The notes beneath the pieces were generated by a model that worked only from the letters and a program-made list of their open reading frames with translations, had not been told where the DNA came from and did no database searches. 64,000 bases of DNA, taken from positions 620,001 to 684,000 of the forward strand of contig NZ_FOIS01000001.1 in assembly GCF_900110455.1 (NCBI RefSeq), given 5' to 3'. The stretch's first letter is position 1. Every line of letters starts with the position of its first letter. The position numbers and the translations under genes were made by a program. Positions 1 to 64,000 of the stretch are shown piece after piece. This stretch comes from Natrinema salifodinae (GTDB taxonomy: Archaea; Halobacteriota; Halobacteria; Halobacteriales; Natrialbaceae).

Positions 1-276
1 ATGGTTAGCAACCATGCGCCTTGGGCCGCTTGGCTACCACGACACCGTGTCTCTATCGTCGCCCTCCCGGACTCGGGGATCGCTCCCCTACACGTATCGC
101 ACTCTGACCTACCCCCGTCGACTACTTAAACGCAACGAAAGGTAGCGACAATGGTAGTCGGGTGCAGAGTGACCGTATCGGCCCGGAATCCCGCGATACA
201 GTCGTCCGGCTGCCGGCCGCCTCTCGGGCCGGAATTGCGCCGCAGGCGACGACGGAATCGCCGTCGTCGCTGACAC
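1..276. other. Left-edge intergenic stretch
   Basis: No convincing gene is seen; the reading frames crossing it are arginine-rich shadows. The first 15 bases form a small inverted repeat (ATGGTT/AACCAT around AGC). A TATA-like CTTAAAC lies near 124-130 but faces no gene start inside the window. Confidence 0.4.
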
Positions 277-942
277 TCAGACGACTTCGACGCGAATGCC
301 CTCATCCTCGAGTTCGGCTGCGAAGGCTTCGGCGTCGGCGTCGATGGTATCGAAGGTATCGTAGTGGATCGGGATCACGAGGGCTGGATCGACGCTTCGA
401 GCGAAGTCGGCCGCTTCGTGGCGATCCATCGTGTAGTGGCCCCCGATCGGGGGAACGAAGACATCGGCCTCGATCGATTCGTGGTGGTCGAAGAAGTCCG
501 TATCCGAAGGAACGTACACGTCGATTCCATCGAGAGCGAGCAGCAGGCCGATTCCCTCGCCCTCCGCGTGGAACGGCATCCCGTCGTCGTCGACGTGATC
601 CCCTTCGGGGTCGTTGTACGCGGGGACGGTTTCGACTTCGATCCCGTCTACACCCGTCTCGCCCGAGTAGGGGAGGTCGACGACGTCGACTCCGAGATCG
701 CTTGTGTCGACCGCCTCGAAGACGGCGACCGTCGCGTCGGGTCCGGCGACCGCTGCGATCCCGTCGGGATCGTAGTGATCGAAGTCGGCGTGGGTGACGA
801 ACACGACATCCCCGTCGCCTGGCTCGTCCTCGAGGACGTCGGACCAGGGGTCGACGTAGACGACCGTGCCGTCTCCCGTTTCGAGTCTCACGCTCGCGTG
901 ACCGAGTCGGTCGATAGTCAGGTGGTCGTATTCGACGGCCAT
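277..942 (-). CDS. MBL-fold metal-dependent hydrolase
   Basis: This 221-residue protein has the metallo-beta-lactamase fold in its short UlaG/UPF0173-like form. The metal-binding motif THADFDHYD lies near residues 50-58 (HxxxDH type), with later metal-ligand histidines in GGHYTMDRHE and IPIHYDTF. The N-terminal half begins with the usual IDRLGHASVRLE strand and a VYVDPW segment. The substrate cannot be predicted; relatives include phosphodiesterase-like and L-ascorbate-6-P lactonase-like enzymes. There is no signal peptide, so it is cytoplasmic. It is a monocistronic leftward gene with a weak TATA-like element (GGTAAAGG) about 26-30 nt upstream of the ATG. The family call is firm; the function is not. 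Confidence 0.85.
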   Translation of the reverse strand: MAVEYDHLTIDRLGHASVRLETGDGTVVYVDPWSDVLEDEPGDGDVVFVTHADFDHYDPDGIAAVAGPDATVAVFEAVDTSDLGVDVVDLPYSGETGVDGIEVETVPAYNDPEGDHVDDDGMPFHAEGEGIGLLLALDGIDVYVPSDTDFFDHHESIEADVFVPPIGGHYTMDRHEAADFARSVDPALVIPIHYDTFDTIDADAEAFAAELEDEGIRVEVV

Positions 943-1124
943 GGCCGCGACCTACGACGGTGCTACCTTTACCGTTTCCCGTGGCTCGTGACCGTGCCTG
1001 GGGAGGAACGGCACCGATCTCGGAAGATCGGGGACTCGTGAGCGGTCGCAAGGTGGCGTCAATAGGGAGGAGAACCGGGTCGTGACGATCGGGGACGGAA
1101 TCCGGGACGATCGGTCGCGCCCGC

Positions 1125-2084
1125 TCAGACGCTGATGTACTCCTCGTTGATCTCCCACTCCCCCTCGTCGTTCTGGATCATGTACTCGCCGTAGTAGGGC
1201 ACCCGGTTTGCGACGACCTCGCGGAAGGCCTCGCGGATCTCGGGTTTGGTCATCTCGCCCATCGACTTGAGGTCGTCGTTGCGGTTGAGACACCCCTTCA
1301 GATACCCCTCGTGCGTGACCCGGACGCGGTGGCAGTTCGCGCAGAACGTCGGGTTCTCGACCGGATCGACGATCTCGACCATCCCGCCGTTCACCCAGTA
1401 GCGCCGCCGGTCGTGCATCTCCCGGTGTTCGATCTCGTCCGCCTGGTCGGCCAGCCAGTCGTGGACACGCTGGATGTCGATGTTCCACTCCGGCTTGCCG
1501 GTCAGTTCGGGCATGTACTCGATTAGCTGTAGCTGCAGGCCGTCGTTCTCGGCGACGTGGTCGACCATCTCGGGGACGTAGCCGGCCGTGTGCTCGAAGA
1601 CGACCATGTTGAGCTTGACCGGGTCAAGCCCGGCCTCGAGCGCGGCGTCGACTCCCTCGATGACCTTGTCGTAGGCCCCGCTCTTGGTGATCTCGGCGAA
1701 GTCCTGCGGGTCGAGCGCGTCCTGGGAGACGTTGACCCGTTCGAGCCCCGCGTCGACGAGGTCGTCGGCGCGGCCCGGGAGGAACGTACCGTTGGTCGTC
1801 AGCGAGACTTCCATCTGGTCGGGCGTGCGAGCGATGATCTCCTCTAAGTCCTGTCGGAGCATCGGCTCTCCCCCGGTGAACTTGACGGCGTCGACGTCGA
1901 ACTCGGCGGCGACCTCGAGAAACCGGACGACGTCGTCCGTGTCCATCTCGTCGTCCTGCGGGTCCATCGGCCCGCGGGTGTCGCCCAACCCCTCGTTGTG
2001 GCAGTAGACGCAATCGAAGTTACACCGATCGGTGAGGGAGACGCGGACTCCAGTCACCTCGCGCCCGAACTCGTCGGTGAGCAT
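1125..2084 (-). CDS. moaA: GTP 3',8-cyclase (molybdenum cofactor biosynthesis)
   Basis: MoaA is a radical SAM enzyme that, with MoaC, converts GTP to cyclic pyranopterin monophosphate in molybdopterin synthesis. The N-terminal cluster motif CX3CX2C is seen at C21, C25 and C28 (CNFDCVYC), followed by the GGEP motif. The C-terminal second-cluster cysteines sit in [10 protein letters not shown] and KGCLN. The frame stays open 81 codons further upstream, but that extension is arginine- and proline-rich shadow sequence. The ATG at 2084 gives the normal family N-terminus MLTDEFGR and lies 27 nt after a TTTAAG TATA box. Length is 319 residues, normal for archaeal MoaA. No other mo genes are adjacent. 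Confidence 0.95.
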
Positions 2085-2107
2085 GCCACCGAATTGCAGC
2101 CGGATCC

Positions 2108-2115
2108 GCTTAAAC
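2108..2115 (-). promoter_or_regulatory. TATA box of moaA
   Basis: GTTTAAGC on the minus strand is centred 27-28 nt before the ATG at 2084, as expected for a leaderless haloarchaeal transcript. It supports the shorter MoaA start. Confidence 0.6.
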
Positions 2116-2269
2116 ACGCCGGGAATTTCAGCGGTGCGTAACCGATTTCGGTTTCCCGTTGCTAGCAGCGGTCCGGAACGGGACGGGCACACCGAGCGAG
2201 CGCGTGGACCGCTTCGTCGGACCTGGCCGGGGTCCGGGACTCTTGGTCGTCGGCGTGGTGGGCCACCGC

Positions 2270-2944
2270 ATGAGTACCATCGCGGAACTCGCGGTCCCCG
2301 CCGCGGAGTTCGCGCTCCGGCACACACTCGAGGCGACGGCCGATCTCGACGCGGAGATCGAACGCGTCGTCGCCTACGATCCCGATCACGTCATGCCCTA
2401 CGTCTGGTTTTCCGGCGACGAATCGACGCTCGCGACCGCCGACGACGCGCTCGCGGACGATCCGAGTATCAACGAGGCCGAACTCCTGACCGATCTCGAC
2501 GAGGAACGCCTCTACCGGATGAACTGGGTTGACGACGTCACCCTGATCGTCCACCTCTTGACCGAGGAGAACGCGACGGTCCTGAACGCCCACGTCGAGG
2601 ACGAGGGCACCAGATGGCGGTTCCGCGTCCTCTTTCCCGAACGGGACGCGTTCTCGCGCACGTACGACGTCGCGACCGATCGAGGGCTGTCGGTCGAGAT
2701 CCGCAGGATCCACCGCCTCGAGGAGAACCGCCACGGTCGGATCGGGCTCACCGACGCTCAGTACGAGACCCTGGTCGCGGCTCTCGACCGCGGCTACTAC
2801 GAGATTCCCCGCGGGATGGACATGGAAGCGCTCTCCGACGAACTCGACATCTCCCATCAGGCGCTCTCCGAGCGACTCCGACGGGCACACCGAACGCTCG
2901 TCGAAGAGTTGGTCGACGTGGGAACGGTCGGCGAGAACGACTGA
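2270..2944 (+). CDS. Bat-type (bacterio-opsin activator-like) HTH regulator
   Basis: This 224-residue protein has the architecture of the haloarchaeal bacterio-opsin-activator HTH family. An N-terminal ligand/sensor-like domain (about 1-155) is followed by a C-terminal HTH_10 DNA-binding domain (about 160-215). The HTH signature is clear in [23 protein letters not shown]. The open frame extends 37 codons upstream, but the ATG at 2270 gives [16 protein letters not shown], matching the N-terminus of the paralogue at 20557-21237. Target genes and ligand are unknown, and no strong TATA box is seen. It is transcribed alone, divergently from moaA. Confidence 0.85.
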
Positions 2945-3061
2945 TCTGAATCGGACCGACGTCGACGGCGGACAACGGCCGACGGCGACGAACGACGGAC
3001 GACCGACAGAGTACTGACGGCCGGCGGAAGACCTACCCCGTCCACGCGTCAACGTGGCCGT

Positions 3062-3274
3062 ATGGACGAGGACATGCTCGCGGACCAGCGTCGCCTGGTG
3101 GAACTCATCGAAGCGGAAGGCTGGGACGTTACCGACCTCGAAATTTCAGCCTACGACAGCCCCTGGGCCGACGAGGACGATCCGGAAGCGAGCGTGACGA
3201 TCACGGCCCGGAAACCGTACGAGAGCGAGGGCAGCGACGACGAGGACGACGATAATCCGTACCGATTGAAGTGA
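3062..3274 (+). CDS. Small acidic conserved protein
   Basis: This 70-residue reading frame has haloarchaeal codon choice and a strongly acidic composition. It starts at an ATG 117 nt after the Bat-type gene and ends in an acidic tail (DDEDDDNPYRLK). Residues 1-50 look like a small alpha/beta unit (WDVTDLEISAYDS, ASVTITARKP). No catalytic motif, zinc motif or membrane segment is seen, and the family is not recognised. It sits just left of the iteron-containing origin region, but nothing shows a role in replication. Confidence 0.6.
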   Translation: MDEDMLADQRRLVELIEAEGWDVTDLEISAYDSPWADEDDPEASVTITARKPYESEGSDDEDDDNPYRLK

Positions 3275-3380
3275 CCGACGCGAGCGGCAGTTGACAGTCG
3301 ATCGATCGTGCGACGAGTTCGAACTCGGGTTCCTCTCGGAGCGAGTCAGAGAGCGCATCGTCTCCGTTCGGGTCGTCCCT

Positions 3381-3400
3381 CACACCGAATTCGAAATGAA
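3381..3400 (-). repeat. Inverted copy of the origin iteron
   Basis: Read on the minus strand this is TTCATTTCGAATTCGGTGTG. It matches the full 20-bp unit of the direct array but in opposite orientation, 83 bp before the first direct copy. Opposed recognition sites flanking a central region are common in archaeal origins. Confidence 0.75.
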
Positions 3401-3593
3401 ATCTCACCTCCCTGTGCCGAATTCGGCCCCAGTTCCGCCGTAGACGCCCGAAATACCCGGCTCTCACGCGACATCTGGTAAATTCATTTCGATTACGCCA
3501 CCTTCTCCTGCCACGGGTGACTCCGTTTTGCGGTTTCATTTCGATCACGGTGTGGGAGCGGTCCGGCCGTCCTCGCTCTCTCCGCGGTCCGAT

Positions 3594-3733
3594 TTCATTT
3601 CGATACCGGCGCCTTCATTTCGCTCACGGTCTCGCGCTCGCTTCATCTCGATGACGGTGTCTTCATTTCGGCGACGGACGGTGCCCGGACTTCATTTCGA
3701 TAACGGTGCCTTCATTTCGCAGGTAGTCGTATC
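3594..3733 (+). repeat. Paired 20-bp iterons (three pairs)
   Basis: Units start at 3594/3614, 3642/3662 and 3691/3711: three tandem pairs, each exactly 20 bp apart, with pairs repeating every 48-49 bp. The best-conserved unit is at 3691. The second member of each pair is more degenerate after the TTCATTTCG core. Confidence 0.85.
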
Positions 3734-3759
3734 GCGTCGATACCGACGGGGCTCTCCGA

Positions 3760-3859
3760 TTCATATCGACCACGGGGCCTTCATCTCGACTTCGGTACTC
3801 TCACTTCGATTCCACCCCATTCATTTCGACTTAGGACCCTTCATTTCGAAAGAAGTATT
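3760..3859 (+). repeat. Five contiguous 20-bp iterons
   Basis: Units start at 3760, 3780, 3800, 3820 and 3840, head to tail with no spacer. The last copy runs into the CGAAAG/AAGTATT promoter of the downstream orc1/cdc6 gene. Protein bound here could therefore also control that gene. Confidence 0.85.
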
Positions 3860-3860
3860 G
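3847..3860 (+). promoter_or_regulatory. BRE/TATA of orc1/cdc6
   Basis: CGAAAG followed by AAGTATT is centred about 28 nt before the ATG at 3884, suggesting a leaderless mRNA. The BRE overlaps the last iteron (3840-3849). Confidence 0.5.
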
Positions 3861-3883
3861 CGGGCCCGTAATCATTGCCGATA

Positions 3884-5242
3884 ATGAATCACGAGCCGTC
3901 GACCGCTCGAGGGGACGGGGACGGAGACGACGACGCCGCGGCCCGATCCCCCGAGTCCTCTATCGTCGATAGCATCCTCGATGGCGAGCGCAAGACCGTC
4001 TTCGAGAACAAGCAACTCGTCGACTCGAACACGATCGTCAATCACAACCGGATCTACGGCCGCGACGAGCAACTAGCGGCCGAAGCGCGCGCATTTCGCG
4101 ACACGCTTGACGGCGAACGTCCCCCGGATCTCTTGCTTTACGGGCCGAGCGGAACCGGGAAGAGCCTCACCGTGAAGGCGGTCGCCAAAAAGGTGAGAGA
4201 ACGCGCCACGCGGAACGATATCACCTTCGACTTCGTCGCTGTGAACTTCAAGACGATGGAGTCGCACTCGCTGGACCGCGCCGTCTGGAAACTCGGCCAT
4301 CAAACCGCCACCAAAGCCGGCGTCACGTGGGATATCCCGCGAAAGGGCGTCTCGACCGATGCGAAATACGTCCGTCTCTACGAGATCGTCGACCGCCATT
4401 TCGACGCGCTCGTGTTCGTTCTCGACGAGATCGACGCGCTCACCGGTCGCGTCGGTGAAGACGTGCCCGCGTACTCCCGATTACTCTATAGCTTGAGCCG
4501 AGTGATGGCAGAACAACACGTCGACACCCTCGTCTCGACGGTCGTCATCACCAACCATCCCAAATTCCGTGAGAACCTCGATAGCAGGACCGATAGCTCG
4601 TACAATCCGACCGGCATTCACTTCTCCGATTACGACGCCAATGAACTCATCGAGATCCTCAACCGCCGACGCGACGCGTTCAAGGAGGGCGCGCTCGACG
4701 ACGGCGTCATCGAACTGGTTGCCGCGTACGGGGCGAAAAACGAGGGCGACGCGCGGCGAGCGATCGATCTCCTCCGCGATGCAGGCGAAATCGCGAACAG
4801 GAACGGGGAGACCGTCGTAACGGAGCAGCACGTACACGCGGCCAACGACTCGGTCGTGAAGAACCGAGTACTGGAGATGATCGGCGGCATGACCCTCCAG
4901 AAGAAGCTCTCGCTCTACGCCGCGGCGGTCGTCGCGGACGTGAACGACGGGGCCGCGCCGAGTCCGGCGGTCTACGCGTTGTATCGAGAGATCTGCCAGC
5001 GCACCGACCGCGACGTGTACACGCAGGAAACCGTCAACAGCCACATCAACAAGGCGGGCACGTACGGCGTGCTCGAGAGCGAGCGGACCAGCGGCGGATT
5101 CAAGAGCGGCGTCCACCTCGTGTTCACGTTCACGGAACCCGTCAAGGCCGTCATCGAGACGCTCAAGGAGGACGACACATTCGACGAACTCGATCTCTCT
5201 ACCGCCCGGTCGATCGCTCGTCAATCGCTTCGCGACTCCTGA
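3884..5242 (+). CDS. orc1: Orc1/Cdc6 family replication initiator
   Basis: This 452-residue AAA+ initiator is expected to bind the adjacent iterons, melt the origin and help load MCM. Walker A is GPSGTGKS (residues 87-94) and Walker B is FVLDEID (about 178-184). A sensor-1 VVITNHPKF segment follows, then the C-terminal winged-helix domain (about 350-452), which in this family contacts DNA together with the AAA+ domain. A long acidic, glycine-rich N-terminus precedes the AAA+ domain. The ATG at 3884 is preferred over an in-frame TTG nine bases upstream because it fits the TATA spacing. Haloarchaea carry several Orc1/Cdc6 paralogues, each usually tied to its own origin; which one this is cannot be told here. 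Confidence 0.93.
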   Translation: MNHEPSTARGDGDGDDDAAARSPESSIVDSILDGERKTVFENKQLVDSNTIVNHNRIYGRDEQLAAEARAFRDTLDGERPPDLLLYGPSGTGKSLTVKAVAKKVRERATRNDITFDFVAVNFKTMESHSLDRAVWKLGHQTATKAGVTWDIPRKGVSTDAKYVRLYEIVDRHFDALVFVLDEIDALTGRVGEDVPAYSRLLYSLSRVMAEQHVDTLVSTVVITNHPKFRENLDSRTDSSYNPTGIHFSDYDANELIEILNRRRDAFKEGALDDGVIELVAAYGAKNEGDARRAIDLLRDAGEIANRNGETVVTEQHVHAANDSVVKNRVLEMIGGMTLQKKLSLYAAAVVADVNDGAAPSPAVYALYREICQRTDRDVYTQETVNSHINKAGTYGVLESERTSGGFKSGVHLVFTFTEPVKAVIETLKEDDTFDELDLSTARSIARQSLRDS

Positions 5243-5268
5243 CGAGTTGATCCGGCGCTGTAGCGTAG

Positions 5269-6735
5269 TCACCCCTTGATGTTACAGACGGGGAACGTCC
5301 GCGCGACCTTGTCGCCGATGCCGAGTTCGTCCGAGACGCGGACGACCTCGTCGACGTCCTTGTAGACGCCCGGGGCCTCCTCGGCGACCGTCGCGCCCGA
5401 CTGGGCCTTGACGTAGATCCGGTCTTGCTCTTCCAGTTGCTGCTGGACGTCGCCGCCCCAGAACTCGTTTTTGGCCTGCGTGCGGCTCATCAGCCGGCCA
5501 GCGCCGTGGGCGGTCGAACCGAAGGTGAGGTCCATCGAGTTCTCGCCGCCCCGCAGGACGTAGCTGCCCGCGCCCATGCTGCCCGGGATGATCACCGGCT
5601 GGCCGACGTCGCGGTACGCTTTCGGCACTTCGGGGTGGCCGGCGGGGAACGCGCGCGTCGCGCCCTTGCGGTGGACGTAGAGTTCGCGCTCCTCTCCATC
5701 CACAGTGTGGGTCTCCTTCTTCGCGATGTTGTGGGCCACGTCGTACAGCAGGTGCATGTCCATCTCCTCCCACGAGCGGCCGAACACCCGCTCGAAGACC
5801 TGCCGCGTGCGGTGCATGATCAGCTGGCGATTGACCCACGCGAAGTTGATCGCCGCGTTCATCGCCGCGTAGTAGTCCGCCGCGAGCTGCGAGCCCGCGG
5901 GCGCGGCCGCGAGTTCCTTGTCCGGCAGCTGGTTCAGCAGCCCCTGGTGTTGCTGCTCGATCTTCCGCAGGTAATCGTTGCAGGTCTGGTGGCCCAGGCC
6001 GCGGGAGCCGCAGTGGATCAGGACGACGATCTGGTCCTCTTCCAGGCCGTAGGCCGCACCCACCTCGTCGTCGAAGACGTCGGTCACGCGCTGGACCTCG
6101 AGGAAGTGGTTCCCCGAGCCCAGCGAGCCGATCTGGTTCTTCCCGCGGTCCTTGGCCTTCTGGCTGACCTTGTCGGGATCGGCGCCCTCGCGCATCCCCT
6201 CGTCCTCGCAGTGCAGCAAGTCCTCCTCGACGGCGTGGCCGTTCTCCAGCGCCCAGTCGACGCCCCGGGCCAGAATTTCGTCGACGTCGTCGATGCCGGC
6301 CTCGACGATGCCGCCACCGCCGAGCCCAGACGGAATATTCGCGAAGAGGGACTCGACGAGTTCCTCCTCCTGACCCTGCAGTTCGTCGTAGGTCAGGTTC
6401 GTCCGCATCATACGGACGCCGCAGTTGATGTCGTAGCCGACCGCGCCAGGCGAGATGCAGCCGTTTTCGGCGTCGAGCGCGCCCACCCCGCCGACCGGGA
6501 ACCCGTAGCCCTGGTGGCCGTCGGGCATGCAGATGGCGTAGTTGGTGATTCCCGGCAGGTGGGTCGTGTTTTTGATCTGCGCGAGGGTTTTGTCTTCCGT
6601 GATCTCCTCGAGCAGCGCTTCGCTGGCCAGTACCCGCGCCGGGGCGCGCATATCGCCCTCCTGCGGGATCTCCCAGACGTACTCACGCACCTGCTCGAGC
6701 GTGACGTCGTCCGCGTCGAACGTGGAGTTGCTCAT
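5269..6735 (-). CDS. rtcB: RNA-splicing ligase RtcB
   Basis: RtcB is the GTP- and Mn2+-dependent 3'-phosphate RNA ligase that joins tRNA exon halves after intron removal. The 488-residue protein has the hallmark ICMPDGHQGYGFPVGGV and YDINCGVRM motifs (C105 a metal ligand), plus GNHF, HCGSRGLGHQ and a C-terminal GSMG-SYVLRG guanylylation region. It ends with the conserved CNIKG tail. No intein interrupts it, unlike some archaeal rtcB genes. The archease gene, whose product stimulates RtcB turnover, is 268 bp upstream on the same strand. The gene is convergent with orc1/cdc6, 26 bp away. Confidence 0.97.
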   Translation of the reverse strand: MSNSTFDADDVTLEQVREYVWEIPQEGDMRAPARVLASEALLEEITEDKTLAQIKNTTHLPGITNYAICMPDGHQGYGFPVGGVGALDAENGCISPGAVGYDINCGVRMMRTNLTYDELQGQEEELVESLFANIPSGLGGGGIVEAGIDDVDEILARGVDWALENGHAVEEDLLHCEDEGMREGADPDKVSQKAKDRGKNQIGSLGSGNHFLEVQRVTDVFDDEVGAAYGLEEDQIVVLIHCGSRGLGHQTCNDYLRKIEQQHQGLLNQLPDKELAAAPAGSQLAADYYAAMNAAINFAWVNRQLIMHRTRQVFERVFGRSWEEMDMHLLYDVAHNIAKKETHTVDGEERELYVHRKGATRAFPAGHPEVPKAYRDVGQPVIIPGSMGAGSYVLRGGENSMDLTFGSTAHGAGRLMSRTQAKNEFWGGDVQQQLEEQDRIYVKAQSGATVAEEAPGVYKDVDEVVRVSDELGIGDKVARTFPVCNIKG

Positions 6736-6853
6736 ACGCGGAAGTCGGACCGCCTCGATGAAAGATGTTCGTCTCTCCGGTATCCTCGACAGTCACTCTC
6801 ACTGACGGTTGCGACGGTGCGCGCAGCTTCCGATCGCTGACGCGGGTCCGGGA

Positions 6854-6888
6854 TCTGCGTCTGTGTCTGTGTCTGCGTCTGTGCGTCC
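6854..6888 (+). repeat. Hexanucleotide microsatellite (TCTGTG/TCTGCG)
   Basis: About five degenerate TCTGYG hexamers lie in tandem between archease and rtcB. The tract is non-coding and short, and is out of place in an otherwise complex sequence. It could vary in copy number. Confidence 0.7.
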
Positions 6889-7003
6889 CCCAGTCTCGGT
6901 CGTCGCGAGCCGCCGGCCGACGGTGTCGGGTCCGCACCCGGTGCAGCAACACCGACGCCAGGCTGACGAACCCGGTGCGGGCGAGGCGACGAGTGGAGAG
7001 GGG

Positions 7004-7468
7004 TCAGACGTCGAAGACCACGTACGCCTCCCACCCGTCCTCGGTTCGCTCTACCGCCATCTCGGAGTAGGTCACCGCCTTCACCTCGCGGGCGGCGACG
7101 GCTGCGAGCGGCACGCCGCGCGCGCTGGCTTCGAGGCGCCACTCGGTCGATTCGTCAGCGTCGGCCCCGGTATCGGCGTCGCGCGCGTCCGAGCCAGCGG
7201 CCACCTCGATCGATTCGACGCGGTGATCCACCGGGAGTGCCGCGCGGACGTCCCGCTGATAGATCAGCTCGTCGAGGTAGTCGAATAGCAGTGCCTCGCG
7301 TCCCTCGGCGGTCACGGCGACCGCAAAGCGCTCGCCGGCATCAGCCGGAATCTCGTCGCACGACGCGGCCGCCAGGCCGTCGGCTGTCGCGCCGAAGACC
7401 GACTCGAGGGTGTCACCGGTCGCCGCGACCGCAACGTCGGCCGTGTGATCGCGTAGTTCGAACCCCAT
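7004..7468 (-). CDS. Archease (RtcB activator)
   Basis: Archease is a small Ca2+-binding protein that promotes RtcB guanylylation and multiple-turnover tRNA ligation. The ATG at 7468 gives the family N-terminus MGFELRDHTADVAVAATG, with the conserved HTAD metal-site motif near residues 8-11. An LLFDYLDELIYQRD segment follows in the middle, and it ends with the conserved GWEAYVVFDV strand carrying a terminal metal-ligand aspartate. The frame remains open 98 codons upstream, but that part is shadow sequence. Length is 154 residues, slightly longer than usual because of an acidic insert (about 95-115). It lies immediately upstream of rtcB. Confidence 0.92.
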   Translation of the reverse strand: MGFELRDHTADVAVAATGDTLESVFGATADGLAAASCDEIPADAGERFAVAVTAEGREALLFDYLDELIYQRDVRAALPVDHRVESIEVAAGSDARDADTGADADESTEWRLEASARGVPLAAVAAREVKAVTYSEMAVERTEDGWEAYVVFDV

Positions 7469-7603
7469 CTCGATCTGTCGGCGCTTCGCCGGCGGGGGTC
7501 GTAGGCGCGTCGCTTCGGATCGGCCGTCGGCCCCGGTTCGCGCCTGGTAACTGTCCCGACAGATTCGCCGCGTTGACGTTCCGGAGACCGGTGTGCCGGT
7601 GGA

Positions 7604-7611
7604 ATTATATT
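7604..7611 (+). promoter_or_regulatory. TATA box of the GNAT gene
   Basis: ATTATATT is centred 27-28 nt before the GTG at 7635. This favours that codon over the GTG at 7629 as a leaderless start. Confidence 0.6.
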
Positions 7612-7634
7612 GACGACGCTGGTAGACTGTGATA

Positions 7635-8111
7635 GTGAGCGTCAACATCGATAGTCGCGTCGTCGCGCCGGGGAGCGACGACTTCGTCGACGATGCCTGG
7701 GAGCTGAAAGAGGAGATCCGTCGACAGGAGGGCGTACTCAAGCAGCGGTACGACTTCTTCACCGACGCGTACCGGCGGTCGAAGGTCCACTGTTACGTTC
7801 AAGACGGCGGACTGGTCGGGTTCGCAGCCGTGCGACGCGACGGATATATTCTCTTTCTGGCGGTCTCCCCCGGGTTCCGCGGCGAAGGCATCGGCAAGCG
7901 CCTCGTCGCCCGCGTCGCCGACGACCACGACACGATCACCTGCCACGCCCGGACGAGCAACGAGAACGCCCTCCAGTTCTACGAACACCTCGGGTTCGAG
8001 ATCAAGCGCCGAATCGACAACTACTACGAGGACGGCGGCGACGCCTACTATCTCAAACTCGGCTCGGACGTCGGAATCACCGACAAGATTTCGGACCTGA
8101 TGCGGCGGTGA
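7635..8111 (+). CDS. GNAT N-acetyltransferase (RimI/Ard1-like)
   Basis: This protein of about 158 residues has the GNAT fold. Its central acetyl-CoA binding motif A appears as LAVSPGFRGEGIGKRLV (Q/R-x-x-G-x-G/A), and motif B as NENALQFYEHLGF. Archaeal members of this subgroup acetylate protein N-termini (Ard1/RimI-like), but other amine substrates are possible. There is no signal peptide. Two in-frame GTG codons (7629, 7635) compete for the start; the TATA box at 7604-7611 favours 7635. It is divergent from archease. Confidence 0.85.
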   Translation: MSVNIDSRVVAPGSDDFVDDAWELKEEIRRQEGVLKQRYDFFTDAYRRSKVHCYVQDGGLVGFAAVRRDGYILFLAVSPGFRGEGIGKRLVARVADDHDTITCHARTSNENALQFYEHLGFEIKRRIDNYYEDGGDAYYLKLGSDVGITDKISDLMRR

Positions 8112-8279
8112 CGATCGGCGATCGACCCGCGACCGTTTTCCCCACCCCTCGTCGAGACGACGACCGCCTGGTCCGTCCGCTCGACCGATCCGCTTGCGGC
8201 CGGTGCGGAACGTGAACGACTCCCGTTTCCGCGCCATTCGGCAGGATTATAGCCCCCCACCCACGACTACCCGAAGCGC

Positions 8280-9455
8280 ATGGAGGAGCGAACGAGGGCC
8301 TATCTTCGGGGGCGATTCCGTGATCACTATCGACGAACAGAGATCACGCCGCCGCCCGCGGCCAACGAACGGGAATGGGGCTACATCCCCTGGACAGAGG
8401 GGCCCGATACCACGATGGTGCGCCACCGTTCGCTGCTCGAACTCGGCGACCTTTCGGAGTTTCTCGTCCGCAAGCGCCCGCGGCACGTCTACTTCTCCGC
8501 GGGCCGCTTTCGGGACCCCGGCGCGAGTTCGATGAGCGAAAAGGAGTGGCAGTCTGCGGATCTCGTTTTCGACCTCGACGCCGACCACCTGCCCAGCGTC
8601 ACGCTGGGCGAGGACAGCTACGCCGAGATGCTCGCGAAGTGCAAGGACGCCCTCGTTCGACTCCTCGATTTCCTCGAGGACGACTTCGCGTTCGAGGACA
8701 CGGAAATCGTCTTCTCGGGCGGGCGTGGCTACCACGTCCACGTCCGCGACGAGAACGTCCGCCACTTGGAGCGGGAACACCGCCGCGAGATCGTCGATTA
8801 CGTCCGTGGCATCGGCCTCGAGTTCGACGAACTGATCGAGACCGAGACCGTCGCGGGGATCGGGCGAAAGACCCCGACGGAGCGCCGGTCCCTCCGGACC
8901 GAGGGCGGTTGGGGGGCCCGGACGCACGCCCACTTTATGGAGTTCGTCGACGAACTGCTCGAGATGGAGGAAGACGCCGCCCGCGAACGCCTCCAGGAGT
9001 TCGACGGCATCGGCGAAGGGAAAGCGACGGCCACGCTGAACGCGGCCCGAAACAACCGCGAGCAACTCGAGGCGGGCAACGTCACCGTCCACACCGCCGT
9101 CGCCCAACTCGCCGAGCGGTTCGCCAACCGGGCCGTCGAGCGGGATAACGCGCCGATCGACGAGCCCGTCACCACCGACACGAACCGGCTCATTCGGCTC
9201 CCGGGGAGCCTCCACGGCGGCAGCGCCCTCGAGACGGTTCGTCTCGAGCGCGACGAACTCGCCGACTTCGATCCGCTCGCCGACGCCGTCCCGGAGACGT
9301 TCCGGGGTCACGAGATCGCCGTCGACGTCACCGACGGCGGGGTGGTCGAACTCGGAGGAGATAGCTTTACGGTCCAGGAAGGAGACCAGTCACTACCCGA
9401 GTACGTCGCCGTGTTCCTGATGGCTCGCGGTAGGGCGGAGAAGGAGAAAGAATGA
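8280..9455 (+). CDS. priS: DNA primase small (catalytic) subunit
   Basis: PriS is the catalytic subunit of the archaeo-eukaryotic primase that makes RNA primers with PriL. The metal-binding catalytic pair is seen as DLVFDLDADH (D98 and D100). FSGGRGYHVHVRD and IGRKTPTERRSLRTEGG are the conserved nucleotide-binding blocks, and RLPGSLHGG lies near the C-terminus. The 391-residue length is normal. An ATTATAG element about 31 nt upstream of the ATG is a plausible promoter. The stop codon overlaps the start of the GINS gene (ATGA), so the two replisome genes are translationally coupled. Confidence 0.96.
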   Translation: MEERTRAYLRGRFRDHYRRTEITPPPAANEREWGYIPWTEGPDTTMVRHRSLLELGDLSEFLVRKRPRHVYFSAGRFRDPGASSMSEKEWQSADLVFDLDADHLPSVTLGEDSYAEMLAKCKDALVRLLDFLEDDFAFEDTEIVFSGGRGYHVHVRDENVRHLEREHRREIVDYVRGIGLEFDELIETETVAGIGRKTPTERRSLRTEGGWGARTHAHFMEFVDELLEMEEDAARERLQEFDGIGEGKATATLNAARNNREQLEAGNVTVHTAVAQLAERFANRAVERDNAPIDEPVTTDTNRLIRLPGSLHGGSALETVRLERDELADFDPLADAVPETFRGHEIAVDVTDGGVVELGGDSFTVQEGDQSLPEYVAVFLMARGRAEKEKE

Positions 9456-10384
9456 ACTTAGACGAGTTGCGTTCGGTCCAGAGCAAGGAGCGCCAGAAGG
9501 ACAGCCTCCAAAACCTGCGCCCTTCCTTCTACCAGGAGGTCGGCGAGTACATCGCCGACCTCGAGGACGAACGCGACCGCGTCGCCGACCAGGCGGACGA
9601 CCCCTTCTCCTCGCCCGAAGTCGGCCGACTAACCGACGAGATCGAGACCGCCAAGGACGTCGTCGAGGCCATCTACGAGCGCCGAATGGGCAAACTCGTC
9701 AAGCAGGCCAGCCTGGCCGCCGCCGGGATGCCGGCCGACGACGAGGGCCTGACCGCCGAGGAGGCCGACCTCTTCGACGACCTGGTCGAGCGCATCGAGT
9801 CCAACAAGTCCCGCGTCCTCGACGTCCTCGAGGGCGCCGACGGGGCCCAGCCCGCCGACCCCGATCCCGACGGCTCGCCAGGCCCGGCGCCTGGCGCGCC
9901 GGGGACTGACGCAGCCGCGGACGACGCGCCGCCGGCGCCGCCGGAGCAACCGTCGACGGCGACCGACGCGGCGGCGGACGGTTCGAGCGGGGTCTCCCCC
10001 GCGGACGTCATGGGCGGCGACGGCCCGTCCGTCGACGACGCGGACGGCGGCGCCGATCCGCCCGCACCGCCCGAGCCGTCGGGATCGCAAGCGGGGGGAC
10101 CAGGCGAGGAGCCCGTGCCGTCGACCGCGCCCGAGTCGGGTCTCGAATCGGAGTCGGCGCCGAACGCCGAGTCGGGGGCCGAGGAGACGGATCCCGACGG
10201 CACCGCGACCGATTCCGCGGCGGCCGACGTCGAGCGAACGACCGTCAGGATCACAAGCGATATCGGCGAGATTCTCGGCGTCGACGACCGCGAGTACACG
10301 CTGACGAGCGACGACGTGGTCACGCTGCCGGAACAAAACGCCGCGCCGCTCGTCGAGCGGGAGGCGGCCGAACGGCTCGACTGA
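9452..10384 (+). CDS. GINS complex subunit (Gins51-type)
   Basis: This 310-residue protein is encoded directly after priS with an ATGA overlap, the usual place of the archaeal GINS subunit that activates the MCM helicase with Cdc45/RecJ. The N-terminal alpha-helical GINS A domain is about residues 1-130 (LDELRSVQSKERQKDSL, MGKLVKQASLAAAG). A long disordered linker rich in Asp, Pro, Ala and Gly follows (about 130-255). A small C-terminal beta domain (about 256-310, TVRITSDIGEILGVDDREY) completes it. The order helical domain, linker, beta domain identifies the Gins51 arrangement. The linker is unusually long. Confidence 0.85.
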   Translation: MNLDELRSVQSKERQKDSLQNLRPSFYQEVGEYIADLEDERDRVADQADDPFSSPEVGRLTDEIETAKDVVEAIYERRMGKLVKQASLAAAGMPADDEGLTAEEADLFDDLVERIESNKSRVLDVLEGADGAQPADPDPDGSPGPAPGAPGTDAAADDAPPAPPEQPSTATDAAADGSSGVSPADVMGGDGPSVDDADGGADPPAPPEPSGSQAGGPGEEPVPSTAPESGLESESAPNAESGAEETDPDGTATDSAAADVERTTVRITSDIGEILGVDDREYTLTSDDVVTLPEQNAAPLVEREAAERLD

Positions 10385-10506
10385 GCCGTCGCGGTCCGAT
10401 TGTATCTCCGTCACTGCAACCCGCCGCTGGCCGGGGAGTCGCTCGTCCCGCCGAGGCAGGCGGCTGAAACCGCAACGCCTACGTCGACCGTCGCTAACTC
10501 GCATCC

Positions 10507-10980
10507 ATGATCGATGTCGGCGAGGAAGCCCCGGAGTTCGAACTGCAAAACCAGCGCGGCGAGACCGTTGCACGCTCCGATTTCGAGGGGCGGCGGCTCG
10601 TCGTATACTTTTATCCTCGCGCCAACACGGAGGGGTGTACGGCCGAAGCCTGCGAATTCAACGAGGCCCTCGCCGAGTTCGCAGACCGCGACGTCTCGAT
10701 CGTCGGAATCAGTGACGACCCCGTCGACGACCTCGCGACGTTCGCGGCTGACTACGACCTCGACTTCGACCTGCTCTCCGACGAGCGGGGCGAAGTCGCG
10801 ACGCTCTACGACTCCTACGGCGAAAAGCGGATGTTCGGCAACACCTTCGACGGCGTCTTCCGGAACACCTACGTCGTCGGTCCCGACGGACGCATCGAGG
10901 CGGTCTACGAGGACGTCTCACCCGAGGGACACGCCGACGCCGTTCTGGCGGATCTCGAGCCGATCGACGCCGCGCGCTGA
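10507..10980 (+). CDS. bcp: Peroxiredoxin (Bcp/PrxQ type)
   Basis: This 157-residue thioredoxin-fold peroxidase reduces hydrogen and alkyl peroxides in the cytoplasm. The peroxidatic cysteine is C44 in the motif PRANTEGCTAEACEF, with C49 as the probable resolving cysteine (PrxQ pattern of two Cys separated by four residues). The usual Pro-x-x-x-T/S-x-x-C context is present. FGNTFDGVFRNTYVVGPDG is the normal C-terminal half. The gene is 122 bp after the GINS gene and has no clear TATA box, so it may be part of the same transcript. Confidence 0.94.
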   Translation: MIDVGEEAPEFELQNQRGETVARSDFEGRRLVVYFYPRANTEGCTAEACEFNEALAEFADRDVSIVGISDDPVDDLATFAADYDLDFDLLSDERGEVATLYDSYGEKRMFGNTFDGVFRNTYVVGPDGRIEAVYEDVSPEGHADAVLADLEPIDAAR

Positions 10981-11050
10981 CGACGTCTCCGTCTCTGTTC
11001 TCGTCTCGGTTACGGCCGCGCCAGGCGCTCGGATACGGGGCCGATTACGG

Positions 11051-11401
11051 TTACGAGTCCGGCCCGGTCGGATCGGCGGGGCCGATAACCCGGACTCGGC
11101 CGGTGTCAGAGACCCGGACCAGATATTCGTCTAGCGATAGTTCGACGGTGACGGTCCCGTTTCGCTGGTCCTGCGTGACGAGCGTGTCGAGGGCCTCGGG
11201 ATCGACGTAGTCGTACAGCGTGAATCCAAGGTCGGTCGTACAGTCGACCGGATCGGTGTCGAGCGCGGACGTGATCGCGTAGATGGCGGCGATACTGGGC
11301 GGCGTCCCACCGCCGTAGGCGCGTTCGGCGAGGACCGAGCGATCGTCGTCTTCGTCTCCGTTTCCATCGTCGTCCGATGGGTCCCGATCGGGTCCGGTCA
11401 T
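11051..11401 (-). CDS. HalOD1 output-domain protein
   Basis: This 116-residue protein is built around the HalOD1 domain, a small haloarchaeal output module often attached to or partnered with signalling proteins. The core is about residues 35-95: SIAAIYAITSALDTDPVDCTTDLGFTLYDYVDPEALD, then TVTVELSLDEYLVRV. The N-terminus is a disordered acidic segment (DRDPSDDDGNGDEDDD). There is no sensor domain, so it is a free-standing module of unknown partner. Its ATG overlaps the stop of a 32-codon ORF upstream (ATGA), suggesting coupled translation. Confidence 0.8.
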   Translation of the reverse strand: MTGPDRDPSDDDGNGDEDDDRSVLAERAYGGGTPPSIAAIYAITSALDTDPVDCTTDLGFTLYDYVDPEALDTLVTQDQRNGTVTVELSLDEYLVRVSDTGRVRVIGPADPTGPDS

Positions 11402-11496
11402 TCTCGGGCCCTCCTACGTCGATCGCGCCGTCGGTCGCCGCGTTCCGCTCGCCGCGTGTTGGTCACCTGATCCCAGTCGATCGGTGGTTCCTCCAT
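11398..11496 (-). CDS. Putative 32-residue basic ORF coupled to the HalOD1 gene
   Basis: A short reading frame starts MEEPPIDWDQVTNTRRA and ends in an arginine-rich tail. Its stop overlaps the HalOD1 gene start by ATGA, the same coupling used by other operons in this window. It is too short for a family assignment. It could be a genuine small protein or a leader peptide that delivers ribosomes to the HalOD1 start. The arginine-rich tail also resembles ordinary shadow sequence in GC-rich DNA, so support is mainly the overlap. Confidence 0.35.
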   Translation of the reverse strand: MEEPPIDWDQVTNTRRAERGDRRRDRRRRARE

Positions 11497-11501
11497 CACT
11501 C

Positions 11502-11523
11502 GTGGTACTTGATATGGTACCAC
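11502..11523. promoter_or_regulatory. Inverted repeat GTGGTAC-N8-GTACCAC
   Basis: Perfect 7-bp arms are separated by 8 bp, just upstream of the 32-codon ORF and 246 bp from a divergent TrmB-family regulator gene. The layout is that of a dimeric regulator's operator controlling the HalOD1 unit. The binding protein is unknown; the neighbouring TrmB is a candidate. Confidence 0.45.
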
Positions 11524-11768
11524 TAAGCTTCGGCTTGAATAGGAGAGTCCGATCGACGTACCCAAAGCGAAACGCCGATAGCAATCTATAATTCATATCG
11601 ACTTTCATACTGTTTCTCATATGGAATCGAGTATTCGATTCCTAGAACGTTCACTCTCCGGCCGCTTTCCCCGATTGTACGGGACTGAAGATGTGGGACA
11701 ACTTTTCACGCGTCGAGTGTAAACTAGTTGTACACGTATGGCTCCCTTGACGAACGGTCGATCCGATC
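11524..11768. other. Divergent intergenic region HalOD1 / TrmB
   Basis: This is relatively AT-rich for the window, with several ATTCATAT/TTTCATAT patches around 11594-11630. No gene is seen. It contains an inverted repeat near the TrmB promoter (11717-11735). Confidence 0.5.
11717..11735. promoter_or_regulatory. Inverted repeat GTGTA-N9-TACAC at the TrmB promoter
   Basis: The arms flank an AACTAGTT palindrome and cover the best TATA-like stretch (TAAACTA), which lies about 45 nt before the ATG at 11769. This position fits an autoregulatory operator. Confidence 0.45.
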
Positions 11769-12629
11769 ATGTCTGAAGCCGAGGCGGTCGATGCACTGGT
11801 GGAACTGGGGTTGCGTCAGTACGAAGCGCAGTGTTTCGTCGCACTCGCACAGCTTTCGGAGGGGACGGCAAAGGAGATCAGCCGGGTCGCCGACGTGCCG
11901 CAGTCGCGCGTCTACGACGTCGTCGACGAACTCCACCGGCTCGGCCTGGTGGACGTTCAGGAGTCAGACCCGCGGAAATACAGCGCCGTTCCCGTCGACG
12001 TGGCCAGGAACCGACTTCGGCAGAAGTACCGGAATCACCTCGAAACCGCGACGACGCACCTCCAGGCGCTCGAACGCCGGACGCTCGAAGAGGACGGCGC
12101 CTGGAAGGTGGCGAGCGATCAGGACGTTCGCAACCGCACGATACAGGCCGTCGAGGACGCGACCAGCGAGATTTACTTGCTCGCGGCGGACGGCGAGGTG
12201 CTCGAGTCGGCCCTGCTCGACCGACTCGCTGCGGCGCGCGAGCGGGACGTCACCGTGTTCGTCGAAGTCCCGTCGTCCGACGATCGCGACCGCATTCACG
12301 ACGCCGTCGCGACGGTGCAGGTCGCGGTCACCGACTTCGAGTTCGATTCGCAGGTAACGACGGATCGCTCGCTTGGTCGGCTCCTCGTGGTCGATCGACA
12401 GACGGTCGTCGTGAGCGCGCTGACGACCGGGATCGTCCCGAGCCAACGGGCGGAAACGGGGATCTGGACGAGCGAGCGCGGTCACGGGCTCGTCGCCTGG
12501 TTCCGGTACTTCCTCGAACGGCGACTCGCGCAACTCGCGTTCGAGACGGGCAATGGACGCGGTGCGAACGACGAACGCGACACGAGCGACGACGATGCCA
12601 ACGCCGAATGTACGGCGTGCGAAGAATAG
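11769..12629 (+). CDS. TrmB-family transcriptional regulator
   Basis: This 286-residue protein has an N-terminal winged-helix domain of the TrmB type (about 1-80). The recognition helix lies in GTAKEISRVADVPQSRVYDVVDELHRLGLV, and a helical linker follows (about 85-115). A C-terminal TrmB effector domain (about 120-260) begins DVRNRTIQAVEDATSEIYLLAADGEVLES. In haloarchaea TrmB proteins control sugar and central metabolism genes. The effector part here is of the PLD-like DUF5821/TrmB C type rather than a clear sugar-binding form. An inverted repeat overlaps its promoter. It is convergent with cdc48. Confidence 0.85.
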   Translation: MSEAEAVDALVELGLRQYEAQCFVALAQLSEGTAKEISRVADVPQSRVYDVVDELHRLGLVDVQESDPRKYSAVPVDVARNRLRQKYRNHLETATTHLQALERRTLEEDGAWKVASDQDVRNRTIQAVEDATSEIYLLAADGEVLESALLDRLAAARERDVTVFVEVPSSDDRDRIHDAVATVQVAVTDFEFDSQVTTDRSLGRLLVVDRQTVVVSALTTGIVPSQRAETGIWTSERGHGLVAWFRYFLERRLAQLAFETGNGRGANDERDTSDDDANAECTACEE

Positions 12630-12728
12630 GACGCGAACGAGCGGCGGGTAGTGGCTGCGGACCAGGCCGCAGTCACGGCCGTTGACGGCGCCGGGACGGG
12701 AACGGCGACCTCCCGTCCGGTCCGTCGA

Positions 12729-14993
12729 TTACTGGAAGGTTCGGCCCAGTTGCTCGTCCTGAGTTGGCTCGGCCGTGTCGAACTCCGCTTCGATATCCTC
12801 GTAGCGCTCGCGCGTCTCGGGGGTCACGCTCGCGTTGACCTCCTCGAGAGCGTGCTCGAAGTGCTCGCGGCTGATGCGGACGTTGCCGATGGTATCGGGC
12901 ATCTCGTCGGGGTCGACCGAGTTGATGAACTCGCGGCTGGCGGCCATCGAGGCCTCGCGACAGACCGCTTCGATGTCGGCGCCGACGTAGCCCTCCGTCT
13001 CCGCGGCGAGCCAGTCGAGGTCGACCGCGTCGGCCAGGGGCTTGTCGCGGGTGTGGACGTCGAAGATCTTCTTGCGGGCGTCCTCGTCGGGGACCGGCAC
13101 GTGGACGTGGCGGTCCAGACGGCCGGGACGCAGCAGGGCCTGGTCGATCAGGTCCGGTCGGTTGGTCGTCGCGATGACGACGACGTCCTCGAGTTCCTCG
13201 AGGCCGTCGAGTTCGGTCAGCAGCTGGGAGACGACCCGCTCGCCGACGCCGGAGTCACCCTGCTGGCGACCGCGCTGGCCCGCGATCGAATCGATCTCGT
13301 CGAAGAAGATCACGGTCGGGGCGTTCTCGCGGGCCTTCTCGAAGACCTCGCGGACGCCCTTCTCGGACTCGCCGACGTACTTGTTCAGCAGCTCGGGGCC
13401 CTTGATCGAGATGAAGTTCGACTGGGCCTCGTTGGCCACCGCTTTGGCGAGCAGGGTCTTGCCGGTACCCGGCGGCCCGTACATGAGGACGCCCTTTGCG
13501 GCCTGCATGTCCATCTGCTCGAAGACCTCGGGGTAGTCGAGCGGCCACTGGATCGTCTCGCGCAGGCGCTCTTTGGTGTCCCCGAGGCCGCCGACGTCGT
13601 TCCACGTGACGTCGGGGACCTCGACGAAGACCTCGCGCAGCGCCGAGGGCTGGATGCCCTTGAGCGCCTCCTTGAAGTCGTTTTCAGTGACCTCGAGTTC
13701 CTCGAGGACGTCGGCGTCGATCTCCTCGGCCTCGAGGTCGAGTTCGGGCCGGATGCGCCGCAGGGCGGTCATCGCGGCCTCGCGGGTCAACGACTCGAGG
13801 TCGGCCCCGACGAAGCCGTGGGTGTTCTCGGCGTACTGATCGAGGTCGATGGACTCCGAGAGGGGCATCCCGCGGGTGTGGACCTGCAGGATCTCCTTGC
13901 GGCCCTCCTTGTCCGGGACGCCGATCTCGATCTCGCGGTCGAAGCGACCGCCGCGGCGCAGCGCGGGGTCGAGCGCGTCGACGCGGTTGGTCGCGCCGAT
14001 GACGGTGACCCGGCCCCGCTCCTCGAGACCGTCCATCAGCGAGAGCAGCTGCGCGACGACCCGACGTTCGACGTCGCCGCCGGCCTCCTCGCGCTTGGCG
14101 GCGATGGAGTCGAGCTCGTCGATGAAGACGATCGCAGGCGCGTTCTCCTCGGCCTCCTCGAAGACCTCGCGGAGCTGCTCCTCGCTCTCGCCGTAGTACT
14201 TCGACATGATCTCCGGGCCGGAGATCGTCTGGAAGTGGGCGTCGATCTCGTTGGCGACGGCCTTGGCCATCAACGTCTTACCGGTGCCAGGCGGGCCGTG
14301 CAGCAGGACGCCCTTCGGCGGCTCGATCCCTAACTGTTGGAACAGTTCGGGATGCCGCATCGGCAGCTCGATCATCTCGCGAACCTGGTCGAGTTCGTCG
14401 TCCAGGCCGCCGATGTCCTCGTAGGTGACGTTCGGAACGCCCTCGGGCGAGGCGCCGCCGCCGCCGGAACTGACCTGTTCGGCGGGCGTCTCGGAGATCT
14501 CGATGCTCGTCGAGTCCGTGATGACCACAGTGCCCGACGGCGAGGTGCTCGCGATCTTCAGGGGCACCGACTGGCCGGAGCTGGCCATCGGGCCGAACGA
14601 GAGGGAAAACGGCACCGTCTGTCCCTCGGTGACCGCCTGGCCGCTCAGTTTGTCGCGGACGAGCGGGCCGATGTCACCGCGGATCCGCAGGTTCTGCGGG
14701 AGCGCCACGGTGACGGACTTGGCGGGCTTGACATCGGCGGTCTCGACAGTGACGTTGTCGTCGATGCCGACGTCGGCCTCCTGGCGCAGGCGCCCGTCGA
14801 TGCGGACGATCCCGCGGCCCTCGTCTTCGGGGTAGCCGGGCCAGACGCGCGCGACGGCCTGACCGTCGCCCGAGCCCTTGATGACGATGTAGTCCCCGTT
14901 CTCGAGGTCGAGTTCGTTCATCGAGACGCGGTCGATCGCCGCGAGTCCGCGGCCGGCGTCCTTCTGTTTGAGGGGTTTGACGGTGAGTTTCAT
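12729..14993 (-). CDS. cdc48: Cdc48/VCP-type AAA+ ATPase
   Basis: This 754-residue homologue of Cdc48/p97 unfolds proteins for degradation by the proteasome. The N domain (about 1-185) holds a double-psi beta barrel and a four-stranded barrel ([31 protein letters not shown]). It is followed by two AAA+ modules. Both have Walker A GPPGTGKT (D1: [17 protein letters not shown]2: [16 protein letters not shown]), Walker B ([19 protein letters not shown]) and arginine-finger RPGR/RGGR motifs. The C-terminal tail is short and acidic. Its start overlaps the stop of a small Hsp20-like gene by ATGA, so the two are made together. Confidence 0.96.
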
Positions 14994-15238
14994 AGCTCCT
15001 CCTCCAGTTCGACAGTGAGCACGCCGTTTTTGATAAACGTGTGCGCATCGGCGACGTCGTCGGAGAGTTCGATCTCGTACTGCTCGTCATCCACGACGAC
15101 GATGACGGTGTCGTCGACCAGATCGACAGAGGCATCGGCCACGTCGGAACCGAAGTCGACGGCGAAGACGGTGCCGTCGTCGTAGTCGTACCGACGGGCC
15201 AACTGCCCCTCTTCACGGGTGAATTGTTCGAGAGTCAT
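14990..15238 (-). CDS. Small Hsp20/alpha-crystallin-like protein coupled to Cdc48
   Basis: This 82-residue acidic protein is predicted to be all beta. Its C-terminal half, [23 protein letters not shown], matches the end of the alpha-crystallin domain (IKNGVLTV). The N-terminal half ([28 protein letters not shown]) matches the preceding strands, but the usual flanking IxI/V tail is absent. It is therefore a minimal Hsp20-like fold, perhaps an adaptor rather than a full small heat-shock protein. It overlaps cdc48 by 4 bp and is the first gene of the unit. The function in protein quality control is inferred from that coupling. Confidence 0.75.
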
Positions 15239-15268
15239 GCTGTAACTAACCCAAGGTAAGCACTCTTT

Positions 15269-15278
15269 CTATATAAGT
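15269..15278 (-). promoter_or_regulatory. TATA box of the Hsp20-like/cdc48 unit
   Basis: ACTTATATAG on the minus strand is centred about 35 nt before the ATG at 15238, giving a leader of only a few nucleotides. It is a strong haloarchaeal promoter element. Confidence 0.65.
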
Positions 15279-15445
15279 TTATCCCCGGACGACCGCAGGA
15301 CGGCACCGCGATCGACCGAGAGTTCGTTGTTCGTAGTTCACAGCGATTCCTCCTCGGACCGGTCGTCCGAGACGGTGCCGGTCACTTGCATCGGGACGGA
15401 CATATTCCCCCTGCTGGCGCTCTCTGGTTGCAGCGGGTTCGAGTC

Positions 15446-15451
15446 TTTATA
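15446..15451 (+). promoter_or_regulatory. TATA box of the alpha/beta hydrolase gene
   Basis: TTTATA is centred 27-28 nt before the ATG at 15476. It supports that start over an upstream in-frame Met (15386). Confidence 0.6.
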
Positions 15452-15475
15452 CCGGTTCCACTCGTTACATCGCGT

Positions 15476-16252
15476 ATGGAAACGGTACCACACAACGGTC
15501 GGGAGACGGCGTACGAGGTCACCGACCGAGACGGCGACGGGCCGCCGATCTGTTGCGTCCACGGGAGCGGCGGCTCGCGCCGCGTCTGGACCGGCCAGCA
15601 TCCGCTCTCGGACCGCTTCCCGATTGTGACGGTGGATCTCAGCGGCCACGGCGATTCGGACGATGTCGACGCGAGCGCCGGCTACACGGCCCTCTCGGCG
15701 TACGCCGACGACGTCCTGGCCGTCGCCGAGGCGACCGACGCCCGCGTCCTCGTCGGCAACTCGCTGGGCGGCGCCGTCGTCCAGCACATCCTGCTCGAAC
15801 GGGAGTTCGAACCCGATGCGGTCGTGCTGACGGGAACAGGCGCTCGACTCGGCGTCCTCGAAGACTTGTTGGCGTGGCTCGACTCGGACTTCGACCAGGC
15901 GGTCGAGTTTCTCCACGGGACGGATCGGCTCTTCCACGATCCCGATCCCGACGTCCGGGAGCGATCGATCGACCAAATGTACGACTGCGGCCGGGCGACC
16001 ACCCAGCGGGACTTCCTGACCTGCCACGAGTTCGACGTCCGCGATCGGATCTCCGAGATCAACGTCCCGACGCTCGCGCTCTACGGCGAGCACGACCAGT
16101 TGACTCCGGCCTGGTTCCACGAGTACCTGATCGACGAAATCGGAGACGGCGAGGTCGTCGAGATCGACGGCGCGGCGCACCTGGCGATGGTCGAGCGACC
16201 GAACGCGTTCAACGATGCGGTCGAGGCGTTTCTGACGGAGACGGTCGAGTAG
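15476..16252 (+). CDS. Alpha/beta hydrolase
   Basis: This 258-residue cytoplasmic alpha/beta-hydrolase-fold enzyme shows CVHGSGGSRRVW (oxyanion-hole HG), the DLSGHGDSD strand and the nucleophile elbow GNSLGG (Ser near residue 97). The late acid and base lie in LYGEHDQLTP and GAAHLAMVERP (catalytic His). The overall pattern is that of small-molecule ester, lactone or C-C hydrolases (MhpC-like); the substrate is unknown. There is no signal peptide. The start is fixed by the TATA spacing. It is convergent with panB. Confidence 0.88.
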   Translation: METVPHNGRETAYEVTDRDGDGPPICCVHGSGGSRRVWTGQHPLSDRFPIVTVDLSGHGDSDDVDASAGYTALSAYADDVLAVAEATDARVLVGNSLGGAVVQHILLEREFEPDAVVLTGTGARLGVLEDLLAWLDSDFDQAVEFLHGTDRLFHDPDPDVRERSIDQMYDCGRATTQRDFLTCHEFDVRDRISEINVPTLALYGEHDQLTPAWFHEYLIDEIGDGEVVEIDGAAHLAMVERPNAFNDAVEAFLTETVE

Positions 16253-16410
16253 CGACGCCCGGAGCGACGCTCGTAGTCGAGGGCGGGAACGGGCCTGGAG
16301 ACAGAACTGGGTGTAACGGAGACGAAGACGACGACAGAACTAGGAGTGACGGGGATGGGGATGAAGCGACCAACAGCCCGAGCGAGCGGGCCGCCGAGAC
16401 CCGCGCGCTC

Positions 16411-17223
16411 TCAGTAGAGTTCGTCGAGGTCGTGCTCCTCGTAGCTGTGCTCCTCGGCGGGGAACTCGCCCGATTCGACCGCGGTCACGTAGTCGTCGAT
16501 CGCCGATTCCATCTCCTCGCGAACGTTTCCGAATTGCTTCGCGAACGAGGGAGACCACTCGCTCAGGCCGACGGCGTCGTCGACCACCAGTACCTGGCCG
16601 TCGCAATCCGGCCCCGCGCCGATCCCGATCGTCGGGATATCGAGCGCCTCGGTGACTTCCTTCGCGAGGTTCGACGGGACGTGCTCGAGAACCAGCGAGA
16701 ACGCGCCGGCGTCCGCGTGAGCCTCGGCGAGGTCGAGGATGCGCTCGGCGGCCTCCCGATCGGTCCCCTGGCGGGGGTAACCGCCGTACTGGTTGACGTG
16801 CTGGGGCGTCAGTCCGAGGTGAGCCATCACGGGAATCCCCAACTGGACCAGCTTTTCGGTCAACTCGACGGTGTGGGGGCCACACTCGAGTTTAACCGCG
16901 TGGGCGTCCGCCTCCTTGAGCATCCGTCCGGCGTTCTCGACGCTCTCGCTCTCGTCGACACCGATCGAGAGGAACGGCATGTCGGCGACGACGAGGGCGT
17001 CCTCGGTCGTCCGCGCGACCGCGCTCGTGTGCCTGACCATGTCGTCGACCGTCACCGGGAGCGTCGTGTCGTAGCCCAGGCTGGTGTTCCCGAGGCTGTC
17101 CCCGACGAGGATGATATCGACGCCCGCCTGGTCGACCAGCGCCGCCGTCGGCGCGTCGTAGGCCGTCAGCATCGTGATCGGTTCCTCGCCCGCCTTCGCC
17201 CTGATGTCCCGCACGGTAGGCAT
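16411..17223 (-). CDS. panB: 3-methyl-2-oxobutanoate hydroxymethyltransferase
   Basis: PanB transfers a hydroxymethyl group from methylene-tetrahydrofolate to ketoisovalerate, giving ketopantoate for pantothenate and coenzyme A synthesis. The 270-residue protein has the diagnostic Mg2+ and substrate motifs LTAYDAPTA, VGDSLGNT, ADMPFLS, KLECG, HLGLTPQ and IGIGAGPDCDGQVLV. An acidic C-terminal tail (about 245-270) is a halophilic addition. The ATG at 17223 lies about 26 nt from a TTTAAT TATA box at 17245-17252. Other pantothenate genes are not adjacent. Confidence 0.96.
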   Translation of the reverse strand: MPTVRDIRAKAGEEPITMLTAYDAPTAALVDQAGVDIILVGDSLGNTSLGYDTTLPVTVDDMVRHTSAVARTTEDALVVADMPFLSIGVDESESVENAGRMLKEADAHAVKLECGPHTVELTEKLVQLGIPVMAHLGLTPQHVNQYGGYPRQGTDREAAERILDLAEAHADAGAFSLVLEHVPSNLAKEVTEALDIPTIGIGAGPDCDGQVLVVDDAVGLSEWSPSFAKQFGNVREEMESAIDDYVTAVESGEFPAEEHSYEEHDLDELY

Positions 17224-17345
17224 ACCCACAGGTTGGGCTCCCACGATTAAATGCCGTTGTTCTTCGCTCGCGCGCCGATCGCCGGGGGCGGCGAGGAGAG
17301 GCCGTATCCGCGGTACTTAAGATACACCGGTCGCCATACTCACGC

Positions 17346-17579
17346 GTGCCAGAACGCGTCGAAACGACCTCGCCCGACGGCGTCGACTACGGCTGGGTGA
17401 TGCAGACGACGTTCGTCGTCACCATCCTGGCCGGCGCGCCGGTCGTCGCCGGCCTGTCGACGACCACGACCCTCCCAACGTGGGGTGCGCGCGTCGAGTT
17501 CGCGATCCGGGTCGGTGCCCTGGTCTGGCTGGCCACGGCGATCACGGTGTTCGCGTACGCGAAGCGAAAACAGACGTAA
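17346..17579 (+). CDS. Small two-helix membrane protein
   Basis: This 77-residue protein has two predicted membrane spans, about residues 18-38 (MQTTFVVTILAGAPVVAGLS) and 50-70 (IRVGALVWLATAITVFAYA), and a short positively charged end (KRKQT). It matches a conserved haloarchaeal family of unknown function; I believe it is the DUF5822 type but cannot verify it here. The GTG start lies 28 nt after a TACTTAAG TATA box (17314-17321), fitting a leaderless transcript. It is divergent from panB and convergent with the HAD gene. Confidence 0.75.
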   Translation: MPERVETTSPDGVDYGWVMQTTFVVTILAGAPVVAGLSTTTTLPTWGARVEFAIRVGALVWLATAITVFAYAKRKQT

Positions 17580-17595
17580 CGCGTCCCGACCCGCC

Positions 17596-18141
17596 TCAGA
17601 CGCCGGCCGACCCCTCGCCGACGTACTCGAAGTCGATGCCCGCTCGTTCTGCCGTCCGCTCGTCCCGCGCGGAGTCGCCGACGAACAGTGCCCGCTCCGG
17701 CTCGGCGTCGAGTCGGCAAACGGCCGCCAGCAGCGGCTCCGGATCCGGCTTCCACGTCCCGACGGTGTCGCGGCCAACCACTGCGTCGACCGCCGGCGCG
17801 AGCGCGTGCTCGTCGAGCGCGATCCGACAGGCCCGCTCGCAGTTCAACGAGCAGACCCCCGCCGGTAGCCGCCGCTCGAGTAGCTCATCGGCGTGCGCCA
17901 GGCGGGCCGACGTGCGAGCCCCGTCGTGCTCGTGGGCGGCGATGGCGGACTCGACCTCGTCGGCCAGGCCGGCGTCGGCCGCGCCCTCGAGCATGTCCCA
18001 GAGCCCGTCGCTCGGCGGCGCGACGTTCGAGCGGTCGTACACCGCGCGGACGTCGGCGGCGACGGCGTTCCAGTCGACGTCGAGATCGACGAGCGTCCCG
18101 TCCAGATCGTAGACGACGGCGTCGTACTCGGTCACGGCCAT
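17596..18141 (-). CDS. HAD-superfamily phosphatase (phosphoglycolate-phosphatase-like)
   Basis: This 181-residue haloacid-dehalogenase-fold hydrolase has motif I VVYDLDGTLVDLD (nucleophile D), a helical cap (about 25-90), motif III lysine in GTWKPDPEPL and motif IV VGDSARDERTAERAG. Motif II is weak, in the segment around NCERACRIALDEH. The arrangement resembles Gph-like phosphatases acting on phosphoglycolate or nucleotides; the true substrate is unknown. The ATG at 18141 gives MAVTEYDAVVYDLDG and follows an AGTATATT element at 18160-18167. Confidence 0.85.
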   Translation of the reverse strand: MAVTEYDAVVYDLDGTLVDLDVDWNAVAADVRAVYDRSNVAPPSDGLWDMLEGAADAGLADEVESAIAAHEHDGARTSARLAHADELLERRLPAGVCSLNCERACRIALDEHALAPAVDAVVGRDTVGTWKPDPEPLLAAVCRLDAEPERALFVGDSARDERTAERAGIDFEYVGEGSAGV

Positions 18142-18220
18142 TGATACGAGCGGGGATCGAATATACTGTTCGCTACCGTTGCTGAGACGAATCGGCCGTC
18201 CCCGGCGTCGTCTCACTCGG

Positions 18221-19345
18221 TCACTCGAGCAGTTCCCGCGCGATGACCGTCTTCTGGATCTCAGTCGTCCCCTCGTAGATTTCGGTGATCTTGGCGTCCC
18301 GGTAGAGCCGCTCGACTTCGCCCTCGGCGACGTAGCCGTAGCCGCCGTGGATCTGGACGGCCTGGTTGGTCACGAACATCGCCGCGTCGCTCGCGAAGTA
18401 CTTCGCCATGCTGGCCTCGAGCGCCGCGCCGCCCGCGGCCCGCTGCTGTGCGGCGTGTCGAGTCAGCAGCCTGGCGGCTTTCGTCCGGGTCGCCATCTCG
18501 GCGAGTTTGTGCCGGATCGTCTGGATGTCGGAAATCGGGCCGCCGAACTGCTCGCGCTCCTCGCTGTACGCGAGGGCCTCGTCGAGCGCGCACTGCGCCA
18601 GGCCGACCGCCTGGGCGGCGATGGCGATCCGGCCGCCGGTGAGGATGTGGAAGGCGGCCGACAGCCCCGCGCCCTCCTCCGTCAGCCGGTTTTCGGCGGG
18701 AATGCGGACGTCGTCGAAGGTCAGGCTCGTGGTGTCGCTGGCGCGCAGACCGAGCTTGTCCTCCTTCTCGCCGACGGTCAGCCCGTCGACGTCGCCGGGG
18801 ACGAGAAACTGCGTGACGGTCGACGGGTCGTCGCGGTCGGTCTTCGCGAAGAGGACGTAGACCCCCGCGCGCTTCCCGTTCGTGATCCACTGCTTTTCGC
18901 CGTTGATGACGTACTCGTCTCCTTCCCTGCGGGCTTCGGTCGACATCTCAGCGGGGTTCGACCCCGCGTGAGGCTCCGAGAGCGCGAACGCGCCGACCGG
19001 CCGCCCCTCGGCCATCTCGGGCAGCCAGCGTTCCTGCTGGGCCTCGGTGCCGAACTCCGCGATACAGGAGGTCGCCAGGGAGTGGACCGACAGCGCGGTC
19101 GCGACGGCGAGCATCCCGTAGGCGACCTCCTCGTTGATCACGGCCGCCGTCGTCGGGTCCGCGTCGTAGCCGCCGTACTCCTCGGGGACCGTCAGCCCCG
19201 TCAGATCGAGGTCGGCCAGGCCGTCCCAGACGGCCTCCGGAAACGCCTGGTCCCTGTCGGCCTCGAGCGCGGTCGGTCTGATCTCCTCGCGGGCGAACTC
19301 CCGGACGACGTCGCGGACGGCCGCCCGTTCCTCGGTGAGGTCCAT
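18221..19345 (-). CDS. Acyl-CoA dehydrogenase
   Basis: This FAD enzyme oxidises acyl-CoA to trans-2-enoyl-CoA in fatty acid or branched-chain amino acid breakdown. The three-domain layout is clear: an N-terminal helical domain, the central beta domain with GAFALSEPHAGSNP and QWITNG, and the C-terminal helical domain with the QAVQIHGGYGYVAEG...YRDAKITEIYEGTTEIQ block. That block holds the usual catalytic-glutamate region. An A5/T5 TATA-like tract at 19369-19373 is 26 nt before the ATG at 19345, preferred over the ATG at 19354. Length is about 374 residues. No beta-oxidation partner genes are next to it. Confidence 0.93.
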   Translation of the reverse strand: MDLTEERAAVRDVVREFAREEIRPTALEADRDQAFPEAVWDGLADLDLTGLTVPEEYGGYDADPTTAAVINEEVAYGMLAVATALSVHSLATSCIAEFGTEAQQERWLPEMAEGRPVGAFALSEPHAGSNPAEMSTEARREGDEYVINGEKQWITNGKRAGVYVLFAKTDRDDPSTVTQFLVPGDVDGLTVGEKEDKLGLRASDTTSLTFDDVRIPAENRLTEEGAGLSAAFHILTGGRIAIAAQAVGLAQCALDEALAYSEEREQFGGPISDIQTIRHKLAEMATRTKAARLLTRHAAQQRAAGGAALEASMAKYFASDAAMFVTNQAVQIHGGYGYVAEGEVERLYRDAKITEIYEGTTEIQKTVIARELLE

Positions 19346-19467
19346 GGGGGCCATTCCACGGCCGGAGCAAAAATCTCCACGTCGAGGGCCACCGCCGCGG
19401 CGGCGGACGGCCGGAAACGGAAGCGGTGACGGTAGTCGATTGGAGCCAGGAACGGCCGGGAAGGGAT

Positions 19468-20391
19468 TCAGATCCCGTCGAGGTCGTACTCGACGGCGTC
19501 GAGTCGCTCGCGCATCTCGGCGGCGGAGTCGTCGTCTTTCAGCCGGAGCGGGCTCCGCAGCGGCCCGGCGTCGAAGTCGCGCAGTCGGAGCGCGGTCTTG
19601 ACGCCGGACATGTACGCGCCGCCGTGCTTGAACGCGTCGCGAACGTCGAAAATCGTGCTCTGGAGCTCACGCGCGCGATCCTCGTCGCCGTCGTCGTAGG
19701 CCTCGTAGCACTCGACGACCAGCTCCGGGAAGACGTTCGCGACGGCGCTGACCGCGCCCGAACAGCCGATCTCGAGTCCGGTGAAGATCAGCGAGTCCGA
19801 GCCCGCGAGGAACGTCAGGTCGGAATGCGCGTCGATCGCCTGGGCGAGCCAGGGGACGTCCTTGCTCGAGTCCTTGACGCCGGCGACGGCGTCGATCTCG
19901 GCGAGATCGGCGAGCGTCTCTAAGGAGAGGTCGTTCCCGGTCTTGCTCGGGATGTGGTAGATGTAGACCGGCAGGGAGACCGCCTCGGCGACCCGTCGAT
20001 AGTGCTCGAGGGCGCCCTCACGATCCAGCGGATAGTAGTAGGGCGTGACGACGACGATCCCGTCAGCGCCGACCGACTCGGCGTGCTCGGCGTGAGCGAC
20101 GGTCCGGTGCGTGCTCGGCGCGCCGACGCCGGCGATGACGGGGACCTCGTCGCCGACCTCGTCGACGACGGCCTCGATAACCCGGTCGCGCTCCTCGTCC
20201 GAGAGCAGCGGGAACTCCCCGTTGGTTCCAAGCGGGAAGACGCCGTGGGCGCCCCGATCGACGACGAACCTGGCGTGGGCGGCCGTCGTCTCGTAATCGA
20301 CTGACTCGTCTTCCTCGAACGCGGTGACGGTCGGCGGGACGACGCCGCGAAGCGAGAGCGGATCGTCGGCACCGGGATCGTGATGTGCCAT
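19468..20391 (-). CDS. DapA/NanA-family class I aldolase
   Basis: This 307-residue (beta/alpha)8 lyase belongs to the dihydrodipicolinate synthase/N-acetylneuraminate lyase family. The pyruvate-binding motif is PLGTNGEFPLLS. The catalytic tyrosine lies in VYIYHIPSKTGND and the Schiff-base lysine in AVAGVKDSSKD. True DapA has arginine in the YNVPxRT motif; here it is lysine (PSKTG), so the enzyme more likely cleaves or condenses a 2-keto-3-deoxy sugar acid or similar than aspartate semialdehyde. The ATG at 20391 follows an unusual TATA-like A/T6 element inside an inverted repeat. The upstream in-frame extension is shadow sequence. Confidence 0.85.
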   Translation of the reverse strand: MAHHDPGADDPLSLRGVVPPTVTAFEEDESVDYETTAAHARFVVDRGAHGVFPLGTNGEFPLLSDEERDRVIEAVVDEVGDEVPVIAGVGAPSTHRTVAHAEHAESVGADGIVVVTPYYYPLDREGALEHYRRVAEAVSLPVYIYHIPSKTGNDLSLETLADLAEIDAVAGVKDSSKDVPWLAQAIDAHSDLTFLAGSDSLIFTGLEIGCSGAVSAVANVFPELVVECYEAYDDGDEDRARELQSTIFDVRDAFKHGGAYMSGVKTALRLRDFDAGPLRSPLRLKDDDSAAEMRERLDAVEYDLDGI

Positions 20392-20407
20392 AGACGACCG
20401 TCCGTCG

Positions 20408-20430
20408 GGCACGAGCAAAAAAGACGTGCC
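20408..20430. promoter_or_regulatory. Operator-like inverted repeat over the aldolase promoter
   Basis: GGCACG-N11-CGTGCC encloses an A6 run (20417-20422) centred about 28 nt before the aldolase ATG. A TATA-like core bracketed by 6-bp inverted arms is the layout of a repressor operator. Confidence 0.5.
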
Positions 20431-20556
20431 ATCAGTCTCCCGATCAGTCGATCGGTCCGTCCGAATCGACACGGGCCGCCGATCGCCCGCGGGTCGCACC
20501 GAGAACGGACAGTCCGCGCGACCGTCGCGCCGGTCGACAGCAACCGTTGGCTCGGG

Positions 20557-21237
20557 TTAGTCGGGCGTCGCCATCTCGCTCGCGGGCTCGTCTAACTGTT
20601 CGCCCGCCAGCACGCGGTTGGCCCGCCGAAGGCGCTCGGAGAGCGCCTGGTGGGAGATGTCGAGTTCGTTGGCGAGTTCCTCGAGCGAGATCTCTCGGGG
20701 AACGTCGTAGTAGCCCTGGCGGTAGGCCTCGGCGATGGCCTCCTGCTGGGGCTCGGTCAGGGCCGCGGTGGTCTCGAGGTCCTCGTCCTGGCCGGCCTCG
20801 ACCATGCGCTTGACGTCGACGCGGACGCCGTGGTCTTCGATGTTCGAGACGGCGTCGGAGAGTTCCTCGCGGTGGGGAAAGAGGAGCCGAAGCGTCCACT
20901 GGCCGTCGGACACCTGTGCGTCGAGTACCGTTCCGCCGTGCTCGTAGACGCAACAGCAGACGGAGCCGATCTCGTCGGTGTAGTGGAGCCGGTAGAACAG
21001 TTCGTCGTCTTCGGCGTTCTCGAGCAGCTGGAGGTGTTCGGCGACGGTCGGGTCCGCCTCGAGGGCCGCCTCGAGGTCCGCTCGATCGGTGTTACAGAAC
21101 CAAACGAGCGGCATGGTTCGGACCGGCCCTTCCGCGACGACGCTTTCGACGCGGACCTCGAGTGACGGCAGTCGTTGGAAGGTCTCTGCGAGTGCGAACT
21201 CGTCGGTCGAAAGCGAGAGTTCTGCGATCGTCGTCAT
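20557..21237 (-). CDS. Bat-type (bacterio-opsin activator-like) HTH regulator
   Basis: This 226-residue paralogue of the protein at 2270-2944 shares the MTTIAELSLSTDEFALAETF start and the C-terminal HTH_10 block [23 protein letters not shown]. The middle domain contains a cysteine cluster (GSVCCCVYEHGG) absent from the other copy, which could sense metal or redox state. That is inference only. It is leftward and lies downstream of the aldolase operator region. No clear TATA box is seen close to the ATG. Confidence 0.85.
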   Translation of the reverse strand: MTTIAELSLSTDEFALAETFQRLPSLEVRVESVVAEGPVRTMPLVWFCNTDRADLEAALEADPTVAEHLQLLENAEDDELFYRLHYTDEIGSVCCCVYEHGGTVLDAQVSDGQWTLRLLFPHREELSDAVSNIEDHGVRVDVKRMVEAGQDEDLETTAALTEPQQEAIAEAYRQGYYDVPREISLEELANELDISHQALSERLRRANRVLAGEQLDEPASEMATPD

Positions 21238-21545
21238 TGGATGCTCACCTCGTATCGCTGGCTCGAGTCCGGTTGATGAACGACGCCGCTATCGCCGTGA
21301 CGGTGGGACCCGATTCGTCTCATAAGTATCCAGCCGACCCTCGGACACCGCGACTCCGCCCGCCGAGGCGGGCCTCCCCGGTCGACGGCCGCAGTCGCCC
21401 TCGGATCGTGCTAATAACAGGGACGCCTCGAACACGGTTGATGAGCGGGCCTTTGTGTTCCGGTCGTTTAAGTGAGCGCGTTCCCCGATGACGGTCCAAA
21501 TCACGTGACGGAACGGGGATCGACGCCGTCGCTCCGACCGGCGAC
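21238..21545. other. Intergenic region between two leftward genes
   Basis: No gene is supported. It contains a tight GC hairpin (GCCCGCC/GGCGGGC at 21358-21373) and TATA-like CATAAGTATC near 21321-21330 and GTTTAAG near 21467-21473. None of these is spaced to a start codon seen here. Confidence 0.4.
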
Positions 21546-22874
21546 TCAGCCGAGCCTGGCGAAGCGGTTGAGCGCGTAGACCGTCCGGAGCACGTCGACG
21601 CTCTTCCCGCGGTCGAAGACGAGTTCGTCCGTCTCGAGCACGTGCTCCAAGGTGTCCTGAGAGGCGTGTTCCGGGGCGGCCGCGATGCCGGCGTCGTTCT
21701 CCGCGACCCACTCCATCACGCGCAGGTCGCTCTTGGAGTCACCCATCACCAGCGCGAACGGGTCGTCGATCCCGAGGACGTCGAGCGCGCGCTCGACGCC
21801 GGCCACTTTGTTCAGTTCGAGGCTGCCGATTTCGGCCGCATCGGCCTCGTAGTAGGCGACGTCGATTCGATCGAGCACCGCCGCGAGTCGATCGGGAACC
21901 GCGTCGGCGTCGAGGTCGGGATAGGCACCCTCGCCCTCGAGGACGGCTCGGATCTCGGGGTCCTGGTCGGCGTAGAAGGCGCGGGTCCAGTCGGCGACCG
22001 TTTCGCCAGCCAGGCTCGTCCCGCCGTTGCCGTCGTCGGCGTCGTCGTCGGACGCGTCGATCCCGTCGCTCTCGGCACCGGTCTCGCCGCCGGCTCGCTC
22101 GCTTGCCGTCCCGACAGCGTCCGCGAGCAGGTCGATGAGGTAGATCAGCGCCTCGTCGATGACCTCGCGGGCGTCCGCGGAGCCGGTCTCGTAGTTTGGC
22201 TTCATCGTGACGTTGAACTCGTTACCCTGGAGGTGACAGCCGCGCCGGAGCCGTTCGGGCGCCTCGGGCAGCACGCGCGATCGCACGTTGTCGAAGACGT
22301 CTCGAATCTCCGCGTCGAGGTCCTCGTAGAGCAGTTGTTTCGTGTCCGCGCCGTGACCCGGCGTGAACACGCCCGTTCCGGCCTCGTAGACGATCGAGAG
22401 GTTCCCAGAGTGGACGATCTCGCTGCCCAGACCCTGGATCGCGAACCCCTTGACGTTCTCTAAGGTCTGGCCCGTACAGATGACGATCGGGACGCCCAAC
22501 TCGTGGAACTCAGTCAGGACGTGCAGCGTCTCCCGGGGGATCTCGTTGTCCGTCCCGCCCGCGGAGCGCAGCGTCTCGTCGACGTCGAGCACGAGGACGT
22601 TCACCGCGCGGCCGTACTTCGACTCGAGGTCGAGCGCGGTAAATGCCTGGTCGCGCGTCGCGTGCGCGGCGACCTCCGCGAACGTCTCGCCGGCCGCGAA
22701 ATCCGAGCGGATATCGTTCTTTCGCTGCTCGAGCTCCTCGCTCGCGCCCTGCCAGTGGTCTAACGCGACCCGGGAGTCGACCGCCGGGAAGACGTCGACG
22801 AACTCCTGATACTCCCGCAACGTCTCCGTCTCGTACTCGTCGTAGAGCCGGTAGACGAGATCGTATCGTTCCAT
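21546..22874 (-). CDS. HAD-family hydrolase, large haloarchaeal form
   Basis: This 442-residue protein has a HAD core interrupted by a large insert. Motif I is VLVLDVDETLRS (about residues 92-103). A threonine motif II lies in IVICTGQTLENVKG, the motif III lysine in LNKVAGVERAL, and motif IV near the end in ALVMGDSKSDLRVMEW. The ~90-residue N-terminal helical extension and a variable acidic insert (about 275-320) are typical of a haloarchaeal group. Cof-type phosphatases are the nearest familiar relatives; the substrate is unknown. The start at 22874 lies 28 nt from a GATTAT element (22900-22905). Confidence 0.8.
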   Translation of the reverse strand: MERYDLVYRLYDEYETETLREYQEFVDVFPAVDSRVALDHWQGASEELEQRKNDIRSDFAAGETFAEVAAHATRDQAFTALDLESKYGRAVNVLVLDVDETLRSAGGTDNEIPRETLHVLTEFHELGVPIVICTGQTLENVKGFAIQGLGSEIVHSGNLSIVYEAGTGVFTPGHGADTKQLLYEDLDAEIRDVFDNVRSRVLPEAPERLRRGCHLQGNEFNVTMKPNYETGSADAREVIDEALIYLIDLLADAVGTASERAGGETGAESDGIDASDDDADDGNGGTSLAGETVADWTRAFYADQDPEIRAVLEGEGAYPDLDADAVPDRLAAVLDRIDVAYYEADAAEIGSLELNKVAGVERALDVLGIDDPFALVMGDSKSDLRVMEWVAENDAGIAAAPEHASQDTLEHVLETDELVFDRGKSVDVLRTVYALNRFARLG

Positions 22875-22996
22875 GATAGCTACAGGCAGGGGCAGGGGGA
22901 TAATCGTTTTTGGTGGCCGGCGAGCCGAGCCGGCCCCGACGCTCCATCGTCGTATCCTTCCGACAGGTACGCTGCGCATCGATTTACTCGTATGGG

Positions 22997-23008
22997 AATA
23001 AATATTTA
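22997..23008 (+). promoter_or_regulatory. TATA box of glucose dehydrogenase
   Basis: AATAAATATTTA is centred about 31 nt before the ATG at 23034. It is the most AT-rich core promoter in this part of the window. Confidence 0.65.
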
Positions 23009-23033
23009 CTTTCCCGGTTCATAACGGTCGAGC

Positions 23034-24155
23034 ATGAAAGCTATCGCAGTTGAGCCCGGTGCGGGCGTGCCCGAAATCGTCGACCTCCCGGTTCCCGACC
23101 CCGCGCCAGGCGAGGCGCTCGTGCGAATCTGTCGCGTGGGTGTCGACGGCACCGATTACGAGGTCATCGAGGGGAGCCACGGCGGCGTCCCCGACGGCGA
23201 CGACCGCCTGGTCCTCGGCCACGAGGCCGTCGGCGTCGTCGAGGACGCCAACGGAACGGCGCTCGAGGAGGGCCAGTACGTCGTCCCCACGGTCCGCCGA
23301 CCGCCCGCGGGCACCGAGACCAACGAGTACTTCGAGCGCGGCGAGCCCGACATGGCGCCCGAAGGCGAGTACGTCGAGCGCGGCATCGTCGGCGAGCACG
23401 GGTTCATGGCCGAGTACATCACGAGTCCGGCCGAGGACCTCGTGCCGATCTCCGACGACCTGGCCGAATGGGGCTTCCTGGTCGAACCGATCAGCATCAC
23501 CGAGAAGGCGATCGAACACGCCCGCGCGGCCCGGTCGGCGTTCGACTGGCAGCCGGAGTCCGCACTCGTCCTCGGAAACGGCTCCCTGGGGCTGTTGACC
23601 GCCGCGATGTTTACGACGACCCCTGACTACGAACGCGTCTACTGCCTCGGCCGACGGGATCGACCCGACCCGTCCATCGACATCCTCGAACGGCTGGGCG
23701 TGACCTACATCGACTCCCGCGAGACGTCGGTCCCCGAAATTCCGGACGCCTACGAGCCGATGGACGTCGTCTACGAGGCGACCGGCTACCCGAAACACCC
23801 CTTCGAGGCGGTCGACGCGCTCGCCCCGAACGGCGTCGCCGCCGTCTTGGGTGTCCCCGACGACATGCACTTCGAGATCGACGGCGGCAAACTCCACCGC
23901 GAACTGGTCCTCCACAACAAGGCCCTTGTCGGCAGCGTCAACTCCAACCGCGGCCACTTCGAGTCGGCCATCGACACGCTCGCGGCGCTGCCCGACTGGG
24001 TACTCGAAGAGATCGTGACCGGCGTCTACGGTCTCGACGCGGTCGAACGGGCGTTCCCGCGCGCGACCGCGGCCGTCCCGGCCGGCCACGGCGCGGCAAC
24101 GGGTGCGGATGACGATACGACTATAAAAACAGCGGTCGAATTCGACGGTATATGA
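23034..24155 (+). CDS. gdh: Glucose 1-dehydrogenase
   Basis: This is the haloarchaeal medium-chain zinc dehydrogenase that oxidises glucose to gluconolactone, the first step of the semi-phosphorylative Entner-Doudoroff pathway. The 373-residue protein shows the family start MKAIAVEPGAG, the catalytic-zinc region (GVDGTDYEVI and GHEAVGVVED), and GEHGFMAEYI with the downstream VEPISITEKA block. The nucleotide-binding LVLGNGSLGLLTAAMF is followed by CLGRRDRPDP, where the arginines fit NADP+. Its stop overlaps the start of gfcR (ATGA). It is divergent from the large HAD gene. Confidence 0.93.
   Translation: MKAIAVEPGAGVPEIVDLPVPDPAPGEALVRICRVGVDGTDYEVIEGSHGGVPDGDDRLVLGHEAVGVVEDANGTALEEGQYVVPTVRRPPAGTETNEYFERGEPDMAPEGEYVERGIVGEHGFMAEYITSPAEDLVPISDDLAEWGFLVEPISITEKAIEHARAARSAFDWQPESALVLGNGSLGLLTAAMFTTTPDYERVYCLGRRDRPDPSIDILERLGVTYIDSRETSVPEIPDAYEPMDVVYEATGYPKHPFEAVDALAPNGVAAVLGVPDDMHFEIDGGKLHRELVLHNKALVGSVNSNRGHFESAIDTLAALPDWVLEEIVTGVYGLDAVERAFPRATAAVPAGHGAATGADDDTTIKTAVEFDGI
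24121..24129 (+). promoter_or_regulatory. Internal TATA box for gfcR
   Basis: CTATAAAAA lies inside the 3' end of gdh, centred 27 nt before the gfcR ATG at 24152. It would allow a leaderless gfcR transcript independent of gdh. Confidence 0.6.
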
Positions 24156-24805
24156 AAAACGTCGACGACCTGATCGAGAGCGCGGCCGAGCTCGCCGACC
24201 GGGGCCTCTCGAAGGGCGAGATCGCAGACGAACTGAACGTCTCCCGCGAGACCGCGAGCTGGCTCGTCGAGCGCAGCGGCGCGACGCCGCAACCGACCGA
24301 CCAGGCGACCCAGCGGCCGGAGGCCAGTGCGAGCGGCCCGCAGGACATCCACGTCGACTGGTCCGCGATCGGCCGGGACAGCAAGCGGATGAGCGACGTC
24401 GCCTCGGCGATGGCCGACTTGCTCGCCAAACACGGCGAGGACGTCGACCTGACGATCGGCATCGAGAAGGCCGGCGGTCCCATCGCGACGTTGGTCGCGC
24501 GCGAACTCGAGACCGACCTCGGAACGTACACGCCCGCGAAACACCAGTGGGAGGAAGGCGACATCGAGGACCTGGGCGGCACGTTCAGCCGGAACTTCGC
24601 CGGCATCCGCGACCGGGAGTGCTACGTGGTCGACGACACCATCACCAGCGGTACCACCATGCGCGAGTCGATCGAGGCGATCCGCGCCGAGGGCGGGAAG
24701 CCGCTGGCCTGCGTCGTCCTCGCGGACAAGCAGGGCCTCGAGGAGATCGAGGGTGTTCCCGTTTACTCGCTGCTGCAGGTCATCAGCGTCGGCAAGGACG
24801 ACTGA
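24152..24805 (+). CDS. gfcR: PyrE-like sugar catabolism regulator GfcR
   Basis: GfcR is a transcription regulator of glucose and fructose catabolism in haloarchaea, built from a DNA-binding helix-turn-helix and an orotate-phosphoribosyltransferase-like effector domain. The HTH is at residues 1-50 (LSKGEIADELNVSRETASWLVER). The PRTase domain (about 70-217) includes IGIEKAGGPIATLVA and the PRPP-binding motif CYVVDDTITSGTTM. It overlaps gdh by 4 bp, so it is next to one of the pathway genes it is expected to control. It is often annotated simply as orotate phosphoribosyltransferase, but the N-terminal HTH argues against that. Confidence 0.9.
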   Translation: MKNVDDLIESAAELADRGLSKGEIADELNVSRETASWLVERSGATPQPTDQATQRPEASASGPQDIHVDWSAIGRDSKRMSDVASAMADLLAKHGEDVDLTIGIEKAGGPIATLVARELETDLGTYTPAKHQWEEGDIEDLGGTFSRNFAGIRDRECYVVDDTITSGTTMRESIEAIRAEGGKPLACVVLADKQGLEEIEGVPVYSLLQVISVGKDD

Positions 24806-24945
24806 TCGCTCGAGCGGACGGCTCGTCCGCGCCGGTCTCCGACTCGAGTTCCGCGTTCGCCGCCGATGATCTATTCTCCGAGTACACTCCGTGCACCAAT
24901 AACGATATCCTTCTCTGTAAGAAACCGCGTGTACGCCCTCCGACT

Positions 24946-26088
24946 ATGACCGATACCAACCGCGCGGCAGTGTTACGACGGCGCTTCCTGGGAACGACCG
25001 GAACGATCGGCACGCTCGCAGTCGCGGGCTGTTCGCGACTGAACCCGAGCGACGAATCGAGCACCGATCAGTCGAGCGAGCGGGACGACGAGGAGACGAA
25101 CGATGACCAGGCGCCCGCCGTTTCGGTTCACGAAGACGTTACGTACGCCGTCCGCGATGCGGGCGAGATGAAACTTGACCTGTACGTCCCGGCGGTGGAC
25201 GAGAACCCGCCGCTCGTCGTCTACGTCCACGGCGGCGGCTGGGTTTTCGAAACCCGGAAGAACGCGCCGGATCTGGAGCGGTACGCCGCGGAATGGGGCT
25301 GTGCGACGGCGAGCGTGAGCTACCGATTAGCGGCGGTCCCGGACGACGCCGACCTCCCGGGAGACGGCATCGCGGACAACCCGACCCCGAGAGGCGTCTT
25401 TCCGAACCAACTCGTCGACGTGAAGGCCGCGATCAGGTGGCTCCGGGCGAATGCCAACGAGTACGGGTTCGACCCGGACCGCGTGGCGACGTGGGGCGCG
25501 TCTGCCGGCGGGCACCTTGCGGCCCTCGCGGGCACCCTCGACGATATCGAGGCCCTCCCCGGAGACGCCTATCCGGACGCTGCCGTCGAGAAGGACGTCG
25601 CACCCGACCAGTCGGGCGCCGTCCAGGCCGTCGTCGACTGGTACGGCGTTAGCGACTTACTCGAACTCCCGGGTCGACCAGGCGGGCTCGAATCGCTCCT
25701 CCTGGGCGGGCCCGTCTCGGAGAATCGAGACCAGGCCAGGCGCGCGAGTCCGACGACCTACGTCGGTCCGGAGACGCCGCCGTTTCTCGTCATGCACGGC
25801 CGCGAGGACCAGGTCGTCTCGATCCGGCAGAGCGAACTGCTGTTCGAGGCGCTGAAGGCGTCCGGTGTCGGCGCGACGATGTACGAACTCCACGCGCTGG
25901 GCCACGTCTTCGGAGCGGAGTCGGAACGGACGGCGATGGCACGGCTCACGGGGGAGCCACGGCCCGCACAGACGGTCACCGCGACCGCCCGTCTCGAGGA
26001 GGGGGCGTCGACGGACGGCCTGCTCGGGAGCGTCCCGCCCGCGGGACCGGATGCGATCGAACGGTTTCTCGATCGAGCGCTCGCGTGA
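24946..26088 (+). CDS. Lipoprotein alpha/beta hydrolase (esterase/lipase type)
   Basis: This 380-residue exported enzyme has a twin-arginine-like N-terminus (RRRFLGTTGTIGTLAVAGC) ending in a lipobox (VAGC). Tat export and lipid anchoring on the outer face of the membrane are therefore predicted. An acidic linker (about 30-60) precedes an esterase domain of the hormone-sensitive-lipase type. VYVHGGGW supplies the oxyanion hole, WGASAGGHLAAL the serine elbow, MHGREDQVV the acid and ALGHVFG the histidine. The start at 24946 is the only one that places the signal peptide correctly; the upstream extension is shadow. Acyl-ester substrates are likely but unspecified. Confidence 0.88.
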   Translation: MTDTNRAAVLRRRFLGTTGTIGTLAVAGCSRLNPSDESSTDQSSERDDEETNDDQAPAVSVHEDVTYAVRDAGEMKLDLYVPAVDENPPLVVYVHGGGWVFETRKNAPDLERYAAEWGCATASVSYRLAAVPDDADLPGDGIADNPTPRGVFPNQLVDVKAAIRWLRANANEYGFDPDRVATWGASAGGHLAALAGTLDDIEALPGDAYPDAAVEKDVAPDQSGAVQAVVDWYGVSDLLELPGRPGGLESLLLGGPVSENRDQARRASPTTYVGPETPPFLVMHGREDQVVSIRQSELLFEALKASGVGATMYELHALGHVFGAESERTAMARLTGEPRPAQTVTATARLEEGASTDGLLGSVPPAGPDAIERFLDRALA

Positions 26089-26235
26089 GGTATGAGCCGT
26101 CGGATCGCGCTTTTATGGATCGGAGCCGGAGCAGTTCCGCGCGCCGACGATTGTCGGTTGTCAGCGGGCGGCGAGTAACGACTGCGCGGACGTGAGCGCA
26201 ATCGCTGGGCCGGGCGCGACTGTGGTCGAACGCGC

Positions 26236-26245
26236 GATAAAAAAT
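26236..26245 (-). terminator. Oligo-T terminator of tfb
   Basis: On the minus strand a T6 run (26244-26239) flanked by ATCG/CGAT lies about 35 nt after the tfb stop. Oligo-T tracts of this kind are the usual archaeal termination signal. Confidence 0.55.
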
Positions 26246-26278
26246 CGACGTGTCGAGCGGTGTCGGCGCGCGGGCGCG

Positions 26279-27241
26279 TTACCCGTGGATGCCCATCGCT
26301 TCGATCTGTTCCTGATACCGGTTTCGGATCGTCACCTCGGTCACCTGTGCGACATCGGCGACCTCGCGCTGGGTCTTTTTCTCGTTGCAGAGCAGCGACG
26401 CAGCGTAGATCGCAGCCGCGGCGTAGCCCGTGGGTGACTTCCCGGAGAGCAGTCCTTCCTCGGCCGTCTTCTCGATGATTTCGTTGGCCTTGGTCTGGAC
26501 CTCTTCGGACAGTTCGAGTTCAGAACAGAAGCGGGGGACGTACTTTTTCGGGTCGACGGGACGCATCTCGAGGCCGAGTTCCTGCGAGATGTATCGATAC
26601 GTACGACCGATCTCTTTGCGTTCGACGCGGGAGACTTCCGAGATTTCTTCGAGGCTTCGCGGGATGCCTTCCTTCCGACAGGCGGCGTACAGCGCGGACG
26701 TCGCGACGCCCTCGATCGAGCGGCCGCGGATGAGGTCTTCCTTGAGCGCGCGTCGATAGATCACCGACGCGACCTCGCGGACCGACCGCGGGACGCCCAG
26801 CGCGGAGGCCATCCGGTCGATCTCGCTGAGCGCGAACTGGAGGTTTCGCTCGCCGGCGTCCTTCGTGCGGATGCGCTCCTGCCACTTGCGCAGCCGGTGC
26901 ATCTGGCTGCGCTTCTTCGAGGAAATCGAGCGACCGTAGGCGTCTTTGTCCTTCCAGTCGATGGTCGTCGTCAGCCCCTTGTCGTGCATCGTCTGGGTGG
27001 TCGGGGCGCCGACGCGGGACTTCTCCTGCCGTTCCTGATGGTTGAACGCCCGCCACTCCGGGCCGGGGTCGATCTGTTCCTCCTCCACGACGAGCCCACA
27101 GTCTTCACAGATGAGCTCTCCCCGGTCGGAGTCCTTGACGAGATTATCCGATTCACACTCGGGGCAGGCACGTACCCCCTCCTGATCCTCGGTCTCGTCC
27201 CTCTCGCGCGTTCGCTCCCGCTGGCGGGTGGACCGTGTCAT
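26279..27241 (-). CDS. tfb: Transcription initiation factor IIB
   Basis: TFB bridges TBP-DNA and RNA polymerase at archaeal promoters and reads the BRE. The 320-residue protein has an N-terminal zinc ribbon (C26, C29, C45, C48), then the B-finger/linker ([34 protein letters not shown]). Two cyclin-like repeats follow (about 125-220 and 225-315), ending in the [22 protein letters not shown]. Haloarchaea have several TFB paralogues with different promoter preferences; which one this is cannot be told here. A TTTATATA box (27269-27276) lies about 31 nt upstream of the ATG. It is divergent from rnhA. Confidence 0.96.
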
Positions 27242-27360
27242 CGCACTTTTATAGTAGTATCACCACAGTATATAAATGTTTGGTGGGCGTTTTCGCCAGC
27301 TGATCCGTATCCGCCGAAAACGGGGAATACGGGCGTTTAGACACGAAGTTTACGATTTGG

Positions 27361-27383
27361 AACCGGAAAACCTTTATCCGGTT
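27361..27383. promoter_or_regulatory. Inverted repeat bracketing the rnhA TATA box
   Basis: AACCGGA-N9-TCCGGTT, with perfect 7-bp arms, encloses CTTTAT (27372-27377), which is about 30 nt before the rnhA ATG. This is the layout of an operator or autoregulated promoter. Confidence 0.5.
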
Positions 27384-27403
27384 CTCGCCGACGTCGGAGA
27401 CGA

Positions 27404-27997
27404 ATGCCGGTCATCGAGTGCGACGTCGAGACGGCCCGCGAACGACTCGAAGATGCGGGCGTGACCGTTGAGTCGGGAAACACGGACCACGAGTGCTGGC
27501 GGGCCAGCCGCGGATCGGCGACCGCCGTCGCCTACGACGAGAAGGTCGTGATCCAGGGATCGAACCCGCAGGACCTCGAAGCGCTGCTCCGTGAGGGCGG
27601 CGGCCGCGCTCACCTCTACTTCGACGGTGCGTCCCGGGGCAACCCCGGCCCCGCCGCCATCGGCTGGGTGATCGTCACGGGCAACGGCATCGTCGCCGAG
27701 GGCGGCGAGACCATCGGGACGACGACGAACAACCAGGCGGAGTACGAGGCGCTGATCAGGGCCCTCGAAACCGCGCGGGACTACGGCTACGACGAGGTCC
27801 ACGTCCGCGGCGACTCCGAACTCATTGTCAAGCAGGTCCGCGGGGAGTACGACACCAACAGCCCCGACCTCCGCGAGAAGCGCGTGACGGTCCACGAACT
27901 GCTCGCCGCGTTCGACGAGTGGACTCTCGAGCACGTGCCCCGCGAGATCAACGACCGCGCCGACGAGTTGGCCAACGAAGCGCTGGACCAGGCCTGA
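27404..27997 (+). CDS. rnhA: Ribonuclease HI
   Basis: This enzyme removes RNA from RNA-DNA hybrids. The 197-residue protein has a ~68-residue N-terminal extension followed by the RNase H fold. The catalytic carboxylates sit in LYFDGASRGNPG (D74), NNQAEYEALI (Glu) and HVRGDSELIVKQ (Asp), with the final Asp in EINDRADELANEAL. It belongs to the archaeal/Bacillus YpdQ-like HI group that lacks the basic protrusion. It is followed by a conserved haloarchaeal partner gene 122 bp downstream. It is divergent from tfb. Confidence 0.94.
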   Translation: MPVIECDVETARERLEDAGVTVESGNTDHECWRASRGSATAVAYDEKVVIQGSNPQDLEALLREGGGRAHLYFDGASRGNPGPAAIGWVIVTGNGIVAEGGETIGTTTNNQAEYEALIRALETARDYGYDEVHVRGDSELIVKQVRGEYDTNSPDLREKRVTVHELLAAFDEWTLEHVPREINDRADELANEALDQA

Positions 27998-28119
27998 CGC
28001 GGACGACGCAGACGACTCGAACGCCGACGCGTCGACGCAGTCGTGGTCGCGGGCCGCGACCGGATCGAACTGGGTCCGGGATCGGCAAGGGGAAAACCGT
28101 TCGAGCGCAACGACCGCGT

Positions 28120-28770
28120 ATGACGGATCCGAACGCGAACGCGGTCGACACCGATGCCGATACCGACGCCGACGCGGACGGTGAGACGACCGATTCCGAC
28201 GGCAGCGACGTCGACACCGGCGACCTCCCCCGCGGCGTCGTCGACGAAGCCGAGCGACTGACCAGGCTCGCGCGCAGCGCGGTCGACGACAACGAGGCCG
28301 CGGCCTACAAGGACCACCGCGAGGACCTACTCGACGACCACGACTTCACTTCTCGCATCCGCACCGACGACCGTGACGACGTGCTCGTCTGCCACCCCGA
28401 GGAGTGGCACGAGGACGGTGTCATCCGAACCGACCGGATCGAGGACATCGATCGCGCCGTCGAGATCCCGCTCGAGGGAACGGGTGATCCGGACGACTGG
28501 GAGGATGTAGACACCACCAACCGGACGCTGGTCGACGAGGTCAGGGCCACCCACGGCGACGTCCACGGCGACAACGTGGCCTTGCTCGCCGACTTCGCCG
28601 GCAACCACTACGCGAAACCGATCGACTCGCTAACAAGCGCGGAGCTCTCGGAGTTCCTGACGGAGTACTTCGTGCGCAACGCCTGGCCGTCGGCAAAACA
28701 ACAGGAGGTAATCGAGGAGTCGATCGAACTCGTCTTCGAGACGGCCGGCGAACCGACGCCGGAGTTGTAG
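28120..28770 (+). CDS. Conserved acidic protein linked to rnhA
   Basis: This 216-residue acidic protein has a disordered Asp/Thr-rich N-terminus (about 1-35) and a mainly helical body (ARSAVDDNEAAAYKDHREDLL; LTSAELSEFLTEYFVRNAWPSAKQQEVIEESI). I recognise it as the haloarchaeal protein usually found after rnhA (annotated rnhA operon protein), but no biochemical function is known to me. The ATG at 28120 was chosen because the upstream in-frame part is arginine-rich shadow. It is convergent with the PadR gene, 4 bp away. Confidence 0.75.
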   Translation: MTDPNANAVDTDADTDADADGETTDSDGSDVDTGDLPRGVVDEAERLTRLARSAVDDNEAAAYKDHREDLLDDHDFTSRIRTDDRDDVLVCHPEEWHEDGVIRTDRIEDIDRAVEIPLEGTGDPDDWEDVDTTNRTLVDEVRATHGDVHGDNVALLADFAGNHYAKPIDSLTSAELSEFLTEYFVRNAWPSAKQQEVIEESIELVFETAGEPTPEL

Positions 28771-28774
28771 AGCG

Positions 28775-29134
28775 TTAGTGGCTGTTCTCGACGATCTCTC
28801 GGATCTCGTCGGCACGGTCTTCGCCCGTGACGACCTTCGAGAGGCTCCACTGGATACCGTCGAGGACGGCGTCGTAGCCGTCGTCGGTCAGCGAGTACTG
28901 GTTGGTTCGCTTGTCGAGTTCGCTCTTCTCGACCAGGCCGAGCTCGACGAGCTCGTCGAGGTTGGGGTAGAGACGGCCGTGGTTTACTTCCGTTCCGTAG
29001 TAGTCCTCGAGCTCTCGCTTGATCGCCAGGCCGTACATCGGCTCCTTGGCGAGGATGGTGAGGATGTTTGTCTGGAACGCCGTGAGTTCGCGTGCGATAC
29101 TCTGTTCGCCGGTGATTGATTGTGCCTCTGACAT
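28775..29134 (-). CDS. PadR-family transcriptional regulator
   Basis: This 119-residue dimeric winged-helix regulator covers most of its length with the PadR domain (LTAFQTNILTILAKEPMYGLAIKRELEDYYG, NHGRLYPNLDELVELGLVEK, NQYSLTDDGYD). The short C-terminal helix is typical of PadR subfamily 2. The ligand is unknown. The ATG is 26 nt from a CTTAAATAG box (29156-29164), so the mRNA should be leaderless. It is divergent from pyrophosphatase, and the 204-bp spacer may hold its operator. Confidence 0.9.
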   Translation of the reverse strand: MSEAQSITGEQSIARELTAFQTNILTILAKEPMYGLAIKRELEDYYGTEVNHGRLYPNLDELVELGLVEKSELDKRTNQYSLTDDGYDAVLDGIQWSLSKVVTGEDRADEIREIVENSH

Positions 29135-29155
29135 ACTTGTGTAAATGTCACCAGA

Positions 29156-29164
29156 CTATTTAAG
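29156..29164 (-). promoter_or_regulatory. TATA box of the padR gene
   Basis: CTTAAATAG is centred 26 nt upstream of the ATG at 29134, giving a leaderless transcript. Confidence 0.6.
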
Positions 29165-29300
29165 ACTTGTCAACCATTCCTTCGTATCAGTCGGTCGGAC
29201 AGCCCGATATCGGCCGGTATGCGGCCGAGCGCGGGGATACGGACCGGGTTCGTGTCTGTCGGGTATCTGGCAACCGTCAGGTGGATACTACACTCGATTA

Positions 29301-29315
29301 CGAAAGTACTTTTTG
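29301..29315 (+). promoter_or_regulatory. BRE/TATA of inorganic pyrophosphatase
   Basis: CGAAA followed by GTACTTTTTG is centred about 28 nt before the ATG at 29339. The combination of BRE and spacing supports that start over an upstream Met at 29219. Confidence 0.6.
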
Positions 29316-29338
29316 ATCGACCGTGGACTCTCCGGTAC

Positions 29339-29872
29339 ATGGTCAACCTCTGGGAAGACCTCGAAACCGGACCGAACCCGCCCGAAGAGATCTACGCCGT
29401 CGTGGAGTGTCTCAAGGGCGAGCGGAACAAGTACGAGTACGACAAGGACGTTCCCGGGGTCGTTCTGGACCGCGTGCTCCACAGCAACGTCCACTATCCC
29501 AGCGACTACGGTTTCATCCCGCAGTCGTACTACGACGACGAGGACCCCTTCGACGTGCTCGTCCTCGTCGAGGACCAGACGTTCCCCGGCTGCATCATCG
29601 AGGCCCGTCCCGTCGCGCTGATGAAGATGGACGACGACGGCGAGCAGGACGACAAGGTCATCGCCGTCCCCAGCGAGGACCCGCGCTACGACCACATCGA
29701 GGACCTCGAAGACATCCCCCAGCAGCAACTCGACGAGATCGACGAGTTCTTCGCGACCTACAAGAACCTCGAGGCGGGTAAGGAAGTCGAGACCCAGGGC
29801 TGGGAGGACAAGCAGGCCGCTTACGACGCGATCGAACACGCCCAGGAACTCTACGAAGAGAACTTCGAGTAA
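29339..29872 (+). CDS. ppa: Inorganic pyrophosphatase
   Basis: This family I soluble PPase of 177 residues hydrolyses pyrophosphate and pulls biosynthetic reactions forward. The signature DDEDPFDVLVL (D-x-D-P-x-D metal site) is present. So are the upstream KYEYDKDVPGVVLDRVL active-site strand and PSDYGFIPQSYY, and downstream VPSEDPRYDHIEDLEDIP and FFATYKNLE. The acidic surface is typical of halophilic PPases. The start at 29339 gives MVNLWEDLETGPNPPE, the usual haloarchaeal N-terminus. Confidence 0.97.
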   Translation: MVNLWEDLETGPNPPEEIYAVVECLKGERNKYEYDKDVPGVVLDRVLHSNVHYPSDYGFIPQSYYDDEDPFDVLVLVEDQTFPGCIIEARPVALMKMDDDGEQDDKVIAVPSEDPRYDHIEDLEDIPQQQLDEIDEFFATYKNLEAGKEVETQGWEDKQAAYDAIEHAQELYEENFE

Positions 29873-30311
29873 CGCGAACCCATACCGGTGGGCCGCGTTT
29901 CGAGCCCCGGTGTGCTCCGTTTTCGCCGTCGGTCGGCGCTCGATTCACCAGAGTTATCGCCGCCCGTCCAGCGCATGCATTATGAGCATGGGTAATTTTA
30001 TCCCGTCGTCCGTCGTAGTAGGTTCCTGTATGGCAGCACCCAATCCGTCCCCGCGAAAGTCCCCCGCGTCCGAGGCGACTGAGTCCGGCGTCGGCATGGC
30101 CCATCCCACGGTCGTCCCGACGAACTTCGACCCAGCGGACGACAGCGAACGCGACGAGTAGTCGACCCCCGTTCGCAATCCGCCGCCTGGCGTCTGCCGC
30201 CCGCCGCCCGCCGTGTCGCCGCCGCGAGCAGCCGGTCGTCGAAATGTCAGTTGTACGAAACACACTGTCTCGAAACGAACCTTCTTGTATGCGGTCGAAC
30301 TACGCACGTCC
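29873..30311. other. Intergenic stretch with a possible small ORF
   Basis: It lies between ppa and the alkaline-phosphatase-like gene. Apart from the 43-codon ORF at 30030-30161 no gene is supported. The second part (30171-30240) is a GC-rich, CGCC-repetitive patch. A CGAAACGAAC/CTTCTTGTAT promoter for the downstream gene lies at 30271-30290. Confidence 0.45.
30030..30161 (+). CDS. Putative 43-residue acidic small protein
   Basis: The frame starts at ATG 30030, about 33 nt after a TAATTTTA TATA-like box (29993-30000), and ends with an acidic tail (DPADDSERDE). GVGMAHPTVVPTNFDP in the middle is not low complexity. Codon choice resembles the neighbours. No family is recognised. Promoter spacing and composition are the only support. 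Confidence 0.4.
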   Translation: MAAPNPSPRKSPASEATESGVGMAHPTVVPTNFDPADDSERDE

Positions 30312-31655
30312 ATGGGTCTGTTCGATCGACTACGGGGCGATGACGAACCCCGTGTCGCCTTTATTGGGGTCGACGGCGTGCCGTATAGTCTCCTCTCGGA
30401 GAACGAGGAACTGTTTCCGAACTTCGCCGCGATCGCAGACGAGGGAACGGCCAACGAGATCTCGAGCATCGTCCCGCCGGAGTCCAGCGCCTGCTGGCCG
30501 TCGCTGACGACCGGAGTGAACCCCGGCGAAACCGGCGTCTACGGCTTCCAGGACCGGGAAGTCGGCACCTACGACACCTACGTTCCGATGGGCCGCGAGG
30601 TCCAGGCCGACCGCGTCTGGGACCGCGTTCAGGAGGACGGCCGCCAGGCCACCGTGATGAACGTCCCCGTCACCTTCCCGCCCCAGCGCAACGTCCAGCG
30701 GATGGTTTCGGGCTTCCTCTCGCCTGGCCTCGATAAGGCCGCCTACCCCGACGACGTCCGCGACTACCTCGAGACGCTCGACTACCGGATCGACGTCAAT
30801 CCGAAACTCGGCCATCAGGAGAGCAAGGAGGAGTTCATCGAGGACGCCCACGCGACGATCGACGCCCAGTACGAGGCCTTCCAGCACTACATCGACGAGG
30901 ACGACTGGGACCTCTTCTTCGGCGTCTTCATGACGACCGACCGGGTCAACCACTTCCTGTTCAAGGACTACGAGCGTGACGGCGAGTACAAGGACGAGTT
31001 CATCGACTTCTATCGGAAGGTCGACGACTACATCGGCCGGCTGCGCGACTCGCTGCCCGAGGACGTCACCATGATCGTCGCCTCCGACCACGGCTTCACC
31101 AGCCTCGACTACGAGGTTCACTTCAACGAGTGGCTCCGCGAGCAGGGCTGGCTCTCGTTCAAGACCAACGATCCGGAGGAACTCGGCGACATCTCCGACG
31201 ACACCAAGGCCTACTCCTTCATCCCGGGTCGGTTTTACCTCAACCTCGAGGGCCGCGAACCGCGCGGCTCCGTCCCCCAGGAAGACTACGACGAGGTCCG
31301 CGACCAGCTCAAGGCCGACCTCGAGGCCCTCGAAGGCCCCGACGGGAGGAAGGTCGTCGACCGCGTCGTCGAGAAGGAGGAAGCCTTCCGCGGCGACCAC
31401 GACGACATCGCGCCCGACCTGGTCGCGATCCCGAACAAGGGATTCGACCTCAAGTCCGGCTTCAAGGCCGACTCGGAGATCTTCACGTCCGGGCCGCGCA
31501 ACGGGATGCACAGCTTCGACAACACGTCGCTGTACATCGACCACCCCGACGCGACGATCGACGACGCCGATCTGTTCGACATCACGCCGACGATCCTCGA
31601 CCTGTTGGACATCGAGTACAGCCGCGGCGAGTTCGACGGCGCCAGTCTGGTCTAA
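30312..31655 (+). CDS. Alkaline-phosphatase-superfamily phosphodiesterase/phosphatase
   Basis: This 447-residue protein is of the type I phosphodiesterase/nucleotide pyrophosphatase group. Metal and nucleophile motifs are seen in order: FIGVDGVPYSLL (Asp), SSACWPSLTTGVNPG (Ser/Thr nucleophile region), FMTTDRVNHFLF, IVASDHGFTSLDYEVHFNEWL (DHG), and a late MHSFDNTSLYI (His). The C-terminal DITPTILDLLDIE is typical of this superfamily. There is no signal peptide, so a cytoplasmic phospho-ester substrate is likely but unknown. The ATG at 30312 gives MGLFDRLRGDDEPRVAFIG. Confidence 0.9.
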   Translation: MGLFDRLRGDDEPRVAFIGVDGVPYSLLSENEELFPNFAAIADEGTANEISSIVPPESSACWPSLTTGVNPGETGVYGFQDREVGTYDTYVPMGREVQADRVWDRVQEDGRQATVMNVPVTFPPQRNVQRMVSGFLSPGLDKAAYPDDVRDYLETLDYRIDVNPKLGHQESKEEFIEDAHATIDAQYEAFQHYIDEDDWDLFFGVFMTTDRVNHFLFKDYERDGEYKDEFIDFYRKVDDYIGRLRDSLPEDVTMIVASDHGFTSLDYEVHFNEWLREQGWLSFKTNDPEELGDISDDTKAYSFIPGRFYLNLEGREPRGSVPQEDYDEVRDQLKADLEALEGPDGRKVVDRVVEKEEAFRGDHDDIAPDLVAIPNKGFDLKSGFKADSEIFTSGPRNGMHSFDNTSLYIDHPDATIDDADLFDITPTILDLLDIEYSRGEFDGASLV

Positions 31656-31803
31656 GCGCCGACGCCGCCGAATCGGCACCGATCGTATCGCAGCATCCGT
31701 TTTGCTGGCAGCTATCTTTTCCCAGGAGTTCCCCAGTTGCGATGGGAGACGCCGCTCCGATGTAATTCGATCCCGTTTTCCGCCCGGCAACGAACCGCCG
31801 GGC

Positions 31804-32217
31804 ATGGAAGAAGTCATTCGCGCTCGGGGTCACGAGAACGTCAGCGCCGAGCACGCGAGCACGTTCGAGGTGACCACCGACGACTACCTCACCCCCGCGG
31901 GCGACTGCATCCTCGCGATCGAGGCCGACCGCGCCCCCGCGGACTTCGATCCCGAGTTCGTCGCGGCCTGCCAAAATCGGGACGCGACGATCACGGTCAC
32001 CATCGAGGCCGACGGCCACCGCGAGTCGGTGACCGGTCGGGGCGATCCCGACCTCGAGTTCACTAACGAGCGCAGCGCCGTGGGGCGGACGAGCGACTAC
32101 GTCGACGACCGCACGATCGTAAACGGCGCCGCGTTCGCGGCCGAGGGGTTCGACCGTGATCTCGTCGACGCGCTTGCCGACGGCGCCGAAGCGACGGTGA
32201 CGATTTCCGTCGAATAA
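31804..32217 (+). CDS. DUF371 family protein
   Basis: This 137-residue all-beta protein is of the archaeal DUF371 family. It shows EVIRARGHENVSAEHASTFEVTTDDYLTPAGDCILAIEAD at the N-terminus, and then SDYVDDRTIVNGAAFAAEGFDRDLV. The pattern HENVSAxHxSTFEVT is strongly conserved in the family, but its role is unknown. The ATG at 31804 was chosen over an upstream Met whose extension is shadow. It is convergent with the EEP-family gene. Confidence 0.85.
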   Translation: MEEVIRARGHENVSAEHASTFEVTTDDYLTPAGDCILAIEADRAPADFDPEFVAACQNRDATITVTIEADGHRESVTGRGDPDLEFTNERSAVGRTSDYVDDRTIVNGAAFAAEGFDRDLVDALADGAEATVTISVE

Positions 32218-32242
32218 CCCGACCGCGGCGTCGATCGCGCCG

Positions 32243-33286
32243 TTACGAGTTGCCGCGACCGGGACTCTCGTCGTCCCGTTCGGTTCGCCGGCCAGGCGAC
32301 GTCCACTGCGACGGCGAGCCATACGCGAACTCGGCGACGACGGGCAGGTGATCCGACCGGTAGGCGGTGTCCCGAACGTCGAGCGTTCGATAGCCCTTCA
32401 CTGTCGCCGTTTCGAGCGTCAAGACGTAGTCGATCCGGTCCCCGATCTCGTTCGTGAACCCGTGGTACGTCCCCCACGGGCCCTCCACGCCGTTCGTGCC
32501 GGCTTCGCGGCGGGGATCGAACAGGGAACTCTCACCCGCTCCTTCGTCACCCGTGCCGGTCAGCACTCGGTAGGGCCGGCGACTCGGTCTCGCGTTGCAA
32601 TCGCCCGTGACGACGACGTCGTCGCCGTCCGCCGCGCGTTCTCGGACCCGATCGTGGATCAGCGCCGCGGACTCGACCCGCGCCGTCTCGCTCACGTGCG
32701 AGAAGTGCGTGCTGCACAGCCACACCCGCCGATCGCTCTCGCGGTGGCGCAGCCGTGCCCACGTCGTCACCCGCGGGAGGTCGGCGTCCCAGCCGACGCT
32801 CGGCTCGCCAGGCGTCTCCGAGAGCCAGAACTCGCCGCGGTCGAGGACGTCGAACCGATCGGCTCGCCAGGCGACCGGAACCATCTCACCGCTGCGGTCG
32901 CCGTCCTCGCGGCCGACGCCGTACCACTCGTAGTCGTCGAGCGCCGCGCGGAGGTCGTCGTACTGATTCGGCAGGGCCTCCTGCACGCCGAGGAGGTCCG
33001 GGTCGATTTCGGTGACGGCCTCGCCGATCCGCCCCAGACGCTCGTCCCACGGGTAGTCGTCGTCCGGGTTGTCGTAGCGGATGTTGAACGAGCACGCCCT
33101 GTACGTTGCCGATCGAGTATTGGCCGGCGGCCGATCGTCGGCGTCCGCGACCTCATTTTCGTCTGCCTCCGCGTTCGCCTCGTCGCGATCAGTAGCCGAC
33201 GCAGCGCCTGATCCGAGTGCCGTGCCTGTCACGGTCGCGCCCACTCCTCGCACGAATGCCCGCCGCGGGAAGTCATCGAACATCAC
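32243..33286 (-). CDS. Secreted endonuclease/exonuclease/phosphatase-family protein
   Basis: This 347-residue protein has a Tat signal (PRRAFVRGVGATVTGTALGSGAASA) followed by an acidic linker and an EEP/DNase I-like domain (about 60-325). Active-site motifs are FNIRYDNPDDDYPW (Asn), LLGVQEALPNQ (Glu), STHFSHVSETAR (His), VVTGDCNARPSRRP (D-x-N) and RSDHLPVVAEF (Asp-His). Bacterial relatives with the same RYDNPxDDxxxW pattern are phosphatases or nucleases; the substrate is uncertain. A C-terminal disordered tail follows. Met1 or Met2 may start; TATTATAAAG at 33316-33325 gives a leader of about ten bases. Confidence 0.87.
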   Translation of the reverse strand: MMFDDFPRRAFVRGVGATVTGTALGSGAASATDRDEANAEADENEVADADDRPPANTRSATYRACSFNIRYDNPDDDYPWDERLGRIGEAVTEIDPDLLGVQEALPNQYDDLRAALDDYEWYGVGREDGDRSGEMVPVAWRADRFDVLDRGEFWLSETPGEPSVGWDADLPRVTTWARLRHRESDRRVWLCSTHFSHVSETARVESAALIHDRVRERAADGDDVVVTGDCNARPSRRPYRVLTGTGDEGAGESSLFDPRREAGTNGVEGPWGTYHGFTNEIGDRIDYVLTLETATVKGYRTLDVRDTAYRSDHLPVVAEFAYGSPSQWTSPGRRTERDDESPGRGNS

Positions 33287-33471
33287 GTGGCAGGTGCAGG
33301 GCCGAATTCACCATCCTTTATAATATTCGCGAGTTAGCGACAGTATCGCTCGGAACCGGAATTGAGCGGAGCATAGTGGCTGCACTCGCTCCAGAGAGAG
33401 ATAGCGACGAGCCCGCTGGCGCGCCTCGCGAATCCGGCATACACACATAGCAGCGGTCCGTAACCGCGCCC

Positions 33472-34332
33472 ATGAGCGACGATCCGGAGCCCACCGTCAA
33501 CATCAGCGGCGGGCGGGAGGGCGGCGGCGCGGCCGCCGAGTTCGATCCCGCGACCGCGGACACCCGCGCGGAGGAGGTCGTCGACCGCCTGGGCGAACTG
33601 TACTGGCAGAAGACCTACGGCGGGCAGGATGCCTTTACCTGTCTCGTCCGCACCATCCTGAGCCAGAACACGAGTGACAAGGCGAGCCAGCCGGCCCACG
33701 ACGCGCTGATCGAGCGGTACGGCGGCAGTGCGTCGCAACGCGACGCGGACGGTGCGAGCGGCCAGGCGCGAGCCGAGGACGCCGATCTGGCCGAATCGCT
33801 CGCGGACGCCGAACAGTCGCGGCTCGCGGAGACGATCAGTTCCGCGGGGCTCTACAACCAGAAGTCGGAGATCATCATCGACGCGGCCGAGTGGGTCAGC
33901 GAGGAGTTCGGCTCCGCCGCGGCGTTCGACGCCTTCGTCAAGGACGAGGAGCCGTCGACCGTCCGCGAGATGTTGCTCTCGGTCCGCGGCGTCGGGCCGA
34001 AGACCGCCGACTGCGTCCTGCTGTTCGCGGGCGGTCGCGGCAGTGTCTTCCCCGTCGATACCCACGTCCACCGGATCTACCGCCGGCTGGGCATCGCGCC
34101 GGCGGACGCCGACCACGAGGCCGTCCGAGCCGTCTTAGAGCGCGACGTCCCCGCCGCGAAGTGCGGGTTCGGCCACACGGCGACGATCCAGTTCGGCCGC
34201 GAGTACTGCAGCGCGCGGAAGCCGGCCTGTCTCGACGGTCCGGAAGCGTGTCCGATGGCCGATCTGTGCGATCAGGTCGGTGTCTCTCCCGAGACCGGCG
34301 AGGTCGTGGACCCGACCGAGGCCCTCGACTGA
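33472..34332 (+). CDS. nth: Endonuclease III (DNA glycosylase/AP lyase)
   Basis: Nth excises oxidised pyrimidines in base-excision repair. The 286-residue protein has the helix-hairpin-helix GVGPKTADCVLL with its catalytic lysine, and the catalytic aspartate in FPVDTHVHRIYRR. Four cysteines at the C-terminus fit a [4Fe-4S] cluster (EYCSARKPACLDGPEACPMADLC; spacing Cx6Cx6Cx5C rather than the classic Cx6Cx2Cx5C). ILSQNTSD is the conserved N-lobe motif. An acidic insert (about 84-105) enlarges the protein. The ATG at 33472 follows a weak promoter, divergent from the EEP gene. Confidence 0.93.
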   Translation: MSDDPEPTVNISGGREGGGAAAEFDPATADTRAEEVVDRLGELYWQKTYGGQDAFTCLVRTILSQNTSDKASQPAHDALIERYGGSASQRDADGASGQARAEDADLAESLADAEQSRLAETISSAGLYNQKSEIIIDAAEWVSEEFGSAAAFDAFVKDEEPSTVREMLLSVRGVGPKTADCVLLFAGGRGSVFPVDTHVHRIYRRLGIAPADADHEAVRAVLERDVPAAKCGFGHTATIQFGREYCSARKPACLDGPEACPMADLCDQVGVSPETGEVVDPTEALD

Positions 34333-34471
34333 TCGACGGGACGTCGGTTGGCGGCTCGGAAAGCGGTCGGGTTCCCGCCGACCGCCAGCGGCCTGCGTCT
34401 CCCGCACGAACGCTTTTTCCGCCGTCTTCCGTACGCGGGCACGCGGTTCCTCGGCGGAACCCCGATTCGAC

Positions 34472-35983
34472 ATGGACGAGACGCTCGAGTGGGCGTTGTA
34501 CGATTTCGGCACGCTGGTCAAGGTGTACGGCCTCTTGCCCGCGCTCTCGATCGTCGTCGCCGCGGCCTGGTCGGAGTTCTACGCGATCCCCGCGTTCGCG
34601 GCGACGGCGCTTGCAGCCTACGGGCTCGGGCGGGTGTTCGAACGAGCGTTCGCCGAACCGGACGAAGATGACATGCGATCGGGCGTCATCACCGTCGTCG
34701 TCGGCTGGTTCGTCTGCGGCCTGCTCAGCGCCGGACCGCTGTTGCTCGTCGCCTGGACGGTCCGCGCGGCGCCGACGTCGGTCGGCGTCCTCTCGCCGCC
34801 GGCGATGACCGGCCCGCTCGCGACCTTCCTGCAACCCACCAACGCCGTTTTCGAGGGCATGAGCGGCGCGACGGGAACGGGCTTCAGCATGGCGAGCGAT
34901 CCCGGTGAACTGCCCCGAGCGCTCCAGTGGTGGCGGTCGGCCGTCCAGTGGGTTGGCGGCATCGGCGTCGTCGTCCTGGCCGCCGCGTTCGTCAGCAGCG
35001 AGGAGAGCCACACGTTCTCGGCCGTCCACGGCAACAGGGCGCCGACGGAATCGATCCGCTCGACGACGACCGGGACGGCGGCGGCGCTGTGGTGGCTGCT
35101 CGCGCTGCTGACCGTCGCGAGCGCCCTCCTGTTGTGGCTCGCGGGGATGGAGCCGTGGGCGGCGCTCAACCACGCCATGACCGGCGTCACGACCGGCGGG
35201 TTCACGATCACGGCCTCGAGCATCGAGACCTACGGCGATCCGGTCGTCGAACTCGCGCTCTTGCCGGTCATGATCGCCGGTGCAGTCTCGTTCAGCCTCC
35301 TGTTCTTCTGCTTCCGCGGCGACTCCGATCGGATTCGGGGCGACGTCCAGACCAAGTGGCTGTTCGGTGCGCTCGGCTTGGGCAGCCTGGCCGTCGTCGC
35401 GGTGCTCGCGCTCACGGCCGCCTATCCGACCGCCGCGGAGACGATTCGGTACGGCACCTTCCAACTCGTCTCCGGGCTCACGTGCACCGGCTTCCAGACG
35501 GACACCAACCTCGGCGGCGCGTGGGCGGAGCCAGCGACGCTGCTCGTGGCGAGTTCGATGCTCGTCGGCGGCGCGGCCGGCTCGACCGCGGGCGGAATGA
35601 AGATCATCCGGGCCAGGCGGGTCCTGGTCGACATTCCCGAGCGCGGGATGGACGTCTACGAGCCGAGCGAGCCCTCGGCCGAGACGGCCGGCAGCGTGAC
35701 CCAGACGTTCGACACCGCCGCGGCCATCGCGATCTGCTGGTTCGTCGTGCTGTTCGCGACGACCGTGCTCGCGTTGCTCGTCCTCCCGGGCGAGCAGTCC
35801 ACGGCGAACGTCCTCTTCGAGGTGGCGAGCGTTCAGGGGAACGTCGGTCTCTCGGCTGGCATCGTCGATCCGACGATCCCGCCATCGCTGAAACTCGCGT
35901 TCGTCGTCGCGATGTGGGTCGGTCGCCTCGAGATCGTGCCCGTAATCGTCACCGGGTCGCTCCTACTCGACAAGGTGCGCTGA
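34472..35983 (+). CDS. trkH: Potassium uptake transporter TrkH
   Basis: This 503-residue multi-span membrane subunit of a Trk/Ktr K+ uptake system provides the high-affinity K+ entry haloarchaea need for salt-in osmoadaptation. The four pore loops are visible: GMSGATGTGFS, AMTGVTTGGFT, LVSGLTCTGFQT and VQGNVGLS. So are about eight to ten hydrophobic spans and the GSTAGGMKIIRARR segment. The ATG at 34472 gives MDETLEWALYDFG; the upstream frame overlaps nth and is shadow. A regulatory TrkA subunit is not adjacent. Instead a small membrane ORF starts right after the stop. Confidence 0.94.
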   Translation: MDETLEWALYDFGTLVKVYGLLPALSIVVAAAWSEFYAIPAFAATALAAYGLGRVFERAFAEPDEDDMRSGVITVVVGWFVCGLLSAGPLLLVAWTVRAAPTSVGVLSPPAMTGPLATFLQPTNAVFEGMSGATGTGFSMASDPGELPRALQWWRSAVQWVGGIGVVVLAAAFVSSEESHTFSAVHGNRAPTESIRSTTTGTAAALWWLLALLTVASALLLWLAGMEPWAALNHAMTGVTTGGFTITASSIETYGDPVVELALLPVMIAGAVSFSLLFFCFRGDSDRIRGDVQTKWLFGALGLGSLAVVAVLALTAAYPTAAETIRYGTFQLVSGLTCTGFQTDTNLGGAWAEPATLLVASSMLVGGAAGSTAGGMKIIRARRVLVDIPERGMDVYEPSEPSAETAGSVTQTFDTAAAIAICWFVVLFATTVLALLVLPGEQSTANVLFEVASVQGNVGLSAGIVDPTIPPSLKLAFVVAMWVGRLEIVPVIVTGSLLLDKVR

Positions 35984-36310
35984 ATGATCGATCGCGACAC
36001 GGTTTCGGACGGCCCGTTCGAGATCGCGTCCAACGCCGGGTTCATCCTGTTACTCCTGTCGGGGATCGGCCTGCTCGCCGGCGTTGCGGTCGTCGGTCGG
36101 TCGCCGATCGCGATCCTCGCGGTCGGGCTGTATCTGCTGGCGATTCCGTGCTACGTCGCGATCCGCCTCCGGATCTGGGACGGCGAGGAATCGGACGACG
36201 ATGAGGCGGACGGTAACGATTCCGGCGACGGACCCGCGGATTCGGACCGCGCCGCGGCCGATTGTGGCGGTGCCGAGACCGCCGATTCTCCGGACGAGAA
36301 CGACACGTAG
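35984..36310 (+). CDS. Two-span membrane protein downstream of trkH
   Basis: This 108-residue protein begins at the ATG immediately after the trkH TGA, so it is cotranscribed and probably cotranslated. It has two predicted spans (about 15-38 FEIASNAGFILLLLSGIGLLAG and 40-60 SPIAILAVGLYLLAIPCYVAI), then a long acidic tail (about 65-108). It has no nucleotide-binding or TrkA_C domain. A structural or regulatory role with TrkH is suggested only by the tight coupling. The family is not recognised. Confidence 0.65.
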   Translation: MIDRDTVSDGPFEIASNAGFILLLLSGIGLLAGVAVVGRSPIAILAVGLYLLAIPCYVAIRLRIWDGEESDDDEADGNDSGDGPADSDRAAADCGGAETADSPDENDT

Positions 36311-36551
36311 CCGGCGTGCGATCGATCCGCGGTCGCGTTCGCACGGCGATCGGAGGTTCGTCCGCGGCCGATTCGAGCAGGGACCAGGCGAGCCGACTGC
36401 CGACGCGATCCGCTGTCGTCGGCGGTTTCGCCCTCGCGTGGGTCGTGGAACCCAGTATCTATGAGCGAGCGTATATTCTCAGTTCCGTCCCAGTCCGGCG
36501 ATATCTGCCGTACCTTTCGAATTCGATATATTTTCTCCTGACTTCACAACG

Positions 36552-36578
36552 GTTTTATGTCGGTATCAGGGTATACCC
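36552..36578 (+). promoter_or_regulatory. Promoter and palindrome of the potDABC-type operon
   Basis: GTTTTATG (36552-36559) is about 32 nt before the ATG at 36588. A perfect palindrome GGGTATACCC (36569-36578) sits at the expected transcription start and could bind a regulator. Confidence 0.5.
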
Positions 36579-36587
36579 GGGGTACCA

Positions 36588-37730
36588 ATGGCTGCAGACC
36601 CAGAACGGGTTGCAGAGTCGAGTAACTGTGAGTCGGAAGCGGCGTCGTCCGAGACGGCGCAGGCATCCGTCTCCCGCCGACGTATGTTGTCCGCGACGGC
36701 GGTCGGATCGGCGACCGCCCTCGCCGGCTGTACCAAACTCCTCTCCGGTAGCAGCGACGCGTTGCGCGTCTGCGTCTGGAGCGGGAATTACGCCGACCGG
36801 TTCGAGGATGCGGTCGTGCCGAAATACGAGGAGGAGTTCGACGCGGATATCCAACTCCAGCGCGGCTGGGACGAGATCCTCGCCGACATCCGGTCGGCTC
36901 CGGACGACAACCCGCCGTACGACGTCACCGTCACGGAGGGCAACTTCTACTACTACGGCCGACAGGAGGAACTGTTCCACGAGATCCGCGAAGAGAACGT
37001 CCCCAACCTCGAGGAAGTCATCGACTACTACACCGAGTTCCGGACGACGGAGTACGGGATGCCGGTCGACGGCGCACCCTGTACGATCGTCCACCGCGAG
37101 GACGCGGACGTCCAGCCGGACTCGTGGAGCGACTTCTCCTCGGAGGCCGTCCAGAACAGCGCGGGCGTCGGAGTCGACACCGGCTTCTGGTGGTACCCGC
37201 TCTACGCCGCCGCGGTCGGGATGGATGAACGAGAACTCGGCGACGAGATGCACGAGCCCGACCTCCACGAGGCCGTCCTCGAGACCTTCCGCGACTGGCC
37301 CGTCTCCGGCTGGGCCAGCTCCGGCGAGGACGTCTGGCAGCAGTTCGACAACGGCGTCATCGACGCCGCTCAGTGGTACTACGAACAGGTCGCCTACGAC
37401 ATCGACGACTACGACGGCCTGACCCACACGATGCCGGAGGAGACGACCGGCTACCTCAACCACTGGTGCGTCGTCGACGGCACCGACAAGCGCGACCAGG
37501 CCGAGGAGTTCATCAACTTCCTCATGGACGCCGAGACCCAGACGGCCTGGTCCGAGGAGATGCCCACGCTGTTCTGTAACGAGAACACGGAGTACGCCGA
37601 GGATTTGGCCGAGGATCTGCCGAGCAACAGCGAGGAGGCGGCGAACATCGCCTTCCCCGACTGGGAGGTTCTCGCCGAGCACGACGACGAACTCTCCGAC
37701 GAGTTCACCGCGATCCAGACCGACTCCTAA
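36588..37730 (+). CDS. potD: ABC transporter substrate-binding lipoprotein (PotD type)
   Basis: This 380-residue periplasmic-type binding protein has a Tat-like N-terminus (VSRRRMLSATAVGSATALAGC) with lipobox LAGC, preceded by a ~30-residue hydrophilic leader. The mature part has the family 1/8 polyamine-binding-protein layout (LRVCVWSGNYADRFEDAVVPKYEEEF; MPVDGAPCTIVHRED; GYLNHWCVVDGTDKRDQAEEFINF). It heads an operon with ATPase and two permeases of the spermidine/putrescine family. The true substrate could be a polyamine or another small organic compound, as haloarchaeal members are poorly characterised. Confidence 0.88.
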   Translation: MAADPERVAESSNCESEAASSETAQASVSRRRMLSATAVGSATALAGCTKLLSGSSDALRVCVWSGNYADRFEDAVVPKYEEEFDADIQLQRGWDEILADIRSAPDDNPPYDVTVTEGNFYYYGRQEELFHEIREENVPNLEEVIDYYTEFRTTEYGMPVDGAPCTIVHREDADVQPDSWSDFSSEAVQNSAGVGVDTGFWWYPLYAAAVGMDERELGDEMHEPDLHEAVLETFRDWPVSGWASSGEDVWQQFDNGVIDAAQWYYEQVAYDIDDYDGLTHTMPEETTGYLNHWCVVDGTDKRDQAEEFINFLMDAETQTAWSEEMPTLFCNENTEYAEDLAEDLPSNSEEAANIAFPDWEVLAEHDDELSDEFTAIQTDS

Positions 37731-37757
37731 CGGACACGACTCGCAACTTATCATTTC

Positions 37758-38897
37758 ATGTCAGAGATTACGCTTGCTGAACTCGAGAAGCGATACGGCG
37801 ATACCTTCGCCGTTGAGGACGTCTCCGTCACGATCGAGGACGGCGAACTGCTGTGCCTGCTCGGGCCGAGCGGCAGCGGAAAGTCGACGACCCTCCGCAT
37901 GATCGCCGGCTTGGAGACGCCGACCGACGGCGAGATCCGCATCGGCGACGACGACGTGACCGACCGCCCCGCCTACGAACGCACCACCTCGACGGTGTTC
38001 CAGGACTGGGCGCTGTTCCCGCACAAGACGGTCCTCGAGAACGTCGCGTTCGGCCTAAAGATGCGCGACGTAGCGAAAGACGAGCGCCGCGAGCGCGCCC
38101 GGGAGATGCTCGACCGCGTCGAGATGGGCGGCTACGGCGATCAGGACCCGACGAACCTGAGCGGCGGACAGAAACAGCGCGTCGCGCTCGCTCGCTCGCT
38201 GGCCGTCGAACCCGACGTCCTGTTGCTCGACGAGCCGCTGTCGAACCTCGACAAGCGGCTCAGCGAGGACATGCAGATCGAACTCCGGGAGATCCACGAG
38301 GACGTCGAGACGACGTTCGTCCACGTGACCCACGACCAGGACGAGGCCTTCACGCTCGCCGATCGGATCGGGATCATGGCCGACGGCGAACTCGTCCAGG
38401 TCGGTGCACCCGACGAAGTCTACGAGAACCCGAAGAACCGGTTTATCGAGGGCTTCCTCGGCGACACAAACTTCGTCAACGGCACCGTTACTGAGACGGG
38501 CGATACCCTCCGCGTCGAAACGGAACTGGGACGGGAGGTCGTCCTTCCGACCGACGGCGACGTCGACTGCGCCGCGGGTGACGCGCTGACGCTGTCGCTC
38601 CGGCCGGAGGTGCTCTCGACCGAGCGGGCCGACGGAGACGCGAACGGTGACGAAAACCGAAGCCAGGCCGTCCTCGCGGACGGCAGCACGACCAACACCG
38701 TCGTCGGAACGGTCGAGAACGTCCTCTATCGGGGCTCGACCGTCCGCTACTCCGTCTCGATCGAGGGAAGTTCGGTGTTCGTCGAACGGACCGTCGCCGA
38801 CTCGGGCGCGTTCGATGCCGGCGATCGGATCCGCATCAGTTGGAACGGCGAGGACGTGCTCGCGTTCACCGAGGACGGCTCGCGAGTCGGACTGTGA
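37758..38897 (+). CDS. potA: ABC transporter ATPase (PotA type)
   Basis: This 379-residue ATPase powers the importer encoded around it. It shows Walker A GPSGSGKST (about residues 36-44), the Q-loop, signature LSGGQKQR, Walker B LLLDEPLSNLD and the switch histidine in HVTHDQDEA. A C-terminal TOBE domain (about 245-375) is typical of the polyamine/Fe3+ import group and carries an acidic insert around 295-315. It lies 27 bp after potD and two bases before potB. Confidence 0.94.
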   Translation: MSEITLAELEKRYGDTFAVEDVSVTIEDGELLCLLGPSGSGKSTTLRMIAGLETPTDGEIRIGDDDVTDRPAYERTTSTVFQDWALFPHKTVLENVAFGLKMRDVAKDERRERAREMLDRVEMGGYGDQDPTNLSGGQKQRVALARSLAVEPDVLLLDEPLSNLDKRLSEDMQIELREIHEDVETTFVHVTHDQDEAFTLADRIGIMADGELVQVGAPDEVYENPKNRFIEGFLGDTNFVNGTVTETGDTLRVETELGREVVLPTDGDVDCAAGDALTLSLRPEVLSTERADGDANGDENRSQAVLADGSTTNTVVGTVENVLYRGSTVRYSVSIEGSSVFVERTVADSGAFDAGDRIRISWNGEDVLAFTEDGSRVGL

Positions 38898-38899
38898 CG

Positions 38900-39826
38900 A
38901 TGGCGGGGACGCAATCGCAATCGACGCTGCCCGCGCCGGTCGCCCGCCTCTGGACGGCGCTCGAAGAGCGCTCGCGTTCGAAGCGGGCGCTCCTGTTGAT
39001 GGCACCGCTGATGGCGTTCGAGCTGCTGATCTTCCTCGCGCCCTTCCTGATCCTCCTGCGGATCAGCCTGTCGGAGGGCGCCTCGAACCTCGCGTACGTC
39101 GAGGGAACCTGGTCGCTGAGCGCGTACGCCGACGTGTTCACGAGCGATCTCTACTGGAGTATCATCTGGTACTCGTTCAAGCTCGGCATCATCGTCACGG
39201 CCATCACCGTCGCCGTCGCGCTGTTCTACGCGTACGCGATCTGGCGATCCGAGGGCCTGATCAAGTCGGCGCTGTTGTTCTCGGTCGTCCTGCCGTTACT
39301 GACGACGCTCGTCATCAAGACCTACGCCTTCATGCCGCTGCTCTCGCCGAGTGGAACGCTCAACGACGTGCTGCTGTCGCTGAACCTCATCTCCGAGCCG
39401 ATCCAGTTCGTCCCGGGGACGGTCGGCGTCGTCGTCGGCCAGGTCTACATCGTCCTCCCCTACGCCGTGCTGGCGATCTACAGCGTCCTCGCGACGATGG
39501 ACTGGGGGATCGTCGAGGCCGCCCGTGACCTCGGCGCGAGCCGCCCGCGCTCGGTGCTCGAGGTCGTCGTTCCCCAGGCGATTCCCGGGATCACCGTCGC
39601 GACGGTGATCTCCTTCGCGTGGAGCGTCGGCGCCTACGCCGCGCCGGGACTGCTCGGCGGCGGGGACCGCACGTTCGCGATGCAGGTCGAACAGCAGTTG
39701 CTGTCGGATCTCCAGTGGGAGGTCGCGACGGCGTTTTCGGTCGTAATGCTCGTCCTGATGTTCGCGAGCGTCGCCGCCCTCTTTGCCGTTCTCAGCCGCT
39801 TCGGAGGTGAGTTCGAGTATGCATAG
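38900..39826 (+). CDS. potB: ABC transporter permease (PotB type)
   Basis: This 308-residue membrane protein has about six spans and the EAA loop AARDLGASRPRSVLEVVVPQAIPGI that contacts the ATPase. The first span is at about 33-55 (LLLMAPLMAFELLIFLAPFLI). The ATG at 38900 is chosen because the upstream in-frame part overlaps potA and is shadow. Its end overlaps potC by 8 bp, so translation is coupled. It forms the translocation pore with PotC. Confidence 0.93.
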   Translation: MAGTQSQSTLPAPVARLWTALEERSRSKRALLLMAPLMAFELLIFLAPFLILLRISLSEGASNLAYVEGTWSLSAYADVFTSDLYWSIIWYSFKLGIIVTAITVAVALFYAYAIWRSEGLIKSALLFSVVLPLLTTLVIKTYAFMPLLSPSGTLNDVLLSLNLISEPIQFVPGTVGVVVGQVYIVLPYAVLAIYSVLATMDWGIVEAARDLGASRPRSVLEVVVPQAIPGITVATVISFAWSVGAYAAPGLLGGGDRTFAMQVEQQLLSDLQWEVATAFSVVMLVLMFASVAALFAVLSRFGGEFEYA

Positions 39827-40622
39827 AGAAACCGTCGAGAACGCCCTGTTCCGGGCGGGGTATCTGGCGATCCTGGCCTTCATGCTGTTGCCGCTGGTCG
39901 TGGTCGTTACGACCTCGTTCTCCGAGTCGGGTCAGCTCGTCTTCCCGCCCGAGAGCTACTCGCTGGTCCACTACCGCGAGTTCTTCGACGAGGCCCTCTG
40001 GCTGGCGGCGTTCGACAACAGCATCGTCGTCGGCGCCGGAACGACGATCATCGCGACGACACTCGGCGTAATGGCCGCCTTCGGCCAGGAACTGGACGAC
40101 GGCGGTGCCGGCCGGCTGCTCGCGCCGCTCGTCCTCGTCCCGCTGTTGATCCCGCCGGTCATCCTCGGGATCACGCTGCTGGTCTACTTCAATAAGACCG
40201 GCCTCGACGCGTCGTACCTGCGGATCGTCCTCGCGCACACGCTGTGGGCGACGCCGCTGGTGTACTTCGTGATGCAGTCGGTGTTCAGCCGGTTCGACTG
40301 GCAGCAACTGGACGCGGCCCGCGACCTCGGCGCCGGCCCGATCCGGTCGTTCGTCCACGTCGTCCTGCCGAACGTGAAACACGGGATCTTCGTCGGCGGC
40401 CTGCTGGCTTTCATCGTCAGCCTCCAGGAGTTCGTGATGGCGCTGTTCCTCTCGAATCACAGCTCTCAAACCATTCCGGTGCTCGCCTGGAGCGAACTCC
40501 GGCAGTCGCTCGACCCGATGGTCAGCGTCGTCTCGACGTTCCTGATCCTGATCTCGCTGCTCGCGATCCTGCTCGCGGTGCTGGCAACGAACTTGGACTG
40601 GCTCTCGCGACAGCTCTCCTGA
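39819..40622 (+). CDS. potC: ABC transporter permease (PotC type)
   Basis: This 267-residue permease has six predicted spans and the EAA loop DAARDLGAGPIRSFVHVVLPNVKHGI. It starts inside the last codons of potB (overlap 39819-39826) and closes the four-gene operon. A perfect 8-bp hairpin follows five bases after the stop. Together with PotB it completes an importer whose substrate is probably a polyamine-like compound, by family only. Confidence 0.93.
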   Translation: MHRETVENALFRAGYLAILAFMLLPLVVVVTTSFSESGQLVFPPESYSLVHYREFFDEALWLAAFDNSIVVGAGTTIIATTLGVMAAFGQELDDGGAGRLLAPLVLVPLLIPPVILGITLLVYFNKTGLDASYLRIVLAHTLWATPLVYFVMQSVFSRFDWQQLDAARDLGAGPIRSFVHVVLPNVKHGIFVGGLLAFIVSLQEFVMALFLSNHSSQTIPVLAWSELRQSLDPMVSVVSTFLILISLLAILLAVLATNLDWLSRQLS

Positions 40623-40627
40623 TCGGG

Positions 40628-40647
40628 ACGGGCGACTGATCGCCCGT
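40628..40647 (+). terminator. 3' hairpin of the potDABC-type operon
   Basis: ACGGGCGA-CTGA-TCGCCCGT is a perfect 8-bp stem with a 4-nt loop, starting 5 nt after the potC stop. The following T content is low, so it may stabilise the mRNA end or assist termination. Confidence 0.5.
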
Positions 40648-40694
40648 CGTCGACCCGTTTCCGTTCGAATTCGTCCCGGCGTGACCGGCCGGTC

Positions 40695-41117
40695 TTACGG
40701 CTGTTCCCGCAGCCACGCTATCGCGTCCGCTTCGGTTCCGAACGTGCGATACTCAAATCTCGAGTCGATGGAATTCAACGCCGTTTCGATGCGGCCCATA
40801 TCGAGGCTCGCGATCGCGGAATCCGAGTACACGCCAGCCCCGGCTCGAACGCCGTGCTCGATCAGGTTCGGAATCCAGGTCTCGGCGAGCCACTGCTTGT
40901 CCTCCTCCGTGTGCGCCATGAACTCCTCAGTGTTCACGACGTACCGTTCGACACCGTTCGCTTCGATGACCGCCTCCCACCTGCGTGCGATCGTTCGCAG
41001 CTGTTCCCCCGCCACGAACGCGTTGTACGTGAAAATCGGCACGCCGAGTTCGGTCTCCAACTCTATCGTATGCTCGTCCGTCCGTTCGAGTTCCTCCTTC
41101 TCCATGTGCCATCGCAT
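40695..41117 (-). CDS. SpoIIAA/STAS-like small protein
   Basis: This 140-residue protein ends in the pattern FEYRTFGTEADAIAWL, resembling the C-terminus of SpoIIAA/STAS-like proteins (a Phe-strand followed by EAxAWL). The middle shows alternating strands and helices (VERYVVNTEEFMAHTEEDKQWLAETWIPNLIEHGVRAGAGVYSD). No catalytic residue or membrane span is seen. Met1 or Met5 could start. A stress or anti-sigma-like role known for bacterial SpoIIAA cannot be transferred here; only the fold is suggested. Confidence 0.6.
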   Translation of the reverse strand: MRWHMEKEELERTDEHTIELETELGVPIFTYNAFVAGEQLRTIARRWEAVIEANGVERYVVNTEEFMAHTEEDKQWLAETWIPNLIEHGVRAGAGVYSDSAIASLDMGRIETALNSIDSRFEYRTFGTEADAIAWLREQP

Positions 41118-41382
41118 CCCACTGTAGTACTTTCAACCATTCGCCCTCAGTATCAGCTCTGATAGCTTCCTCGCTCGCGAGTGACGATGACCCCGTCTCG
41201 AACTGACCGGAGACGTCGGCATCGACGCGGCTCACCAGGCGACACCGCATCAGTTCTCGTGGCGGGCCTGGTTGCTGGGATATCCCCGCCAGGACGAACG
41301 GCAGCCGCCAGGCTGTTCGAAAGGAGTGCGGACGACGGCTGCACGAGCCGGAAAGAAGCTGTTCCGATCGAAGCCGCGAGGG

Positions 41383-43320
41383 TTACAGGAACCGGAAGGT
41401 CTCCAGATTCTTCGGCGCGAAGGTGCGCATGTCGAACTCGTGGTAGAGCGCCGAGGAGAGGTCCTGCGTGGACCGTTCGTCGCCGTGGACGCAGAGCACC
41501 TTCTCCGGGCGCGGGTTCATCGTCCGGACGAAGTTCTCGAGCCCTGCGCGGTCGGCGTGACCGGAGAAGCCGTCGACGGTCTCGACATTGACGTTCAGCG
41601 AGAGGGTCCCGCGGCCGCCGCCGTTGTTGCCCATGGCGCCGACCTCGCTGGTCGGAATCTCGTCCCAGCCGTTCTGGATGCGCCGACCGAGCGTTCCCTG
41701 GGCCTGGTAGCCGACGAAGACCATCGTCGAGTCCGGGTCGGGGCCGATGTGGGAGAGCCAGGACATGATCGGACCGCCGGTGACCATACCGGAGGTCGAG
41801 AGGATGATGCAGGGTTCGCCGTCGGCGACATCCTGTCGTTCCTCCTCGCCGCCGTCGATGTGATTGAACTCCTCGGCGAGGAAGGGGTTCTCGTCCTCGT
41901 GGAAGATGCGGTCGCGCAGGTCGTCCCGGAGGTACTCGGGATAGGTCGTGTGGATCGCCGTCGCCTCCCAGATCATCCCGTCCAAGTGGACCGGCATCGA
42001 GGGGATCTCGCCGTTGCGCATCGCCTCCTCCAAGACGAGCATGATCTCCTGGGAGCGCCCGACCGCGAATGCCGGAATGAGGACCTTGCCGTCCCGCTCG
42101 TAGGCCTCGTTGATGACCTCCTTGAGCTTCTCCTCGGAGTCCGCCTGGTCGGTCTGGTAGTCGTTGCGACCGCCGTAGGTGGATTCGAGGACGAGCGTTT
42201 CGACGCGCGGGAAGTCGTTGACCGCGCCGTTGAACAGGCGGGTGTCCTCGTAGTGGATGTCGCCGGAGAACGCGACGTTGTAGAGGCCGTCGCCGATGTG
42301 GAAGTGGCTCACCGCGGACCCGAGGATGTGGCCGGCGTTGTGGAAGGTGAGTTTGACGTCCGGCGCGATGTCGGTGACGTCGCCGTACTCCAGCGGGATG
42401 GTGTGTTTGATCGCCTCGCGGACCTGCTCGCTCTCGTAGGGCGGGCTGCGGCCCTCCTTGGCCGCGACGTCGAGGTAGTCCAGCGTCAGGAGGCCCATCA
42501 GATCCCGCGTGGGCTCGGTACAGTAGATCGGACCGTCGTAGCCGTACTTGAACAGCAGCGGGATCAGCGCGGAGTGGTCGAGGTGGGCGTGGGTCAGGAC
42601 GACCGCGTCGATGGTCTGGGGGCCGGCGCCGAACGCCTCGGGGGCGTGGAGGTAGGGGACCTCGCCCTCGGCGCCTGGCTTGTCACCGCAGTCGATGAGG
42701 ATGCGCGTTTCGGGCGTCGAGAGGATGAAGGAGGCGCGTCCGACCTCGCGACAGCAGCCGAGCGTGGAGATGCGGACGTACTCGTCGTCGGACATCTCCT
42801 CGCGGTGGATCTGTCTGCCGACCGTCTCCAAGATGTCGCGGCGTTCGTCGCGCTCTTGCTTGAGGAAGCTACGGACGTTCGAGACCGTCGAGGACTCGAT
42901 CGGCGGCGTCCGGACGACTTCGGGCGTCCAGCCGACGTTCTTCGTGATTTCGCGGAGCGTCGAGCCGTGGCGGCCGATGACCATGCCGGGCTTTTCGGCC
43001 TCGATGACGACCTCGCCGGTGTCGGCGTGGAAGTCGAGGTCCGTGACGCCCGCCTCCTCCGGAATGACGTCCATGATCTCCTCGCGAGCCTGTTCAGGTC
43101 GCGAGAGGACGCTCGGGTCCGGGCGGACGGTGATGCGCTTGCGAAGCTTGCTCGCGAGCTGGCGGATGAGATCGCCCTGCTGGGCGAACTTCTTCGGGTC
43201 GCGCGTGTAGACCACCAGTTCGGGCCCTTCGTACTTCACCGAGGAGACCGAGATATCGCTCGGTAACTCGCTCGTGATCTCTGCTTTTAGATCGTCGAGT
43301 TGCTGCTCTACAGTGCTCAT
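41383..43320 (-). CDS. fttA: Beta-CASP ribonuclease aCPSF1 (termination factor FttA)
   Basis: Archaeal CPSF1 is a 5'-3' exo- and endo-ribonuclease of the metallo-beta-lactamase/beta-CASP family that triggers transcription termination. The 645-residue protein has two N-terminal KH domains (about 1-145, including the GMVIGRHGSTLREI motif). The MBL domain with THAHLDHSALIP (HxHxDH), a beta-CASP insert and C-terminal HADRAGLENFV/CVHGD histidine motifs complete it. Length and order are exactly those of the conserved archaeal protein. There is no obvious TATA box, so promoter spacing does not confirm the start. Confidence 0.96.
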   Translation of the reverse strand: MSTVEQQLDDLKAEITSELPSDISVSSVKYEGPELVVYTRDPKKFAQQGDLIRQLASKLRKRITVRPDPSVLSRPEQAREEIMDVIPEEAGVTDLDFHADTGEVVIEAEKPGMVIGRHGSTLREITKNVGWTPEVVRTPPIESSTVSNVRSFLKQERDERRDILETVGRQIHREEMSDDEYVRISTLGCCREVGRASFILSTPETRILIDCGDKPGAEGEVPYLHAPEAFGAGPQTIDAVVLTHAHLDHSALIPLLFKYGYDGPIYCTEPTRDLMGLLTLDYLDVAAKEGRSPPYESEQVREAIKHTIPLEYGDVTDIAPDVKLTFHNAGHILGSAVSHFHIGDGLYNVAFSGDIHYEDTRLFNGAVNDFPRVETLVLESTYGGRNDYQTDQADSEEKLKEVINEAYERDGKVLIPAFAVGRSQEIMLVLEEAMRNGEIPSMPVHLDGMIWEATAIHTTYPEYLRDDLRDRIFHEDENPFLAEEFNHIDGGEEERQDVADGEPCIILSTSGMVTGGPIMSWLSHIGPDPDSTMVFVGYQAQGTLGRRIQNGWDEIPTSEVGAMGNNGGGRGTLSLNVNVETVDGFSGHADRAGLENFVRTMNPRPEKVLCVHGDERSTQDLSSALYHEFDMRTFAPKNLETFRFL

Positions 43321-43675
43321 AATCGCCGAATGTGGCTTGCGTGAACTCGCCGTCCGGGATCGCAGTCGCCGTCGGATCGGGGTGTGGCGATTGAGAGAAG
43401 GTGACGCGTGCCGGTACCGTGACGACCGTGAAGGACCGTCGCGGAACCGAGACGCGAGTGCGAGCGCCGTCGTCCCCGCGGGACAACGTCGCTCACACGC
43501 CGTCTAGTCTCTCGAATCATCGTCTACCCCGTATGACGGACACGCTCCCGGATCGGTTATCCTGGTCCGTGCGGGACAATTCCAGGGAGAACCCGCTTAC
43601 TCGACGCTATTCTTTGCGTAGTATAAAAGCCTTCGCAAAACCAAGGGACTTAGGGCCGGTAGTTGACGGTGCCTC
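43321..43675. other. Divergent intergenic region aCPSF1 / acidic protein
   Basis: No gene is supported; the open frames here are arginine-rich shadows. A GTATAAAA box at 43621-43628 would start a rightward transcript with a leader of about 25 nt for the gene at 43676. ACTTAGG nearer the ATG is a weaker alternative. Confidence 0.45.
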
Positions 43676-44158
43676 ATGGATATCACACCCGCACGCGTTA
43701 GCGACGAACGGGACTGGGTCGCGGACCGCGCCGAGACGGTCGTTCCGATCATCAACGACGTTCGCGACGACCTCGGCGATATCTTCGACACCGACGTCGA
43801 CGCGGTCACGACCGGCCAGTATCGCGCGGAGGTCGACGCCGTCTTCGCGGACGGCGACCTGGCGGTCAACGTCGCCGCGATGGTCGCGATCCTCCGGGAC
43901 TTGGACGTCGAGGGCGACTATCCCGGGTTCGTCGTCGACGAGATCCTCGGCCGGGAGTTGGCCGCGACGATCGCCGGGGCCCAGCCCCTGCGGACGCTCG
44001 GCGAGGCGACCTTCCACTACGCCGACGTGCAGGTCCACGGCGACGCGAGCGAGAACGCTGGCGTCGACGACTGTGAGGCGGCGCTGGCCGCCGGCTTCCA
44101 GGAACGACTCCCCGGCTGGAACTGGACCGAGCGTGAGAGCCCGTTCAGCGTCGAGTGA
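43676..44158 (+). CDS. Conserved acidic protein of unknown function
   Basis: This 160-residue, strongly acidic, mainly helical protein has conserved-looking blocks such as DITPARVSDERDWVADRAETVVPIINDVRDDL and LPGWNWTERESPFSVE. No motif, membrane span or signal is seen, and I do not recognise the family. Codon usage and composition match neighbouring genes. It is divergent from aCPSF1 and convergent with a lipoprotein gene, 8 bp away. Confidence 0.7.
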   Translation: MDITPARVSDERDWVADRAETVVPIINDVRDDLGDIFDTDVDAVTTGQYRAEVDAVFADGDLAVNVAAMVAILRDLDVEGDYPGFVVDEILGRELAATIAGAQPLRTLGEATFHYADVQVHGDASENAGVDDCEAALAAGFQERLPGWNWTERESPFSVE

Positions 44159-44166
44159 GCGGACGG

Positions 44167-44781
44167 CTACGCGTTCGAGTCGCCGTCGGCGGACTCGTTC
44201 TCGTCGGTCGTCGATTCGTTCGACTCGTCGGAGTCGTTCGATTCGTTCGACCCGTCTGATTCGTTCGACTCCGCTTCCGTCCCGTCGCCTCCCTGATTCT
44301 CCATCGCGGCCTGCTGTTGCTCGTATTGATCCCGTTGCTGAGCGAACTGCTCGTACTGGTCGGCGGGATAGATCGCGCTGAGTTCGTCGTTTTGCAACGC
44401 GCCGACGAGCGTCTCGGCGGGCGCGTCGACGAGGAAGAACCCGTACGCCGGATCCGACTGCTCGATCGAGACCTGGTCGTCCGATTCGGCGGTCTCCTGG
44501 AGCGGCGTCGCGGCCTCCTCGGTCAGGCGCTGCTGCTCCTCCTGGAACCGCTGCTGGGCTTCCTGTCGGCTGATGTTACCGCTCTCGAGGTCGGAGCTGA
44601 TCTCTTCATTGACGCTCGTCAGCGTCTCCTGATCGGGCTGGACCGTCACCGTCAGCGTGTCGTCGGCGCTCTCGGACTCGCCCTGCGTGATCGATTCGAG
44701 TTGCGAACAGCCGGCGAGCGACGCGGCCGCGCCGGTACCGGTCAGCGTGAGAAATCCGCGGCGGGTCGGAAGGTTCGACAT
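44167..44781 (-). CDS. Tat lipoprotein with Ser/Asn/Glu-rich tail
   Basis: This 204-residue exported protein has the N-terminus MSNLPTRRGFLTLTGTGAAASLAGC, with a twin-arginine motif and lipobox (LAGC). A helical region rich in Gln and Glu (about 75-100; QEAQQRFQEEQQRL) may form a coiled coil. The C-terminal third is a low-complexity Ser-Asn-Glu-Asp repeat (SNESDGSNESNDSDESNES). The function is unknown. The ATG at 44781 was chosen for the signal peptide, and AGTATATT (44811-44818) lies about 33 nt upstream. Confidence 0.8.
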   Translation of the reverse strand: MSNLPTRRGFLTLTGTGAAASLAGCSQLESITQGESESADDTLTVTVQPDQETLTSVNEEISSDLESGNISRQEAQQRFQEEQQRLTEEAATPLQETAESDDQVSIEQSDPAYGFFLVDAPAETLVGALQNDELSAIYPADQYEQFAQQRDQYEQQQAAMENQGGDGTEAESNESDGSNESNDSDESNESTTDENESADGDSNA

Positions 44782-44905
44782 CGTGCCTCTGGACCGCAAG
44801 TGCGGACGTGAATATACTTTCCGTGTCATGCCCGGGTCGCCGACCATCGCTGGCGGCTCGGCACCGAACGGACGGTGGTACGCGGGAATCGCCCGCGTGC
44901 GGGCT

Positions 44906-44915
44906 CCTTTTATTC
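44906..44915 (+). promoter_or_regulatory. TATA box of nucS
   Basis: CCTTTTATTC is centred 27-28 nt before the GTG at 44938. It supports the GTG as a leaderless start over an upstream in-frame ATG. Confidence 0.6.
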
Positions 44916-44937
44916 GCGCCGTCCCTACGTCGGTTCA

Positions 44938-45681
44938 GTGAGCGATCCAGAGTACGGCCAACGGACGGAGACCCTCCAGCGGCCGACGCCGGCGGCCGCC
45001 CGCGACGCCGTCGCGACCGGTATCGAACGGGACGCGCTCGTGACCGTCTACGGGCGCTGTACCGTCGACTACGATGGTCGAGCGACGAGCTTCCTCGAGG
45101 AAGGGGACCGCCACGTCATGCTCAAGCCGGACGGCGCGTCGCTGGTTCACACCGACGAGGGCCAGCAGCCGGTCAACTGGCAACCCCCGGGCTGCGATCA
45201 CGAGGCCTTCTGCGAGGACGGTGCGCTCGTCCTCGAGAGCCTGCGGTCGACGCCGGACGAGCGACTACGCGTCCGGTTTCAGGAGGTGCTGCAAGTGTCG
45301 GCGTTCGCCGGGACCGACGAAAGCGAACTCGCCCTGATCGGGACTGAGGAGGATCTCCGCCAGCGGCTCCTCGAAGAGCCCGATCTGCTCGAGAGCGGAT
45401 TCACGCCGCTGGCGACCGAACGGGATACGCCCGCCGGCGCGGTCGACATCTACGGCGAGGACGCGGCCGGCCAGGCGGTCGTCGTCGAACTGAAGCGCCG
45501 GCGTGTCGGCCCCGACGCGGTGGGGCAGCTCCGGCGCTACGTCGACGCCCTCGAGCGGGACTTACACGCGGAGGCCACCGTCCGCGGAATTCTGGTCGCC
45601 CCGTCGGTGACCGATCGTGCGAGTCGGCTGCTGACGGAACACGGCCTCGAGTTCGTCTCGCTCGAACCCCCGGCCGAGTGA
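44938..45681 (+). CDS. nucS: Mismatch-specific endonuclease NucS (EndoMS)
   Basis: NucS/EndoMS cuts both strands at mismatches and is central to non-canonical mismatch repair in archaea and actinobacteria. The 247-residue protein has an N-terminal beta-sandwich DNA-binding domain (about 1-125; VYGRCTVDYDGRATSFLEEGDRHVMLKPDG). The C-terminal RecB/PD-(D/E)xK nuclease domain has catalytic GAVDIYGEDAAGQAVVVELKRRRVGPDAVGQL (Asp, Glu-x-Lys). The GTG start fits the TATA spacing. mutS lies less than 1.5 kb further on, on the opposite strand. Confidence 0.95.
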   Translation: MSDPEYGQRTETLQRPTPAAARDAVATGIERDALVTVYGRCTVDYDGRATSFLEEGDRHVMLKPDGASLVHTDEGQQPVNWQPPGCDHEAFCEDGALVLESLRSTPDERLRVRFQEVLQVSAFAGTDESELALIGTEEDLRQRLLEEPDLLESGFTPLATERDTPAGAVDIYGEDAAGQAVVVELKRRRVGPDAVGQLRRYVDALERDLHAEATVRGILVAPSVTDRASRLLTEHGLEFVSLEPPAE

Positions 45682-45733
45682 ACGGTCGGTGGCGGTTCGA
45701 CGTCGCGACTCGACTGCACGAAGGTCGCCCGCC

Positions 45734-45738
45734 AAAAA
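45734..45738 (-). terminator. Oligo-T after the PEBP gene
   Basis: A T5 run on the minus strand starts about 5 nt after the PEBP stop. It is a short archaeal-type terminator candidate, also close to the nucS 3' end. Confidence 0.4.
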
Positions 45739-45742
45739 TCGG

Positions 45743-46198
45743 TTAGGCCGGATACGTTCCTTCGAGTCGCGTCTGCGCGAGAACGTGGCCGTCCATCGCG
45801 TCCTCGAGAGCGTCCGCGTCGGCGTCCGTGCCGGGGTCGAGCGTCGTATCCAGGGCGTACAGGTCGAATCGATAGGTGTGTGCTCTGTCCGGCGGATTCG
45901 GGCCGCCGTAGCCGGGATCGCCGTAGTCGTTCGTTCCTTCGGCCGCGTCGTCGGCGTCCCAGTCCGCCGGAATCGTCTCCGTCCCCGGCGGAACGTTCCA
46001 GACGATCCAGTGGTCCCACACCTTCCCTGCGGGCTCTTTCGCGTCCGGGTCGTCAACGATCAGCGAGAGCGACTCGGCGTCGTCCGGGACGCCGCCGATC
46101 TCGAGCGGCGGGTTGACGTTTCGCTCCGTATAGCCGTACTCCTCGGGGATGCGGTCGCCGTCGTCGAACGCCGGGCTCGTGAGACTGAGGTCTGACAT
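45743..46198 (-). CDS. PEBP family protein (YbhB/YbcL type)
   Basis: This 151-residue protein is of the phosphatidylethanolamine-binding/Raf-kinase-inhibitor-like fold. It shows LTSPAFDDGDRIPEEYGYTERNVNPPLEI, the SLSLIVDDPDA ligand-site motif, WDHWIVWNVPP and a GxNDYGxxGYGGPxPP block. These are the family's signature elements. Bacterial homologues are cytoplasmic and of uncertain role. Two tandem hairpins lie 62-114 nt upstream of its ATG and could be part of its mRNA leader. Confidence 0.93.
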   Translation of the reverse strand: MSDLSLTSPAFDDGDRIPEEYGYTERNVNPPLEIGGVPDDAESLSLIVDDPDAKEPAGKVWDHWIVWNVPPGTETIPADWDADDAAEGTNDYGDPGYGGPNPPDRAHTYRFDLYALDTTLDPGTDADADALEDAMDGHVLAQTRLEGTYPA

Positions 46199-46259
46199 GG
46201 TTCTCCGATCGCAGTTCGGTCGGCCGTTCGTCGCTCGCTCGCCTGGTCGGGTCGTCTCG

Positions 46260-46280
46260 TCACCGCGTTTGGCGCGGTGA
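46260..46280. repeat. Inverted repeat TCACCGCG-TTTGG-CGCGGTGA
   Basis: Perfect 8-bp arms with a 5-nt loop. It shares the TCACCG motif with the next inverted repeat 14 bp away. Confidence 0.7.
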
Positions 46281-46293
46281 GTCCCGATTCACT

Positions 46294-46312
46294 CCGGTGA
46301 GTCGTTCACCGG
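46294..46312. repeat. Inverted repeat CCGGTGA-GTCGT-TCACCGG
   Basis: Perfect 7-bp arms with a 5-nt loop, next to 46260-46280. The pair could be an operator pair or RNA hairpins. Confidence 0.7.
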
Positions 46313-46532
46313 CGAGCGAAAAATAGCTTACACGGGGTCGGAGAGCGAGCGGCGGCCTGCCGATTGTCCGGCGTCGGGGATTTCGCCTCCGTCCCGGCGG
46401 CTGACTGCCGATCGGATCGAGCCGTCGCAAAACGCGTATCCAGAGGCGAGTGAGTCGGTGACGGTACGGACGGCGCGAAGACGGATCGGATCTCGGGAGT
46501 CCACTACAATCGTTCTTTGAGTCTGGCGGGGA

Positions 46533-46540
46533 GCTATATA
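46533..46540 (+). promoter_or_regulatory. TATA box of the small membrane protein gene
   Basis: GCTATATA is centred 25-26 nt before the ATG at 46562, a leaderless arrangement. It argues against an earlier in-frame start. Confidence 0.6.
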
Positions 46541-46561
46541 CCGGGAGAATGCATCGGACGT

Positions 46562-46951
46562 ATGACGTTTGCTGAATCCGACGATCGGAAATTCGATCTT
46601 GCTATCGTCACGGGCGCTTTCGTCGCACTGTACTGGACGCTGTACGTCGACCCGCTAACCGGCGAGCTGGTGGGACTCGTCCTCGGCAGTTTCGCGGTTC
46701 TCGGCGGTGCCTACCGGTACGTCGAACCGGAACAGTTCGTCGTCCAGAGTCTGACCGGGCTGGCGGCCGTGGCGCTCGGCGGAGCCACCCCGGCGACGAT
46801 CCTTCATCAGACTCCCGCCGGCGACTGGTTGGTCGGGAGTCAACCGCTCCCGCTTGCGCTCGGGGCCATGCTCGTCGTAATCGTCGCAACGCTCGTCGGT
46901 CGTCGATACGTTCGATCGGCCGTCGCTCCGAACGATACCGTTCCCGCCTGA
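46562..46951 (+). CDS. Small multi-span membrane protein
   Basis: This 129-residue protein has about four predicted spans: 12-28 (LAIVTGAFVALYWTLYV), 32-50 (LTGELVGLVLGSFAVLGGAY), 60-78 (LTGLAAVALGGATPATIL) and 90-110 (LPLALGAMLVVIVATLVG). It ends in a short polar tail. No known transporter motif is seen and the family is not recognised. It is transcribed from a strong TATA box, convergent with mutS. Confidence 0.65.
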   Translation: MTFAESDDRKFDLAIVTGAFVALYWTLYVDPLTGELVGLVLGSFAVLGGAYRYVEPEQFVVQSLTGLAAVALGGATPATILHQTPAGDWLVGSQPLPLALGAMLVVIVATLVGRRYVRSAVAPNDTVPA

Positions 46952-47055
46952 CCCGATCCGATCGCGCTCGGTGGGGAAAATCGGAACTACCCCGGACGAA
47001 TTCGCTCGCCGATCGGCCCACCGGAATCGGCTGAGCGACCGACCGAGAGTCTATT

Positions 47056-49809
47056 TCACTCCTCGAGTAACTGCTTCAGCCGATCGAGTTCCGTCAGCGC
47101 CTCAACCGGGGTGAGGTGAGCGAGGTTGAGCGCGCGCAGTTCCGCCGCCACGTCCGCCGGGATGTCGCCCCCGTCTGCGGTCGCCGTGGCGGTCGGCTCG
47201 CTCGCCGACCCGGAAGTCGGCCCATCGCTCTCACGGTCGCTCCCGTCGATGTCGGCGCTCACCCGGTCCGCGTCTCCATTCGCGTCGGCGTCGCTCGCCT
47301 CGAATTCGTCGGCGGCCGCTGCGACCAGACCGCGCGCGCGATCGACCACGCTCTCGGGAACCCCGGCGGCGGTCGCGACCTCGACCCCGTAGGAGCCGGT
47401 CGCCGCGCCGGGCGCGATCTCGTGGTGGAAGACGACCTCGCCGTCGTCCTGATCGACCTCGAAGTGCAGCGTGAACGCCGCCGCGAGGTCGTCCGCGAGT
47501 TCGGTCAGCGGGTGGTGGTGGGTCGCGAACAGCGTCATCGCGCCGACCGCGTCGTGGAGGTGCTCGGTGATCGCCTGCGCGATGGCCATCCCGTCGGCCG
47601 TCGAGGTGCCCCGGCCGACCTCGTCTAACAGGACCAGCGAGCGCTCGTCGGCCTCCCGCAGGATCGTCGCGAGCTCGTCCATCTCGACCATGAACGTCGA
47701 GCGCCCGCCCGCGATGTCGTCGCTGGCCCCGACGCGGGTAAAGATCCGCTCGACCGGCGCGAGCCTGGCGGCCCGCGCAGGGACGAAGCTCCCGACCTGC
47801 GCCAGCAGGACGATCTGGGCTACCTGGCGCATGTACGTCGATTTGCCCGACATGTTGGGCCCAGTGATCACGGCCAGGCGGCGGTCGCTCGTCAGCCGCG
47901 CGTCGTTGGGCACGAACGACTCCTGGGTGCGCTCGACGACGGGATGGCGCCCGCCCTCGATCTCGACGTGCTGTCCCGCGTCGCGGTCGAGGATCTCCGG
48001 CCGGCAGTAGTCGTACTGAGCGGCGGCCGTCGACAGGGAGACGAGCGCGTCGAGCGTCGCGAGCGCCTCGGCCAGGCCCTGGACGCGCTCGACCTCGTCG
48101 GCGATCTCGCGGCGGACCTCGCAGAAGAGTTCGTACTCGCGCTCGTCGGACCGCTGCTCGGCGCTGACGATCTCGTCCTCGCGCTCCTTGAGCTCCGGCG
48201 TGACGAACCGCTCGGAGTTCTTCAGCGTCTGCCGGCGCTGGTAGTCGTCCGGGACGGAATCGAGGTTCGGGTTCGTCACCTCGATGTAGTAGCCGTGGAC
48301 CGAGTTGTGGCCGACCTTCAGCGAGTCGATGCCCGTGCGCTCGCGCTGGCGGTCCTCCAGTTCGTCGATCCACTGCTTGCCGTCCCGGGCGGTCGATCGC
48401 AGGTCGTCTAAGTCCTCGTCGTAGCCCTCGGCGACGATCCCGCCCTCGGTGATCTCGATCGGCGGGTCGGCGACGATCGCGTCCTCGATCAACTCGCGGA
48501 CGTCGGCGAGCGGGTCCAGGGTTTCGTGGAGTTTGCGCAGGCGCTCGCAGTCGGCGTCGGCCAGTTGTTCCCGGACGTCGGGCACGACAGCGAGCGTGTC
48601 CCGAAGCGAGCGCAGGTCCCGCGCGTTGGCCCGCTCGCGGGAGATCCGCCCGATCAGCCGCTCTAAGTCGTAGACGTCTCGCAGGATCTCGTGGAGCCGC
48701 TCGCGACGTTGGACGGCCCCCTTCAGCTCCGCGACCGCGTCGTGGCGGCCCTCGATCCGGGCTGGATCGAGCAGCGGCCGGCGGAGCCAGTCCCTGAGCT
48801 TGCGGCCGCCGAGCGCGCTGGCGGTCTCGTTGAGGACACCAACCAGCGTCGCGTCGTCCCGGCCGTGGACGGTTCGGGGTTCGAACAGCTCGAGGCTGCG
48901 CAAGGCGACGGCATCGAGGAGCAGGTACTCCCGCGGATCGTACCTGGTAAGCTGCGTGATGTACTCGAGGCGGTGGTCCGCGTCGCCCTCGAAGACGGCG
49001 TCGACCCGCTCGTCGTCATCGTCACCATCGTCGCCGCGCTCGCCCTCGTGCTCGCCGCCGCGGACGTACTCGGCGTACGCGAGCAGGGCGCCGCAGGCCC
49101 GGATCTCCGCGTCGCCGGCGAGCAGGGCGTCGGGATTCCGGAAGTACGCCGAGAGCTTCTCGCCGGCTCGCTCGCGGTCGAAGGCCCGCGCGTCGAACGG
49201 CGTTACCATGCAGCCGTCGGGCACGAGGTCGGCCGGCGCGTCGGGACCGACGACCGCCTCCGAGGGGTCGAACCGGCTCACCTCGTCGGCGACCGACTCG
49301 GCCGCGGTCGCGCTCGTCGCGTAGAAGTCGCCGGTCGAGACGTCGAGCAGGGCCAGGCCGAGCCGCTCGCCCTCGCGGGACAGCGCTGCGACGAAGTTGT
49401 TGTCGTCGCTCGCGAGCAGTTCGTCCTCGGTGAGCGTCCCGGGCGTGATCACGCGCGTGACCGCCCGCTCGACGACGCCCGAGGTCTCGCCGGGCTCCTC
49501 GACCTGGTCAGCGACGGCGACCCGGTAGCCGGCCTCCAACAGCTCCTCGATGTACGACTCGGCGTTGTCGATCGGGATGCCGGCCATCGGGTACTCGCCG
49601 GTACTGTCCTCGCGGCTGGTCAGGGCGATCTCGAGCAGCCGCGCGGTGCGTTCGGCCGCGCCGCAGAAGGTCTCGTAGAAGTCACCCACCTGAAAGAGGA
49701 CGATCGCCTCGTCGTAGCGCGAACAGAGATCGTGATACTGGCGCATCATCGGCGTCAGCTCGTCGCGTTTCTCGGCCATCTCCTCGGGAGGGCCAAGCGC
49801 CGAATCCAT
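47056..49809 (-). CDS. mutS: DNA mismatch repair protein MutS
   Basis: This 917-residue MutS1-type mismatch sensor includes the mismatch-reading motif VGDFYETF (Phe-x-Glu) in domain I. It also has connector, lever and clamp domains and the C-terminal ABC-type ATPase with [14 protein letters not shown] (Walker A), [16 protein letters not shown] (Walker B/D-loop) and ATHHHPL. An acidic insert (about 240-265) and a long acidic linker near 820-875 are halophilic additions. A TATA element GTATTTCC (49833-49840) lies 28 nt before the ATG. No mutL gene is adjacent; the nearest repair gene is nucS. Confidence 0.96.
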
Positions 49810-49929
49810 ACCTGAGTTCGGCCGCCCGACGCGGAAATACCTTGCTGGTTACTGGACCGAGCCCGTTGGCACAGCAGGTGATCGTGACCCCAGTATCAGG
49901 TTACGCGACTGTCACGACACGGACAAAGC

Positions 49930-49937
49930 GTATTACG
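49930..49937 (+). promoter_or_regulatory. TATA box of the membrane-tethered HTH gene
   Basis: GTATTACG is centred about 32 nt before the ATG at 49966. It is divergent from the mutS promoter within a 156-bp spacer. Confidence 0.5.
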
Positions 49938-49965
49938 ATCGATCGCTCATTCCCCTACGAGAGCT

Positions 49966-51321
49966 ATGCCGTCGGAATCGTCGATCGCGGTTCGCCTGGT
50001 CGCGTGTCTCGTCGCCGCGATGCTGTTCGGCAGCGCGGTCGCGGGCGTCGCGAGCGCCGCGGCGGGACCGTCGAGTTCGGTCGCGCCGACAATCGATGAC
50101 GCCAGCCTCGAGAGTGACCGGCTGACCGCGTCGATCGGCTCGATGATCGACGAGACGACGGAGCCGGTCGAAAACGCGACCGACACCGCGATCGACGAGG
50201 GCGAGGGGACGACCGATACTGTCGAGAATGCAACCAATACGACGACCGATGACTCCGAACCGGTCGTCGACGGGACGACCGATATCGTCGACGACGCCGC
50301 CAATAACCTGACCACCATTGGCGAATCGGTCGAGAACGCCACTGAGAATACGACGAGTGCGGTCGACGACACCGTCGACGAGACGACGGAGACCGTCGAC
50401 ACGACGGCCCCGGAAGTCGATGCCGAACTCGAGAGCGACGCCGAGACCGGGCCTAACGCGTCGGTCGGCGCCGAGGCGTCGGTCGGCGGCGCGACCGCGA
50501 ACGCAGACCGCGACGACGCGACCGACGACGGATCCGGTACCGAACCCGCGGCCGGCGACGACGGCAGCGGCGACGCGAACTCGTCCGAATCCGGGCCGCC
50601 AGACGCGGGCGACGCGGCGACCGATGCGGTGTTAGTCGGTCTGTTGGGGGCGATCACCGCCTCCGGTGCCGCGGCGGGCGGGGCCGGCGCAGGGGCGTCC
50701 GGGGCCGGTGCTGCCAGCGGCGCGAGCACCGCGACGGCCAGTTGGCTCGGCCAGGCGCGCGAACTGGACGCGCTCCGGCGTGCAGGGTCGGACCTCTGGA
50801 AGCTCCTCCCGATCTTCCGGTACAGCCGCTACGATGACTCCGATCCGCTCGAACACGACCGCCGCCGGGCGGTCTACGAGGCGATTCGGGACGAGCCGGG
50901 CGCGTACCTCTCGCAGCTCAGCGATCGGACCGGGGTGCCCCTCTCGACGGTTCGCCACCACGTCCGCGTCCTCGAAGAGGAGGACCTGGTGACCGACAGC
51001 AAGGTCAACGGGAAGCGCCGCTACTTCCTCGAGGAGGCGGACGCCGAACTCCAGGCCGCCCTCGCGGAACCCGCCAAGCGCGACGTGCTCGAAGCGCTCG
51101 CCGACCTCGGCCGCGCTCACAACGGCCGCCTGGCGGACGAACTCGGCCGCGATCCCAGCACGATATCGCACCACCTCTCCGCGCTCGAGGAGGACGGTCT
51201 GGTCGTCCGTGAGAAGGACGGGCGGGCGATCGTCAACGAACTGCCGCCGGCGGTCGAGGCGGCCCTGATCGACGAGCCCGTGCCAGCGGCGGATTCGCGA
51301 CCGGCGCCGGCGGACGACTGA
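49966..51321 (+). CDS. Predicted membrane-tethered double winged-helix regulator
   Basis: This 451-residue protein has an unusual layout. A signal peptide or first span is at about 8-33. A long acidic, Thr/Asn-rich presumably extracellular region (about 35-218) follows, with at least eight N-glycosylation sequons (for example N70, N88, N114, N124, N164, N205). A glycine/alanine-rich hydrophobic span lies at about 221-250. Two cytoplasmic winged-helix units follow: 299-355 (YLSQLSDRTGVPLSTVRHHVRVLEEEDLV) and 368-425 (NGRLADELGRDPSTISHHLSALEEDGLVV). The HTH units are ArsR/MarR-like. The topology suggests direct envelope-to-promoter signalling without a kinase; the signal and targets are unknown. 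Confidence 0.8.
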   Translation: MPSESSIAVRLVACLVAAMLFGSAVAGVASAAAGPSSSVAPTIDDASLESDRLTASIGSMIDETTEPVENATDTAIDEGEGTTDTVENATNTTTDDSEPVVDGTTDIVDDAANNLTTIGESVENATENTTSAVDDTVDETTETVDTTAPEVDAELESDAETGPNASVGAEASVGGATANADRDDATDDGSGTEPAAGDDGSGDANSSESGPPDAGDAATDAVLVGLLGAITASGAAAGGAGAGASGAGAASGASTATASWLGQARELDALRRAGSDLWKLLPIFRYSRYDDSDPLEHDRRRAVYEAIRDEPGAYLSQLSDRTGVPLSTVRHHVRVLEEEDLVTDSKVNGKRRYFLEEADAELQAALAEPAKRDVLEALADLGRAHNGRLADELGRDPSTISHHLSALEEDGLVVREKDGRAIVNELPPAVEAALIDEPVPAADSRPAPADD

Positions 51322-51356
51322 GGCACTTCTTTCCCGCCATCGGCCGGAGTGGCCGG

Positions 51357-51752
51357 TTATGTGTCCGAGTCCGACGTCTCGAAGTACAGCTCCGCGTGGT
51401 TCGCACAGCCGGGGTTGAACGCGGCGTCGCAGGCGGGACAGCGGTAGTCGGCCGCGAGATACTCGGGCACGGTATGTTCGTCCCCGCAGACGCCACAGAG
51501 CACGGACGGCTCGTCGAATCGCTCGCGCGGCCAGGGGATCGCCTCGTGGTCCGCGCGCTCCTCGTGGCACCGAAAACACGGGTAATACCGCTCGCAGCAG
51601 GCGAACCGAAATGCGACGACATCGCGCTCCGTGCGGTAGTGGGCACAGCGCGTGTCGGAATCGACGTCGACGCCGACAACGTCGTGGGACCCGATCGATT
51701 GCACGATTGGAGCGACGGCCGGCGGGTGCTTCGGGGTTGCGGTCCGCGCCAT
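51357..51752 (-). CDS. CHY zinc finger protein
   Basis: This 131-residue protein is dominated by a CHY-type zinc finger. The signature Cys-x-His-Tyr is in TRCAHYRTERDVVAFRF, followed by ACCERYYPCFRCHEERADHEAIPW, VLCGVCGDEHTV and YRCPACDAAFNPGCANHAELYFE. At least three zinc sites can form. Bacterial and archaeal CHY proteins of this size have no assigned role; eukaryotic CHY domains are in ubiquitin ligases such as Pirh2. Two adjacent ATG codons (51755, 51752) are possible starts. It is convergent with the membrane-tethered HTH gene. Confidence 0.85.
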   Translation of the reverse strand: MARTATPKHPPAVAPIVQSIGSHDVVGVDVDSDTRCAHYRTERDVVAFRFACCERYYPCFRCHEERADHEAIPWPRERFDEPSVLCGVCGDEHTVPEYLAADYRCPACDAAFNPGCANHAELYFETSDSDT

Positions 51753-51796
51753 CATCCCAATGACCAAAAACCGGGGAACAGCGGATGTATTCGAAC

Positions 51797-52057
51797 TCAG
51801 GCGGAAGGTTCGAGATCTTTCGCGTCGAGATCGCCCTCGAGATAGGCGTGGCCGTCGTCGGTGATCGTGTAATAGCCGTCGTCAACCTTCTCTACGAGAC
51901 CGTACTCGATGAGAACGCGGAGCCGTTCGTGAACCGTACTTTGTGATTTATCAATATTCCTCGCAATAGCGGTCGGTCCGATCTCCAACCCTTTGTCGAG
52001 AGCTTCGAGAATGAGATTATCCGTGGGGAGTTGCATCCATTCTCCCGGTTTTCTCAT
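51797..52057 (-). CDS. Small winged-helix DNA-binding protein
   Basis: This 86-residue single-domain regulator has the helix-turn-helix LEIGPTAIARNIDKSQSTVHERLRVLIEYGLVEK followed by the wing YYTITDDGHAYLEG and a short acidic tail. It resembles the PhiH1-like/MarR-like small repressors common in haloarchaeal mobile and regulatory loci. The second Met (52057) is 25-26 nt from an ACTAAATG TATA box (52079-52086). The 324 bp upstream lead to the RuvC/TnpB-like gene on the other strand and include a palindrome (52119-52138). Confidence 0.8.
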   Translation of the reverse strand: MRKPGEWMQLPTDNLILEALDKGLEIGPTAIARNIDKSQSTVHERLRVLIEYGLVEKVDDGYYTITDDGHAYLEGDLDAKDLEPSA

Positions 52058-52118
52058 CACCGTTGAAAGGGTGAATCGACATTTAGTTGGTTCGAATACG
52101 CCCGTTTGTCGTACAGTA

Positions 52119-52138
52119 CTGTCCGATATATTGGACAG
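52119..52138. promoter_or_regulatory. Near-palindrome CTGTCC-N8-GGACAG
   Basis: Perfect 6-bp arms around an AT-rich spacer, between the two divergent promoters. It is a natural candidate operator for the small winged-helix protein encoded 60 bp away. Confidence 0.5.
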
Positions 52139-52145
52139 AATGGGC

Positions 52146-52157
52146 CGAAAACTTATA
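52146..52157 (+). promoter_or_regulatory. BRE/TATA for the TnpB-like transcript
   Basis: CGAAAA followed by CTTATA is a good haloarchaeal core promoter. Transcription would begin near 52180, about 205 nt before the ATG at 52385. A second TATA-like GGTATACT lies at 52175-52182. Confidence 0.5.
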
Positions 52158-52232
52158 GCGGAGGAACAAATATCGGTATACTAACGCGATCCACACGCGG
52201 ACCTGACCGTCCGTCGGCTCCGTTGTGAAAAT

Positions 52233-52261
52233 GCGGACCGGTGCTAGAGCCACTGGTCCGC
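52233..52261 (+). ncRNA. Leader hairpin 1 (possible structured RNA)
   Basis: GCGGACC (52233-52239) pairs perfectly with GGTCCGC (52255-52261), and GTG/CAC can pair inside the loop. Together with hairpin 2 it forms a structured leader in front of the RuvC/TnpB-like gene. An independent RNA product is only inferred. Confidence 0.4.
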
Positions 52262-52308
52262 GCGGCTCGCGTAGCTATGGGACGCAAGCCATGTCCGACG
52301 ACACGTCA

Positions 52309-52327
52309 CGGGGCCTTGAAAGCCCCG
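52309..52327 (+). ncRNA. Leader hairpin 2 (possible structured RNA)
   Basis: CGGGGC and GCCCCG form a 6-bp GC stem around a 7-nt loop (CTTGAAA), 57 nt before the ATG at 52385. Confidence 0.4.
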
Positions 52328-52384
52328 ACACGAGAGTCGCATCGCTCCGCTTTGATCACCTCGACGCCGCTCGCGACGATCACG

Positions 52385-53068
52385 ATGGCTAACCGCAACG
52401 AAACCCCGATCGGCGTTGACATCGGCGAGTACAACCTCTATACGGCCTGCCCGACCGCCCTCCCAGACTGGCGGGGCGCGTTCGCGATCCCCGGCGACGA
52501 CCTCTGCCGGCGCCTCGACGTCCTCCGGCGCCAGGCCGCCGCCTTGCTCGCCAGCGGTTTCGATCGGGACCCGATCGCCGCCCACGTCCGGCAGCGCCGC
52601 GACGCCCTCGTCGCGGACCTCGACGCCGCGGCCCGCGAAATCTGCGAGTACGCGTCCGCCTACGACGATCCGGTGCTGGTCACCGAAGACAGCCACTACC
52701 GGCCGGACCTGTGGGCGTGGCTGATCGACCCCGACGCCCACCGCGGCTCGTCGTGGCTGCTCCCCGCGGCGCACCTGCGGCTGCGAGCCGTCGCCGCCGA
52801 GTACGAAATTCCGGCGGCGACGGTGCCCGAAGCGTACTCCACGCAGGAGTGTCACGCCTGCGGCGTGCTCGGCGACCGGGAGCAGAATACGCTCCTCCGA
52901 TGCGACAATCCGGCCTGTCGCGTCGACGCCGTCGGCGCCGATTTCAACGCCGCGACGGTCCTCGCCAGGCGCTACTTCCCCGGCCGGTGCTGTGACTACC
53001 GGCCACGCGATCCGTCCGGGACCGACGATCGACCGGTGCTCGCCGCCAACGGCGCCCCTTCGGACTGA
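52385..53068 (+). CDS. RuvC/zinc-ribbon protein resembling the C-terminal half of TnpB
   Basis: This 227-residue protein has the three RuvC motifs of TnpB/Cas12-type nucleases in order. They are IGVDIGEYNLY (D12), PVLVTEDSHY (E101) and DAVGADFNAATVLARR (D186, the D-x-N-A-A form). A zinc ribbon lies between the last two (C156, C159, C173, C178; AYSTQECHACG, RCDNPACRV). The ~170-residue wedge/REC part at the N-terminus of full TnpB is missing, yet all catalytic residues remain. No TnpA gene and no transposon ends were recognised. It may be a domesticated or degenerate IS605-type protein; a nuclease guided or regulated by the adjacent structured RNA is speculation. Confidence 0.72.
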   Translation: MANRNETPIGVDIGEYNLYTACPTALPDWRGAFAIPGDDLCRRLDVLRRQAAALLASGFDRDPIAAHVRQRRDALVADLDAAAREICEYASAYDDPVLVTEDSHYRPDLWAWLIDPDAHRGSSWLLPAAHLRLRAVAAEYEIPAATVPEAYSTQECHACGVLGDREQNTLLRCDNPACRVDAVGADFNAATVLARRYFPGRCCDYRPRDPSGTDDRPVLAANGAPSD

Positions 53069-53381
53069 GTGACCGGCCTCGTCGTATCGAATCCGATCTC
53101 GCCAGGCGAACCGAACCGCGACGTCGTCGCGGTCCGTGCGATAGCGGACGGATTCGGTCTCCGGACCGGTGCCTCAAACTGGTTGCGGGCGCGGGGTTCG
53201 AATCGGTTCGACGGAATCAGGACTCTTCGGTGGTTCGGACGGCGTTCCGGGTCGGAATCGGGTATGAAAAATGAACTGACGGCGGCAGTGAGCGACGAAC
53301 GGAGTGAGGTGGGCGCTGCCGACAGTCGCCACTCGCGTCCCCGAACGGGGCTGCGGGGCGAGCGCAGTCGACTCGCGGCCG
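53069..53381. other. Intergenic region between TnpB-like gene and gvpO
   Basis: No gene is supported. It contains a perfect CCCCG-AA-CGGGG hairpin at 53339-53350, which on the minus strand lies about 30 nt after the gvpO stop and may help end the gvpANO transcript. There are also GAGCGACGAACGGAGTGAG-like repeats typical of haloarchaeal spacers. Confidence 0.45.
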
Positions 53382-53945
53382 CTACTCGAACTCGGCGGTG
53401 TCGCCGCGTCGGTAGCGGTCGACCCGGCGGTAGCCGTGGACGACGGCGTCGGGATCGAGTTCGATCTCGTACCGGCCGATGATGTCCTGCGTGTCCGGCA
53501 CGGCCCGGCGCTCGACGACCTCGACGATCGCGCGCCAGCCGTCGTCGGTCGGCGAAATCTCGCTGACGCCGTCGAACTCGTGGCCGATGAGTTCGCCGGC
53601 GGTCGACTTGACGGTTTTCCGGACCGTGAGGATGCCCGCGATTTCGTCCTGGTCGGTGTCGACGTCCGCGTCGACCGCCTCGGGATCGGTCCGCTCGTCG
53701 GCGGTCATGTCGACCGATCCGCTCGACGCCGATGCGTCGGCACCCTCGGCCTGGTCGTCCGGCTGCTCCTGCTCGGCCTGTTCCTCCTGTTTCTCCTGTT
53801 CGGTTGCTTGACTGTCGCTCACTGTCGGATCACTCTCGTCGTGTTGGTAGCAGAAGCCGTCGTCTCGGGCCGGCCGCGAGCAGCGCTCTCCGTCCGCGGT
53901 GAGGGCTTTGCACTGCTCTCGTGACTGGCTGTCGGCTTCGGCCAT
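53382..53945 (-). CDS. gvpO: Gas vesicle protein GvpO
   Basis: GvpO is one of the proteins required for gas vesicle formation in haloarchaea. The 187-residue protein has a small Cys/His motif at the N-terminus (CKALTADGERCSRPARDDGFCYQH) that looks like a zinc knuckle. An acidic Gln/Glu-rich linker (about 40-95) follows, then the conserved GvpO domain (about 100-180; ILTVRKTVKSTAGELIGHEFDGVSEI, GWRAIVEVVERRAVPDTQDIIGRYEIELD). It ends the leftward gvpA-N-O operon, 52 bp after gvpN. Confidence 0.93.
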   Translation of the reverse strand: MAEADSQSREQCKALTADGERCSRPARDDGFCYQHDESDPTVSDSQATEQEKQEEQAEQEQPDDQAEGADASASSGSVDMTADERTDPEAVDADVDTDQDEIAGILTVRKTVKSTAGELIGHEFDGVSEISPTDDGWRAIVEVVERRAVPDTQDIIGRYEIELDPDAVVHGYRRVDRYRRGDTAEFE

Positions 53946-53997
53946 TGGTTTGGACTCAGTTCGTTACGCGTGTCGGTTCGGAGCCCTCCGTTTCGGG

Positions 53998-55023
53998 TCA
54001 GACCGTTTCGGCGATCTGCGACCGCAGGTGGTCGACGTCCTCGCCGTTGTTGCCGACGACCTTCGGCGCGAGCACGTCCGTGAAAACGGTCGTCAGCGTC
54101 TCGTCGTCGAACTCGCCGGTCTCGTCGTGGCCGTCGAAGATCGTCAGTCCCTTCGCGGCCGTAATCGCCGCGCGCGTGCCGACGACGACGTCGAGTTCGT
54201 CGCGCAGCGCTCGCGTCGTCTCGACGATCGTCGCGATGTCCTCTTCGGCGAGATCGACGTGTGCGTCGACGATCGCGCGTTCCGTCTCGTCGTCGTAGTA
54301 GTCGACGTGAACGCCGATGAACCGGTCGAGCAGCGCGTCCTGCTGTTTGTGGACCCCGGCGTACTCCACGTCGTTGGACGTGAGGATCGCCCGGAAATCG
54401 GGGTGGACGTCGATCGTCCGATCGTCGCCGCGCTTGCCTGGTCGTTCCAGAACGCCCTCCTCGAAGACCGAGAGGAGGACGTTGTGGGCGGCGGGATCGC
54501 TGCGCGAGAACTCGTTGTAGACGAGCGTCGCACCTTCGCGGACGGCAACCGACAACGGGTTGTCGACCCACCGCTCGCGGACGATCTCCGTCTGTTTGCT
54601 GACGCCGCCGACGAACTGGTCGTCCTCCTTGTAGCGTTCGCCGCCGGCGTGGTCGCCGACGAGCGCGGCGGTGTCGACCGCTTCGTCGCCGTTGATCCAG
54701 ACGACCGGGCGGCCGCGTTCGGCGGCTGCAGACAGCGCGAGCGCCGTCTTACCACAGCCCGTCGGCCCGATCAGGTGGACCGGCTGATCGGCGTCGAGCC
54801 AGCCGTTGATGCGGCCGCGCAGCGACGCGACGGCGTCGGTCTCGACGAACGGGTCCGGGGCGACTTCCGCGGGATCGGAGAGGGGGGTGTCGCCGCTTCG
54901 TTCGCCAGCGTTTGATGCCTTTCGCGCGAGCTCCTTCTTCGCTCGTCGGCCCTCCTTCTGTTCGCGACTGGCCCGGATCTTCTTGCCGCGGACCTTGCGC
55001 TTGCGCGAGGCGTCGTCGGCCAT
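53998..55023 (-). CDS. gvpN: Gas vesicle ATPase GvpN
   Basis: GvpN is an AAA+ (MoxR-like) ATPase that promotes vesicle enlargement. The 341-residue protein has a basic N-terminal helix (RKRKVRGKKIRASREQKEGRRAKKEL), Walker A GPTGCGKTALAL, and Walker B in GATLVYNEFSRSDP. Sensor motifs are in FRAILTSNDVEYAG, and a helical C-terminal lid completes it. The basic tail at the start contrasts with the otherwise acidic protein. It begins 6 bp after gvpA, so both come from the same mRNA. Confidence 0.94.
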   Translation of the reverse strand: MADDASRKRKVRGKKIRASREQKEGRRAKKELARKASNAGERSGDTPLSDPAEVAPDPFVETDAVASLRGRINGWLDADQPVHLIGPTGCGKTALALSAAAERGRPVVWINGDEAVDTAALVGDHAGGERYKEDDQFVGGVSKQTEIVRERWVDNPLSVAVREGATLVYNEFSRSDPAAHNVLLSVFEEGVLERPGKRGDDRTIDVHPDFRAILTSNDVEYAGVHKQQDALLDRFIGVHVDYYDDETERAIVDAHVDLAEEDIATIVETTRALRDELDVVVGTRAAITAAKGLTIFDGHDETGEFDDETLTTVFTDVLAPKVVGNNGEDVDHLRSQIAETV

Positions 55024-55029
55024 GGACGC

Positions 55030-55317
55030 TTACTCTGATGCCGACTGCGGTGACGATTCGGGGCGGGGCTCGACCTCGAGCTCTTCGAGTTCGTCGAGAT
55101 CGCCTTCCGCGGTGGCTTGCTCAATTTTGGCGATCTCCTCCGCGTAGTGCAGGAAGGTGTCGACCGAGGCGACCACGACGCGGGCCTCAATCGTCAGCAG
55201 CTCGATCCCGACGACCGAGATCCGTGCCCAAACGTCGATGACGACGCCCTTGTCGAGGACGCGGTCCAGTACTTCCGCGAGACTCGAGGAGTCAGGTCTT
55301 CGTTGTGGTTGTGCCAT
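55030..55317 (-). CDS. gvpA: Major gas vesicle structural protein GvpA
   Basis: GvpA subunits form the ribbed gas vesicle wall. The 95-residue protein has the conserved core [31 protein letters not shown]...[17 protein letters not shown], nearly identical to known GvpA. It differs by an extra QRRP block near the N-terminus and a longer acidic C-terminal tail (about 75-95). The core predicts the helix-beta-beta-helix rib fold. It is the first gene of the leftward operon; the ATG at 55317 gives [16 protein letters not shown]. Confidence 0.97.
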
Positions 55318-55706
55318 ACAGCAGATCTTGACCGGCAGTTCGTAACACCCCTTTGACTGCGTCTGCAAGCCGATTGACCAGCCGGCGTCGTCGGTATGCA
55401 TTCTCGCGGAACGCTGATCTCGATCGCGACAGGAAGGCAACCGCACGAGGGAGGCTGCGATTGCAAGCACTACCATAACCCACGCCGACACCGAACGCTT
55501 CACGATGATACTCGAGTGCTCGTCACGGTGTCGTCCACGAGGAGCATCGCTATCGTAGTCATGCTATCGAGACGCCTCCCACACCCCAGTGTACGCACGC
55601 GTTTATCGGTCCGTCAGCACCGGCGACGATCCGGTAACGGCCGTCGACTACTGAGATCGAACCGAATAGGTGACGATTCCATGCACGTCCAGCGAGTGAT
55701 CCGTCG
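55318..55706. other. gvpA/gvpF divergent control region
   Basis: This separates the two gvp operons. In classic haloarchaeal clusters gvpD and gvpE lie between gvpF and gvpA; here neither is present and no ORF is supported. TTTATCGG (about 55601-55608) and GAATAGG (about 55658-55664) are possible rightward promoter elements. No clear TATA box for gvpA was found, though it should lie just left of 55360. Confidence 0.55.
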
Positions 55707-56330
55707 ATGACCAACCGATACGTCTACGGCGTCGTCGAATCGGCCGACGTCGAGTTCGAAACCGACGCCGTCGCCGGCGCCGACCGCGTCTACACGATCT
55801 CCCACCGACGATTCGGGGCCGTCGTTTCCGACATCGACACGACCGACCCCGAAGAGACCGACGAGGACGCCCAACGGCACGACGACGTCCTCCGAGAGAT
55901 CATGGAGTACGACGGCGAGACGACCATCGTCCCGATGCAGTTCGGAATGGCCTTCGAGAGCAACCGGGAGCTGAAAAACGTCCTGCGGGGAGCGCGACCG
56001 GCGTTCCGGCGCGCGATGCGTGACATTGAGGGCAAGATCGAACTCGGCCTCAAACTCGTTAGCGAGGAAGACGCCGACGTCGACCGCGACGCGCTCGAAG
56101 AGGACGTCGCGAACCGGTTCGAGCCCATCGCCGCGCAGTCCGTCGCGAACGACCTGTTCAGCGACCGGCTCGTCCTCAACCGCTCGTATCTCGTCGACCG
56201 CGACAGGCAAGCCGAATTCGACGACGCGGTCGCGCAGTTCGAGGACGAGCGCGACGACCTCGTCGTCCAGTACACGGGTCCGTTCGCACCGTACAGCTTC
56301 GTCGACGTAAAGATCGGAGCCCAACAATAA
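55707..56330 (+). CDS. gvpF: Gas vesicle protein GvpF
   Basis: GvpF is a member of the GvpF/GvpL family and an essential minor component that interacts with GvpA and other Gvp proteins. The 207-residue protein has the family start NRYVYGVVESADVEF, IVPMQFGMAFESNRELKNVLRGA, and a C-terminal LVVQYTGPFAPYSFVDVKIG (the TGPWPPYSF-type motif). It is a single GvpF_L domain without extension. It starts the rightward operon and is followed 2 bp later by gvpG. Confidence 0.95.
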   Translation: MTNRYVYGVVESADVEFETDAVAGADRVYTISHRRFGAVVSDIDTTDPEETDEDAQRHDDVLREIMEYDGETTIVPMQFGMAFESNRELKNVLRGARPAFRRAMRDIEGKIELGLKLVSEEDADVDRDALEEDVANRFEPIAAQSVANDLFSDRLVLNRSYLVDRDRQAEFDDAVAQFEDERDDLVVQYTGPFAPYSFVDVKIGAQQ

Positions 56331-56332
56331 CC

Positions 56333-56587
56333 ATGTTCATCCTCGACGACCTCCTGTTTCGACCGTTCGTCGGCATCGTCGACGCACTGCACTCCATCGC
56401 GCTCGACGAAATGTACGACGTGGAGGCCATCGAGGACGACCTCAAGGAGAACCAGTTGCTGTACGAACTCGGCGAGCGCTCAGAAGAGGAGTATCGGCGC
56501 CGCAAAGACGAACTCGAAGAAGAACTCGAAGTCGCCCGCGACGTCCACGAACGGCTCTCGAGCGGGCGCGTCGAGGTGAAAAAATAA
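56333..56587 (+). CDS. gvpG: Gas vesicle protein GvpG
   Basis: This 84-residue, mostly helical accessory protein is required for vesicle formation. The family pattern is clear: FILDDLLFRPFVGIVDALHSIALDEMYD, then a charged coiled-coil segment ELGERSEEEYRRRKDELEEELEVARDVHERL. The hydrophobic N-terminus and charged C-terminal helix are typical. It is 2 bp after gvpF and 2 bp before gvpH, within the same operon. Confidence 0.95.
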   Translation: MFILDDLLFRPFVGIVDALHSIALDEMYDVEAIEDDLKENQLLYELGERSEEEYRRRKDELEEELEVARDVHERLSSGRVEVKK

Positions 56588-56589
56588 CG

Positions 56590-57270
56590 ATGAGCGACGG
56601 TACCGACATCCCGGACGACGACCGCGACGAATCGCCCGACGACCACCGCGCCGACGACGGCCGACCAGGCGACGGTCGATCCGACGATCATCGTCCCGAC
56701 GACCGCCGATTCGACGGGAGCAAAAGCGAAGACGAGGGGCCCGACCACTGGCTCTCGAGCCTGCTGTCCGCCCTCGAATCGCTCGAGAGCGGCGCGACCT
56801 CGCGGTCCGGTCGGCGGCGGGGCGACCACGCGGTGTTCGATTACGACGTGTCGATCCGGTCGGGCGACGACCTGTGGGACGACAGCCGGTTCGATCGACC
56901 CGCGGACGAGACCGACCGGTTCGGCACCGACGCTCGGGACCGCCCGCGAACCCGTCGCCGCCGCACGTCGCCCTCGAGCGACCACCACCTGACGACGCGG
57001 CGGCACGACGACGAGTTGCTCGTCACCGCGGACGTCGCGGGGAGCGACCGAGAGGAGGTCACGGTCGGGTTCGACGACGACACGCTCGTCGTCGCCGTCG
57101 AAGAGCGCGAGGTCGACCGCATCGACGTCCCCTGGCGCGAGCGGACCGCCGATGCGACCATCAAGAACGGTGTGCTGACCGTTCAGATCCGCCCGAAGAC
57201 GAACTCGAGCGACGATTCGGGATCGACCGACGAAACCGAACCCGGAACAGACGACGGGGGACAGCAATGA
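56590..57270 (+). CDS. gvpH: Gas vesicle protein GvpH (Hsp20-like)
   Basis: This 226-residue protein has a long disordered Asp/Arg-rich N-terminus (about 1-50), a short helical part (LSSLLSALESLESG) and a C-terminal alpha-crystallin/Hsp20-like domain (about 130-210). That domain shows HDDELLVTADVAGSDREEVTVGFDDDTLVVAVEER and [11 protein letters not shown]. GvpH is thought to stabilise other Gvp proteins, especially GvpI, but is not essential. The stop overlaps the next ORF by ATGA. Confidence 0.92.
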   Translation: MSDGTDIPDDDRDESPDDHRADDGRPGDGRSDDHRPDDRRFDGSKSEDEGPDHWLSSLLSALESLESGATSRSGRRRGDHAVFDYDVSIRSGDDLWDDSRFDRPADETDRFGTDARDRPRTRRRRTSPSSDHHLTTRRHDDELLVTADVAGSDREEVTVGFDDDTLVVAVEEREVDRIDVPWRERTADATIKNGVLTVQIRPKTNSSDDSGSTDETEPGTDDGGQQ

Positions 57271-58184
57271 GTGACGCCGACTCCGAGCCGGAGACGGGGG
57301 CGGAGGCGGACGCGTTCGACGAGTTGGTCGCGGACGCGAAAGAGAGCCTCGACCGGCTCGAGGGCCACCTCGGCGATGCCGACGCGCTCGACGACCTCGA
57401 CAACGATACTCTCGAGACGGTCGTCGGCGACGTCAACGCCCTCGTCCGGGTCGCCGAGGAGGTCGAAGACCTGCTCGAGGCGATGGACCTCAGCGAACTG
57501 CCGGACGCGGTCGACGGGGACGAACTCCTCGACGCGATCGAACTCGGTGAGATTCCCGACGCGCTGGCCAACGAGGACGAGGGCGTCGGCGACATCGTCG
57601 ATTTCACGGCGCTGTTCGACGCGATCGACCTGCTGAACGCCTGGAACGCGGCGGACCTGAGCGAGGTCTGGGAGGCGAAACGCGAACTGGATGACGCCGT
57701 CGGCGAACTCGAAGACGGGGACGACGCCGGACTGATCGAGGATGCGGTGTCGGACATCGCGGACGACGATGACGACGATGACGACGACTTGCTCGAGACG
57801 GGAATGGACACCGCGGAGACAGCTAAGCAGGCGCTCGGCGACATCAACGTCGCGGAGGATCCGGAGGCCTACCAGGTCGCTATCCAGCAGCAGGCTATGG
57901 AAGGGATCGACGCCTTCCGGACGGCGCTACTGGAGACGCACGAACAGTTCGAGCGCCTCTACGAGTTCAACCGCGAGAAGATGCGCCGTCAGGATACGAG
58001 CACGAACTCGCGAAACCCGACGGCGGCGTCGACGATTCCGGTCGACAGGCGGGACCTCGGGAGCAACGCGCGGTACGCGACGGTTCCGCAGGACGTCAAG
58101 CTCTCGACGGCACCCAGCCGGAAACGAATCTACGGGCGGCGCTTCGAACTCGAGCGGGAACGACGGAGGAGGAACAATGACTAA
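57267..58184 (+). CDS. Acidic 305-residue protein in the gvpI position
   Basis: This ORF overlaps gvpH (ATGA) and precedes gvpJ, where gvpI normally sits. It is far longer than GvpI (about 140 residues, basic) and different in composition. Residues 1-175 are acidic and helical, with repeating DLSELPDAVDGDELL/ELGEIPDAL units and a run of nine Asp (166-174). A second helical region (about 180-240) is followed by a basic tail (about 260-303; TVPQDVKLSTAPSRKRIYGRRF, then RERRRR). The basic tail could be the GvpI-like part. I do not recognise the family; its place in the operon implies a role in vesicle formation or regulation. Confidence 0.7.
   Translation: MSDADSEPETGAEADAFDELVADAKESLDRLEGHLGDADALDDLDNDTLETVVGDVNALVRVAEEVEDLLEAMDLSELPDAVDGDELLDAIELGEIPDALANEDEGVGDIVDFTALFDAIDLLNAWNAADLSEVWEAKRELDDAVGELEDGDDAGLIEDAVSDIADDDDDDDDDLLETGMDTAETAKQALGDINVAEDPEAYQVAIQQQAMEGIDAFRTALLETHEQFERLYEFNREKMRRQDTSTNSRNPTAASTIPVDRRDLGSNARYATVPQDVKLSTAPSRKRIYGRRFELERERRRRNND
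58165..58172 (+). promoter_or_regulatory. Shine-Dalgarno of the 40-codon gvp ORF
   Basis: GGAGGAGG ends 4 nt before the ATG at 58177. Such strong ribosome-binding sites are rare elsewhere in this window. Confidence 0.65.
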
Positions 58185-58299
58185 CCCATCGATACAACGC
58201 CGACGCGGAGGACCGCCAACGACCGATCAGATTCCGGCGACCGCAACGAGATCAGCGACGGGGTCGACCGACGTCGGAGGTGACGACCGTGCCCGATGA
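58177..58299 (+). CDS. 40-residue basic ORF between the gvpI-position gene and gvpJ
   Basis: The frame starts at an ATG with a strong Shine-Dalgarno (GGAGGAGG) and overlaps the preceding gene by 8 bp. It runs MTNPSIQRRRGGPPTTDQIP to a tail ending DDRAR, and its stop overlaps the start region of gvpJ. It is basic at the front and rich in Thr, Pro and Gly. It could be a remnant or mini version of gvpI, or a leader ORF that couples ribosomes to gvpJ. No family match can be claimed. Confidence 0.5.
   Translation: MTNPSIQRRRGGPPTTDQIPATATRSATGSTDVGGDDRAR
58276..58283 (+). promoter_or_regulatory. Shine-Dalgarno deciding the gvpJ start
   Basis: GGAGGTGA ends 5 nt before the GTG at 58289. This favours that codon over the GTG at 58280, which lies within the ribosome-binding site itself. 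Confidence 0.65.
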
Positions 58300-58909
58300 C
58301 TTCCAACCCAGCCGGCAGAAGGCCGACCTCGCCGAAGTCATCGAGATGCTGCTGGACAAGGGGATCGTCATCAACGCCGACATCGCCGTCTCGATCGGCG
58401 ACACGCAACTGCTCGGCGTTCAGGTCCGGGCCGCGATCGCCTCCTTCGAGACGGCGGCGAAGTACGGTCTCGAGTTCCCCGAAGGGACGGACATGCGCCG
58501 GGTCGCCGAGGCCGTCGGCGACCCCGAGCTCGCGGAGATGGAGCGGCCGAAACCGCCGATCGATCCCACCCGGAGCGTCAACGTCACCGCCGACGAGGAG
58601 GTCGCCGGCGACCGGAACGAAAGCGCCGAGAGCACCGATACCGACGGCGGTGCCGACAGCGACGGCGAGTCGACTGCGAGCAACCTGGCCGTCGACGAGG
58701 GCGACATGGTGAGCGAACGCCTCGGCGCGCGCCCGGAACCGGACCGGCCGACCAGCGGCGGGTTCGACCTGCTCAGCGGCTCCGACGACGACGCAGACGC
58801 CGACGCGAGCGACGACGGCGAGCGCGAGTCGGCATCGGCCGACGAGGAATCCGAGGCGAGCGAGGCCGAAGCCGAAGCGGACGCGAACTCGGAGGGTGAG
58901 GACGCGTGA
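58289..58909 (+). CDS. gvpJ: Gas vesicle protein GvpJ
   Basis: GvpJ is a GvpA-related minor structural protein essential for vesicle formation. The 206-residue protein has a GvpA-like core (about 8-75; [53 protein letters not shown]), then [14 protein letters not shown] long acidic, low-complexity tail (about 95-206) rich in Asp, Glu, Ser and Ala follows and exceeds the length of classic GvpJ. The start is the GTG at 58289. The stop overlaps gvpK (GTGA). Confidence 0.94.
58891..58899 (+). promoter_or_regulatory. Shine-Dalgarno of gvpK
   Basis: GGAGGGTGA ends 6 nt before the GTG start at 58906, inside the end of gvpJ. Confidence 0.6.
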
Positions 58910-59262
58910 CGACGATCGACGTCGGCGACGGCGAGGACGCGCGACAGGGGCTCGTGACCCTGGTCGTCACCGTCGTCGAGATCCTGATCGACGCCTTGGA
59001 GCGCGAGGCGGTTCGGCGCATGGAATCGGGCAACCTCTCGGACGAGGAAATCGAACGCCTCGGGAGCCAGCTCGCGACCATCGAGGCCGAGATCGAACAG
59101 CTCAAAGCCGACGAGGGGATCGACGACGGCGTCGACGACCTGCGGGGCGACCTGAACGGAATCGTCAACGACGCCATCGAACAGCTCCACGGCGCCCATC
59201 ACGAGGGATCGACCGCACCTCGGACGCCAGGCTACTCCGTCTTCGGAGGTGACGACGAATGA
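58906..59262 (+). CDS. gvpK: Gas vesicle protein GvpK
   Basis: GvpK is a 118-residue helical protein essential for gas vesicle formation. It shows the family blocks [55 protein letters not shown] and [16 protein letters not shown]. The start is a GTG with a good ribosome-binding site and 4-bp overlap with gvpJ. It overlaps gvpL by ATGA. Confidence 0.95.
59245..59252 (+). promoter_or_regulatory. Shine-Dalgarno of gvpL
   Basis: GGAGGTGA ends 6 nt before the ATG at 59259. Confidence 0.6.
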
Positions 59263-60230
59263 GTCACGACGGATCGGGCGACGCCGGCGCCAGCCCTGGC
59301 GTCGGCACCGGGACCGACGACCGACTCGAAACGCTCGACGACCAGGCGACCGCCGGCCAGGCCGACGCCGAGGCCCCGGAGATCGACGAGGGCCGGTACC
59401 TCTACTGCATCGTCCGGGCCGACGAAGACGCGGACCTCGACGTGACCGGCGTCGACGGCGAACCGGTCACCGTCGTCGCCGAAGACGGGATCGGCGCCGT
59501 CGTCCACGCCTGCGACGGGATCTACGACTCGGCGGACCTCGCCCAGATCAGGCGCTGGCTCGTCCGCCACCAGACGGTCGTCGACGAGGCGGGTCAGGCG
59601 TTCGGGACGCCGATCCCGTTCCAGTTCGACACGATCCTCCGCGGCGACGACGAGGCCGTCCGCGAGTGGCTCCGCGAGGAGTCTGACACCCTGGAACGGG
59701 CGCTTGCCGGACTCGCCGGGCACTGGGAGTACCGCGTCGACGTCGTCGAGGTCGATCCCATCGGCGACGAGGAACTGATCGAGCGCGACGAGCGACTGCG
59801 CGAACTCGACGAGCGGATCGGCGGCTCCGAGGAAGGCACCGCGTTCCTGCTCGAGAAGAAATTCGACCAGCGGCTGTCGGAGCTCCGGGCGGCCCGCCGG
59901 GAGTCGCTGACCGCCGATCTGCAGGATCGCCTGGCCGACGCGGCCCGCGAGGTCCACGCGCTCGAGCGCTCGCCGAGCGCGAAGCTGTCCGACGACCTGG
60001 CGGATGCAGACGGCGACGACTCCGACGGCGAGACCCTCTGTCGGCTCACGCTGTTAGCCCACGAGGACGACGAGGGGACGATCGGGTCGATCCTCGACGA
60101 CGTGGCCGCGGCCGACGGGCTCGAGGTCAGGTTCACCGGGCCGTGGCCGCCGTACACGTTCGCGCCGGAACTCGGCGGTGACGGCGACGGCACCGGTGCC
60201 GACAGCGACGCGCCGAACCCACAGCCATGA
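59259..60230 (+). CDS. gvpL: Gas vesicle protein GvpL
   Basis: This 323-residue GvpF/GvpL family member acts as a platform contacting several Gvp proteins. An N-terminal disordered stretch (about 1-42) precedes the GvpF_L domain: [36 protein letters not shown], a long charged coiled coil (about 165-235; [17 protein letters not shown]), and the C-terminal motif [16 protein letters not shown]. It is longer than GvpF by the linker and tail. It overlaps gvpK and gvpM by 4 bp each. Confidence 0.95.
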
Positions 60231-60592
60231 GACCGCAAAAGGACGACGAAGCGTTCGTGGACGTGCTCGACGTGCTGCTCAGGGACGGCGCGGTCCTGCG
60301 CGCTGACGTAATCGTCTCGGTCGCGGACATCCCGCTGGTGGGCATCAAGCTCACGGCGGCGATCGCCGGTATGGAGACGATGAACGAGTACGGCCTCTTC
60401 GAGGAATGGGACGGCAGCCGACGGCGGGCGGCCGTCAGACGTCGCCAGTACAGGAGGCCCAACAAGCCCGACGCCGAGACCGAACTCGAATCCGAACCGG
60501 CCGGCGAGCCCGGAACCCTCGACGAACTCGGCGTCGGCACCGCTCACGAGGGCGTCGACGACCGGGACGACGCAGACGGCGCGCCGGACTGA
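60227..60592 (+). CDS. gvpM: Gas vesicle protein GvpM
   Basis: GvpM is a GvpA-like minor protein of 121 residues. The core is DDEAFVDVLDVLLRDGAVLRADVIVSVADIPLVGIKLTAAIAGMETMNEYGLF, and it has an arginine-rich middle (RRRAAVRRRQYRR) and an acidic tail. In H. salinarum and Haloferax it is essential and aggregates unless bound by GvpL, GvpH and others. It ends the rightward operon. Confidence 0.94.
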   Translation: MRPQKDDEAFVDVLDVLLRDGAVLRADVIVSVADIPLVGIKLTAAIAGMETMNEYGLFEEWDGSRRRAAVRRRQYRRPNKPDAETELESEPAGEPGTLDELGVGTAHEGVDDRDDADGAPD

Positions 60593-60725
60593 CGATTGCT
60601 GGCCGTCCGATGCAGCAGGAAACTGAGATCGAGAACGAAAACGGACAGACACGCAGACGGCGTGAAGCGGAAGCAGAAGCGAAAGCGGCGAGAGGAGCGG
60701 CACTACTGCGCTCGCGGTCGTCGAA

Positions 60726-60749
60726 ATCGATCGATATCGATCGATATCG
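60726..60749. repeat. Overlapping perfect palindromes of CGATATCGAT units
   Basis: A 20-bp perfect palindrome (60726-60745) overlaps an 18-bp one (60732-60749), both built from tandem CGAT/ATCG units. It lies between the convergent gvpM and zinc-ribbon genes, next to a purine-rich GAAGCG repeat (60663-60699). Confidence 0.75.
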
Positions 60750-60810
60750 GGCAGGCCGAATTCCGGACGGCACTCCCCCAAACCCGGACGGAGCGGGCTG
60801 GGGATGCCGG

Positions 60811-61026
60811 TCAGGCGTACTTCGGCCGTTCCGTCGTGTGTTCGACGTCGCCGGTGACGGTCTCCTCGTCGCGGTCCTCGTCGTAGACGTACTGCCCGGT
60901 CGCACCGCAGAGCGTACACTCGTACGTCTCGGAGATCTCGTTGATCAGTTCGCCGTCCTCGAAGTACACGCGGCTCTGCGTTATCTGCAGGAACTGGGCC
61001 GTCTCGCAGTTAGTGCAGGTGATCAT
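60811..61026 (-). CDS. Small zinc-ribbon protein
   Basis: This 71-residue protein has two Cys pairs, CTNC near the start and CTLC in the middle (MITCTNCETAQFL, TYECTLCGATGQYVYDED). They would form one zinc ribbon of the kind common in haloarchaeal mini-proteins. The C-terminal part is acidic and unstructured. The function is unknown; a nucleic-acid or protein-binding role is possible. It is convergent with the gvp operon. A TAACTACA-like element lies about 28 nt upstream. Confidence 0.75.
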   Translation of the reverse strand: MITCTNCETAQFLQITQSRVYFEDGELINEISETYECTLCGATGQYVYDEDRDEETVTGDVEHTTERPKYA

Positions 61027-61399
61027 ATCCGTTCGATAGCCACCACCGGTTGTAGTTATCCGGCTTGTAACCGAAAGGGACGGCCGCCTATGGGGCTCTT
61101 ACCCGGTCGACGCGCGCGAATCGGGGTGCGGCCGGATACAGCTTCCAGGCGGAGTCGTTCAACCCTGATCAAACGGACGTAATAACAGCATAATCCCGGG
61201 ACGGGAACGGAATCGATTCGAGAGACGACGAACTCATTACCCCGGCGAAAACACCGCTTTCTCGGGGGAAACGAGCCTATTATAGTCACCGCTATCGACG
61301 GTTTCGGATCGGTTTCGAGCCGACCGGGCCGGCCATCGCCGTCCCGTCCGATCGGCGAGAGCCGACGGCGGTGCGATCGGGTGGCTCCCGACGCAGCGA
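61027..61399. other. Intergenic region between zinc-ribbon and oxidoreductase genes
   Basis: No gene is supported. AT-rich patches (ACGTAATAACAGCATAATC near 61178-61196, CCTATTATAG near 61276-61285) resemble promoters but face no ORF, so an RNA or a decayed gene is possible. Confidence 0.4.
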
Positions 61400-62428
61400 T
61401 CACGTATCGATATCGACATCGACTGCGATCCGCTCGCCCGTCCTGGCCGACTCGTAGGCCGCTTCGGTCAGCGCCGTCACTCGAAGCGCGTCCCGGACCG
61501 TCGCCGGCGGCTCGGTTCCCGCCCTCACACTCTCGATGAAGGCCTCGGCGCGGGACTGCTCGCGACGGGGATCGATGTAAGGGACGTGCTCCCCCGCGTC
61601 GGCGTCGATCTCGAAGATCTCCCGCGAGCCCCACTGGATCCCTTCGAGGTAGACGGCACCCTCGCCGTCCCAGAGGTGGACGTGCTCGCGGACCGACGGC
61701 GCGTCGCCGTGGAACGAGAAGGTCCCGGTCGCACCGTTTTCAAACGCGACGTCCAAGTGGGCGCGGCGGTCGACTCGTCGGTCCTCGTCGTGAAAATCCA
61801 TGCTCGCCGCGACGGACGCCGGCTCCAGACCGGTCGTCCAGAGGACGCCGTCCAAGACGTGACTACCCGTATCGTACAGGAATCCGCCTCCCGAGAGGTC
61901 GGGATCGAGTCGCCAGGTCCCCCGCGAGTCGTCGATCCAGCCCTGGGTGATCGAGGCGGTCAGCCACTCGGGTTCGTGAGCGGGAGCGGCAAACCGCTCG
62001 CGGGCGGTCCGAAACGCCGTCTGGAGGTGGCGCTGGTAGCCGACCATCACGGTCCGATCGCTCCGTTCGACGCGCTCGGCGAGGTCGCGGGCCCGTTCGA
62101 GGTCGGTCGTCAGCGGCTTGTCGCAGTAGACGTGATAGCCCCGGTCGAGCGCGGCGACGACCTGCTCGTAGTGGAGGGTGTGCGGGGTTCCGACGAGCAC
62201 CGCGTCGAGCGGTGCGTCAGCGAGCATCGTCTCGTACTCGGCGTACCGGCGGTCGGCCGAGATGGCGAACGCCTGACCGACCTCGTCGCGGAGCGCCGCG
62301 TCGAGGTCGCAGATCGCCTCGACGGTCGCGTCCGGATGGCGGTGGAACTGCCCGCCGACGGTGGTACCGATGTAGCCCAGGCCGACGATACCGATGCGAA
62401 TCGGACGTGACGCAGCGTCGTCACTCAT
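61400..62428 (-). CDS. Gfo/Idh/MocA-family oxidoreductase
   Basis: This 342-residue NAD(P)-dependent dehydrogenase of the glucose-fructose/inositol type has an N-terminal Rossmann fold (IRIGIVGLGYIGTTVGGQFHRHP). The catalytic lysine motif YCDKPLTTDLERA and GYQRHL follow, and then the C-terminal substrate domain with GGGFLYDTGSHVLDGVLW (catalytic D-x-x-x-H). Sugar or inositol derivatives are likely substrates. The ATG at 62428 is chosen because the 88 codons upstream are shadow. It is leftward, 474 bp after a zinc alcohol dehydrogenase on the same strand. Confidence 0.92.
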   Translation of the reverse strand: MSDDAASRPIRIGIVGLGYIGTTVGGQFHRHPDATVEAICDLDAALRDEVGQAFAISADRRYAEYETMLADAPLDAVLVGTPHTLHYEQVVAALDRGYHVYCDKPLTTDLERARDLAERVERSDRTVMVGYQRHLQTAFRTARERFAAPAHEPEWLTASITQGWIDDSRGTWRLDPDLSGGGFLYDTGSHVLDGVLWTTGLEPASVAASMDFHDEDRRVDRRAHLDVAFENGATGTFSFHGDAPSVREHVHLWDGEGAVYLEGIQWGSREIFEIDADAGEHVPYIDPRREQSRAEAFIESVRAGTEPPATVRDALRVTALTEAAYESARTGERIAVDVDIDT

Positions 62429-62902
62429 ACGGGCCCGCACAGCGCGCAGCGATATCCCTCTGGCGGCGTCGCAGGCAAGTACCCCGTCGATTCCCCGCCG
62501 TAAGCGGCCGGCTACTGCTTCGAAGGGGGCGGCTGTCGATCCATAGGAGGGTGCTACGGCCGGATTACACGCCGCCTGCGGGTGGTTCGGGCCTGCTACC
62601 GGCCTCCAAGCGAGCGCATAACAATACTCGAACCCCGCGTTGGCCGATGTGCGGGGTTGCAAAGACCCCCGCCGGGTACGCGCTCGGCCCAACCGGCGAC
62701 GCGCTGACCGGCCGATTGCGTGCGTTCGTGCCCGGATCGCTCGGACGTGGACTCGCCCCCGCTTCGAGTACGCTCATGTCTCTCACGCCCAGGGCGGTTC
62801 CCGCCCCGCCCGGGTTTCACGCGGCCGACTCGTCGACCGAAATCGACCGAAAAGCCGCGGCTCCGAGTATCGATCGAAAGACCGCTCCTCGCGGAGCGCC
62901 GC
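62429..62902. other. Long intergenic region with an 8-bp hairpin
   Basis: No gene is supported; reading frames here are shadows. AACCCCGC (62631-62638) pairs with GCGGGGTT (62651-62658) around a 12-nt loop, near the middle. GGGATATC (about 62449-62456) may be the promoter of the oxidoreductase gene. Confidence 0.45.
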
Positions 62903-63964
62903 TTAGAACTCCGTGATGACCGGGATCCCGACCGTCTCGTAGTCGTCCATCGCGGCCAGGGTCTCCGGCGCGTCCTCGAGCGACAGCGTCTCGCCGATGA
63001 TCTTACTCGGCTCGAGGGTCCCCTGGGCGATCAGGGAAAACAGTTCCTCGTAGCGGACCAGCGGCATGCCGAACGAGCCGTGGAAGTCGATCTCCTGCAT
63101 CGTCATGACGTCGACGGGGAGGTTGATCTGGCCCGCCTCCTCGCCGGTGGTGAGCCCGACCTGGACGTGACTGCCGCGGGTACCGAGGCTGGTAACCGAG
63201 TTCTGGCAGGTCTCGGCGATGCCCAGCGCGTCGATCGAGACGTCGGCCCCGCCGTCGGTGATCGCTTTGACTTCCCGCGGGGCGTTGTCGACGTCGGCGC
63301 CGTTGATCGTCTCGACGGCGCCCAACTCCTCGGCCCGCTCGAGTTTGCTGTCGAGGACGTCGATCGCGATCGGATGCGCGCCAAGCGCCCGAGCGATGTG
63401 GATCGCCGAGAGCCCGACGCCGCCGCAGCCGTGGACCGCGACCCAGTCGCCTGGCCGGAGGTCGGCCCGATCGGCCAGCGCGTGATAGGCCGTCATGAAC
63501 CGACAGCCCAGGCCGGCCATCTCGGCGAAGTCGACCTCGTCGGGGAGTTTTACGCAGTTGAAGTCGGCTTCCCGGACGGGAAATGCCTCCGCGAACGCCC
63601 CCGGCGCGTACTCCGAGAGTCCGAGCGGGAGCACCGTCTCGCAGTTGTTCGCCCGCCCCTCGCGGCAGTGGGCGCAGTTCCCGTCGCCGAGGTGGAACGG
63701 CACCGCCACGCGGTCGCCCGCCGCGAGCGTTTCGACGTCCTCGCCGACCGCGGCGACGACGCCCGCGGGCTCGTGGCCGAGGATCTGCCCCTCCGGGACG
63801 CCCGCACCGATCCAGCTCCAATCGCCCTGCCAGGCGTGCCAATCGCTGCGACAGATGCCACAGGCCTTCGTCTCGACGACGACCTGGTCCGGTTCCGGTT
63901 CCGGGTACTCGACGTCCGTGATCGCAAGCGGTTCTCCGTGTTCTTCGATGACGGCTGCTCGCAT
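62903..63964 (-). CDS. Zinc-dependent alcohol dehydrogenase
   Basis: This 353-residue medium-chain dehydrogenase has catalytic-zinc ligands in ACGICRSDWHAW (Cys) and ILGHEPAGVV (His-Glu), and the Rossmann motif AVHGCGGVGLSAIHIARALGA followed by IDVLD (Asp, favouring NAD+). The structural-zinc loop has only three of the usual four cysteines (C97, C100, C108), with D94 where the first Cys is expected. The substrate is unknown; primary or secondary alcohols are possible. The ATG is 26-27 nt from a CTTTTATGG box at 63987-63994. Confidence 0.92.
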   Translation of the reverse strand: MRAAVIEEHGEPLAITDVEYPEPEPDQVVVETKACGICRSDWHAWQGDWSWIGAGVPEGQILGHEPAGVVAAVGEDVETLAAGDRVAVPFHLGDGNCAHCREGRANNCETVLPLGLSEYAPGAFAEAFPVREADFNCVKLPDEVDFAEMAGLGCRFMTAYHALADRADLRPGDWVAVHGCGGVGLSAIHIARALGAHPIAIDVLDSKLERAEELGAVETINGADVDNAPREVKAITDGGADVSIDALGIAETCQNSVTSLGTRGSHVQVGLTTGEEAGQINLPVDVMTMQEIDFHGSFGMPLVRYEELFSLIAQGTLEPSKIIGETLSLEDAPETLAAMDDYETVGIPVITEF

Positions 63965-63986
63965 GTCCCTCGGTTTCGGGGGACAC

Positions 63987-63995
63987 CATAAAAGT
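63987..63995 (-). promoter_or_regulatory. TATA box of the zinc alcohol dehydrogenase
   Basis: ACTTTTATG on the minus strand is centred 26-27 nt before the ATG at 63964, giving a leaderless mRNA. Confidence 0.6.
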
Positions 63996-64000
63996 TTATG

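What the first reader, a model, noticed from the sequence alone, without database searches (positions are those of the whole stretch)
52385..53068. RuvC and zinc-ribbon core of TnpB standing alone with all catalytic residues
D12, E101, D186 and four zinc cysteines are kept, but the whole N-terminal guide/DNA-binding half of TnpB is absent. Dead TnpB pseudogenes usually lose catalytic motifs; exapted ones (TldR-like) lose the nuclease. This one did the reverse, suggesting a mini-nuclease put to a cellular use or a new partner supplying the missing part.
Basis: partly seen in the sequence, partly recalled or inferred. Interest (0 to 1): 0.7.

Follow-up and report, generated by a model that had tools for sequence, protein, structure and literature searches.

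The report
TnpB nuclease half, kept without guide half
Salt-loving archaea carry a family of proteins that consist only of the DNA-cutting half of the RNA-guided enzyme TnpB, with its active site intact, and in one branch of the family the gene is joined to genes resembling CRISPR RNA-binding proteins, which suggests that an RNA-guided cutter was taken apart and its blade reused.

Summary
Window 52385-53068 (+) encodes 227 aa holding only the TnpB/Cas12f RuvC and zinc-finger (TNB) domains. D12/E101/D186 and C156/C159/C173/C178 are present; the WED/REC half is absent. It is not a fresh truncation. Thirty-two same-length relatives in Natrialbaceae (about 54-76% identity) keep all seven residues, with pairwise dN/dS about 0.3. 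A second, distant subfamily (~210 aa, other haloarchaeal families and plasmids) joins them in one clade (support 100/99) nested among full-length haloarchaeal TnpBs, so the N-terminal half was probably lost once. AlphaFold2 predicts a complete RuvC/TNB fold (pLDDT 84.8; Z about 16 to Cas12f). Nothing resembling an omegaRNA or an N-terminal TnpB half is linked to it. Context suggests mobile-element early operons: 32 of 33 loci have a divergent phiH1-repressor-like gene, 24 of 26 non-gvp loci a downstream coiled-coil gene. The window copy belongs to a Natrinema lineage beside gas-vesicle genes, intact in 7 of 10 genomes. Subfamily 2 follows a private 105-aa gene (9 of 9), and about eight loci abut HRAMP Cas7/Cas5-like genes. 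Best reading: a nuclease-only TnpB derivative targeted, if at all, in trans. Activity and partners are inferred, not shown.

The parts
52385..53068 (+). standalone RuvC + TNB zinc-finger protein, 227 aa (subfamily 1, Natrinema gvp-linked clade A)
   Evidence: ORF; PF07282; AF2 model pLDDT 84.8, Z 15-17 to Cas12f C-terminal halves; 33-member alignment
52418..52420 (+). RuvC-I catalytic Asp, D12
   Evidence: invariant in 33/33 subfamily 1 and in the alignment with 40 viral-contig TnpBs
52685..52687 (+). RuvC-II catalytic Glu, E101
52850..52918 (+). TNB zinc finger, C156-x2-C159 ... C173-x4-C178
52940..52942 (+). RuvC-III catalytic Asp, D186 (ADFNAA)
51797..52060 (-). divergent phiH1-repressor-like winged-helix regulator, 86-87 aa
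   Evidence: winged-helix matches in Pfam; a homologue matches phrog_2440 at 1e-23; divergent neighbour in 32/33 loci; only 11 copies in the 4.27 Mb genome
52291..52392 (+). 33-aa leader ORF MSDDTSRGLESPD..., whose stop overlaps the RuvC start (ATGGCTAA)
   Evidence: the same leader begins many unrelated first genes; in frame with RuvC in two Natrinema species
52310..52326 (.). palindrome GGGGCCTTGAAAGCCCC inside the leader, kept by paired changes in relatives (GGGAC...GTCCC)
   Evidence: repeat copies in relatives
53382..53945 (-). gvpO, convergent neighbour that marks the syntenic site in Natrinema

Best explanation
The protein is a nuclease-only derivative of a haloarchaeal TnpB. An ancestor lost the WED/REC lobe, which reads the TAM and holds part of the omegaRNA, while the RuvC active site and zinc finger stayed under selection. 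It most likely cuts DNA with a metal-dependent RuvC site. It can no longer find a target by the TnpB route; where targeting exists it is supplied in trans by proteins encoded beside it (subfamily 2: a private 105-aa protein, and in several loci HRAMP Cas7/Cas5-like proteins; subfamily 1 on plasmids: perhaps a coiled-coil protein). Expression is probably governed by the divergent phiH1-like repressor of mobile-element early operons, so the likely role is conflict between elements or element upkeep. Shown: sequence, conservation, phylogeny, gene linkage; predicted: fold. Inferred: nuclease activity, partners, repression, biological role.
For: All seven catalytic/zinc residues invariant in 33 same-length members; median dN/dS 0.28-0.33 at median dS 0.35-0.77 by NG86. 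Single clade with subfamily 2, support 100/99, nested inside haloarchaeal TnpBs when diverse viral-contig TnpBs are added; truncated TnpBs scatter instead. AF2 model with a complete RuvC/TNB fold, Z 15-17 to Cas12f residues from about 217-320 to the C terminus. No sign of an omegaRNA: synonymous variation is not suppressed at the 3' end of the gene, the gap to gvpO is only 18 bp in one relative, no Rfam match. No linked TnpB N-terminal half in about 50 loci. Divergent winged-helix gene in 32/33 loci and coiled-coil gene downstream in 24/26 clade B loci. Subfamily 2: the 105-aa gene directly upstream in 9/9 strong matches; Cas7-like (PADLOC Csm3 9e-5, PF03787 0.01) and Cas5-like (PADLOC Cmr3 7e-8) genes downstream in about eight loci.
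Against: No biochemical evidence of cutting. The window's genome has neither the coiled-coil gene nor an HRAMP Cas7, so no partner is identified for this copy. The Natrinema lineage is broken in 3 of 10 genomes. Linked loci share ancestry, so the counts are not independent. The AF2 alignment contained TnpBs and leans towards that fold; with 12 close homologues alone it failed (pLDDT 42.7). The clade sits on a long branch, so its exact place is less sure than its unity.
Confidence: 0.55

Rival explanations
1. A non-guided, structure-specific nuclease: the RuvC/TNB module alone recognises branched or single-stranded DNA, for example in replication or recombination of plasmids and proviruses, without any targeting partner.
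For: No candidate partner was found in the window's genome; the setting is plasmids and integrase-bearing element modules; RuvC resolvases are a precedent for the fold (a RuvC resolvase is a weak Foldseek match, E 0.018).
Against: The tight linkage to a private 105-aa gene and to Cas7/Cas5-like genes in subfamily 2 would be unexplained.
Confidence: 0.25
2. A DNA- or RNA-binding regulator: the zinc finger and RuvC surface bind nucleic acid and cutting is not used, in analogy to TldR.
For: Winged-helix neighbour and operon setting; TldR shows that TnpB-derived regulators exist (PMC13418256).
Against: TldRs lose the RuvC catalytic site and keep the guide/DNA-binding half; here the reverse holds in 33/33.
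Confidence: 0.1
3. A TnpB remnant on its way out, with catalytic residues kept only because the truncation is recent.
For: Broken copies in three Natrinema genomes; other haloarchaeal TnpBs truncated at the N terminus exist.
Against: Same length across many genera and dN/dS about 0.3, a separate clade, no N-terminal remnant.
Confidence: 0.04
4. A guide-dependent nuclease that borrows omegaRNA and the WED/REC function in trans from full-length TnpBs of the same cell.
For: The genome holds one TnpB with an open full-length frame and one that looks frameshifted; RuvC helices of TnpB contact omegaRNA (PMC10097598).
Against: The family is only 30-39% identical to full-length TnpBs, so interchange at the interface is doubtful; co-occurrence was not tested.
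Confidence: 0.06

Closest known systems
TnpB (ISDra2; haloarchaeal IS1341/ISH12-type)
   Same: RuvC D-E-D triad with the same spacing, TNB zinc finger, RNase H fold; the family nests among haloarchaeal TnpBs
   Different: WED and REC domains absent; no omegaRNA trace; its own conserved neighbours
Cas12f
   Same: Best structural matches, Z 15-17 over model residues 4-201
   Different: Cas12f has more than 200 further N-terminal residues and a CRISPR RNA; none here
TldR (TnpB-like nuclease-dead repressor)
   Same: TnpB derivative with new, non-transposon gene associations, in some cases in prophages (PMC13418256)
   Different: TldR loses the nuclease and keeps guide and DNA binding; this family does the opposite
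HRAMP (haloarchaeal RAMP, array-less CRISPR derivative)
   Same: Subfamily 2 sits directly before Cas7-like and Cas5-like genes in about eight loci; [quoted passage not shown] PMC8730458)
   Different: The window copy and the rest of subfamily 1 have no HRAMP genes nearby. The original 2019 HRAMP paper was not available, so whether a RuvC nuclease was listed there is unchecked

Membership tests
TnpB RNA-guided nuclease | RuvC catalytic triad D/E/D | tested here: met
TnpB RNA-guided nuclease | TNB four-cysteine zinc finger | tested here: met
   second pair is C-x4-C
TnpB RNA-guided nuclease | N-terminal WED/REC lobe | tested here: not met
   227 aa, profile aligns only to C-terminal parts of relatives; no linked N-terminal half
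TnpB RNA-guided nuclease | omegaRNA at the 3' end of the gene | tested here: inconclusive
   no synonymous suppression, 18-bp 3' gap in one relative, no Rfam match; no RNA data
TnpB RNA-guided nuclease | NCBIfam NF040570 score above its cut-off | tested here: not met
   28.2 bits against 100
TnpB RNA-guided nuclease | IS200/IS605 ends and TnpA | not tested
   no search for transposon ends or TnpA was run
TldR | inactivated RuvC site | tested here: not met
   active-site residues intact in 33/33
TldR | retained guide/DNA-binding half | tested here: not met
HRAMP | adjacent Cas7-like and Cas5-like genes | tested here: not met
   none in subfamily 1 loci, no Cas7 in own genome; met in part of subfamily 2
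Active RuvC nuclease | metal-dependent DNA cleavage | not testable with these tools
   needs biochemistry

The most novel reading that the evidence does not exclude
A class 2-type nuclease domain (TnpB RuvC/TNB) has been detached from its own guide apparatus and serves as the cutting subunit of a multi-protein, RAMP-based (class 1-like) RNA-guided complex in haloarchaea, with the private 105-aa protein as adaptor; the window subfamily is a sister branch using another targeting partner.
Probability: 0.25. Interest if true: 0.85.

Novelty: new variant of a known kind. Interest (0 to 1): 0.62.

Why it matters
Known descendants of TnpB either keep the whole guided machine (Cas12, Fanzor) or keep guiding and lose cutting (TldR). 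A clade that keeps only the cutting lobe, with an intact active site, would be a third outcome. It makes testable whether the RuvC/TNB lobe works without WED/REC, and whether nuclease and RNA-guided targeting modules can be exchanged between class 1-like and class 2-like systems.

Tried and rejected
Recent truncation: rejected by the same-length clade and the trees. Split TnpB with the N-terminal half as a neighbouring ORF: none found; the ORFs directly upstream in two plasmid loci carry zinc-ribbon or RHH/HTH features, not TnpB. Conserved DNA upstream, taken at first as a possible guide RNA: it is a leader ORF with a palindrome shared by many unrelated first genes. Viral contigs: no close relatives in three scans. 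First AF2 run with 12 homologues failed. Fold of the coiled-coil gene: only coiled-coil matches. The 2019 HRAMP paper and the 2023 TnpB diversity paper were not held.

Full report
Observation. The ORF 52385-53068 encodes 227 aa: RuvC-I with D12, a helical region, RuvC-II with E101, a four-cysteine zinc finger, and RuvC-III with D186. The spacing follows ISDra2 TnpB closely (PMC10097598). Pfam recognises the TNB domain; a profile of the family aligns only with the C-terminal parts of Cas12f/TnpB structures. With a 52-sequence alignment AF2 gives a confident complete fold (pLDDT 84.8, pTM 0.82) whose best matches are the RuvC/TNB parts of Cas12f (Z 15-17). That alignment included TnpBs; with close homologues alone the prediction failed.

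It is a family. In 392 Halobacteriales genomes 25 carry a match at E <= 1e-25, 24 of them in the window's own family; the 25th, G267, proved to belong to subfamily 2. Genome-contig hits name Natrinema, Halopiger, Natrarchaeobius, Natronolimnohabitans and Halobiforma. In 33 members of subfamily 1 (the window protein included) all seven catalytic and zinc residues are invariant, and median pairwise dN/dS is about 0.3 (NG86, a rough method). The next hits of the window protein are full-length TnpBs at roughly 30-39% identity.

A second subfamily. Haloferax gibbonsii plasmid pHG4 carries a 210-aa standalone homologue. With it as query, further members appear in several families. The two subfamilies form one clade (100/99) apart from haloarchaeal TnpBs, and with viral-contig TnpBs added the clade nests inside the haloarchaeal TnpBs (98/90 for the grouping with the TnpBs that include the halovirus ISH12-type copy L212). 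Eight N-terminally truncated TnpBs in the first tree instead sit singly next to full-length TnpBs. One loss of the N-terminal half in a haloarchaeal ancestor is the simplest reading; the branch is long, so the exact attachment is uncertain.

No guide in sight. No linked TnpB N-terminal half was found near about 50 standalone loci. Synonymous variation is highest, not lowest, at the end of the gene, and in one relative gvpO ends 18 bp after it. Rfam finds nothing. This argues against a classical omegaRNA but does not exclude an RNA.

Neighbours, subfamily 1. A divergent winged-helix gene stands upstream in 32 of 33 loci; the window genome has only 11 copies in 4.27 Mb, so this is far from random, though the loci are related. 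A homologue of it matches phrog_2440, a viral transcriptional regulator; the name phiH1-repressor-like is from my own knowledge of haloarchaeal annotation. Clade B loci have a coiled-coil gene of about 298 aa downstream in 24 of 26 cases; that gene is itself widespread and mostly occurs without RuvC. Clade A, to which the window belongs, sits beside gvpO-gvpN in Natrinema: seven intact copies (six with gvpO within the fetched region) and three broken ones. The same regulator-plus-leader module precedes integrase operons elsewhere, which points to early regions of mobile elements.

Neighbours, subfamily 2. A 105-aa gene directly precedes RuvC, in most cases overlapping or abutting it; all nine strong matches of this gene in 392 genomes lie before a subfamily 2 RuvC. 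In about eight loci the next genes are a Cas7-like and, in most, a Cas5-like RAMP protein, some of them truncated. The Cas7 homologue occurs in 91 of 392 genomes, mostly without RuvC, which fits HRAMP, described as having different nucleases (PMC12669027, PMC8730458). The window genome has no such Cas7.

Reading. The protein should work like the nuclease lobe of TnpB but is not a TnpB by the tests run: the WED/REC lobe is absent. I consider a functional nuclease whose targeting, if any, comes in trans the most likely explanation (0.55), and a self-sufficient structure-specific nuclease the next (0.25). Activity, partners and role are inference. I found no description of this clade in the papers that could be searched, but the most relevant HRAMP paper was not held, so novelty is provisional.

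Noticed in passing
window 52255-52345; L114-L133: A leader of about 90 bp with a 17-bp palindrome, encoding MSDD(N/T)SRGLESPD, begins the first gene of many unrelated operons next to phiH1-repressor-like wHTH genes; in some copies the palindrome is kept by paired base changes while the peptide changes.
   Followed up: partly
L158, L189-L197, L210: Subfamily 2 standalone RuvC following a private 105-aa gene and followed by HRAMP Cas7/Cas5-like genes.
   Followed up: partly
L045:9727-10620 and relatives: A protein of about 298 aa with an N-terminal coiled coil and a strongly conserved C-terminal domain of no known family, present in 88 of 125 Natrialbaceae genomes, up to 12 copies each.
   Followed up: partly
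L048:8998-11205: On Natrinema sp. DC36 plasmid unnamed5 the RuvC module is fused to about 500 further residues with zinc-finger-like motifs (735 aa).
   Followed up: no
L013, L015 around 7900-8010: In N. altunense and N. pallidum the leader peptide is in frame with RuvC, whereas in the window the two ORFs overlap in different frames.
   Followed up: no
own genome G000:C1:8937-9491 and G000:C3:794564-795146: One TnpB with an open full-length frame and one that appears frameshifted elsewhere in the window's genome.
   Followed up: no
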